Assembly: GCA_012514535.1 (NCBI GenBank)
Contig: JAAZAA010000040.1
Span: forward strand, 1 to 35,649
DNA: 35,649 nucleotides
Direction: 5' to 3'
From: Myxococcales bacterium
GTDB lineage: Bacteria; Myxococcota_A; Polyangia; Polyangiales; Polyangiaceae
Shown: positions 1 to 35,649 of the stretch, piece by piece
Layout: each line of letters starts with the position of its first letter
Numbering within the stretch: position 1 is the first letter of the stretch
Notes under the pieces: model-generated
Told to the model about the DNA's origin: nothing
Databases searched by the model: none
Seen by the model: only the letters and a program-made list of their open reading frames with translations
Made by a program: the position numbers and the translations under genes

Positions 1-52
1 GGGAGAGAACGGGGCGCTGCAACGACGCGAGCTCGAGAGGGCGCGCCGAGCC

Positions 53-3040
53 TCACTCCAGGGAGAACGCTTGCACGCCATACGCGCCCAGGGCGCAGTA
101 GGCCGTGTCTTCGGTGACCTCCAGGGCTCTGCAGGAGTAGCCCCCCATCGGGAGCGTCCGGGTCGTGGGTGCCTCCGGATCCGTCGTGTCGACGATGGTG
201 AGCGCACCCGACGCCGAGAGGAACGCCCGCTCGTCGCGGGCCACGAGCGCGCCCCACGCGTCGGGGGAGCCGGTGATCACCTCCGGGAGGGGCTCGATCT
301 TCCCCCGCGCGGAGAACGCAAAGCCCTGCACCATGGCCGCGCCGGACTTGCGGTCGTGCCGGCTGATGAAGACGCGCGTCTTCGTGGCCGCGATGTTCCC
401 CGCCAACTGGTCGCCTCGATCGAGGATCACCGTGTCGATGAGGCGAGCCACCTCGCCCTCCAGCTGGAGGGTGTTCAGACGGCGGCGATAGACGCGGCAG
501 GTGTCGCCGTCGAAGTAGCCGACGCACTCCTCCCAAGAGCGCGCGCTCTGTTCCTCCAGGAGGTAGTCGACCGTGACGATCCGCCCCGAGGCGACGTCGA
601 AGTCCAGGAGCGACCCGGGGATGTTCACCGGCTCCAGCAGCACGGGGTTCTCCGGATCACTGACGTCGAGTCGATCGAGGTAATACCGCACCCGGTCCGT
701 GCCATCCCGCACCGGGACCTCGTGCTGACTGACGATCACGTCTCCGGACACCAGCGCCGCTTGCCCGGAGCCACCGAAGAAGCCTCCCCACCAGCCCCAG
801 CCAGCGTCGATGGCGCAGCCCGGCACCCCATACCCGAACCCGCCGGACGCGATGGACCGGGGGAGCTTCACCGTGGCGACGACCTGCGGGGCCGTCGGGT
901 CATTGAGCGCGATGACGTCGTAGGACAGCCGCACTTCGGCTCGATTCCCCGACGGATCGGGAATGTAGTGTCCCTTGCTGCGCCCCACGAGCAAGGCGCG
1001 TTCCGTCTTCGTGATGTTCGTGAAGGATTCTTCGGGATCGTTGGAGTCCAAGGCGAAGGAGCCGACGAGCGCCGGCTTCGTGCGCTTGCTGATGTCGACG
1101 ATGTAGATGCGGATGCGCTCGAGATACTCACCTCCGTCCCCGTCGCCCTCCCACTCGTAGGAGCGCTGTGGGAGGTAGGCGTGATCCCCGTGAACGAACA
1201 CCTGACCCGTCCAGTAGGAGAGCCCCTGGCACAGCTCGGAGTCATCGCTGACGACGGAGGAGAGGTCGAGGCTGCCCAGCGCCGTCGCCTCGTGGACGCG
1301 ATCGAGGGCGGCGAAGTCCAGCTGCGTCTCGCGGGTCCACCAGTTGGTCCCGAAGCGGAGCATGGCGTCCCCCAGCGCTCGGATGTCCTGGATGTCACGG
1401 GCGATGTCGAGGCGGTCGAGCGCCTCGGGTGCGTCACGGTCGGAGATGTCGAAGGTCTGCACGGCGTCGTCGGAGACGCCGAGCACCGTGTCCTCCCCGA
1501 GGAGCAGCGCGCGCCGGGCATCTCCCACCTGCGGCGCGACGCCGCGGAGAGTCAGGTCGTCCTCGGTCATGTCGACGAGCTGGATCCCGCTCTGATAGCC
1601 GCTGTAGTAGTAGCTGCACTCCGTGCCGTCGCGCGAATAGCCGGAGAACGGCACGAGGATCAGATCCGCCTCGGGGACGATGTTGAACGCCTTGTGGATG
1701 CGATCCTGATCCTCCGCGAAGTTCGCCCAGTCGCCGCCAAAGTTCACCCGCGCCAGCTGCCGGGGATCGGTCATGTCGCTCACGTCGAAGAGCGACACGT
1801 GCAGGGCACCGCCGGACACGGTGTCATCGAAGCCCAGGGCGTAGATGCGGTCACCACGAGGTTCCATGTGGTAGACCCAGCCCGGGATCTCGAGCTCACC
1901 GAGCTGCACCGGCTCGGCAGGATCCGTGAGGTCGAAGGTAAACAGGGGGTCCGTCTGCTCGAAGGTGATCGCGTAGGCGCGCGGACCGTCGAAGCGGACG
2001 CTGCGCAGGACCTCTGGACGGGGCAGCACCACGTCCAGGGCCCCCACCTGCTCGATGGCGTTCGCGGAGGTCACCTCGAAGGTCTCGATCCGAGGTGGGA
2101 CCCCGGAGTTCCAGCCACCCGGTTGGCTGATCACCCGCAGCACCCCCTGGTACTCATCCATCTGCCAGCGGCTGTCGATGGGGCCCGCCACCGAGAGCTG
2201 CGCCCCCACCTCGAGCGCCCCGCTCGGATCGGAGATGTCCACCACGTCGATGATCCCGGGAGCGTCGGCCGTGGACCAGGAGCGACCGGACACGTAGATG
2301 CGCTCGGGGGTCACGGAGATGCTGCGTGTCCCGAGCCAGTACGCGTCCTCCACCTCGAAGCGCACGTGATCGAGGAGCGCGAAGTTCACCGGATCGGACA
2401 TGTCGAAGGAGGCCACGCGCGTGTTGGCCTTCGTATCGCAGCCCCAGCAATAGCCGTTCTCGTGGGTGACGAGGTAGAGGACGTCACCGACCTTGCGTGA
2501 ATCGGAGATCGTTCCAGGGATCTCTTCGTCCCCGAGCAGCTGGATCGCGGCGGGGTCGCTGACGTCCAGCGCCTGGACGCGGCTCGCCACATCGTAGGAG
2601 TAGCCGGACTCGTCGTACGAGTAGATGCCCCACCCGTTGTACATGACGTAGGCGCGGTCGTCCTCGAGGTACATCTCGAACGGGATCGCGCCGGTGCGAT
2701 AGCTCCCCAAGAGGCGCAGCGCTCCCGGATCGCTCACATCCACGACGCTCAGCCCCGAGTACCGTGACAGCGCGTACAGGCGCGTGCCGTCGAGCCGGAC
2801 GATGTCCGCCTCCGCGATGGCCCGTGCGGCGCTCCCCTCGTCCCCGCGACTGACGGGCGCCCCTGAGTCGAGGCTCGCATCTCCGCTGATCGCCTCGCCT
2901 CCCGCTCGTGGCAGGTGGGACAGAAAGGAGGTCTCGCCTTCCGCCGGGGGGCGCTCGGACCCCTCACAACCACAGGCCAGGAGGGCGAAGGCGATGGGAA
3001 CCAGGGAGCGCGACCAAACGTGGGGAGGGGTGAAAGCCAT
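53..3040 (-). CDS. Secreted beta-propeller (LVIVD-type) lipoprotein, 995 aa
   Basis: The N-terminus has a hydrophobic signal segment (about residues 10-22) ending in Leu-Leu-Ala-Cys at 20-23, so it is probably a lipoprotein anchored through C23; a second Cys lies at 25. The rest is built from many repeats of the type 'V-D-[IV]-S-D-P-x-x-P-x-x-[LV]-G', the signature of LVIVD/beta-propeller surface proteins. Examples near residues 98-110, 160-170, 265-275 and 800-812 suggest more than one propeller. No catalytic motif is visible, so a binding or structural role at the cell surface is inferred from the family. Cysteines in the last third may form disulfides. It is transcribed away from arfB and has no same-strand neighbour within the window. 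The ATG at 3040 is preceded by a G-rich stretch (TGGGGGT) directly before the start. Family assignment is good; the ligand is unknown. Confidence 0.85.
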   Translation of the reverse strand: MAFTPPHVWSRSLVPIAFALLACGCEGSERPPAEGETSFLSHLPRAGGEAISGDASLDSGAPVSRGDEGSAARAIAEADIVRLDGTRLYALSRYSGLSVVDVSDPGALRLLGSYRTGAIPFEMYLEDDRAYVMYNGWGIYSYDESGYSYDVASRVQALDVSDPAAIQLLGDEEIPGTISDSRKVGDVLYLVTHENGYCWGCDTKANTRVASFDMSDPVNFALLDHVRFEVEDAYWLGTRSISVTPERIYVSGRSWSTADAPGIIDVVDISDPSGALEVGAQLSVAGPIDSRWQMDEYQGVLRVISQPGGWNSGVPPRIETFEVTSANAIEQVGALDVVLPRPEVLRSVRFDGPRAYAITFEQTDPLFTFDLTDPAEPVQLGELEIPGWVYHMEPRGDRIYALGFDDTVSGGALHVSLFDVSDMTDPRQLARVNFGGDWANFAEDQDRIHKAFNIVPEADLILVPFSGYSRDGTECSYYYSGYQSGIQLVDMTEDDLTLRGVAPQVGDARRALLLGEDTVLGVSDDAVQTFDISDRDAPEALDRLDIARDIQDIRALGDAMLRFGTNWWTRETQLDFAALDRVHEATALGSLDLSSVVSDDSELCQGLSYWTGQVFVHGDHAYLPQRSYEWEGDGDGGEYLERIRIYIVDISKRTKPALVGSFALDSNDPEESFTNITKTERALLVGRSKGHYIPDPSGNRAEVRLSYDVIALNDPTAPQVVATVKLPRSIASGGFGYGVPGCAIDAGWGWWGGFFGGSGQAALVSGDVIVSQHEVPVRDGTDRVRYYLDRLDVSDPENPVLLEPVNIPGSLLDFDVASGRIVTVDYLLEEQSARSWEECVGYFDGDTCRVYRRRLNTLQLEGEVARLIDTVILDRGDQLAGNIAATKTRVFISRHDRKSGAAMVQGFAFSARGKIEPLPEVITGSPDAWGALVARDERAFLSASGALTIVDTTDPEAPTTRTLPMGGYSCRALEVTEDTAYCALGAYGVQAFSLE

Positions 3041-3123
3041 ACCCCCAGGTCAGCAAGAAGCCTGCCAAGTGTCGGAAGCGGCGGCTCCTCCGCACTTGCC
3101 CGTGCCTCCGTTTACGCGGACGA

Positions 3124-3169
3124 GGGGCACCAGAGGGCACCAGAGCGCGACCTGGCACATACCGGCACA
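3124..3169. repeat. Four GGCAC boxes in the divergent lipoprotein/arfB region
   Basis: GGCAC occurs at 3126-3130, 3136-3140, 3154-3158 and 3164-3168, so two pairs are each spaced exactly 10 bp apart, one helical turn. The first pair lies in a perfect 10-bp tandem duplication, GGGCACCAGA at 3125-3134 and 3135-3144. The array sits between divergent start codons, which fits a protein-binding site; this is an inference. Confidence 0.4.
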
Positions 3170-3278
3170 CTTTGAGCCTCGACCCCGGAGCGCCGCCCCT
3201 CGCCCCCAGTCGCCCCCGAGTGGATTTCAGGAGGTGGGGTTCGCCACCACGAGCGTGCTCGCGCCTCCGGAACGAGCT

Positions 3279-3285
3279 AGGGAGG
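3279..3285 (+). promoter_or_regulatory. Ribosome binding site of arfB
   Basis: AGGGAGG lies 4 nt before the GTG at 3290. It is one of the strongest Shine-Dalgarno matches in the window and is what selects the GTG start. Confidence 0.7.
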
Positions 3286-3289
3286 CGCC

Positions 3290-3712
3290 GTGGCCGAGCT
3301 CCTCCCCATCACGCCGGACCTGCACGTGCCCGGGCACGAGCTGCGCTGGCACGCGGTCCGCTCCGGTGGACCGGGAGGCCAGAACGTCAACAAGGTCGCC
3401 ACGAAGATCGAGCTGCGCTTCTGCGTCCAGCAGAGCTCCCTGCCCGAGCCCGTGCGGCTGCGGCTCATGGAGCGGGCTCGTCACCGCGTCACCGCCGACG
3501 GTGATCTCGTCATCGTCTGCGACGAGACGCGCTCTCGAGCCCAGAACCTCGAGCGCGCCCGCTGCAAACTCGCGGAGCTGATCCGCGGAGCGCTCCCGCC
3601 GCCGAAGCAACGCCGCAAGACGCGCCCCACGCGCGCCTCCGTCGCCCGCCGCCTCGACGCCAAGGCTCGCCTCAAAGCGAAGAAGGCCGCGCGCAGGCCG
3701 CCGACGGACTGA
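3290..3712 (+). CDS. arfB: Alternative ribosome-rescue peptidyl-tRNA hydrolase ArfB (YaeJ family)
   Basis: A 140-residue class-I release-factor-like protein. The catalytic GGQ is at residues 29-31 in the context GGPGGQNVNK, and the family's second-strand pattern (T-K-I-E-L-R-F) follows. The C-terminal third is a basic Lys/Arg-rich tail, which in ArfB enters the empty mRNA channel of stalled ribosomes so that GGQ can hydrolyse the peptidyl-tRNA. There is no stop-codon-recognition domain, and the length matches ArfB rather than RF1/RF2. The GTG start is chosen because of the AGGGAGG 4 nt upstream. It diverges from the lipoprotein gene, and a hairpin follows the stop codon, so it may be monocistronic. 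Confidence 0.92.
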   Translation: MAELLPITPDLHVPGHELRWHAVRSGGPGGQNVNKVATKIELRFCVQQSSLPEPVRLRLMERARHRVTADGDLVIVCDETRSRAQNLERARCKLAELIRGALPPPKQRRKTRPTRASVARRLDAKARLKAKKAARRPPTD

Positions 3713-3715
3713 CCG

Positions 3716-3741
3716 GGAGCCCGCGACGCGGGGCCGGCTCC
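3716..3741 (+). terminator. Hairpin after arfB
   Basis: Just past the arfB stop, CCCGC and GCGGG can pair around a 3-nt loop, extended outward by GGAG/CTCC. A short T-run (TTT at 3748-3750) follows after some GC-rich bases. This is a plausible but imperfect intrinsic terminator. Confidence 0.35.
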
Positions 3742-3765
3742 TGGGCCTTTCCGCGGAGAATCGGC

Positions 3766-3775
3766 GTGCTAGCGT
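3766..3775 (+). promoter_or_regulatory. Extended -10 element upstream of serB
   Basis: GTGCTAGCGT contains TGC-TAGCGT, an extended -10 shape (TGn-TAnnnT), ending 9 nt before the serB ATG. No convincing -35 is seen. The same 10-mer occurs upstream of the gene starting at 33825 on the other strand, which strengthens the call. Confidence 0.45.
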
Positions 3776-3784
3776 ACGCGCCCC

Positions 3785-5011
3785 ATGACCGCCCCACAGC
3801 ATCCCGACCGCATCGTCCTGCACGTCGCCGGGCTCGACCGCCCGGGTGTGACGGCCCGCATCACCCAGGTGATCGCCGAGGAGAAGGCCGAGCTCGTCAA
3901 CCTCGGCCAGTCGGTGCTGCACGGTTATCTGATGTTGTCGGCGATCGTCGACATCCCCGCGGGCTCGAGCGCCCTGCGCCGCCTTCTCTTCGCCGCCGCC
4001 GAACTCGGTCTGCGCATGGAAGTCAGCGCCTTCGACGACGAGCTCCCGCCCCAGTCGCCGTACCCGGCGCCGGGGCTCTGCGTCACCATGCTGGGAGATC
4101 TCGGCGACGGGGGCTCCACCGCGACGATCACGCGGTACATCGCCGAGCGCGGGCTCAACCTCCGCGAGGTGCGCTCCCTCAGCATGGGGCGCCTCACGGG
4201 CCTCGAGCTGATCACGGATCCCCCGGGGGAAGGCATCACCAAGGCCGCCCTCACCCAGCTGCGCGGAGAGCTGCTGGAGATGGGCGGAAAGCTGGGGGTG
4301 GATCTCGCCGTCCAGCGCGACGACATCTTCCGTCGGGGCAAGCGCCTGGTGTGCATGGACGTGGACTCGACCTTCGTGAAGGGCGAGTTCATCGACGAGC
4401 TCGCGGATCTGGTGGGCGTGAAGAGCCAGGTCGCCGAGATCACCGCGCGGGCCATGCGCGGCGAGCTCGATTTCAAGGAGGCTCTGGCGGAGCGGGTGCG
4501 GCTCCTGGAGGGGCTGCCCATGTCCCGCGCCCGGGAGCTGTGCGACCGCTTCGAGCTGACCCCGGGGGCCAGCGAGCTCGTCCGCACCTTGCGCTGCCTC
4601 GGCTTCAAGGTGGGGCTCGTCAGCGGCGGTTTCGACTTCTTCGTGGAGCTCCTGAAGGAGCGCTTCGGGCTGGACTTCGCCTTCGCGAACGAGCTCGAGG
4701 TGCGCGACGATCGCCTGACGGGTCGCGTCCAGGGCACGGTGGTCGACAGCGAGCGCAAAGCTCAGGTCCTCAAGGACATGGCGCAGGTCTATCACGTGCG
4801 CATGGGGCAGACCGTCGCCGTCGGGGACGGCGCCAACGACATGCTCATGTTGCAGGCGGCGGGGCTCGGCATCGCGTTCCGCGCGAAGCCGAAGCTGCAG
4901 GAGGTCGCCCACACCAGCCTGAACTACAACGAGCGCCTCGACGCGCTGCTGTACCTGATGGGCTTCAACGCCCGGGATCTCGCCGACCTCCACGCCGGCC
5001 ACGTCTGCTGA
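3785..5011 (+). CDS. serB: Phosphoserine phosphatase SerB with N-terminal ACT domains
   Basis: This 408-residue protein catalyses the last step of L-serine synthesis, O-phospho-L-serine to serine and phosphate, in the cytoplasm. Residues 1 to about 180 form two ACT-like regulatory modules (the first begins I-V-L-H-V-A-G-L-D-R-P-G-V). The HAD catalytic domain starts near 187: D192-V-D194-S-T carries the nucleophile and acid/base, then come a Ser in LVSGGFDFF, a Lys in SERKAQVLK, and the metal-binding GDGANDM. The length fits the ACT-ACT-HAD form of SerB, which suggests feedback sensing of amino acids. An extended -10 box ends 9 nt before the ATG. The next gene starts 11 nt after the stop, so the two are probably co-transcribed. 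Confidence 0.95.
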   Translation: MTAPQHPDRIVLHVAGLDRPGVTARITQVIAEEKAELVNLGQSVLHGYLMLSAIVDIPAGSSALRRLLFAAAELGLRMEVSAFDDELPPQSPYPAPGLCVTMLGDLGDGGSTATITRYIAERGLNLREVRSLSMGRLTGLELITDPPGEGITKAALTQLRGELLEMGGKLGVDLAVQRDDIFRRGKRLVCMDVDSTFVKGEFIDELADLVGVKSQVAEITARAMRGELDFKEALAERVRLLEGLPMSRARELCDRFELTPGASELVRTLRCLGFKVGLVSGGFDFFVELLKERFGLDFAFANELEVRDDRLTGRVQGTVVDSERKAQVLKDMAQVYHVRMGQTVAVGDGANDMLMLQAAGLGIAFRAKPKLQEVAHTSLNYNERLDALLYLMGFNARDLADLHAGHVC

Positions 5012-5022
5012 AGGGGCGAACG

Positions 5023-5799
5023 ATGGCCTCGTCCGGTCCTCCCAGGAAGCGTCGCCTCGCCCTCGTCGGAGCTGCCGACGAGCTGTTGGGCATCGCTCCC
5101 CCAGCGCTCGAGCGCGCCGCCCGGAGCTGCGCGGTCGGTGACCGGACCCACCGGGGCCTGCTCTTCTTGTGCGCCACCCTGGCGCGGCGTGCGGTGACGC
5201 TCTGCCTCCCCCCGAAGGCCCGCGGGGAGCTCCTGCGGGGGCTCGACGCCGTCGACGGCTGGGCGCGCGACACCCAGTCCGCCTCGGTGGTCCGCACCCT
5301 CCGCGGCGAGTGTTTCGGCGCGGCGCCGGTCATCGAGCGACAGACCGTCGAGGTGGTCGAGGCGGCGACCGCGCAGCTCCCGCCCCAGCGTAAGACGGGA
5401 CTCGACGCGCACGCCGCCCACGTGGTGCGCCGCCACGTGGCCCTCAGCGCGCACTACACGGTCTCGGCGGTCGTGCTCTGCCTCGACGCCGTGGAGCGCC
5501 CGGCCGCCTGCGCAGAGGTCCCTCAGCAGATCGTCGGGGCCCGCGCCTACCAGACCACCGGGCTCGGCGCGGCCCGCTTCGGAGAGTTTCGAGCCAAGGC
5601 TTGGGAGCAGGCGGAGTGGGAGGCTGCGCGGGAGGGAGCGACGGCGGACCACTCGGTCGAAGCGTTGGCCCTCCAGGTCTTCCACGAGTTCCTCGGCGTG
5701 CGCTGGAAGAACCAGGCGGATCTCGAGAGCCTCGCCCAGCGCGATTTCATCCAGTGGGTGCTCCCGCCGGACGTTCGCGGCGACGGCGCGCCCCACTGA
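5023..5799 (+). CDS. Hypothetical protein co-transcribed with serB, 258 aa
   Basis: I do not recognise this protein. It is predicted to be soluble and mostly helical, with no signal peptide, membrane segment or obvious catalytic motif. Landmarks are a Cys-containing helical stretch around residues 45-60 (two Cys and a Leu-Pro-Pro), a His-rich stretch around 128-148 (H-A-A-H-V-V-R-R-H-V), and a Trp/Glu-rich region around 190-205. The ATG at 5023 is chosen because AAGGGG lies 6 nt upstream, just past the serB stop; the frame is open further upstream, but that part overlaps serB. The 11-nt spacing implies one transcript with serB. A link to serine metabolism would be guilt by association only. 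Confidence 0.75.
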   Translation: MASSGPPRKRRLALVGAADELLGIAPPALERAARSCAVGDRTHRGLLFLCATLARRAVTLCLPPKARGELLRGLDAVDGWARDTQSASVVRTLRGECFGAAPVIERQTVEVVEAATAQLPPQRKTGLDAHAAHVVRRHVALSAHYTVSAVVLCLDAVERPAACAEVPQQIVGARAYQTTGLGAARFGEFRAKAWEQAEWEAAREGATADHSVEALALQVFHEFLGVRWKNQADLESLAQRDFIQWVLPPDVRGDGAPH

Positions 5800-5891
5800 G
5801 GCGTCGCATCGAGGAGCGCCCCGCGCGCCGCGTCCGAACGACGACGCGCCCGGAGGCCATCGCACCGCCCGCCCTCGGCGCCCATCGACGA

Positions 5892-5917
5892 CCGCCCCAA
5901 GACGCCGCCCCAAGACG
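5892..5917. repeat. Perfect 13-bp tandem duplication
   Basis: CCGCCCCAAGACG is present twice in direct succession (5892-5904 and 5905-5917), in the 265-bp non-coding stretch between the serB unit and yggX. I see no other structure there; it is the 3' flank of two convergent units. Confidence 0.6.
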
Positions 5918-6064
5918 CCGAGCAGGCCTGACCTGCGCGGCATCTCTCGGTTTCGACGCTCGGTGCGGGTCCCCGTCGGCCCCAACACGTGCTCGCCCAC
6001 CACCGTCAGGATCGACGGCTCTGGCCCGCGCGACGGATCGGCAGTGGGCGACGACGCTCCTTCG

Positions 6065-6340
6065 TTACTTCTTCTCGTCGGGGACGAAATCCGGCGGCGC
6101 CGCCGACCCTTCGCCGAAGAAGTACTTGTCCATCTCCGCGTACCAGATGCGCTGGCCGTGCTCGCTCGTGACGTCGAGCCGGTACTCGTTGATCAGCATC
6201 TTCGAGTGCTCCAGCCACATCCTCCAGCCCTCCTTCGAGACGTTCTCGAAGATCCGCTGACCGACCTCACCCTTGAGCGGCGGCTTCTCCAACCCCTCCG
6301 CTTCGCGGCCCAGCTTCACACAATTGACCGTTCTACTCAT
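6065..6340 (-). CDS. yggX: Oxidative-damage protection / Fe(2+)-trafficking protein YggX
   Basis: A 91-residue protein matching the YggX family along its length. It opens M-S-R-T-V-N-C-V-K-L with the conserved N-terminal Cys (C7), then E-A-E-G-L, G-x-R-I-F-E-N-V-S-K-E-x-W and M-L-I-N-E-Y-R-L. YggX proteins are small cytosolic proteins that protect Fe-S enzymes against oxidants, and the conserved Cys is needed for this in characterised members. The frame stays open for 82 codons upstream, but the start is placed at the ATG at 6340. The family begins there, GAGGA lies 4 nt upstream, and a promoter-like TTGACC-N16-TAGGTT lies inside the would-be extension. The roughly 210-nt leader contains repeats and a palindrome (separate entries). 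Confidence 0.93.
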   Translation of the reverse strand: MSRTVNCVKLGREAEGLEKPPLKGEVGQRIFENVSKEGWRMWLEHSKMLINEYRLDVTSEHGQRIWYAEMDKYFFGEGSAAPPDFVPDEKK

Positions 6341-6421
6341 CGGTTCCTCGTTCCCACGCCACTGAACGAGCCCGGAACTCACGCCACCCGACAACCTCCG
6401 GGCGCGCCACCGAGCCTGCCC

Positions 6422-6464
6422 GGACCCAGCTCGCCTGGACCCCAGCTCGCGGGACCCCAGCTCG
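6422..6464. repeat. Three direct repeats with 15-bp period in the yggX leader
   Basis: GGACCCAGCTCG (6422-6433), GGACCCCAGCTCG (6437-6449) and GGACCCCAGCTCG (6452-6464) start exactly 15 bp apart. They lie in the 350-bp region between divergent yggX and the sensor-kinase gene, inside the predicted yggX leader and next to an 18-bp palindrome. Confidence 0.65.
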
Positions 6465-6482
6465 GCCCGGTCCCGACCGGGC
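6465..6482. promoter_or_regulatory. 18-bp perfect inverted repeat
   Basis: GCCCGGTCCCGACCGGGC is two perfect 8-bp arms around CC, immediately following the third direct repeat. In DNA it is a good operator candidate; in RNA it could form a tight hairpin in the yggX 5' leader. The function is inferred. Confidence 0.5.
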
Positions 6483-6558
6483 TCCGTCTGCCGAGGGCGA
6501 AGCCCACTCGAGCCGCGCCGCCGCGCACGAGAGCGCGGCTGACGCCGGACACGGGGGA

Positions 6559-6586
6559 AACCTAGCGAGCCACCGGCGCTGGTCAA
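6559..6586 (-). promoter_or_regulatory. Candidate yggX promoter
   Basis: Read on the minus strand: TTGACC (6586-6581), 16 nt, TAGGTT (6564-6559). The -35 matches consensus at 5 of 6 positions; the -10 is TAnnnT. It would give a leader of about 210 nt before the yggX ATG. Confidence 0.45.
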
Positions 6587-6690
6587 GCAGGAGCCTGCCG
6601 CGAAGGGGCGGAGCGCGCGGGGTCGATTCGTCCGGCGCTCCAGGGACCACGGCGGTGGTCGGGGCTGGGGCCCGTGGTTATGCTCGACTC

Positions 6691-7635
6691 GTGGCGTCCC
6701 GTGATTTGGCCGCCCTGGGTTACCGGCGGATCATCCTCCTGCTCGTCTCGCTGATCGTCGTCCCCACGGCGCTGCTGCTGACGCTGGGAGTCGTGCTGTT
6801 GTTCCTCGGGGAGGTGGAGCTCAACCTCCTCATGGGGATCCTCGTGCTCGCCCTGTCCGGGGCGGCGGTCACCGGGGTCATCCTCGTGTGGGTCTTCGTC
6901 ACGAAGGAGCACAACGTCGCCCGCATGCAGAGCGATTTCGTGTCGAACGTGTCCCACGAGCTGAGGACGCCCCTCACCTCGATCCGCCTGTTCACGGAGA
7001 CGCTCGCCCTGCGCGGCCACGATCTGGAGGCCCAGCGTCAGTGCATCGCCGCCCTGGAACGGGAGAGCACGCGGCTCCAAGAGCTCATCGACCGCCTGCT
7101 CGATTGGGGGCGCATGGAGAGCGGGCGGCGCACCTACACCTTCACCGACGTGTCGGTGCGGGAGCTCATCGACAAGGCCGTCCTCGCCTTCGAGACCGTC
7201 AAGCACCGGGACGGCGTCGAACTCGAGGTCGAGCCCCCCACCCCGGATTCGCTCGTGCGCGCGGACGGCGGCGCCCTGAACGACGCTCTGCTCAACCTCC
7301 TCACCAACGCCGCCAAGTACGGGGGAACCCCCTGTCGCGTGCGCGTCTGGTCCAGCGTCACACCGCAGCACCTGCGGATCCACGTGCGCGACGACGGGCC
7401 GGGGATCCCGCACTCCGAACACAAGCGGATCTTCCAAAAATTTTACCGCGTCGATGACCGCTTGTCCCGCGAACAGGAGGGCTCGGGGCTCGGTCTCGCC
7501 ATCGTGAAGCACGTGATGAAGGCCCACCGCGGCCGCGTCGAGCTCGAGAGCAGCCCGGGGCGCGGCAGCACGTTCTCCCTGGTCCTCCCGCGAGCCACCA
7601 CGCCCTCCCCCGAGCCGCCGACGAACGCTCCATGA
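6691..7635 (+). CDS. Sensor histidine kinase, short-loop (intramembrane-sensing) type
   Basis: The protein has two closely spaced transmembrane helices near the N-terminus, separated by only a few polar residues (G-E-V-E-L-N), so there is almost no periplasmic sensor. The HisKA domain follows directly, with the phospho-accepting His in SNVSHELRTPL (H89 with this start). The HATPase_c domain has the N box N-L-L-T-N-A-A-K-Y, G1 D-D-G-P-G-I and G2 G-S-G-L-G-L. No HAMP is evident. The layout resembles PhoR-like and intramembrane-sensing kinases, where the stimulus is sensed in the membrane or through a partner. Start: GTG at 6691, which lies 6 nt after a TATGCT box; the frame extends to another GTG at 6655. 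The stop overlaps the regulator's ATG (ATGA). Confidence 0.88.
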   Translation: MASRDLAALGYRRIILLLVSLIVVPTALLLTLGVVLLFLGEVELNLLMGILVLALSGAAVTGVILVWVFVTKEHNVARMQSDFVSNVSHELRTPLTSIRLFTETLALRGHDLEAQRQCIAALERESTRLQELIDRLLDWGRMESGRRTYTFTDVSVRELIDKAVLAFETVKHRDGVELEVEPPTPDSLVRADGGALNDALLNLLTNAAKYGGTPCRVRVWSSVTPQHLRIHVRDDGPGIPHSEHKRIFQKFYRVDDRLSREQEGSGLGLAIVKHVMKAHRGRVELESSPGRGSTFSLVLPRATTPSPEPPTNAP

Positions 7636-8342
7636 CCGAACCTCGCAGGATCCTCATCGTCGAAGACGACGACAGCATCGCCCTCGGCCTCAAGCTGAAC
7701 CTCGAGGCGGAGGGCTACGTGGTCCAACTGGAGTCCGACGGGCAGCGCGGCCTCCGCGCGGCGCAGGGCTCCGAGTTCGACCTGCTGATCCTGGACGTCA
7801 TGCTGCCCAAATTGAATGGCTTCGCCATAGTGCAGCAGCTCCGGCGCGAGGGCAGCATCGTCCCGATCGTCATGCTCAGCGCCCGGGGCGCCGAGCACGA
7901 CAAAGTCCTGGGCCTCGAGCTCGGCGCCGAGGACTACATCACCAAACCCTTTGGGTTGGCCGAGTTGCTCGCGCGAGTGAAGGCGGTGCTGCGCCGCAGC
8001 GAGATCCAGCGTGCGCACCGCGCGGAGGAGCGCCGCGGTCGCGAGCGTGTGCTCGCCGGGCGCCTGGAGATCAACCCCGCGACTCGGGAGGTCTTGAAGG
8101 ACGGCGTCCCGGTGGGGCTCACCGCGACGGAGTTCGACGTCCTGTGGTGCCTCGTCTCGGCGGAGGGACAGGTGCTTTCTCGCGAGCGAATCCTGGCGCA
8201 GGTCTGGGGTCCGGACCATCATGGGACCCTCCGCACCATCGACAACTTCCTCCTCCAGCTTCGCAACAAGCTGGACGACGACCCCGCCGCGCCGAAGCAT
8301 TTGCTCACCGTACGGGGAGTCGGTTACCGTTTCGCCCGCTGA
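7632..8342 (+). CDS. OmpR/PhoB-family response regulator
   Basis: This 236-residue cytoplasmic regulator is the partner of the kinase it overlaps by 4 bp. The receiver domain (residues 5-120) has the acidic pocket E11-D12-D13, phospho-acceptor D55 (L-L-I-L-D-V-M-L-P) and K105 (Y-I-T-K-P-F-G). The C-terminal winged helix has T-A-T-E-F-D-V-L-W, the S-R-E-R-I-L-A-Q-V-W pattern and a terminal V-R-G-V-G-Y-R-F-A-R. The recognition helix reads R-T-I-D-N-F-L-L-Q-L-R-N-K-L instead of the common R-T-V-D-x-H-I-x-x-L-R-K-K, so its DNA site may differ from PhoB/OmpR boxes. Its stop overlaps the next start (TGATG). Confidence 0.94.
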   Translation: MTEPRRILIVEDDDSIALGLKLNLEAEGYVVQLESDGQRGLRAAQGSEFDLLILDVMLPKLNGFAIVQQLRREGSIVPIVMLSARGAEHDKVLGLELGAEDYITKPFGLAELLARVKAVLRRSEIQRAHRAEERRGRERVLAGRLEINPATREVLKDGVPVGLTATEFDVLWCLVSAEGQVLSRERILAQVWGPDHHGTLRTIDNFLLQLRNKLDDDPAAPKHLLTVRGVGYRFAR

Positions 8343-8809
8343 TGGATCAGACCCTCCTCCGCTCCTATCTCGCCACGGTCTACGAGTTCCCCACGGAGTC
8401 CGGCGTCGTCCGGGCCTCCCTGGACGGGGAAATGGTCAAGGACGAGAGCGCGCTCCCCCCCCTGCTGCGCACGCAGTTCGCCATCCTGACGGCCTACAAC
8501 CCGCGCTCCATGCTCCTGCCCCGGCGGGTCAACGACGGCCGTCACCAGGTGATGCGCGACTTGTTGATCCTCGGCTGCTACCGCGTCGAGCAGTGCATCG
8601 GCTACGACGAAGAGCCGGACGGCGTCTGGCGCGAGCCGGCCTGGCTCGTCCACGGCATCGACCGGGACGAGTGCGTCTATTTCGGGCGCACGTTCCGGCA
8701 GAACACCGTCGTCTTCTGTCACGAAGGTCGCCCGGAGCTGATCGTCACCGACCCGACCTGCGACGAGGTCGGGCGCACGTTCACGGGCAACTGGCGCGTC
8801 CGCCACTGA
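8342..8809 (+). CDS. DUF3293-family protein
   Basis: A 155-residue soluble protein with features of DUF3293: F-A-I-L-T-A-Y-N-P-R-S near residue 45, then an Asn and a helix of about 20 residues (R-H-Q-V-M-R-D-L-L-I-L-G), and later a Gly-Phe/Gly-Arg strand pattern ending in Q-N-T-V-V-F. The biochemical function of DUF3293 is unknown. The ATG shares its A with the response-regulator stop (TGATG), so it is translated with the two-component pair. I infer that it is an accessory or output of that system, or simply a passenger. An upstream extension is possible in frame but would lie inside the regulator gene. Confidence 0.8.
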   Translation: MDQTLLRSYLATVYEFPTESGVVRASLDGEMVKDESALPPLLRTQFAILTAYNPRSMLLPRRVNDGRHQVMRDLLILGCYRVEQCIGYDEEPDGVWREPAWLVHGIDRDECVYFGRTFRQNTVVFCHEGRPELIVTDPTCDEVGRTFTGNWRVRH

Positions 8810-8950
8810 GCCGGGGGAAGGACGACGGCTCGAACGCCGGGCCCTTCGTCGTGAGCCCCCGCCTTGGCCGAAACGAGCGCCCCGTGAAACCTCGCCAGCT
8901 CCCACGCTCCGACTAGTATTTCGGCGTCCGCGGTTTGCCGTGACCTGGAA

Positions 8951-8969
8951 GGCCCGATAAGTTCGGGCC
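8951..8969 (+). promoter_or_regulatory. Perfect 7-bp stem-loop upstream of hflK
   Basis: GGCCCGATAAGTTCGGGCC is a perfect 7-bp stem with the 5-nt loop TAAGT. It lies 67 nt before the hflK ATG and 141 nt after the DUF3293 stop. There is no T-run behind it. A TAGTAT box at 8914-8919 could be a -10 for hflK, which would place the hairpin in the leader. It may be an operator, a leader structure or a T-less terminator. Confidence 0.45.
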
Positions 8970-9036
8970 GAGGGTTCGGCGTTCCCGATCGCGTCCAGAG
9001 TGGCCGTGATGTGCTGCCGGCCCGCGTAGCGAACCG

Positions 9037-10062
9037 ATGAGCAATCAATTTGGTGGTGGGCGCCCTCCCGACCTCGCGGACGTGATGGCGCAGGTATCGG
9101 ACAGCCTGGGCCGCAACTTTCGCAAGCTGGGCCCGGTCGTTCTGATCCTGTTCCTGCTGTTCCTGGCGGCGACGGGCTTTTATCAGGTGGAACCCGGCGA
9201 GGTCGGGGTCGTGCGGACCTTGGGCAAGGAGACGGGCCGGACGGAGCCCGGCTTGCACTTCAGGATCCCCCTGCTGCAGCGGGTCGACGTGGTCGACATC
9301 TCCGAGGTCCGGCGCATCGAGGTCGGCTTCCGCGGCGATCAGGTGAAGGCCGCCGAAGCCCAGATGCTCACGGGCGACGAGAACATGGTCCAGGCGCAGA
9401 TGATCGTGCAGTACCGGATCGCAGATCCGAGCAAGTACCTGTTTCGCCTGGCGCGCCCCGAAGACACCCTGCGCGCCACCGCGGAGGTGGTGCTGCGCAG
9501 CGTCGTGGGACGCATGACCATCGACGACGTGATCACGCGAGGCCGAGGTCAGGTCCAGACGGAGAGCCTGGAGGAGCTGCAGCGGCTCATGAACACCTAC
9601 GAGAGCGGCATCGAGATCACGGAGGTCAAGCTCCAGTCCGTCGATCCTCCCGATCCCGTCAAGGACGCCTTCCACGACGTGGTGCGCGCCCGCGAGGAGA
9701 AGGAGAAGTTGATCAACCAGGCTCGCGGCTATCAGGAGGATCTGATCCCGCGCGCCCGCGGCGAGGCGCAGCAGATGCTGCGCAGCGCGGAGGCTTACAA
9801 GGAGCAGCGCGTGCTCGAGGCCACCGGTGACGCCGAGCGCTTCAACGCGCTCTACGCGGAGTACCGGAAGGCCGAGAAGGTGACGCGTCGCCGCCTCCAC
9901 CTCGAATCCATGGAGCGCGTGCTGGCGAAGGTCGACAGCAAGACGATCGTCGATCGGCAGCTCTCCGGATCGACCCTGCCGATCCTTCCTCTCGGCAACA
10001 AACCCGCGGTGCGCGCCGCCGTCGGAGCGACCGTCGCCACGGAACAGGGGGCCGCACAATGA
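9037..10062 (+). CDS. hflK: FtsH modulator HflK
   Basis: A 341-residue SPFH/band-7 membrane protein. A short Gly/Pro cytoplasmic N-terminus is followed by one transmembrane helix (about residues 29-48) and then the SPFH domain (Y-Q-V-E-P-G-E-V-G-V-V-R-T-L-G-K, near 50-65). Other landmarks are the typical P-G-L-H-F-R-I-P and the coiled-coil region with A-R-G-E-A-Q-Q and A-E-A-Y-K, then E-R-F-N-A-L-Y-x-E-Y. HflK and HflC form a large periplasmic cage around the FtsH protease and modulate its proteolysis. hflC overlaps it by 4 bp (ATGA). No good ribosome binding site is seen before the ATG. Confidence 0.94.
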   Translation: MSNQFGGGRPPDLADVMAQVSDSLGRNFRKLGPVVLILFLLFLAATGFYQVEPGEVGVVRTLGKETGRTEPGLHFRIPLLQRVDVVDISEVRRIEVGFRGDQVKAAEAQMLTGDENMVQAQMIVQYRIADPSKYLFRLARPEDTLRATAEVVLRSVVGRMTIDDVITRGRGQVQTESLEELQRLMNTYESGIEITEVKLQSVDPPDPVKDAFHDVVRAREEKEKLINQARGYQEDLIPRARGEAQQMLRSAEAYKEQRVLEATGDAERFNALYAEYRKAEKVTRRRLHLESMERVLAKVDSKTIVDRQLSGSTLPILPLGNKPAVRAAVGATVATEQGAAQ

Positions 10063-10907
10063 ATCGTTCTCTGGCAATCGTCCTCGCCATCATCGGCATC
10101 TGGCTCGCGTGGAGCTCCTTCTACATCCTGCACGAGGGGGAGCAGGCCATCGTGACCCACTTCGGCGAGTACCGGTACAGCGTGCGCGAACCGGGCCTCT
10201 ACCCCAAGTGGCCCATCGCCAACGAGGTGCACCGCATGGAGCGGCGCATCCTCGGGACGGACTCTCCTCCCCAGGAGTACCTCACCCTCGACAAGAAGAA
10301 GCTGGTCGCGGATCCCGTCTCGCGCTGGCGCATCGTCGATCCGCTGCGCTTCCACACCTCGGTGCGTGACGAGTCGGGCGCCAAGGCGCGCATCAGCGAC
10401 ATCGTCAACAGCGAGCTGCGGCGCGAGATCGCCAACAACGACTTCGGCGACATCATCGGTACGGCGCGAGGCCCGATGATGCAGCGGGTCGCGGAGGGGG
10501 CGCGCGGTCGCGTCGCCGCCTTCGGCATCGAGCTCGTCGACGTCCGCATCAAGCGCGCCGACCTCCCCTTGGAGGTGCAGGAGAGCGTCTTCGCCCGTAT
10601 GCGCGCCGAGCGCGATCGCAGCGCGAAGCGGTACCGCTCCGAGGGACACGAGGAGGCCGCGAAGATCCGCGCGGAGACGGACAAGACGCGCGCCATCTTG
10701 CTCGCCGAGGCGTACCGGGACGCGCAGAGCCTGCGCGGTGAGGGCGACGGTGAGAGCGCTCGGATCTACGCGGAAGCCTACGGGAAGGACCCCGACTTCT
10801 ACGCTCTGACCCGCAGCCTGCAGGTGTACGAGAACACGATCACGGAGAAGGACGCGCTGGTCCTGTCGACGGGCTCGGACCTCTTGAGCCACGTCGACTC
10901 CCCCTGA
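10059..10907 (+). CDS. hflC: FtsH modulator HflC
   Basis: A 282-residue partner of HflK. One N-terminal transmembrane helix (about residues 4-22) precedes an SPFH domain with E-G-E-Q-A-I-V-T-H-F-G-E-Y and P-G-L-Y-x-K-W-P. The sequence S-E-L-R-R-E-I-A and the coiled-coil landmark R-M-R-A-E-R-D-R-S-A-K-R-Y-R-S-E-G are typical of HflC, as is the ending D-P-D-F-Y-A-L-T-R-S-L. The start overlaps the hflK stop by 4 bp, as expected for an obligate complex. The gene ends before a strong GC inverted repeat and is convergent with the debranching-enzyme gene. Confidence 0.94.
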   Translation: MNRSLAIVLAIIGIWLAWSSFYILHEGEQAIVTHFGEYRYSVREPGLYPKWPIANEVHRMERRILGTDSPPQEYLTLDKKKLVADPVSRWRIVDPLRFHTSVRDESGAKARISDIVNSELRREIANNDFGDIIGTARGPMMQRVAEGARGRVAAFGIELVDVRIKRADLPLEVQESVFARMRAERDRSAKRYRSEGHEEAAKIRAETDKTRAILLAEAYRDAQSLRGEGDGESARIYAEAYGKDPDFYALTRSLQVYENTITEKDALVLSTGSDLLSHVDSP

Positions 10908-10950
10908 CGGCGCCCCGCCCCCGAGGCCCTGCTCCCAACGAGGCGTACCC

Positions 10951-10985
10951 CGCCCCCCGCCCGTACCCGCGGCGAGGGGGGGGCG
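10951..10985. terminator. Inverted repeat between convergent hflC and the xseA operon
   Basis: CGCCCCCCGC at 10951-10960 can pair with GGCGAGGGGGGGGCG at 10971-10985, with a small bulge, around a short loop. Its position between two convergent stop codons suits a bidirectional terminator, but neither side has a T-run. Confidence 0.4.
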
Positions 10986-10999
10986 TCGCTCGTCGTCCG

Positions 11000-13033
11000 T
11001 CAGTCGACGACCGGACTGCGGGGCAGGACGTTCACCAGGAGGTCGAGGAGGACGGCCACGCTGGTGGCCTGAGCAGGGGACCCACGCCAGCGATGTGGCG
11101 GGTCCCCGTCGGTGATCTGAGCCACCTGGCCGACCACGACGCCCTCTTCGAGGGCGCTCTCGACGAGACTGCGCAGCCGCTCCGGGGTCGTCGGGTCGTC
11201 CCCGTACACGAGCAGGCTCGCCCGCGCGTAGTACCCGAGCAGGTACGGCCAGACCGGACCCTGATGATAGGACGCCTGGCGCTCCGCCACGGTCCCCCCC
11301 ACGTGGCCGACGTAAGCGGGCTCGGTGGGAGACAGGCTGCGCAGGCCGCGAGGGGTCAGCAGCTCTCGCTCACAGCGCTCGATCACCGCGCGGCGCTGCC
11401 ACGGCTCGAACAGCTCTGGATCGACCGCCAGCGCGATGAGCGCGTTGGGGCGGATCGACGGATCCGCCCAGGCGTCACCCGTGTGGCGCGCGCCGCTGAC
11501 GCAGTCGAAGGGATAGCTCGTCTGATGACACCAGAATCGATCGCGGAAGCTCGCCCGCACCGCGTCCCGACTGGCCGCGGCACGAGCCTCCAGATCGGGG
11601 TCGCCCGCGTCGCGCGCCCAGGCGCTCAGGGTGTCGCAGGCCCGCGACCACAGGGCTTGCAGCTCCACCGCCAGCCCGTGGCGCGGGGTCACGGGCCCCG
11701 CGTCGCTGCGCGCGTCCATCCAGGTCAGCGCCCCCTCCCCGGCGTTCTCGAGGAAACCCTCCGGGGTGATCCAGGCGAACTCGGAGCCGCCGCCCGTGAG
11801 CACCTCGTAGACCTCTCGGAGGGCGGGGAAGACCTCCTCACGCACGAACGGATCGCCGGGCCCCGCCTGGATGGCCCAGTGCCGAGCAGCCTCGAACAAC
11901 CAGAGGGTGGCGTCGAGGGCGGGCTCTGGATCCGCGGGGACGGGCGGGCGCAGCGCCGTCGTCGTCGGACCGTAGGAGAGCCGGTTCGGGAGCAGCCCTC
12001 CGACGAGCTGACCGCAGAGGTAGCGCAGGCAGGAGCGGGCTTGCTCCAGACGACCGCGGGCGAGATGGATCCCCGGCAGCGCGAGGGCCACGTCCCGCGC
12101 CCAGACATCCAACCACGGGTAGCCGGCCACGATGGCGCCCTCTGGCTCGAGCACGAACTGATCCGCGGCGACGCTGAGGGCGCGCGCCATCGGCTCCCAC
12201 TCCTGCCCCGGATCCTGGGCGAGCACGTGCGCCGCCGCGTCCATGACGTGCTCGGCGGGGGTGCGATCGGGGAGCTCACCGACGGCGATGACGAGGTACT
12301 CGGTGCGCCCAGGGAACAGCTCCACCTCGAAGATGCCAGGACTCCACATGTCCTCCTGGAAGTCTTCGTATCGTCCCCGATCCTCCAGGTACTCGAAGCG
12401 CCGCCACCAATCCGGCGAGCCCATGAACACGCCGGAGTGCAGGAACCGCACGCTCGGCAAGCGCAGGACCGGCTGCACGTCGACCTCGTTGGGCCGCAGC
12501 GTCACCGTCTGCAGCATCGCCCCGTGCTCCCGCGTGAGCTCCTCGGAGAGCCGCAGGGGCATGAGCGGACGCAGCTTCAACCGCGCGACGTCCTTGCCGG
12601 TCCAGGTGAAGCCGAGGACCACCGCGTTGTGCCCGCGCACCAGGCACAGGGTGCGCTCGAGGGCCCCGCGCCCCACGGCGAACACCCAGCGCGGCAACGG
12701 ATCCTGCGCGAAGGTCTCGAGATGCCGGTATCCGGGCGTGGGCGCGACGTTCGGGAACTGATGGGTAGAGAGGCGATAGGTGCGCCCCTCCGCCTCCACC
12801 GTCGTCTCCACGTGGCTGATGACGACGTGACGCTCCAAAGCCCCGAGCGACGCCACCAGCAAGCCGTGATGACGCCGCGTGTGCATGAGCGCCACGGTGC
12901 TCATGGCGTAAGCGCCCGCGCCGTTGGTGTGCAGCCACTCCCGCTCCGCGAGCTCGAGGTCTCCGCCCACGTGCACCATGGGCCAAGGGCCGTCGATCGG
13001 GCCCCGCCAGGTGACCTTCTCCCGGGTCTTCAT
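11000..13033 (-). CDS. Glycogen debranching enzyme (amylo-alpha-1,6-glucosidase, GDE_N/GDE_C type)
   Basis: A 677-residue soluble enzyme. The N-terminal beta-sandwich domain carries E-W-L-H-T-N-G (residues 32-38) and T-R-R-H-H-G-L-L-V (52-60), hallmarks of the bacterial/archaeal GDE_N domain. The C-terminal (alpha/alpha)6 domain has A-G-Y-P-W-L-D-V-W-A-R-D, G-L-L-P-N-R, D-A-T-L-W, L-T-W-M-D-A-R and Y-H-Q-G-P-V-W-P. It should hydrolyse alpha-1,6 branch points of glycogen-like glucans. The usual W-G-R-D reads W-A-R-D here, but the Asp is kept. The start at 13033 is set by the 4-bp overlap with aroE (ATGA); an upstream in-frame extension lies inside aroE. It is the third gene of the xseA-aroE unit. 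Confidence 0.9.
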   Translation of the reverse strand: MKTREKVTWRGPIDGPWPMVHVGGDLELAEREWLHTNGAGAYAMSTVALMHTRRHHGLLVASLGALERHVVISHVETTVEAEGRTYRLSTHQFPNVAPTPGYRHLETFAQDPLPRWVFAVGRGALERTLCLVRGHNAVVLGFTWTGKDVARLKLRPLMPLRLSEELTREHGAMLQTVTLRPNEVDVQPVLRLPSVRFLHSGVFMGSPDWWRRFEYLEDRGRYEDFQEDMWSPGIFEVELFPGRTEYLVIAVGELPDRTPAEHVMDAAAHVLAQDPGQEWEPMARALSVAADQFVLEPEGAIVAGYPWLDVWARDVALALPGIHLARGRLEQARSCLRYLCGQLVGGLLPNRLSYGPTTTALRPPVPADPEPALDATLWLFEAARHWAIQAGPGDPFVREEVFPALREVYEVLTGGGSEFAWITPEGFLENAGEGALTWMDARSDAGPVTPRHGLAVELQALWSRACDTLSAWARDAGDPDLEARAAASRDAVRASFRDRFWCHQTSYPFDCVSGARHTGDAWADPSIRPNALIALAVDPELFEPWQRRAVIERCERELLTPRGLRSLSPTEPAYVGHVGGTVAERQASYHQGPVWPYLLGYYARASLLVYGDDPTTPERLRSLVESALEEGVVVGQVAQITDGDPPHRWRGSPAQATSVAVLLDLLVNVLPRSPVVD

Positions 13034-13965
13034 CGTCCCGCGTCCCCCGGTTCCTTCGCGGCGCGGGCGGCGAGGGCATGGGCCGCGGCCCGTCGCAGAG
13101 GCGGGAGCGGGGGGAGCGTGCCCCACCAGATCTCGATGGCGAGCGCTGCCTGACGCACGAGCATGCCGAGCCCGCCGCGGGCGAGGTGTCCGGCTTCCAC
13201 GGCCCTGCGGAGGAAGGGCGTCTGCTCCGGGTTGTAGACGAGGTCGTAGGCAGCCAGCCGCGGCACCTGCGTCCAGGGGACGAGGTGACCGATCCCCTCA
13301 CCGGGATCGGCGCCGTGCATGCCCGCGCTCGTCGCCTGCACGACGAGCTGGATCCCGTCGAGCTGCTCCGGGGCGAGCTGGACACCCTGCCCGCCCCCCT
13401 CGCGAGGCTCCGGCCAGGGCAGCAGCTCCGCCCCCAGGCGCCGCAGCGCCGCGGCACGCGACCAGCTCAGGGGATCCTCGGTCGCGCGGAACGCCCGCGC
13501 CGTCACCAGGATCCGCTTGGCGCCGGCGAGGCGGCACGCCACCACCGCCCCGAGGGCGGCACCGCCGTTCCCCAAGACGCAGGCGCCCGACGCCTTCCCC
13601 CAACCGCCGAGCTCGTCCACGAGCTCGGCGAGCTCCCGCGCGAGCCCCGGCGCGTCCGTGTTGTAGGCGACGACGGCGCCGTCTGGCGCGCGGGCGAGGA
13701 CGTTGGCCGCTCCGACGTCCCGCGCCGATTCATCGACGCGGTCCGCGAGGGAGAGCGCGAGCCGCTTCCAGGGCACGGTGACGTTCGCGCCCTGGATGTC
13801 ACCACTCCGCAAGCGCTCCACCAGCGCGGCGACCGCGGCCTCGTCCGGCGCGTCGACGAGCTCGTACCGCCCCGCGCGGCCCAGGGCTTCGTAGGCAGCC
13901 CCATGAATCGCCGGCGAGAGCGAGTGGGCCACGGGATGGCCAATGAGTAGAAAGCGCTCGCTCAT
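13030..13965 (-). CDS. aroE: Shikimate dehydrogenase AroE
   Basis: A 311-residue enzyme that reduces 3-dehydroshikimate to shikimate in aromatic amino-acid synthesis. The substrate-binding domain shows G-H-P-V-A-H-S-L-S-P (S15, S17), G-A-N-V-T-V-P-W-K with catalytic K67, and Y-N-T-D with D104. The nucleotide fold has G-N-G-G-A-A-L-G. C-terminal landmarks are A-T-S-A-G-M, D-L-V-Y-N-P-E-Q-T-P-F and G-x-G-M-L-V-x-Q-A-A. The N-R-T motif that marks NADP-preferring AroE is replaced by T-A-R-A-F-R, so cofactor preference may differ. Start at 13965, fixed by ATGA overlap with xseA; the stop overlaps the debranching gene in the same way. Confidence 0.93.
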   Translation of the reverse strand: MSERFLLIGHPVAHSLSPAIHGAAYEALGRAGRYELVDAPDEAAVAALVERLRSGDIQGANVTVPWKRLALSLADRVDESARDVGAANVLARAPDGAVVAYNTDAPGLARELAELVDELGGWGKASGACVLGNGGAALGAVVACRLAGAKRILVTARAFRATEDPLSWSRAAALRRLGAELLPWPEPREGGGQGVQLAPEQLDGIQLVVQATSAGMHGADPGEGIGHLVPWTQVPRLAAYDLVYNPEQTPFLRRAVEAGHLARGGLGMLVRQAALAIEIWWGTLPPLPPLRRAAAHALAARAAKEPGDAGR

Positions 13966-15374
13966 CCGAGTTCCCCCGACTCCCCACGGGCGCCGGCCGG
14001 CCACTCATGGTCCAAGCCGCCCGCGTTTTCAACCGTCGACAGCACGGAGGTGACCTCGGCAGCGAAAGCCCCTGTACGTACGCGTACTTCCACGCGTTCC
14101 CCGGGCGCGAGCTCCTCCACCGAGCGGATCGGGATCCCCCCCGCGCGGGTCGCCAGGGCGTAGCCTCGACCCAGGATGGCGAGGGGGGAGAGGGCCTGGA
14201 GCGCCGCGCTGCCGCTCCCGAGGCGCGCACGACAGCGGTCGAGCACCCGCGCCATCGCCGCCGTCAGGCGACCGCTCAAGGGGGTCAGCTCTCCCCGCGC
14301 CCGGGCGAGGACCGCCTGGGGGTGATGGAGGGCGAGCCGCCGATGCTGCTGCTCGAGGCGCGTTCGTCGCTGGGCGAGGCTGCGCCGGAGAGCCGCCTCC
14401 AGACGCCCTCGCAGCTCGTCGAGATCCTGCTGCCGCGCGGCGATCAGGAACCGAGGATCGCTGAGCCGCTGCCCCAACCGCTCGGAGCGCAGCCGCTCTT
14501 CGTGGAGGCGGCTGACCATCGCGCGCCGCAGGTGCCGCTGGTAGCCTCGGATCGTCTGCCGCCGCTCCTCCAGGCTCGGCACGACGAGCTCGGCGGCCTC
14601 GGACGGCGTGGCCGCGCGACGGTCCGCCACGAGATCCGTGAGCGAGGTGTCGATCTCGTGTCCCACGGCGCTCACCACCGGCACCTTGCAGCGGGACACT
14701 CGCCGGACCACACGCTCGTCGTTGAAGGCCATGAGGTCTTCCCCGGATCCGCCACCGCGGCCGATGATGATCACGTCCAACCCGGGGTAGGCCTCGATGC
14801 GATCGAGAGCCTCCAGCAGACTCCGCGCGGCGCCCTCTCCCTGCACCGTGGCGTGGCTCACCACCACCCGCACCCGCCCCCGCCGGAGCGCGACCGTGCA
14901 GATGTCGTGCACCGCGGCGCCGCTCCGGCTCGTGACCACACCCACGACGCGCGGATCTGGCGGCAACGGACGCTTCCGCCGAGCGTCGAAGAGCCCCTCG
15001 GCGGCGAGCTGGCGCTTGAGCCGCTCCAGAGCTTCCAGCAGCGCGCCACGCCCCGCGGGCCGCGCCGCCTCCGCCACCCACTGCAGACGTCCCCGCCGCT
15101 CGTAGACCGTCGCGCGCCCTCGCAGCTGCACCCGCGCACCTTCGCTGAGCACGGCGCGGGCCCGCGTCGCCTGGAACTTGTACATCACGCACTCGATGCA
15201 CGCGTCCGCCCGCTCGTCCTTGAGGGTGAAGTAGCAGTGCCCGCTCGGGGCCCGCTTGAAGCCGCCGATCTCGCCTTCCACCCAGTCGGTGCCGCTCATG
15301 CCCTCGAGGGTGATGCGCAGGCGTCGCGCCAGCTCCGCGACGCCGATGACTCGTTCTTCGTCGGCCCTGCCCAT
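13962..15374 (-). CDS. xseA: Exodeoxyribonuclease VII large subunit
   Basis: A 470-residue protein. It has an N-terminal OB fold (W-V-E-G-E-I-G-G-F-K, H-C-Y-F-T-L-K-D near residues 30-52), then a catalytic domain with V-G-V-V-T-S-R-S-G-A-A, the I-I-G-R-G-G-G-S motif and S-A-V-G-H-E-I-D. A long coiled-coil C-terminus rich in Arg/Leu/Glu follows. With XseB it degrades single-stranded DNA in both directions. No xseB is seen in this window, although it often lies directly downstream of xseA; here aroE follows instead. The ATG at 15374 lies 9 nt after TATAGG, a -10-like box with no clear -35, so a very short leader is possible. Confidence 0.94.
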   Translation of the reverse strand: MGRADEERVIGVAELARRLRITLEGMSGTDWVEGEIGGFKRAPSGHCYFTLKDERADACIECVMYKFQATRARAVLSEGARVQLRGRATVYERRGRLQWVAEAARPAGRGALLEALERLKRQLAAEGLFDARRKRPLPPDPRVVGVVTSRSGAAVHDICTVALRRGRVRVVVSHATVQGEGAARSLLEALDRIEAYPGLDVIIIGRGGGSGEDLMAFNDERVVRRVSRCKVPVVSAVGHEIDTSLTDLVADRRAATPSEAAELVVPSLEERRQTIRGYQRHLRRAMVSRLHEERLRSERLGQRLSDPRFLIAARQQDLDELRGRLEAALRRSLAQRRTRLEQQHRRLALHHPQAVLARARGELTPLSGRLTAAMARVLDRCRARLGSGSAALQALSPLAILGRGYALATRAGGIPIRSVEELAPGERVEVRVRTGAFAAEVTSVLSTVENAGGLDHEWPAGARGESGELG

Positions 15375-15383
15375 CGTCCAGCC

Positions 15384-15389
15384 CCTATA
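15384..15389 (-). promoter_or_regulatory. Candidate -10 box of the xseA-aroE-debranching operon
   Basis: TATAGG on the minus strand, 9 nt before the xseA ATG. I find no good -35 at 16-18 nt, so this is weak. The 266-bp divergent gap to the biotin carboxylase gene must hold the promoters for both directions. Confidence 0.3.
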
Positions 15390-15587
15390 GACCGAAAGCC
15401 GCGGCCCAAGCGAGCGCGCCGAGACGGCGGCGGCGACCCCGGCCGCGTCGACGGCCCGCTCCAGCGCCGGATTTCTCCGGGCCTCCGGTGTGTCCAGCGT
15501 GATTTCGGTGGGCCGGTGCCGGCTCCGGGGAGCCGCGATCCGGGCCCGCCGCCCTTCGTTGGCCGCGCCACGCCCCGCGCGCCGCTG

Positions 15588-15593
15588 TATAAG
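15588..15593 (+). promoter_or_regulatory. Candidate -10 box of the biotin carboxylase gene
   Basis: TATAAG matches the -10 consensus at 5 of 6 positions, directly preceded by TG. The -35 region is GC-rich and poor. It would start the transcript just ahead of the stem-loop at 15599-15625, about 40 nt before the ATG. Confidence 0.4.
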
Positions 15594-15598
15594 ACCCG

Positions 15599-15625
15599 AC
15601 GGAGGCCGTAGGTCGTGTCCTCCGT
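15599..15625 (+). promoter_or_regulatory. Stem-loop in the biotin carboxylase leader
   Basis: ACGGAGG (15599-15605) pairs perfectly with CCTCCGT (15619-15625) around 13 nt. The hairpin starts just after the -10-like box and ends 15 nt before the ATG. The left arm contains GGAGG, a perfect anti-16S-tail match, locked against CCTCC. A regulatory role is inferred. Confidence 0.45.
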
Positions 15626-15640
15626 GGGGCGATACGATTC

Positions 15641-17140
15641 ATGAAGCCGTTGCGCAAAGTGCTGATCGCGAACCGTGGCGAGATCGCCGTCCGGATCGCC
15701 AGGACCCTGAGGGACATGGGGATCGCGAGCGTCGCGGTCTACTCGGAGGCGGACCGAGACGCCCTCCACGTCGCCGCCGCGGACGAAGCCTTCCCCATCG
15801 GCCCCGCTCCCGCGGTGGAGAGCTACCTGAACGTGGAGCGCTTGCTCACGGTGGCGCGGAAGGCCGGCTGTGACGCGCTGCATCCCGGCTACGGCTTCCT
15901 GTCGGAGTCGCCCGAGCTGGCGGACGCCTGCGCCCACGCCCAGCTCGAGTTCATCGGTCCCCCCGCCGCCGCGATGCGCCGCATGGGGCTCAAGGTCGAG
16001 GCCCGGGAGGCGATGCGCGACGCCGGGGTGCCCATCATTCCTGGGGGTCCCGCGGGTGACCTCGAAGACGCCCGGCGCAGCGCGAGCGCGATCGGCTATC
16101 CTGTCCTGCTGAAGCCATCCGCGGGCGGCGGCGGGAAGGGCATGCGCCGCGTCCACTCGGAGGCGGAGCTCCCCGAGGCGCTGGAGCGCGCCAAGAGCGA
16201 AGCGCGCAGCGCCTTCGGCAACGACGCCGTGTACATGGAGAAGCTCCTCGACGGCGCGCGCCACGTGGAGGTCCAGCTCCTCGGCGATCGCCACGGGAAC
16301 GTCGTCCACCTCTACGAGCGCGATTGCTCCCTGCAGCGCCGACACCAGAAGATCGTGGAGGAGACCCCCTGCCTGGCCCTCGCCCCGGAGCGCGTCGACG
16401 AGATCGGGAGGATCGCCGTGCGCGGGGCGCAAGCGATCGGCTACTGGTCCGCCGGCACGATGGAGTTCCTGCTCGCCCCGACGGGAGAGCTCTACTTCCT
16501 CGAGATGAACACGCGTCTCCAGGTGGAGCATCCGATCACGGAGGCGTGCACCGGCGTCGATCTCGTCGAGGAGATGGTGCGGATCGCCTGCGGGGAGCCG
16601 CTCCGCCTGAGCGCTCCTCCGCCGCGCTCGGGGCACGCCATCGAGTGTCGGATCTACGCAGAAGATCCGGAGCAGGGCTTTCTGCCCAGCCCCGGCCGGA
16701 TCGACAAGCTCGTGCTCCCCGCGGGACCCGGTGTTCGCAACGACGAAGGGGCTCGCGCCGGTCAGCTCATCCCGGCGGACTACGACCCGCTCGTCGCGAA
16801 GCTCATCGTCCACGGCAGGGATCGAGGGCAGGCGCTACGCCGGGCCCTGCGCGCCCTGTCCGAGTATCGGATCACGGGCATCGCCACCAACGTGCACTTC
16901 CTCCGACGCGTGCTCGCCCACGAAGCCTTCGTGGAGGATCGGCACGACACTCGGTTCCTGGACGAGAACCTCGCGGACGTACTGGGGAGCCCCGCGACGC
17001 CCAGCGCGGCGCAGCTGGCGGCCCTCGCCGCCTTGAAGCACCACGCCTCCCAGACCAGCGCCCTGCGCCCGTCGGGCGCCAGCGCCGCCGCGACGAGCCC
17101 CTGGGTGCTCGCCCACCGCCGCAGCAGCTGGAGCCGCTGA
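15641..17140 (+). CDS. Biotin carboxylase subunit of an acyl-CoA carboxylase
   Basis: A 499-residue ATP-grasp enzyme that carboxylates biotin on a separate carrier protein. It starts K-V-L-I-A-N-R-G-E-I-A-V-R-I-A-R and has H-P-G-Y-G-F-L-S-E, the glycine-rich loop S-A-G-G-G-G-K-G-M, E-R-D-C-S-L-Q-R-R-H-Q-K and E-M-N-T-R-L-Q-V-E-H-P-I-T-E, all complete. It lacks a fused biotinyl domain and no carrier or carboxyltransferase gene is nearby. It is about 50 residues longer than E. coli AccC, and its tail ends S-P-W-V-L-A-H-R-R. It also has an E-S-Y-L-N-V near residue 65. These features are more like the biotin carboxylases of propionyl-, methylcrotonyl- or other acyl-CoA carboxylases than AccC. The substrate cannot be read from this subunit. 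Confidence 0.9.
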   Translation: MKPLRKVLIANRGEIAVRIARTLRDMGIASVAVYSEADRDALHVAAADEAFPIGPAPAVESYLNVERLLTVARKAGCDALHPGYGFLSESPELADACAHAQLEFIGPPAAAMRRMGLKVEAREAMRDAGVPIIPGGPAGDLEDARRSASAIGYPVLLKPSAGGGGKGMRRVHSEAELPEALERAKSEARSAFGNDAVYMEKLLDGARHVEVQLLGDRHGNVVHLYERDCSLQRRHQKIVEETPCLALAPERVDEIGRIAVRGAQAIGYWSAGTMEFLLAPTGELYFLEMNTRLQVEHPITEACTGVDLVEEMVRIACGEPLRLSAPPPRSGHAIECRIYAEDPEQGFLPSPGRIDKLVLPAGPGVRNDEGARAGQLIPADYDPLVAKLIVHGRDRGQALRRALRALSEYRITGIATNVHFLRRVLAHEAFVEDRHDTRFLDENLADVLGSPATPSAAQLAALAALKHHASQTSALRPSGASAAATSPWVLAHRRSSWSR

Positions 17141-17206
17141 GCCCACGGCGCGCACGCCGGAGCGCAAATCGCGGAGCGCGGGCAGGACCCAGGCTGGGCG
17201 AAGCCC

Positions 17207-17593
17207 TCAGCCAGTCGCGGCCCGGTCCCGACACAGGGCAGTGACGCTGTCGAGCAACTGGTCGAGCGCCGGGGGTTTACTCAACACCAACGCCGCCCCG
17301 CCGTCACTCAGCCGGTCGTTCGCGGATCGGTCCGCCGTCAACACGATGACCGGGATGGCCCGGAGCTCCCTGTCCGTCGCGCGAACCTCGAGGAACTCGT
17401 AGCCGCTCATCCGCGGCATCATCAGGTCCAGGAGGATCAGCCCTGGCGGGGCGCCGCGAGCCGCGCGCAGACCGTCTTCCCCGTCGCCGGCCGTCACGAC
17501 CGTGTAGCCGTGGGCGCGGAGCACGTCCGCGAGCACCTCCCGCACGTCCGCGTCGTCCTCGATCACGAGCACCGTACCCCGAGTCGCGCTCAC
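17207..17593 (-). CDS. Single-domain response regulator (CheY-like receiver)
   Basis: A 128-residue stand-alone receiver. V-L-V-I-E-D-D gives the acidic pocket (E12-D13-D14), I-L-L-D-L-M-M-P gives phospho-acceptor D56, V-L-T-A-D gives the conserved Thr, and L-S-K-P-P gives the Lys. It has no output domain, so it probably acts by protein-protein contact or passes phosphate onward. The GTG at 17593 is chosen because its GTGA overlaps the stop of the upstream histidine kinase and GGAGGG sits 4 nt before it; an in-frame extension would lie inside the kinase gene. Partner of the kinase encoded at 17590-20532. Confidence 0.9.
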   Translation of the reverse strand: MSATRGTVLVIEDDADVREVLADVLRAHGYTVVTAGDGEDGLRAARGAPPGLILLDLMMPRMSGYEFLEVRATDRELRAIPVIVLTADRSANDRLSDGGAALVLSKPPALDQLLDSVTALCRDRAATG

Positions 17594-20532
17594 GATCCCT
17601 CCGAGCGCTCGGGAGCCGACGCCGCCGCGACGCTCACGGGCAGCTCCACCCAAAACTCCGATCCCTGCTGCGGCTCGCTCACCACACCGATCTTCCCGTG
17701 GTGTGCGTCCACGATCTTCCTCACGATCCACAACCCGAGCCCGAGCCCCCCGAACTTCCGCGACGACACGGAGCGTTCGAAGCGCTCGAAAATGCGCGCC
17801 TGATCCGCCGCCGCGATGCCGATGCCCTGGTCGTGGACGCTCAGGCGGACCTCGTCCCCCCAGCGCCGCGCGGCGATCCGGATCGGGGCGTGGGCCCCAT
17901 ACTTCATCGCGTTCGTGAGCAGGTTCGTCACGACCTGCTCCACGCGCAGGCGATCCCAGCGTCCGACGAGTCCCTCCCCGAGGTCGAGCTCGATGGTGCA
18001 GCCGACCCGCCGGGAGCTCTCGGCTTCCCGGGCGACGACTTCGGTGATCAGCTCCTGGAGATCGACCGGCTCGAGGTGGAGCTCCAGGCGCCCCGAGGTG
18101 ATCCGAGAGACGTCGAGCAGCTCGTCCACCAGCGTGGAGATACGCCGTGCGTTGCGCTGCACCCGATTCAGCGCCTCCGAGAGGCCCCGCGCGGGGGCCC
18201 CGCCGCCCTGAGCGGCCAGGAGCAGCTCACTCTGCAGGAGCAGCGCCGTGAGAGGTGTCTTCAGCTCGTGCCCAGCGACGGACAGGAACTCGTCCCGGAG
18301 GTTCACCGCGCCGATGGCCTGCTGATAGAGGCGCGCATTGTCGATCGCCACGCCGATGCGGCGCGCCAGCTGCTCGGCCATCTGCAGATCCGCGTCCCGA
18401 TAGGTCCGCCCGGACGCCGCGGAGACGAGGGTGAGCGCGCCGAAGACACGATCCCGCGCACCCACCGGGACCAGGAGGCACGAGCGGACGCCGATCTCGC
18501 GGAGCCGCTCGAGGTGCGCAGGGTCCCGAGCGACACGCCGCAACAGCTCGTCGTCGACCTGCTGGAACGAGACGGACGCGCCCGTCCGAATCACCTGGTG
18601 GATCCCCACGTCGACTCCCGGCGAAGCGAGCAAGCCCCGACGCAGCTCGTGGGCGAGGGCTTCCAGGGCGGGCTCCGCGGGAGCGATGACCACGGGCTCG
18701 ATCGCGCCGGTGCTCTCGTCGACGACGTCCACCGTGCACCAGTCCGCCACGGCCGGCACCGCCAACCGCGCCACCTTCTGCAGGGTGACCTGATAGTCGA
18801 GCGACGCGGACAACAGCGCGCTCGCCTCCGCGAGGAAGGCCGCGCGGCTCCGCTCCGCCTCCGCTTCGGCTCGGGCCGATTGCTCGGCGCGGTAGAGTCG
18901 CGCGCGCTCGATCGCCTGGTGGGTTTGTTGTGCGAGGGCCTCCAAGAACGCCCGGCCTTCCTCGTCGAACCGCACCGTCCCCGGGAAGGTGAACGCGAGC
19001 GCTCCGATCGCGGCATCGCCCGCCCACAGGGGGACGGCTGCGATGGCGAGCTCCGACGGGAGCCGAGCCTCTCGGGTGCTTGCCTCGAGGGCGGGGTAAC
19101 GCCTGGCGTACTCCTCGCGGGAAGGAATCCACACGGGCGCGCGATCCAGGTAGGCGTCGACGATGAGATTGCCCCGCTCCAGCGGGAGGCTGCCAAAGCC
19201 ATCGACCCAGGCCGGCGGGTACCCGGACGTTCGGAGCAGGCGCAGCTCTCGCGCGTCCTCGTCCACCAGCCAGAGGCCTCCCCGCAGGGCGCCGACCAGC
19301 GCGCTGCCGCAGTCGATCACGATCTCGGCGACGTCTTCGGGATCGACGGCGCCGGACAGCTGAGCCGTGAGCTGCTGCAGGCGCTGCATGCTGTCCGCGT
19401 GACGCTCGGCGATGGCCCGCGACTCTCGCTCGCGCTCGAAGAGCCGCGCGCGGGCCGCGGCCTGCGCGATCTGGCTGGCGATGGCCTCGGCCAACCGCAG
19501 CTCGCGCTCCGTGAAGGTCCGCGGCTCGCGCTCGTAGAGCATGAGCTTGCCGAGCAGTCTGCCCTCGTGCACCAGGGGGATGAAGGCGATGGAGCGGATG
19601 CCCTCCGCCTCGAACTTGTCGTGGTAGGGGCGCAGCGTGGGATCGGCGAGAACGTCCGCCACCGCGAAGGGGCGGGCCTCGCGCTCCTCCGGGCCCCAGG
19701 GCGAGTGCCCCTCCACGGCCCGGCGGTACTCCTCCGAGAGCCCGCGCCACGCCTTGAACCGCATCACCCCGTCGGGATCGAACAACAGCACGGACGCCCG
19801 CTCGAGGCTCAAGCCCCGCTCGAGCGCGTCCAGCGCTGGTCCGTACAGCTCCGCGATGCTGCTCGCGCGGTTCACCGCCCTGGTGAGCTCGAAGAGCAGC
19901 TCCGCCTCCGCACGCAGCCGCTCCGCCTCTGCTCGCGCGACCCGCTCCGCCTCGTAGAGACGGACCCGCTCCAGGGCCTGCGCACACTGACCAGCGAGCG
20001 CTTCGAGCACGATCTCCCGATCACGCCCGAAGGCGTGCTCGGCGGCGTACCCGAAGAGGAGGCTCCCCACCGCCCGCTCGCCCACGAGGAGGGGCCAGGC
20101 GACGAGCGTCCCCCGGCGGAGCCCTCCCGCCACGAGCTGGGGATACGCCTCCTCCAGCTCCCGGTGGGTCGGAAAAATCAGGGCGCGCCGCTCACGCAGA
20201 GAATCGGCCGCGGGCCCCCTGGGCCCGCCCGTGATCTCCTCGAGCCGCTCGACGAACTCCGGCGCATAGCCGACGGCGGCGACCACGTGCGCGCGGCCGT
20301 CCCCGCGAGGCACGAACAACGATCCCGCGTCGGCCCCCACCGCGCGACGCGCCTCACGGACCGCTGCCTCCGCGACCTGCTCGACGCTCAAGGCGGCGCC
20401 GAGGGAGGTCGCCGCCTCGACCAGGTGTCCCACGACGACGTCCGACGGACGGATCCCTCCATCGCCCGCCCGCAAGCGGGAAACCCCCTCCGAGATCGGC
20501 CCCCGCGGGGCCGATCGGTAGGTCACGGCCAC
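17590..20532 (-). CDS. Multi-GAF sensor histidine kinase, 980 aa
   Basis: A soluble kinase with no transmembrane segment. Four GAF domains are visible in order: about residues 30-195 (A-D-A-G-S-L-F-V near 75), 225-370, 400-550 and 600-740, linked by charged helices (E-R-x-R-L-Y-E-A-E type) that probably form a signalling coiled coil. The HisKA domain has the phospho-acceptor H755 in S-V-A-G-H-E-L-K-T-P-L. The HATPase_c domain has N-L-L-T-N-A-M-K-Y-G, H-D-Q-G-I-G-I and G-L-G-L-G-L. The GAF ligands are unknown; small molecules or redox/light cofactors are usual in the family. The GTG start at 20532 has no clear ribosome binding site, and a second GTG lies 2 codons in. Translationally coupled to the receiver gene (GTGA). 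Confidence 0.9.
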   Translation of the reverse strand: MAVTYRSAPRGPISEGVSRLRAGDGGIRPSDVVVGHLVEAATSLGAALSVEQVAEAAVREARRAVGADAGSLFVPRGDGRAHVVAAVGYAPEFVERLEEITGGPRGPAADSLRERRALIFPTHRELEEAYPQLVAGGLRRGTLVAWPLLVGERAVGSLLFGYAAEHAFGRDREIVLEALAGQCAQALERVRLYEAERVARAEAERLRAEAELLFELTRAVNRASSIAELYGPALDALERGLSLERASVLLFDPDGVMRFKAWRGLSEEYRRAVEGHSPWGPEEREARPFAVADVLADPTLRPYHDKFEAEGIRSIAFIPLVHEGRLLGKLMLYEREPRTFTERELRLAEAIASQIAQAAARARLFERERESRAIAERHADSMQRLQQLTAQLSGAVDPEDVAEIVIDCGSALVGALRGGLWLVDEDARELRLLRTSGYPPAWVDGFGSLPLERGNLIVDAYLDRAPVWIPSREEYARRYPALEASTREARLPSELAIAAVPLWAGDAAIGALAFTFPGTVRFDEEGRAFLEALAQQTHQAIERARLYRAEQSARAEAEAERSRAAFLAEASALLSASLDYQVTLQKVARLAVPAVADWCTVDVVDESTGAIEPVVIAPAEPALEALAHELRRGLLASPGVDVGIHQVIRTGASVSFQQVDDELLRRVARDPAHLERLREIGVRSCLLVPVGARDRVFGALTLVSAASGRTYRDADLQMAEQLARRIGVAIDNARLYQQAIGAVNLRDEFLSVAGHELKTPLTALLLQSELLLAAQGGGAPARGLSEALNRVQRNARRISTLVDELLDVSRITSGRLELHLEPVDLQELITEVVAREAESSRRVGCTIELDLGEGLVGRWDRLRVEQVVTNLLTNAMKYGAHAPIRIAARRWGDEVRLSVHDQGIGIAAADQARIFERFERSVSSRKFGGLGLGLWIVRKIVDAHHGKIGVVSEPQQGSEFWVELPVSVAAASAPERSEGS

Positions 20533-20631
20533 CCCACGGTCATCTCTTGAAGCATGAGCGGGAAATCTTCCCCTCGCCAGGAGAGCGTCCCCCCCACGCC
20601 CGAGCGTGTCACGCCTCGGGAGCTGCGCGCC

Positions 20632-21573
20632 TCACTGGGGCGTGCTGCTGTCCGCGCGCTCCCGGAGCCGTCGCTTCAGCTCGTCCAGAGCCTTGGAATA
20701 GTCCTCTTGGAGCTGTCGCTCGCGCTGCTCCATCTCCGCCAGCCCGGCCTCGGCTCCCTCGAGCTCCGCGTCGAGGCGCTCGCGCGCCGCTTGCACCACG
20801 GCGAGGCGCTTCTGCGCGAGGGCCCGCTGCTTGTCGGTCCGGGCAGTGTCCTCCGCCCGCGCTCGCAGCTCGTCGATGTTTCGATCGAGGGTCGCGCGGA
20901 CCTCGCTCCCCTCCGCCACCCGCGCCTCGAGATCCCGGCGCAGCTCGATCATACCGACATGGACGAGGTAGCTCGCTCGGCTGATCGTGTCGATTTGATT
21001 CTGGAGCTTCTCGACGTTCGCCTTGCCGAGCGCCTCCTCGTGCTCCTCCAACGAACGATGCGCCTCGTTCAGAGCCCGCGTCCGCTCCTCGAGCCGCTTC
21101 GCGACCGCCCTCTCCAACCCATAGACGGCGGCGGAGCCCGCCGCGTCGACCACCTCGTCCCCGGCGCCCTTCTGCTTGACGGCGTAGCGCACGGAACCCG
21201 CCAGCTGCTTGCCCACCTCGCCCTTCTCCTCGTGGAAGAAGCGATCGATCCGCTCCGCCTCCGCGAACCGCGCTGCGTAGGCGCTGCTGCGCCCTGCGGC
21301 GTCGGCAGCCGTGACGATCTCCAGCACGATCTCCGGATCGGCTCCCTCGAGCGCGTCCGGATACCCCTGCATCTCCTCGAGGCTGGACTGGACGGAGGTC
21401 TCGTACTCGGCGAACCAGCCCCTCTGGATCGTCAGCCCGTCCGGATACCGGGCGGCGTAGGTCGGCTCTCCCGCGGAGGACACCGTCAGCGGCGGGTGTC
21501 CTTGCCTCGAGCAAGCCGCCGAGAGCAGCAGCGAGGAGATCACCAGAGCGCACGTCGATCCACGAACCCGCAT
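20632..21573 (-). CDS. Coiled-coil lipoprotein, hypothetical, 313 aa
   Basis: The first 20 residues are a signal peptide ending L-S-A-A-C21, a slightly unusual lipobox, so an envelope lipoprotein is likely. From about residue 165 to the end the protein is almost pure heptad coiled coil, rich in Glu, Arg, Leu and Ala, with no Cys after the N-terminus; the first part (25-110) has several aromatic residues. I do not recognise a family. It lies 99 nt before the multi-GAF kinase on the same strand, so the two could share a transcript. It also has its own promoter-like TTGACG-N18-TAAAGG whose -10 ends 6 nt before the ATG. A structural or partner-sensing role in the envelope is only inferred. Confidence 0.8.
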   Translation of the reverse strand: MRVRGSTCALVISSLLLSAACSRQGHPPLTVSSAGEPTYAARYPDGLTIQRGWFAEYETSVQSSLEEMQGYPDALEGADPEIVLEIVTAADAAGRSSAYAARFAEAERIDRFFHEEKGEVGKQLAGSVRYAVKQKGAGDEVVDAAGSAAVYGLERAVAKRLEERTRALNEAHRSLEEHEEALGKANVEKLQNQIDTISRASYLVHVGMIELRRDLEARVAEGSEVRATLDRNIDELRARAEDTARTDKQRALAQKRLAVVQAARERLDAELEGAEAGLAEMEQRERQLQEDYSKALDELKRRLRERADSSTPQ

Positions 21574-21579
21574 GGGGGC

Positions 21580-21609
21580 CCTTTAGAGCCATGCGCCCGA
21601 TGGCGTCAA
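21580..21609 (-). promoter_or_regulatory. Candidate promoter of the coiled-coil lipoprotein gene (leaderless)
   Basis: Minus strand: TTGACG (21609-21604), 18 nt, TAAAGG (21585-21580), then exactly 6 nt to the ATG. The -35 matches at 5 of 6 positions. The predicted transcript start coincides with the start codon, and no Shine-Dalgarno sequence is needed. Confidence 0.45.
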
Positions 21610-21722
21610 ATGGAGTCCTCACGCACGACACGCCGCAGCCGAGCTCGACCGCAAACTCGACCGCAGCGGAGCCGGATCCGACGACGCCGTCGCTCTCGAC
21701 GATCCGAGATCCGATCCGCGGG

Positions 21723-22835
21723 TCAGCGCCGCAGCTCGTCCACGAACTCCCAGTCCGCGATGAGCTGCTTCCGTAGCAATATCGAAAGGAGCGCGGCGCA
21801 CACACGCTGCCAATTGATCTCACTGCCGAGCACCGCCGACGTGTCCGCTCCGGACGCGTGCGCCCGGAGCGCGGCGACGAGATCTCCAGCGGTCATGTCC
21901 GCCGTCCCCTCGGGACGCGAGACGCGCCCCGCGGCGGCGGGGAGGATCAGCTGGGTGCCGTCCAGCAACGTGAGCGTCACCATCTTCGCGCCGTCGTCCG
22001 CGGGAGGGGCAGGCATCGACGGCTCCCGCGAGGCCATTGGCGAGCTCTTCGGCTCGTCGTCGGAGAAGGGAGCAGCCTCCTCGGGTGAGGGGGGCGCCTG
22101 GGAGGGGCCACGAGCCTCGGCGTCGGGGGGAGCGGGCGTCGAGGGCGCCTGCGCCGTCGGGGGCTCCGACGCAACCCGGGGGGCCCCGGGCGCAGCAGGG
22201 CTCGGCGCGGCAGGGCTCGGCGCAGCAGGGCTCGGCGCGGCAGGGCTCGGTGCAGCGGAGCCATCGAGGACCGCAGCTCTCCCTTGGGTGGGATCCGCGC
22301 CTTGGGGTTCGCCCGAGGGTACGGCGACCTGCTCCGGGGCCACGGCCATCTGCGCCGACGCGGGGCGCGCGGGAACCGGCGGAGGCTGCCCCCCGTAGTA
22401 GACGCGGATCGCCGAGCGGATCTCGGACGGCGGCGCGATCATCGGACGCACCGGCAAGCCCGCGTACAGCTCCACCTCGGCGCGCGCCTCCAGGTCCGTG
22501 GGGTCGTCCATGGCGACGTAGAGCGTGTCCTTCTGGTGCCGGGAGCGGCGGACGTAGATGGGGATGAGGCAGTGGCGCTCGGCCAGCTCGCGGCGCACGA
22601 GGTTGAGCAGCTGGCGCGAGAAATCGATGTGGTGGAGCGACACCCACGGGACGCTCAGCTGCTGGCTCAAGACCTGGGTGACCTGGGTCTCCGTGACGTA
22701 GCCGCTCGCGACCAGGAGGGCGCCCAGGCGTCGCTTGTCGCTGGCCTGCAGGGCGAGCACCTCCTCGAGCTGCTCGGGTGTGATGATCTTCGCTCCCACC
22801 AGCAACTCTCCGAGACGCACCCGATTCCGATCCAT
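21723..22835 (-). CDS. Stand-alone GspE/MshE N-terminal-domain (MshEN) protein with SPAAP repeat linker
   Basis: Residues 1 to about 150 match the MshEN/T2SSE N-terminal domain: L-G-E-L-L-V-x-A-K-I-I-T-P-E-Q-L-E, then L-G-A-L-L-V-A-S-G-Y-V-T, Q-L-S-V-P-W-V-S-L and L-Y-V-A-M-D-D-P-T-D-L. In pilus and secretion ATPases such domains bind c-di-GMP or contact the inner-membrane platform. No Walker ATPase follows. Instead there is a Pro/Ala linker with four S-P-A-A-P repeats, an acidic stretch, and a small C-terminal domain (about 290-370, M-V-T-L-T-L-L-D-G-T-Q-L). This suggests an adaptor or c-di-GMP reader. The ATG at 22835 is preferred over two adjacent GTG codons because TAGCCT lies exactly 6 nt before it. 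Confidence 0.85.
   Translation of the reverse strand: MDRNRVRLGELLVGAKIITPEQLEEVLALQASDKRRLGALLVASGYVTETQVTQVLSQQLSVPWVSLHHIDFSRQLLNLVRRELAERHCLIPIYVRRSRHQKDTLYVAMDDPTDLEARAEVELYAGLPVRPMIAPPSEIRSAIRVYYGGQPPPVPARPASAQMAVAPEQVAVPSGEPQGADPTQGRAAVLDGSAAPSPAAPSPAAPSPAAPSPAAPGAPRVASEPPTAQAPSTPAPPDAEARGPSQAPPSPEEAAPFSDDEPKSSPMASREPSMPAPPADDGAKMVTLTLLDGTQLILPAAAGRVSRPEGTADMTAGDLVAALRAHASGADTSAVLGSEINWQRVCAALLSILLRKQLIADWEFVDELRR
22194..22256. repeat. 15-bp tandem repeat coding for S-P-A-A-P units
   Basis: CAGGGCTCGGCGC recurs with 15-bp period at 22196, 22211, 22226 and 22241 (last copy with one change). The pattern alternates CAGCA/CGGCA, suggesting growth of a 30-bp unit. In the coding strand it gives four S-P-A-A-P pentapeptides in the linker of the MshEN protein. 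Confidence 0.8.
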
Positions 22836-22841
22836 CACCAC

Positions 22842-22870
22842 AGGCTACGTGCTTCTGCCGCAGCGACCAA
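22842..22870 (-). promoter_or_regulatory. Candidate promoter of the MshEN gene (leaderless)
   Basis: Minus strand: TTGGTC (22870-22865), 17 nt, TAGCCT (22847-22842), then 6 nt to the ATG at 22835. The layout is the same as at 34788 and 21580. Confidence 0.4.
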
Positions 22871-23049
22871 GGGGGCGGCCGTCCTCGGGTCCTCCGCCAT
22901 GGGTCCTCCGCCACGGGTCTCCGACGTGCGCCCACCGCCACTCCCACCACCGCCACCAGCCCGGCACATGTTTCGACCCTCCTCCCCACTGACCGACGCG
23001 CTTGCTCGCGCACGCCCTCGGGGGCAAAAAGCGGGCGTCTCGGCGATCG

Positions 23050-23078
23050 GCGACAATGCCGCAAAAGCCCTGTAGGGT
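23050..23078 (+). promoter_or_regulatory. Possible promoter of the Ser/Thr kinase gene
   Basis: GCGACA (23050-23055), 17 nt, TAGGGT (23073-23078), giving a leader of about 40 nt to the ATG at 23128. Both boxes are only partial matches. It lies in the 292-bp divergent gap with the MshEN gene, whose remainder shows nothing else. Confidence 0.25.
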
Positions 23079-23127
23079 GGGAGTTCGGCCCACCTACGAG
23101 CGGCACCGAAGCCCGCGACCCACGGTC

Positions 23128-25797
23128 ATGACCCGCCCCACCTCGCAGCGAACGACAGCGAACGCCCTGCCTCGAGACGGCCAGCCGCGGCCCTGCCCGC
23201 AGTGCAAGGAGACGTGCGCCCCCGGGCACCAGTACTGCCCCCAGTGCGGCTTTCCCATCACCGAGATCATCGCCCCCGAGGAAGACCGCTTCGTGGGGAC
23301 CACGCTCCCCGGCGGACATCACATCCTGGACCTGATCGGGGTCGGCGGGATGGGACGCATCTATCGCGCGGAGCAGAGCGTTCTGCGGCGTACGGTCGCC
23401 GTGAAGATCGTGCACCCGCACCTGATGGCCGACGAGAACTCCGCCGCCCGCTTCCTCACGGAGGCGCGGGCCGCGAGCCAGCTGAACCACCCGAACAGCG
23501 TCGCCGTCTTCGACTTCGGCCGCACCGAGGCGGGGCAACCCTATCTCGTGATGGAGTTCCTGCGCGGCAAGGACCTCGCTCAGGTCGCCTACGAAGAGGG
23601 GCCGCTGCCTTTCTCCCGCATCGTCGACGTGCTCGGCCAGGTGCTGGCCGCCCTCGGGGAGGCGCACGATCTCGGGATCGTGCATCGGGACCTCAAGCCC
23701 GAGAACATCATCCTGCAGCCCCTGCGCCGAGGCGGCGACTTCGTCAAGGTCGTCGACTTCGGCCTCGCCAAGCTACGCGCCGATCCCAAGAGCACGAGCG
23801 TGACGAGCCCGGGCATCGTCTGCGGGACGCCGGATTACATGTCCCCCGAACAGGGCCGCGGCGACACCATCGACGGGCGGAGCGACCTGTACGCCGTGGG
23901 GGTCATTCTGTTCCAGCTCCTGACGGGGCGTCTCCCCTTCGAAGCCGAGGCGCCGACCCAGGTCGTCATGATGCACATGTCGATCCCCGCGCCCGATCCG
24001 CGGCAAGTGTGCCCCAAGCGGCAGATCCCCGCGGCGCTCGCGGAGGTCGTCAAGAAGGCCCTCGCGAAGAGCCCCGCCCAACGCTACCAGGACGCTCACG
24101 AGCTGGCGCAGGCCCTCCGTCAAGCCGTCGAGGATCTCGGCGACGACGCCCCACCGAGCAGCAGCTCCGCCTTCCCGCCCAGCTTGCTGGTGGGCGAGCA
24201 CACCGTCTGCGAGGCCTGCGGCTACCGCGTCCCCGCGGCGCGTTACTGCTGTGAGTGCGCCGCCCCCCTGCCCCGGGAGCAGTCGATCCAGATGGGCGTG
24301 CCGTTCATCGGGCGGGACGACGACCTCGCGTGGCTCGAGGCGCGCCGCCCCGTCTCCGCCGTCGTCCAGGCAGCGCGTATCGTGGGCGAGGCCGGCGCTG
24401 GCAAGACCCGCCTGCTCGAGGAGTTCGCCGGCCGCTGCAGCGTGCTCGGGGACAAGGTGTTCACCCTGGGTCCGGATCCGTACTTCGCGGGGGTGAGCGG
24501 GCACACCCTCGCCGAAGCGATCCGCATGCTCGCGCGCCTGGATCAGCAGGCCATCGACGAGGAGGCCTTCCCCGGCGCCGCCCCGGAGGCCGTGCTCGGG
24601 CTGCGCGATCTCTTCGGCAACGATCGCAACAACTATCTCTCCCCCCTGGAGCGACGCCACGCTCTCTCCGACGCGCTGCGCTGGGCGCTGGTGCGCGCCG
24701 CCTCGAACGGGCGCGGCGTGCCCATCCTCATCATCGACGATCTGGAGCGGGTCGACGGGCCGTCGCGCCACGCCTTCGCCGACGTGCTCGGCGAGCCGCC
24801 GCCGGTGCCGGCGCTGTTCGTCTGCTCCCACGTTCCGGGGTTCGAATCCGGCTGGGGCGCGGAGCGCTCCGTCGCCCGGGTCCTCGAGGAGCTCCCCGCG
24901 CGGGAGGTGCGCCTCCTCGTCAGCCCGCAGATGGATCTGCCCCAGCGGGATCGCTTCCTGCCGCTCTATCTCGATCAGGCGATGCGTCACCAGATCGAGG
25001 GGGGCGGGCAGCTCCCGGGCAGGCTCGTCGACTTGATCGCCCTGCGTATCGACACCCTCGATCAGGACGCTCGCCGGATCCTGCAGGCTCTGGCGGTGTT
25101 GGGGGATCGCGCCGGCGCCGAGGACATCGCCGAGATCTTGCAGCTCGAACCGCCCCTCGACGAGCCCGTGGCGGCGCTGGTCGCCCGCGGCATGGTGACT
25201 CAGGTCGGCTCCGAGCTCTCCACGCGACACCCCCTGATCCGCGAGATCGCCCTGGCCGGGATCCCGGTGGAGGTGCGGCGCGAGCTCCATCGCCGCGCCC
25301 TCCGGCTCGAGGAGCGCAAGGGCGCTCCCCTGGAGGTGCGGACTCAGCACGCCTACTTCTCCCAGCAAGCCTTCGGCGCGCTGCTGCTCCTGGAGCAAGT
25401 CGCCGACCGCGCGACGGCCCGTGGTGATACGGCGACGGAGGTGCTCGCGCTGCGACGCTGCCTCGAGATCGCCCGACAGGAGATCTCCCGGGGAGAGCTC
25501 GACGACCCGCTGCGCGCGGTGCTCATCTTCAGCCGGAAACTGGGGGCTTCCCTCACCCGCGCCGGGGACTTCGCGGACGCGGAGGGCGTCCTGCGGGAGG
25601 CCCTCGACCTGGCCGGACCCGCAAGCGAAGACCGCGCCAAGATCCTCGGCGCGCTGGCGCACGTCGCCCACGGACGGCGCCGTGCCGCCGATGCCCTCCG
25701 GTGTCTGGACGAGGCCATCCTGGTGGCCGAGAGCGCCGGCGCCCTCGAGCTCGCCTCGACCCTTGCGGACACCCGGCGCGCCTGGTCGTCTCCATGA
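23128..25797 (+). CDS. Zinc-ribbon Ser/Thr protein kinase fused to an AAA-type ATPase and TPR-like tail
   Basis: An 889-residue soluble protein. Residues 23-40 are a CPxC-x10-CPxC zinc ribbon. A Hanks-type kinase follows (about 64-335): G-V-G-G-M-G loop, K93, H-R-D-L-K with D188, D210-F-G and G-T-P-D-Y-M-S-P-E, all intact. A second Cys cluster lies at C361-x2-C364...C374-C375-x-C377. Next comes an ATPase with Walker A G420-E-A-G-A-G-K-T and Walker B I-L-I-I-D537-D, and then a helical TPR-like region (about 780-889). The design recalls ATPase-coupled Ser/Thr kinases common in Myxococcota, where the C-terminal module senses or assembles partners. The ATG at 23128 is chosen because it starts just before the zinc ribbon; an in-frame ATG at 23056 is possible. 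Its stop overlaps a mini-ORF leading to the next gene. Confidence 0.88.
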   Translation: MTRPTSQRTTANALPRDGQPRPCPQCKETCAPGHQYCPQCGFPITEIIAPEEDRFVGTTLPGGHHILDLIGVGGMGRIYRAEQSVLRRTVAVKIVHPHLMADENSAARFLTEARAASQLNHPNSVAVFDFGRTEAGQPYLVMEFLRGKDLAQVAYEEGPLPFSRIVDVLGQVLAALGEAHDLGIVHRDLKPENIILQPLRRGGDFVKVVDFGLAKLRADPKSTSVTSPGIVCGTPDYMSPEQGRGDTIDGRSDLYAVGVILFQLLTGRLPFEAEAPTQVVMMHMSIPAPDPRQVCPKRQIPAALAEVVKKALAKSPAQRYQDAHELAQALRQAVEDLGDDAPPSSSSAFPPSLLVGEHTVCEACGYRVPAARYCCECAAPLPREQSIQMGVPFIGRDDDLAWLEARRPVSAVVQAARIVGEAGAGKTRLLEEFAGRCSVLGDKVFTLGPDPYFAGVSGHTLAEAIRMLARLDQQAIDEEAFPGAAPEAVLGLRDLFGNDRNNYLSPLERRHALSDALRWALVRAASNGRGVPILIIDDLERVDGPSRHAFADVLGEPPPVPALFVCSHVPGFESGWGAERSVARVLEELPAREVRLLVSPQMDLPQRDRFLPLYLDQAMRHQIEGGGQLPGRLVDLIALRIDTLDQDARRILQALAVLGDRAGAEDIAEILQLEPPLDEPVAALVARGMVTQVGSELSTRHPLIREIALAGIPVEVRRELHRRALRLEERKGAPLEVRTQHAYFSQQAFGALLLLEQVADRATARGDTATEVLALRRCLEIARQEISRGELDDPLRAVLIFSRKLGASLTRAGDFADAEGVLREALDLAGPASEDRAKILGALAHVAHGRRRAADALRCLDEAILVAESAGALELASTLADTRRAWSSP

Positions 25798-25838
25798 GCG
25801 GGCGCGGGAACGCGGCGCGCCATCGCACCGACCCATGA
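25794..25838 (+). CDS. 14-codon mini-ORF bridging the kinase and App1-like genes
   Basis: The ATG at 25794 overlaps the kinase stop (ATGA), and its own TGA (25836-25838) overlaps the next gene's ATG at 25835 (ATGA again). The encoded peptide, MSGRGNAARHRTDP, has no recognisable feature. Its likely value, if real, is to carry terminating ribosomes across the 37-nt gap. It may be chance. Confidence 0.35.
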   Translation: MSGRGNAARHRTDP

Positions 25839-26941
25839 AGCCGGCGCCCCCTCTCGTCACCCGCTGGGATCTCGACAAGACGTATCTACGCACCGAGTTC
25901 CATACCCTCGGCGATCTCCTGCGCGCGGCGCTGGAGCGCCCGGATCAGAAGCGAGCCGTCCCCGGCGCGGCGCGCTTGTTGCGGGAGCTCGCCCACGTCG
26001 GAGCCCGCATCCACATCCTCAGCGGGAGCCCGCGACAGATGCGGCGCGCCATCGCCGAGCGCCTGTCCCTCGACGGCGTCTTCTACGACGAGCTCACGCT
26101 CAAACCGAACCTACAGAACCTGCTCCACCTGCGCTTCCGAGCCCTGAAAGATCAGCTGAGCTACAAGCTCCCTGCGCTCCTCGAGGCGCGCATGCGCGAG
26201 CGTCACGTCCTGGGCGTTCCCCCCTGCCCCGAGATCCTCCTCGGGGACGACTCGGAGGCCGATGCCTTCGTGTACTCCCTCTACGCGGACCTCTGCTCGG
26301 GGCGGGTCGACATGGAGCAGCTCGAGACGGTGCTCCACGCGGGGCGCGTGGACTCCGCGATCACCGAGCAGTGCCTCGCCGCCGTGCGGAGCCTGCGGGC
26401 GCCCCGCGACGGCAAAGACGCCGACGGAGGACGCGAGCGTGACGGACGACACGAGGAAGCGCGGACCACCGCCAGCGGCCGCGCTCGCTTCCGCATCCTC
26501 ATCCACCTGGATCAACAAACGCCGCCCTCGCGCTTCGCGAGCCACACGCCGCGCCTGGTGCCCTTCTACAACTACGCCCAGGCGGCGCTGATCCTGGTGG
26601 ACGACGGTCATCTCCCTGCGGTGGCGGCCTACCGCGTCGCCCAAGAGCTCTGCGATCAGTTCCGCTTCGACCTGGACGCCCTCGCCCGGAGCTACCTCGA
26701 TCTGAAGCGCCGCGGCCACCTGAACGGACGCGCGCTCGAGGCCCTTCGGGCCGCCCGCGCGGAGGCCCCCACGGAGGTCGCCCGTTGGCCGGACCGGATC
26801 AGCGAAGAGCTGCGCAAGGCGGAGGCAGCCGAAGCCGAGGGCGCGCCCGCGGAAGCGGCACGACCCCGGGGCGTTCCGGCTCCGCTGGATTACGTCGCCC
26901 TGGCGGCCCACCACCGCGGAGGCCGAAATCGCCGACGCTGA
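25835..26941 (+). CDS. HAD-type App1-like phosphatase domain protein, 368 aa
   Basis: The N-terminal 150 residues resemble the App1 catalytic domain (phosphatidate-phosphatase family). Motif I is W-D12-L-D14-K-T, motif II is I-H-I-L-S-G-S-P, K111 lies in Q-L-S-Y-K-L-P, and the metal-binding motif is L-L-G-D138-D139-S-E-A-D-A-F-V-Y. All HAD catalytic positions are present, so it is probably an active phosphatase, perhaps on phospholipids by family analogy. A charged Asp/Arg-rich linker (about 190-225) leads to an unrecognised C-terminal helical domain (228-368). No signal peptide or membrane helix is seen. There is no Shine-Dalgarno sequence before the ATG; coupling through the mini-ORF could explain this. 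Confidence 0.8.
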   Translation: MKPAPPLVTRWDLDKTYLRTEFHTLGDLLRAALERPDQKRAVPGAARLLRELAHVGARIHILSGSPRQMRRAIAERLSLDGVFYDELTLKPNLQNLLHLRFRALKDQLSYKLPALLEARMRERHVLGVPPCPEILLGDDSEADAFVYSLYADLCSGRVDMEQLETVLHAGRVDSAITEQCLAAVRSLRAPRDGKDADGGRERDGRHEEARTTASGRARFRILIHLDQQTPPSRFASHTPRLVPFYNYAQAALILVDDGHLPAVAAYRVAQELCDQFRFDLDALARSYLDLKRRGHLNGRALEALRAARAEAPTEVARWPDRISEELRKAEAAEAEGAPAEAARPRGVPAPLDYVALAAHHRGGRNRRR

Positions 26942-26974
26942 AGGGGTTTCCGGCCTCTCCCCCAGGGGCTCGGC

Positions 26975-27002
26975 TTGCCTTCGAATGGACCCCGACTAAA
27001 AG
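26975..27002 (+). promoter_or_regulatory. Candidate promoter of the SUKH-hisD unit
   Basis: TTGCCT (26975-26980), 16 nt, TAAAAG (26997-27002), each matching 4 of 6 consensus positions. It lies 34 nt after the previous stop and about 90 nt before the SUKH start used here. Confidence 0.35.
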
Positions 27003-27094
27003 GTTACCTCGACCCTTCGACCATCGGCGCCGGCTCCGGTGCCACCTCCGGGCGGGCCTGGACGAGCGCACGCCATCAGAAAGTAGGTCGCCCC

Positions 27095-27703
27095 TTGGAC
27101 AGCGATCTTGCGGAATCGATCAGCGCGTTGAAAGAGGCTTTCGAGGCTCGAGCGGTGCCCCTCTCCCTCGGCGACGGCGACGAGGCGGCGATCACCGCCC
27201 TGCGCTCCAAGCTCGAACTCCCGCGACGTTATCGGGACTTCTTGAAGGAGTGTGACCCCCTCGATTTGGAGACGCGGACCCCCGCGGAGCGGGTCCGCTT
27301 GATCCCGACGAGCGAGCTCCTGGAAGAGCAGAAAGGCTACGCCCTCGACGAGTCGGGCGAGCGGATCGAGCAGCCCCGTCCGTCGGGGTGGCGTCCGAGC
27401 TGGGTCATCATCGGTCACAGCTCGTTGCTCGGAGACCCCTACTTCCTGGACGTGGCGGAGGCGGACGCGGAGGGCGACTGCCCGGTGTACACCGCGATGA
27501 GCGGCACCGACACGTGGCAACCCCGGCTCTGCGCGTCGAGCTTCGCCATGTTCCTGCGGATCCTCGCGGTCAGCATGCAGGTGGCGGGCGGCTTCGCCGA
27601 CGACGACATCGACATGGACGATGAAGAGGTCTTCCGCGAAGCGCTCGGCCCCAAGATCCGCGAGTACGACCCCGCAGCGGTGAAGGCCGGGCACTGGACA
27701 TGA
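27095..27703 (+). CDS. SMI1/KNR4 (SUKH) family protein, 202 aa
   Basis: The pattern is that of the SUKH fold: a helix with L-E-L-P-R-R-Y-R-D-F-L-K-E, then L-I-P-T-S-E-L, W-V-I-I-G-H-S and D-P-Y-F-L-D-V, then C-P-V-Y-T-A-M-S-G and S-F-A-M-F-L-R. SUKH proteins are often immunity proteins of toxin systems, but many bacterial members have no toxin nearby. None is seen here. The start is uncertain: no ATG is available, the frame is open from a TTG at 26975 which overlaps a promoter-like -35, and TTG at 27095 is the first start-like codon close to the conserved part. The stop overlaps the hisD ATG by 4 bp, so it is translated with hisD. Confidence 0.75.
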   Translation: MDSDLAESISALKEAFEARAVPLSLGDGDEAAITALRSKLELPRRYRDFLKECDPLDLETRTPAERVRLIPTSELLEEQKGYALDESGERIEQPRPSGWRPSWVIIGHSSLLGDPYFLDVAEADAEGDCPVYTAMSGTDTWQPRLCASSFAMFLRILAVSMQVAGGFADDDIDMDDEEVFREALGPKIREYDPAAVKAGHWT

Positions 27704-29028
27704 AGGACGACACGCTCACCATCGAGCTCGAAGGGACGAGCGGCTTCGAGCGGCTCCTCGAGCAGCTGAGCCGGCGTGGCGAGACGGACCTGGATCGCGT
27801 CGAGCCCGCGGTGCGAGAGATCTTGCGGGAGGTGCGCAACGAGGGTGACGCCGCAGTGCGGCGCTACGTCGCGCGCTTCGAGAACCGCGACGTCTCCGAG
27901 CTCGTCGTGCACGACTACGGCGGGGCCGCTGCCCTCGCCTCCCTCGCGCCGGAGCTCCGGCGAGCCCTCGAGACGGCCGCCGCGCGCATCCGCGACTACC
28001 ACGAGCGGCAGGCGGACCAGCAGCGCAGCTTCGAGTACGAGAAGGACGGCGTCACGCTGGCGAGCCGCGTCACCCCCCTCGCGCGAGTGGGCATCTACGC
28101 TCCTGGCGGCAAGGCCTGTTACCCCTCGAGCGTCCTCATGACCGCCGTCCCCGCGGCGGTCGCCGGCGTCGAGGCGATCTACCTCGCCAGCCCCGATACG
28201 AGCGCCGAGGTGCGCGCCGCCTGTCACCTGGCGGGCGTCACCGCGCTGGTGGACGCGGGCGGAGCGCAGGCGGTGGCGGCCCTCGCCTACGGCACCGAGA
28301 CGGTCCCCCGCGTGGACAAGATCGTCGGCCCCGGGAACATCTACGTCGCGGCGGCCAAACGCCTCGTCTTCGGCGAAGTCGACATCGACAGCATCGCCGG
28401 GCCGAGCGAGATCCTCGTGGTCGCGGACGACTCGGCGGATCCGGAGGTCGTCGCTGCGGACCTGCTCTCCCAGGCGGAGCACGACGAGGACGCCTACCCC
28501 CTGCTGCTGACCACCGATGAGGCCCTCGCCCGCGCGACCAGCGCCGCCGTGGCCCGTCAGCTCGCGGCGCTCCCGGAGACGGACGGCCGGGGACGACCTC
28601 GCCGCGCGGTGGCGGTGGAGTCCGTGCGCCGAAACGGCTTCGCCCTCGTCGTGTCGAGCCGGGACGAGCTGGCCCGCGTCGCCAACACTCTCGCCGTGGA
28701 GCACGTCGCGGTGCAAACCCACGACGCCTCCGAGCTCGCCGGCCGGATCCTCCGCGCGGGAGCGCTGTTCGTGGGCCACTACACGCCGGAGGCCGCCGGA
28801 GACTACCTCGCGGGTCCGTCCCACGTGCTCCCCACGGGCGGAGCGGCGCGCTACGGCGCACCCCTCGGGGTCTACGACTTCGTCTCGCGCAGCTCGGTGA
28901 TCAGCTACGCCGAGCACGCCCTGGCCGCCCAGGCCGACGACATCACCGCCTTCGCCCGCAGCGAGGGGCTCGAAGCCCACGCCCGCGCGGTGGAGGTCCG
29001 CACCAAGCCGCCGCGCGCGCAAGCCTGA
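27700..29028 (+). CDS. hisD: Histidinol dehydrogenase HisD
   Basis: A 442-residue zinc enzyme that performs the last two oxidations of L-histidine synthesis, histidinol to histidinal to histidine, using NAD. It has the family signatures I-Y-A-P-G-G-K-A-C-Y-P-S, V-G-P-G-N-I-Y-V-A-A-A-K and I-A-G-P-S-E-I-L-V-V-A-D-D. The zinc Gln/His lie in L-L-S-Q-A-E-H-D, the catalytic Glu-His in V-E-H-V, a zinc Asp in A-A-G-D-Y-L-A-G-P-S-H-V-L-P-T-G-G, and a C-terminal His in L-E-A-H-A-R. It is complete. No other his gene is in the window. The gene is convergent with the FHA gene. The start is fixed by the ATGA overlap with the SUKH gene. Confidence 0.96.
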   Translation: MKDDTLTIELEGTSGFERLLEQLSRRGETDLDRVEPAVREILREVRNEGDAAVRRYVARFENRDVSELVVHDYGGAAALASLAPELRRALETAAARIRDYHERQADQQRSFEYEKDGVTLASRVTPLARVGIYAPGGKACYPSSVLMTAVPAAVAGVEAIYLASPDTSAEVRAACHLAGVTALVDAGGAQAVAALAYGTETVPRVDKIVGPGNIYVAAAKRLVFGEVDIDSIAGPSEILVVADDSADPEVVAADLLSQAEHDEDAYPLLLTTDEALARATSAAVARQLAALPETDGRGRPRRAVAVESVRRNGFALVVSSRDELARVANTLAVEHVAVQTHDASELAGRILRAGALFVGHYTPEAAGDYLAGPSHVLPTGGAARYGAPLGVYDFVSRSSVISYAEHALAAQADDITAFARSEGLEAHARAVEVRTKPPRAQA

Positions 29029-29061
29029 GCTCCGGGGCACTCGTCAGGGCGCGGCTCGTCG

Positions 29062-29100
29062 GGCGCGGCTGGCCGGGCATCGACGACGCGGGGCCGCGCC
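29062..29100. terminator. Inverted repeat between convergent hisD and the FHA gene
   Basis: GGCGCGGC (29062-29069) and GCCGCGCC (29093-29100) form a perfect 8-bp stem around 23 nt. A second copy of the left arm lies just upstream (GGGCGCGGCT occurs twice, from 29048 and 29061). The position between convergent genes fits a shared terminator, but there is no T-run. Confidence 0.35.
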
Positions 29101-29113
29101 GCGAAGGCGCCCC

Positions 29114-30073
29114 TCACCCCACCGGCTCGATGTAGCCCTTGCGGAGCAGCGCCAGCATCGCCTGGGCAGTCTCCAAATCCGACTTCGGCGACCTGTCGAG
29201 GGTCGCCTGGAGGTTCGGCGAGTTGATGGCGAGCTGCAGCACGTCCAGCTGGCTCTGCTCCAGCTCATGGAGCGGCGCCTCCAAGGGCGTCTTCAAGGTC
29301 AGCCGCTTGTCGGGGGCCGGCAACATCTGGCGGAGGTTGTTGAACTCGTCGAGCTGCCGGAAACCTTCCATCAGGAACTCCTGAGCCGACAGGTCCAGGG
29401 GGTGCTCGGAGCGCTCCTCACGGGGCGGCTCGAGGGCAAAGGTGCCCTGAGTCCAGGCCAGCATGCGGAAGGCCGCCTTCTGGGGGCTCATCTCGGGGAC
29501 ACCGTCGATGCTGGCGTCCTCGATCAGGCCGTCCCGGAGCACGAACCGCCCCACGTCGGCGGAGTGAATCACCAGCACCCCGGACTTCCGGGAGGTGCCG
29601 AAGAGCTGCATCAGATCCGGCAGGGGGATCTCCTCGAGGTTCCCGCTCATCCGCGCCGCCCCCGAGGTCCCCGAGTGGCGGACCGTCGACTTGCCGAAGG
29701 CGACGCGCTGCAGGTTCGAGGAGCCCTGCTGCTGGTCGAGGCTCACCAGCTTGAGGATGCTGGTCCCGATCAGCAGGCGATCTCCCTCCCGCAGGGAGGC
29801 GCGCTCCACCCGCTCCCCGTTCACGAAGGTCCCATTGGTGGAGCCGAGATCCTCGATCTCCACGACCCCCTGACGCACCTCGATCCGCGCGTGCTTCCGG
29901 GAGACCATCTCCTCGACGAGGACCATGTCCAGATCGCTGGAGCGCCCGACGACGACGGACGCACCCTCGCTCAACGGAAACTCTCCGCCTTGGTACTTCC
30001 CCGAGATGAAGCGGAGAGCGAGCCGCCCTCTCTCGGGAGGACCGGCATCAGGGGAGTTCGACGAGGAGTTCAT
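29114..30073 (-). CDS. FHA domain and DUF4388 protein, 319 aa
   Basis: Residues about 16-112 form an FHA phosphothreonine-binding domain with all signature residues: V-G-R-S-S (G43, R44, S45), S-R-K-H (58-61) and L-G-S-T-N-G-T-F-V-N-G (76-86). A linker leads to a DUF4388 (PATAN-like) domain at about 143-240, with M-S-G-N-L-E-E-I-P-L-P-D-L-M-Q-L-F and S-G-V-L-V-I-H. A helical tail follows. No membrane segment is seen. It probably reads phosphothreonine marks set by a Hanks kinase, possibly the one encoded at 23128-25797, and relays this through the DUF4388 domain; this link is inferred. The ATG at 30073 is chosen because the longer frame starts inside a likely -10 box at 30180-30185. Confidence 0.88.
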   Translation of the reverse strand: MNSSSNSPDAGPPERGRLALRFISGKYQGGEFPLSEGASVVVGRSSDLDMVLVEEMVSRKHARIEVRQGVVEIEDLGSTNGTFVNGERVERASLREGDRLLIGTSILKLVSLDQQQGSSNLQRVAFGKSTVRHSGTSGAARMSGNLEEIPLPDLMQLFGTSRKSGVLVIHSADVGRFVLRDGLIEDASIDGVPEMSPQKAAFRMLAWTQGTFALEPPREERSEHPLDLSAQEFLMEGFRQLDEFNNLRQMLPAPDKRLTLKTPLEAPLHELEQSQLDVLQLAINSPNLQATLDRSPKSDLETAQAMLALLRKGYIEPVG

Positions 30074-30179
30074 CGGCGGCACAACGACCTGACCCAACTC
30101 GACGGTGAGCTGGAGGCCATCCTGGAGTGTAGGCGTTTGCCCCGCCCGACGGCGGCAGGAGCCGGCGAACGCGCCCAAA

Positions 30180-30209
30180 AGCATAGGCGGCGCACGCCAC
30201 GAGGGTCAA
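30180..30209 (-). promoter_or_regulatory. Candidate promoter of the FHA gene
   Basis: Minus strand: TTGACC (30209-30204), 18 nt, TATGCT (30185-30180). The surrounding stretch (30190-30250) is visibly richer in A/T than the rest of the window. It predicts a leader of about 100 nt. Confidence 0.5.
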
Positions 30210-30269
30210 GAAAGCACAAAGATCGCAAACAGTTGACGAAAGCCAAGGTTTCCCCGACCGGGCCAGCCC

Positions 30270-32537
30270 TCATGGGCGCCTCCGTTCGATGGGTCGGAGC
30301 TCACTCTCCGCTGGCGGAGCGGGGTCGTCGAGCTCGGTCGACGAGAGACCTTCCGGCTGCTCCGGGAGGGCCCCCAGAGGGCCCAGCGGCGAGCGCGCGC
30401 CTGCCGGAGCCGGCCCTGGACCGGCCGCCGGGCGGACGACGGGCGGTCGCGCGGCGCTCTGCGCCGCCGGCAGGACCACGGAGAACGCGGAGCCCTGCCC
30501 CGGCTGCGAGGAGACCTCGATGCGCCCCCCCATCTCCTCGACGATGCGCTGGCTGATGGCCAGCCCCAGCCCCGTCCCCCGATCCTTCGTCGTCACGAAG
30601 GGCACGAACAAATTCTTCATCACCCTCGGGTCCAGCCCCGGCCCCTGATCGCTCACGGTGATCTCGACCCAGCGCGGCGCCTCGTTGTCCTCCGATGAGT
30701 CGATCCAGCGGGGCGCCGAGGTCGGCTCCTCCCCGCCGCCGCGGGTGGACACCGTGACCGTGCCTCTCCCTTGCATGGCCTGCACGGCGTTGCGGACCAG
30801 GTTGATGAGCACCTGCCGGAGCTGCTCCGCGTCCCCACGCACGGGCGGCAGCCACGGAGCGAGCTGCTGCTCGAAGCGGCACTCGGAGCTCTCGGAGGAG
30901 AGCACCCGCAGGGTCCGCTCGACGACGGAGTTCACGTCGAGCTCACCGGGCTCCCCCGTGGCGGGCCGCGCGTAGTCGAGGACGGAGCCCACCACCCGGT
31001 CCAGGCGGTCCACCTCCTCGAGGATGATGCCGACGAACTCGCGGTCGTTCGCGTCCAGGCTGCTCGCTCCCGGATCGCTGAGGAGCTGGGCCGCCCCCTT
31101 GATCGCGCCGAGGGGGTTCTTGACCTCGTGGGCCAACCCAGCGGCCATCTGCCCGAGCAGCGCGAGCCGATCCCGCGCCTGCATGCGCTGGTACTGCCTC
31201 GAGTTCTCGACGACGACGGCGATCTGCAGGGCGAGCCCTTCGAGCAGGTGCACCTCGTCCGGGGAGTAGGCGTCCGCCACCCGGTCATCCATGACGACCA
31301 GGAACCCGAGCAGATCTTCCTGCTCCCCCCGCAAGCTCGTGCACACCCCGAGCTTGTAGGCCTCGAGCAGCTCCGCAGCGGCCAGCACGCGCTCGTGGGC
31401 GTCCGCCTCGCGGCTCCACCCCCGGCTCCGGGCCAGCGCGACCTCGCGGACGACCTCCTCCAACACCACCGAGGGGTGCTGGTTCAGGCGATCGAGGAGG
31501 GGGCGCGCCATCGCCGCGTCGATGCGCCGGGGCGCTCGCGGACCGAACTGCGCGACCAGCTCGTAGTGCAGGCCCAGATCGTCCCGCAGGTACAAGGCGG
31601 CCCCCGTCGCGCGGTGCGAGGCGGCCAGGGCCCCCATCACGACCTGCTCGAGCTGGTCGATGCGCAGGACGTGAGCCAGCTCACCGCGCACCTGGGTGAC
31701 GGCGCGGTCGAGATCGACGCGCTCCCGGAAGAACGCCCGGTGGATCGCCGCGTTCGCCTTCTCGCGCAGGGGCTCGAAGAGCACCAGGATGACGATCGTG
31801 GCGAGGAACGCCGCGAGGTACATCGTGTCGAACCCGCCGAAGAGCACCACGAACGCGTAGAAGATGCCCGCCAGGCAGCTCGCCAGCGCCGCGGACACGG
31901 CCACCTGGCTCACGACGTCGTACAGATCCACGAACCGCTGCCGGATCAGCGACTCGGACAAGACGAACAGGAACAAGATCGCGCACACCGCCCCGATGGG
32001 CGGCACGTCGAACCCCAAGAACCACAGGAAGTCCGCCAAGCTCGCGGCGACCGCCAGGGCCCCGACGAACACCAGAAACCGCACACGGCGCTGGGTGAGG
32101 CGCGAGCGCGTGCTCGCTGCCTGCACGCCGAGGGACCACAAGCCCGCGCCGAGCAACCCGAAGGCGTAGACGAAGACGAGGCTCCTGACCCACCAATAGG
32201 CGAGAGGGACGAGCAGCGCGACCGCGGCCACGGGCAGCAGCAGCACCCCCGCCACGTGCAGCAGCGTGGAGCGACGCTCCCGCTCCGGCACGAGGGCCTC
32301 GAACAGCCGCAAGCCGAACTGCGGCAGGAGCACGGCGAGGATCGCCGTGAACCGGACCCACACGTCGGCCCTCACGAAATGATACAGCCACTGGGCGAGG
32401 TACCAGAGCCCGATGTCCGCCGCGAACCCGGCGAACCAGATCTGCGGCCGCCGCAACCTCCCCCGGAGCAGGATCGAGACGGCGATGGCGATGGCCAGCG
32501 CGCCGCAGAAGAGGGACGTGCGGGTTCGGAGATCCAC
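30270..32537 (-). CDS. Membrane sensor histidine kinase with GAF-like region (NtrB/AtoS-like), 755 aa
   Basis: The N-terminal half (about residues 5-255) has eight or so hydrophobic segments, a multi-span membrane sensor. A GAF-like region follows (285-440; A-T-G-A-A-L-Y-L-R-D-D). The HisKA domain has H470 in A-A-G-L-A-H-E-V-K-N-P-L-G, and HATPase_c has L-I-N-L-V-R-N-A-V-Q-A-M, D-Q-G-P-G-L and G-T-G-L-G-L, as in NtrB-type kinases that pair with sigma-54 activators. An Asp/Glu/Trp-rich insert of about 25 residues splits two strands of the ATPase (with A-P-R-W at both ends), and the last 60 residues are Pro/Ala-rich. The GTG at 32537 has AGGTGG 7 nt upstream. It lies 11 nt after nadD; no regulator gene is next to it, so it is an orphan kinase. 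Confidence 0.88.
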   Translation of the reverse strand: MDLRTRTSLFCGALAIAIAVSILLRGRLRRPQIWFAGFAADIGLWYLAQWLYHFVRADVWVRFTAILAVLLPQFGLRLFEALVPERERRSTLLHVAGVLLLPVAAVALLVPLAYWWVRSLVFVYAFGLLGAGLWSLGVQAASTRSRLTQRRVRFLVFVGALAVAASLADFLWFLGFDVPPIGAVCAILFLFVLSESLIRQRFVDLYDVVSQVAVSAALASCLAGIFYAFVVLFGGFDTMYLAAFLATIVILVLFEPLREKANAAIHRAFFRERVDLDRAVTQVRGELAHVLRIDQLEQVVMGALAASHRATGAALYLRDDLGLHYELVAQFGPRAPRRIDAAMARPLLDRLNQHPSVVLEEVVREVALARSRGWSREADAHERVLAAAELLEAYKLGVCTSLRGEQEDLLGFLVVMDDRVADAYSPDEVHLLEGLALQIAVVVENSRQYQRMQARDRLALLGQMAAGLAHEVKNPLGAIKGAAQLLSDPGASSLDANDREFVGIILEEVDRLDRVVGSVLDYARPATGEPGELDVNSVVERTLRVLSSESSECRFEQQLAPWLPPVRGDAEQLRQVLINLVRNAVQAMQGRGTVTVSTRGGGEEPTSAPRWIDSSEDNEAPRWVEITVSDQGPGLDPRVMKNLFVPFVTTKDRGTGLGLAISQRIVEEMGGRIEVSSQPGQGSAFSVVLPAAQSAARPPVVRPAAGPGPAPAGARSPLGPLGALPEQPEGLSSTELDDPAPPAESELRPIERRRP

Positions 32538-32548
32538 GGCAGCACCAC

Positions 32549-33214
32549 CTACCCGAGGGAGCGGCTCCTCGGAGAGCGCTCGTGCCCCGGGTCGGGCTCT
32601 CCCTCTCTGGCCCCCGCTCCCGCGCCATCACCGGCCGAGCCGACCTCGGCGCGGTACAGACCGTGCTCGTCGATGTAAGCCAACACCGATTGCGGCACGG
32701 CGGCGAGCTGGGGGCTGGGATCGTCCTGGGCCCGCCCGGCGCGTTCGCGCAACACCGCGCGGATCTCCGTGGACGACACGTCCGGCAGGACCGGCTCGGG
32801 GCCCCCCAGGTGCTCGACACCGACGCGACCGAGCACGATCAGCGGCGCGATCCGGCAGACCTCGTCGAACCGGTGCCACTTGTGGCTCTCCTGCACCGCG
32901 TCCGTCCCGACGACGAAGCGCAGCTCGGCGTCGGGGTAGCGCCGCCGCAGAGCCCGCAGGGTCTGCACCGTGTAGCTGGGCGCGGGCAGCTCCGCCTCGA
33001 TGGTCGAGACCTCCACCCCGTCTAGCCCGGCGAAGGCGCGCTCGCACATGCGCACCCGATGCTCGAAGGGCTCCATGCGCTTGTGAAACGCGTGCCGGAA
33101 GACCGGCACCACGAGCACCCGGTCGACCTCCCCGCTCTGCAGCACGTGCTCCGCCGCCAGCACATGGGCCCGGTGCGGAGGATCGAAGCTCCCGCCGTAG
33201 ACCGCCAGCCGCAT
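32549..33214 (-). CDS. nadD: Nicotinate-nucleotide adenylyltransferase NadD
   Basis: A 221-residue nucleotidyltransferase that converts nicotinate mononucleotide and ATP to deamido-NAD in NAD synthesis. It starts M-R-L-A-V-Y-G-G-S-F-D-P-P-H-x-x-H, the classic GGSFDPxHxxH motif. It also has F-V-V-G-T-D-A, W-H-R-F-D-E-V and the V-S-S-T-E-I-R motif near residue 170. The last 35 residues are a Gly/Glu/Arg low-complexity extension beyond the normal end. The ATG at 33214 is favoured over the GTG at 33217 because GGAGG is better spaced for it; either way the start overlaps the stop of the upstream gene. Co-transcribed with the genes on both sides. Confidence 0.94.
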   Translation of the reverse strand: MRLAVYGGSFDPPHRAHVLAAEHVLQSGEVDRVLVVPVFRHAFHKRMEPFEHRVRMCERAFAGLDGVEVSTIEAELPAPSYTVQTLRALRRRYPDAELRFVVGTDAVQESHKWHRFDEVCRIAPLIVLGRVGVEHLGGPEPVLPDVSSTEIRAVLRERAGRAQDDPSPQLAAVPQSVLAYIDEHGLYRAEVGSAGDGAGAGAREGEPDPGHERSPRSRSLG

Positions 33215-33825
33215 CACCCCTCCCCCGACACGCGCAGGTTCACCTCTCGGGCAAGGCCGAGCTGCTCGGTCCCCAGCTCCTCCAGGGCCCCGGAGTACCA
33301 GCTGACCCGCACCAGGCCGCCCGCGTCCTCCAGGAGCATCACGCCCCCCTCCGGAAAGCAGCCCGGCGACAGGAACCAGCGCCGCCCGATGCGCTTCACG
33401 AGAGGCGTCGGGCTAGCCCCGAACATCAGCCAGGTCGTTGGGAGGATGTCCTCCTCGTCGAGGAACGCCTTGTCGTGGATCATCACGGCGACGCGCCCGG
33501 CGAAGAGCTCCACGGACCGCGTCCGCTCTCCGGGCAGGGACTCGAACATGCGGAGCCGAGCGCGCTCCTGCTCTCGGGCCACGTAGGCGTCGATCTCCTC
33601 GGGGCTCGCCCGCAGACAGCGAGCGGTGGCCCTGCGGCACAAGGCGGCGTCCTCGGGGTGCTCCCCCACGAGCTGCTCCGCCCAGGACTCCACGACCCGA
33701 TCGAGGGCCCCGTCGACACCGAGGTACACGACGCGCTCCGCCTCCAGCTCCCGACGTAGGAACCGGGCCGCTCTCTCCAGGGTCTGGGGATCACCCTGTG
33801 CCGGTCCCAAGAGTCCAAGGCGCAT
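33214..33825 (-). CDS. Metallophosphoesterase-like protein lacking metal ligands, 203 aa
   Basis: No family is certain. The order of elements recalls YfcE-type calcineurin-like phosphoesterases. It opens M-R-L-G-L-L-G-P-A-Q-G-D-P-Q-T-L-E where the family has S-D-x-H-G-N; a strand V-V-Y-L-G-V-D-G follows where it has h-L-G-D; and W-L-M-F-G-A-S-P-T-P ends in L-S-P-G-C-F where the family has G-H-T-H and N-P-G-S. So the Asp/His/Asn ligands are replaced at every position I can align. If correct, it is a non-catalytic relative, perhaps a binding or regulatory protein. Its stop overlaps the nadD start (GTGATG), and GTGCTAGCGT lies 15 nt before the ATG. The homology is judged by eye only. Confidence 0.65.
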   Translation of the reverse strand: MRLGLLGPAQGDPQTLERAARFLRRELEAERVVYLGVDGALDRVVESWAEQLVGEHPEDAALCRRATARCLRASPEEIDAYVAREQERARLRMFESLPGERTRSVELFAGRVAVMIHDKAFLDEEDILPTTWLMFGASPTPLVKRIGRRWFLSPGCFPEGGVMLLEDAGGLVRVSWYSGALEELGTEQLGLAREVNLRVSGEG

Positions 33826-33840
33826 CGGCGACGAGACCCG

Positions 33841-33850
33841 ACGCTAGCAC
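33841..33850 (-). promoter_or_regulatory. Extended -10 element of the nadD unit
   Basis: Minus strand GTGCTAGCGT, identical to the 10-mer at 3766-3775 before serB, 15 nt upstream of the ATG at 33825. No -35 is evident. Confidence 0.45.
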
Positions 33851-33948
33851 AGGGCCCGCCCCACATCAGTTCTCCGCCCCCGTTTCCCCCGCGCCCCGCG
33901 CCCCCGCGTCCAGGGCACGTCCGGGGCAGCGGGATGGCCTCCGCACCC

Positions 33949-34713
33949 TCAGCCCTCGAGCAGGCTCCCGAAGAGGGCCAGCCCCCCGACGACGAAGGTG
34001 AGGTTGAAGACCGCCATCAAGCGGAAATAGTCGCCCAGCTGGTCGACGGGGACCCCCTGCAGCACCTCCCGGGTCGCCGCGACCGCCGTGAGCAAGGTAG
34101 GAGCCAGCAGGGGAAACAAGATGATGGCCAGGATCAGGTCCCGCGCCCGCGTCCGCACGGTCATCGCCCCGAACAGGGTACCGCTCGCGCTGATGCCCGG
34201 GGTGGCCACCGCCGCGATGGCGAGGAGCCCGAACCCCCGGTCGAACAAATCCACGGAGAAGAACAGCGCGGCGAGGGGGAACACCACGATCTCCACCGCG
34301 AACAGGAACGCGAGGAGCCCCGCCGCCTTCCCCGCGTAGAGCGCGCTCGGCCGCAGGGGCGTCACCAGCAGCCCTTGCAGCGCCCCCTCCTCCCGCTCCC
34401 GAGCCCAGCTCCGCCCCAGGGCGAGCACCGCCGCGAACGCGATGGAAAGCCACAGGACCCCGGACACGACCACGCGCCCGGCCGCCGGCCCGCCAAAGAA
34501 GGACATGGACGCCAGGACCACGACGAGCACGGCGAAGAACCCCGTCGTCACCGTGACCTCGCCCGTGCGCGCTTCGATCGCGAGATCCTTGCGCAGCACG
34601 AGCCAGACCTGCCCCCACCAGGACGGCGCGCGCGGAACCGGGACATCGACGAGCGCCTCGCTCGGCCCCTGCGACACCGTCGCTGCCTCCGAACGGCGGG
34701 AATCATGCACCAT
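33949..34713 (-). CDS. ccmB: CcmB-type heme/cytochrome c maturation permease
   Basis: A 254-residue membrane protein with about six hydrophobic spans. It has the CcmB pattern: L-R-K-D-L-A-I-E-A-R near residue 45, W-L-S-I-A-F-A-A-V-L-A-L-G-R-S-W then E-R-E-E-G-A-L-Q-G-L-L, a G-K-A-A helix start, A-T-P-G-I-S-A-S-G-T-L-F-G-A, and L-F-P-L-L-A-P-T-L. CcmB is the membrane subunit of the CcmABCD transporter that helps deliver heme for cytochrome c assembly. The ATPase CcmA and the CcmC partner are not next to it: the upstream neighbour diverges and the downstream gene is unrelated. The N-terminus is about 30 residues longer than E. coli CcmB; the ATG at 34713 is the first good start, but a later GTG is possible. 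Confidence 0.85.
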   Translation of the reverse strand: MVHDSRRSEAATVSQGPSEALVDVPVPRAPSWWGQVWLVLRKDLAIEARTGEVTVTTGFFAVLVVVLASMSFFGGPAAGRVVVSGVLWLSIAFAAVLALGRSWAREREEGALQGLLVTPLRPSALYAGKAAGLLAFLFAVEIVVFPLAALFFSVDLFDRGFGLLAIAAVATPGISASGTLFGAMTVRTRARDLILAIILFPLLAPTLLTAVAATREVLQGVPVDQLGDYFRLMAVFNLTFVVGGLALFGSLLEG

Positions 34714-34787
34714 GAAGCTGGGGCCGTACCTACCACAACCTCCGACGCGAACCTCACCCCCGACGCCACTTCGACTCGATCTCCGAC

Positions 34788-34815
34788 TTGGCACCCCAGC
34801 AAAGCTCGATAGGAT
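34788..34815 (+). promoter_or_regulatory. Candidate leaderless promoter of the DUF2505 gene
   Basis: TTGGCA (34788-34793), 16 nt, TAGGAT (34810-34815), then GCGCCC and the ATG at 34822. The -35 matches 5 of 6 and the -10 matches 4 of 6 positions. The expected transcript start is at the start codon itself, and no Shine-Dalgarno sequence precedes the gene. Confidence 0.55.
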
Positions 34816-34821
34816 GCGCCC

Positions 34822-35334
34822 ATGGCCGAGAACATCCGCGTGGAACACACCTTCGCCTGCAGCGAGGACACCTTCTGGGACAAGGTATTCTTCGATGAGG
34901 AGTACAACCGGCGCATGTTTCTCGAGGCCCTGCGCTTCCCGTACTGGAAGGAGCTCTCGAGCGAGGACCGCGGAGATCACATCCTGCGGGTCGTGGAGGT
35001 CGAGCCCGCCCTGGGCGACCTGCCCGCGGCCATCCAAAAGGTCGTGGGCGAAGGCCTCCGCTACAAGGAGGAGGGGCGCTTCGACAAGAAGAGCCGCCAC
35101 TACGGCATCCGCATCATCCCCAACCGCCTGCAGGACAAGATGCAGGTGGACGGCGAGCTCTTCACCCAGTCCCTCGGGGACAACCAGTTCAAGCGCATCT
35201 TCACCGCCGCCGTCAGCGTGAAGGTGTTCGGGGTGGGCTCCATGATCGAGAAGCGCCTCGTCTCCGACCTGAAGCGCAGCTACGACATCGGCGCCCAGTT
35301 CACCGCCGATTTCATCCGCGAAAAGGGCCTCTGA
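34822..35334 (+). CDS. DUF2505-family protein (START-like fold), 170 aa
   Basis: A soluble protein resembling DUF2505: E-H-T-F-A-C-S-E-D-T-F-W-D near the start, a central R-I-I-P-N-R-L-Q-D-K-M-Q-V-D-G-E strand pattern, then V-K-V-F-G-V-G-S-M-I-E-K and a C-terminal amphipathic helix (L-K-R-S-Y-D-I-G-A-Q-F-T-A-D-F). Members are thought to have the lipid-binding START/Bet v 1-like fold, but their function is not established. It diverges from ccmB and is followed by a terminator-like hairpin, so it is probably a single-gene unit. The start at 34822 agrees with the promoter 6 nt upstream. Confidence 0.85.
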   Translation: MAENIRVEHTFACSEDTFWDKVFFDEEYNRRMFLEALRFPYWKELSSEDRGDHILRVVEVEPALGDLPAAIQKVVGEGLRYKEEGRFDKKSRHYGIRIIPNRLQDKMQVDGELFTQSLGDNQFKRIFTAAVSVKVFGVGSMIEKRLVSDLKRSYDIGAQFTADFIREKGL

Positions 35335-35370
35335 CCCTGCCCTGACTTGGGGGCTCCCCCCTCGAGACCA

Positions 35371-35388
35371 CCGCTTGCGCGGATTTTT
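35371..35388 (+). terminator. Probable intrinsic terminator after the DUF2505 gene
   Basis: CCGC-TTGC-GCGG forms a short hairpin followed at once by ATTTTT. Wider arms (CCCCTCGA from 35358, TCGAGGGG to 35395) could add an outer stem. It lies 36 nt after the stop codon and is the only hairpin with a T-run that I found in the window. Confidence 0.55.
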
Positions 35389-35454
35389 CGAGGGGTCACG
35401 GCTACCTTCTGCCCGTCCCCAGCCCCACCCCGCCCCCCGCAGGCGCCCCCGCCT

Positions 35455-35558
35455 CCCCGCGCTGCGCCACTGAGCCGAGCTGCCACCACGCTGGGCGGCC
35501 CCGCGCTGCGCCACTGAGCCGAGCTGCCACCACGCTGGGCGGCCCCGCGCTGCGCCAC
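35455..35558. repeat. 44-bp tandem repeat in the terminal non-coding stretch
   Basis: A 44-bp unit beginning CCCCGCGCTGCGCCACTGAG is present as two perfect copies (35455-35498 and 35499-35542) with the start of a third up to 35558. A degenerate piece of the same unit (CCACCACGCTGG) appears at the window edge. The 315 bases after the DUF2505 gene hold only this and the terminator; frames through it are repeat-encoded low complexity. Confidence 0.8.
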
Positions 35559-35649
35559 ACGCCAGGCGCTGCAGTCCCCGCAGCCCTGCGCCGGCCACCC
35601 CGCCACTGCGCTCGCGCGGCACCGCCACCACCACGCTGGCCGTCCACCA

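Follow-up and report, generated by a model that had tools for sequence, protein, structure and literature searches.

Introduction

Does a gene whose motif order recalls a metallophosphoesterase, and which directly precedes nadD, still encode an enzyme, and if not, what would its product do beside a gene of NAD synthesis? The question is raised by an open reading frame of 203 amino acids plus stop codon (positions 33214–33825, reverse strand, ATG start) in the window, that is, the whole stretch of 35,649 nucleotides of Myxococcales DNA analysed here, which is contig C189 of a genome of 5.8 Mb (442 contigs, 99% complete). The gene is represented by 69 orthologues, and an AlphaFold model of its product matches the fold of YfcE and VPS29. 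The product is called pMPE (pseudo-metallophosphoesterase) in the following, an assignment that is very probably correct. To our knowledge, eukaryotic subunits account for most inactive metallophosphoesterases described so far (VPS29 and the polymerase B subunits). Among Myxococcota, the proteins described here form a conserved family of pseudo-metallophosphoesterases. This family of dead bacterial phosphoesterases covers at least ten family-level groups in two classes, includes intermediates showing the erosion of the active site and has a near-fixed neighbour in an essential pathway. The role of a dead phosphoesterase in bacteria becomes testable in culturable Sorangium, Polyangium or Minicystis, or with purified proteins. 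A literature search turned up no description of a phosphoesterase linked to nadD and none of the function of DUF2520, another neighbour of nadD.

The Locus

The pMPE gene stands on the reverse strand between a CcmB-like gene upstream (33949–34698, reverse strand; PF03379, 100.5 bits) and nadD downstream (32549–33217, reverse strand), which encodes nicotinate-nucleotide adenylyltransferase. Judged by its profile match, nadD is genuine, since TIGR00482 scored 127 bits (E = 8e-37), above the family cut-off; PF01467 was matched as well. The 3′ end of pMPE reads TGATG, and its stop codon shares one base with the ATG at 33212–33214, which is likely the nadD start; the overlap would be four bases if nadD started at the GTG at 33217. 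The preliminary description of this DNA had thus been right that the two genes overlap. A sensor histidine kinase gene follows nadD in the window, and DUF2520 is absent there, unlike in most loci. A DUF2505 protein (PF10698, 40 bits) is encoded at 34822–35331 on the forward strand, opposite to the ccmB–pMPE–nadD run, and a perfect 44-bp tandem repeat of 2.4 copies occupies 35455–35558, close to the contig end.

Homology and Predicted Fold

Searched alone against the family libraries and the PDB sequences, the window protein gave no family match and did not reach the cut-offs of PF12850 and TIGR00040; the matches that these single-sequence searches returned (SctL, 14 bits; an amyloid-like protein) were rejected as chance. 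Among the orthologues, PF12850 (Metallophos_2) was the commonest weak match (15/67, best E = 0.0011) and TIGR00040 (yfcE) came first in NCBIfam, again weakly (10/67, best E = 5e-4), and a profile search of the PDB sequences gave TM1076, MJ0936 and VPS29 at E values of 0.2–0.6. An alignment of 67 orthologues with 25–54% identity to the window protein (A1) was then compared by hhalign with a control alignment of 30 ordinary YfcE-type metallophosphoesterases from the same order (A2), with a result of 97.6%, an E value of 3.5e-12 and a score of 84.4 over 167 columns. Because 60 column shuffles scored 19.1 at most and the reversed profile 14.9, the likeness of pMPE to phosphoesterases is, as judged from these profiles, not due to chance.

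The AlphaFold model of the window protein was of high confidence (pLDDT 93.9, pTM 0.88). The leading Foldseek matches were Vps29, a COG0622 protein and MJ0936, each with a probability of 1.0, and VIA-align gave Z scores of 15.2, 14.1, 13.8 and 13.6 for 3ck2 (COG0622), Vps29, YfcE (1su1) and MJ0936, respectively. The same structural elements were predicted for a second orthologue, modelled within a chain linked to NadD (see below). As far as prediction allows, the fold of pMPE is settled as the calcineurin-like phosphoesterase fold of YfcE and VPS29. The preliminary description had proposed a degenerate YfcE-like metallophosphoesterase that a different predicted fold would have refuted; the fold turned out to be the expected one, and the proposal is sustained by the profile–profile comparison and by the sister-clade intermediates described below. 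That pMPE has no kinship with phosphoesterases and is a small alpha/beta protein resembling them by chance, as the failure of the window protein alone to match any library might suggest, can be dismissed as practically excluded by the margin of hhalign over the shuffles, the high-confidence model, the best Z score and a motif order kept over the full length.

Loss of the Metal Ligands

The positions of the metal ligands were located by hhalign to A2 and followed through A1 (all coordinates on the reverse strand). G7-P8-A9-Q10 (33796–33807) replaces S-D-x-H, with both the Asp and the His ligand gone, and together with G11-D12 it occupies the columns of S-D-x-H-G-N; throughout A1, this motif has the Asp in 0/67 and the His in 8/67 proteins. 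L35-G36-V37-D38 (33712–33723) stands for the GD motif, with V37 at the position of the bridging Asp, which is Asp in 12/67; the nearly invariant D38 follows one residue later. The GN[HD] region of the third strand is variable in pMPE, with helices (residues 40–93) in its place and GN in 3/67. H117-D118-K119 (33469–33477) replaces the HG motif, where the His of the motif aligns with H117 (His in 32/67) and D118-K119 is new and conserved. G136-A137-S138-P139 (33409–33420) replaces G-H-T-H, with both His gone; the first His is found in 1/67 proteins and the second in 0/67, and position 137 is Lys or Arg in 47/67. P154-G155 (33361–33366) is an invariant remnant of the N-P-G-S motif.

The replacements quoted in the preliminary description (G-P-A-Q-G-D and G-A-S-P) are therefore exact and fall in the same columns as the motifs of real phosphoesterases. 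Its claim that every metal ligand had been lost needs slight narrowing: of the seven usual positions, the window protein has lost six and retains H117, a lone His that is insufficient for a two-metal site. None of six tested positions keeps its ligand in 30/67 proteins, three are the maximum in any, and the check on orthologues found none with the ligand set kept; the D.H and GD patterns, for comparison, were matched by 30/30 canonical relatives in A2. The loss of the metal ligands, as read from these alignments, holds for the whole pMPE family. An active site rebuilt in a metal-free form or relocated (e.g., to D118-K119, E124-D126 or R149) would leave pMPE an enzyme, and the charged and nearly invariant R103, E106, K119, D126 and R149 could be cited for it; yet the family is without a conserved His or Cys and without a second D/H-rich motif, which makes continued catalysis very unlikely.

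Orthologues and Conservation

The pMPE protein was present in 108 of the 289 genomes of the class, always in single copy and nearly all in the same order, the carriers known by name being Sorangium, Minicystis, Polyangium, Byssovorax and Labilithrix. Judged by these carriers, the window itself probably falls in or close to the Polyangiaceae. A scan of the contigs with a closer subset of A1 yielded 33 named loci; a scan of genome contigs with the window protein as the single query gave no match. Two matches were set aside, one in genome G002 (L098), apparently a chance match to a frame of antisense type, and one in G167 (21 bits to a frame of 1274 amino acids).

Four residues are invariant across the 67 proteins of A1 (G136, R149, P154 and G155) and twelve are nearly so (G7, P8, Y34, L35, D38, R103, E106, K119, E124, D126, G147 and F151). 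Pairwise comparison of Sorangium strains gave dN/dS values of 0.32–0.53 for pMPE, and by these sequence measures it is a maintained protein under purifying selection. The most conserved stretches were the former active-site loops (118–127, 153–156, 117–120, 35–39 and 7–11), with residues 103–110 equally conserved. Since those loops are among the best-conserved stretches, the alignment points to continued use of the old pocket, for a partner or a ligand.

The Sister Clade and Stepwise Erosion

A divergent pMPE homologue, also placed before nadD, was found in another class of the phylum (genome G495). It belongs to a sister clade (family f48) in which the gene directly precedes nadD in 9/10 loci, and profile comparison of this clade with the Polyangiales set gave 98.3% over the full length. 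Some members carry intermediates (F-V-A-N-T-H-G-N, F-V-S-N-S-H-G and F-L-A-Q-S-H-G) in which the D of D-x-H-G is gone and the rest is kept, and others are already at G-P-A-G or G-S-T-G. We read this series as one ancestral phosphoesterase site being eroded step by step. The conserved residues differ between the two clades; starting from a common ancestor whose site was already partly eroded, each class may also have continued the decay on its own.

The same clade encodes NadD and a Rossmann-like/DUF2520 domain in one open reading frame (L168:2086–3501, forward strand; L097:2124–3551, reverse strand; L218, L219 and L220). DUF2520 is a separate gene directly after nadD in most Polyangiales loci. 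Fusion in the one clade and adjacency in the other suggest that NadD and DUF2520 are a functional pair.

Linkage to nadD

The linkage was assessed in 79 genomes, which represent 55 genera and 10 family-level groups in two classes. In 77 of these genomes, pMPE and nadD share a strand and pMPE is the gene immediately upstream, with gaps of about −6 to 69 nt. The sole clear uncoupled case was G350 (L174), where DUF1343 and pMPE lie together and nadD is on another contig. At L036:1–119 the contig ends beside pMPE, and the 3′ end (C-terminus) of nadD appears to face pMPE tail to tail, an arrangement that may reflect an inversion or an assembly artefact. Most genomes of the order without pMPE still have nadD. 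In pMPE-less loci of the same family (L108, L111, L113, L119 and L121), ccmB directly precedes nadD, and from this gene order the losses look clean. A ligand-bearing phosphoesterase was sought before nadD in the relatives without pMPE and none was found, the place being taken by ccmB, DUF1343 or other genes. pMPE has been lost several times; on the NadD tree the coupled/uncoupled label changes 5 to 14 times. The genomes without detected NadD (G166, G177, G224, G189 and G203) were also without pMPE. In these five, TIGR00482 found no NadD and gave short partial matches only; another adenylyltransferase or NAD salvage may serve there. nadD is far less dependent on pMPE than pMPE is on the nadD locus: nadD persists without pMPE in many genomes and NadD therefore has no need of it.

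The block as a whole is conservative in its gene order, since DUF2520 adjoins nadD on its 3′ side in 50/62 loci and the neighbours upstream of pMPE are partly common to the members of one family. Part of the pMPE–nadD linkage may accordingly be plain gene-order inertia, because the DUF2520 gene also keeps its place. Across families and classes, the upstream neighbours vary (ccmB, a TPR protein or DUF1343), yet the contact between pMPE and nadD stays.

Contact between the two proteins was modelled on a linked chain from locus L011, where pMPE and nadD share a reading frame and were read through the stop. Each domain was well folded, but the pTM of the whole chain was 0.57, which leaves their mutual placement unsure (five paired rows, no control). 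For this model, the outcome counts as the non-detection of an interface and not as its refutation.

Proposed Function and Alternatives

The best explanation, which we favour tentatively and at somewhat less than an even chance, is that pMPE is a pseudoenzyme descended from the YfcE type and acts as a non-catalytic partner in the NadD module. The ancestor was very probably a YfcE/COG0622-type metallophosphoesterase whose fold was kept and whose two-metal catalytic site was lost, the protein being maintained as a pseudoenzyme. It would now work as a metal-free binding module, with the former active-site loops forming a conserved surface or pocket (G7-P8, L35-G36-x-D38, D118-K119, K/R137 and P154-G155) that may bind another protein or a small phosphorylated molecule. 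The partner or pathway would be the NadD (NAD synthesis) module, in which pMPE might serve to tune NadD, or the DUF2520 Rossmann protein next to it, or provide a scaffold for either, by analogy with VPS29, which binds VPS35 through its vestigial metal pocket. The function in the NadD module is by itself an equally tentative proposition. The preliminary description had already considered a role in NAD metabolism or nucleotide sensing. The coupling to nadD is supported in 77 of the 79 genomes; the functional step stays an inference because DUF2520 keeps its place as well, no contact with NadD was confidently predicted in the linked chain and several lineages have nadD alone.

The main alternative, which is possible although less probable than the NadD-module role, is a pseudoenzyme whose function has nothing to do with NAD, in an old block (DUF1343–pMPE–nadD–DUF2520) whose genes stayed together, perhaps through translational coupling for expression only. 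It accords with the persistence of DUF2520 after nadD and its fusion in the sister clade, with upstream neighbours common within families, with the one genome in which DUF1343–pMPE lies apart from nadD and with the frequent presence of nadD without pMPE. Against it, the upstream neighbours change while the pMPE–nadD contact stays, and pMPE is missing where NadD is missing. A ligand sensor, in which a pocket lined by K119, K/R137, D38 and D118 would bind a nucleotide or phosphorylated metabolite metal-free and report to NadD or another protein, appears improbable: charged conserved residues do lie within the former active-site loops and Lys/Arg does take the place of the first GHTH His in most orthologues, but the pocket residues are not conserved in the sister clade. 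Within the favoured NadD-module explanation, a bolder and rather unlikely version would make pMPE a bacterial counterpart of VPS29 in Myxococcota: it would organise NadD and the DUF2520 Rossmann protein as a subunit with a regulatory or scaffolding role in NAD synthesis.

Comparison with Known Phosphoesterases

The closest known systems are the YfcE/COG0622 phosphodiesterases (TIGR00040, PF12850; E. coli YfcE 1su1, S. pneumoniae 3ck2 and MJ0936), with which pMPE shares the predicted fold of residues 1–191 (Z 13.6–15.2), the motif order, the N-P-G remnant and a full-length profile alignment. It differs from them in the loss of six of the seven metal-ligand positions, in the helices 40–93 that replace the GN-bearing strand and in reaching no curated cut-off. 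VPS29 of the retromer has the same fold (Z about 14) and is likewise a non-catalytic descendant of the superfamily; in contrast to pMPE, it is eukaryotic, binds VPS35 and accessory proteins and can still coordinate metal. VPS29 has been described as a scaffold that works independently of metal and contacts VPS35 through its vestigial pocket (PMC3101248). Similarly, Dpb2, a B subunit of a eukaryotic DNA polymerase, contains an inactivated calcineurin-like phosphoesterase domain and serves as a structural subunit (PMC7308368). The polymerase B subunits, Dpb2 among them, are unlike pMPE in being larger, in having an OB domain and a role in replication and in having lost their activity separately.

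A second group of partly degenerate phosphoesterases was observed in Polyangiales (L156–L165, with L100:512–1150 from the genome of the window itself). It belongs to the same superfamily and order as pMPE, with GN and the first GHTH His eroded, having G-x-[STG]-D for GN and G-x-[ST]-H for GHTH. This group, unlike pMPE, keeps D-x-H and H-G-S-P and is located elsewhere in the genome, and its hhalign comparison with pMPE gave 66% over 67 columns.
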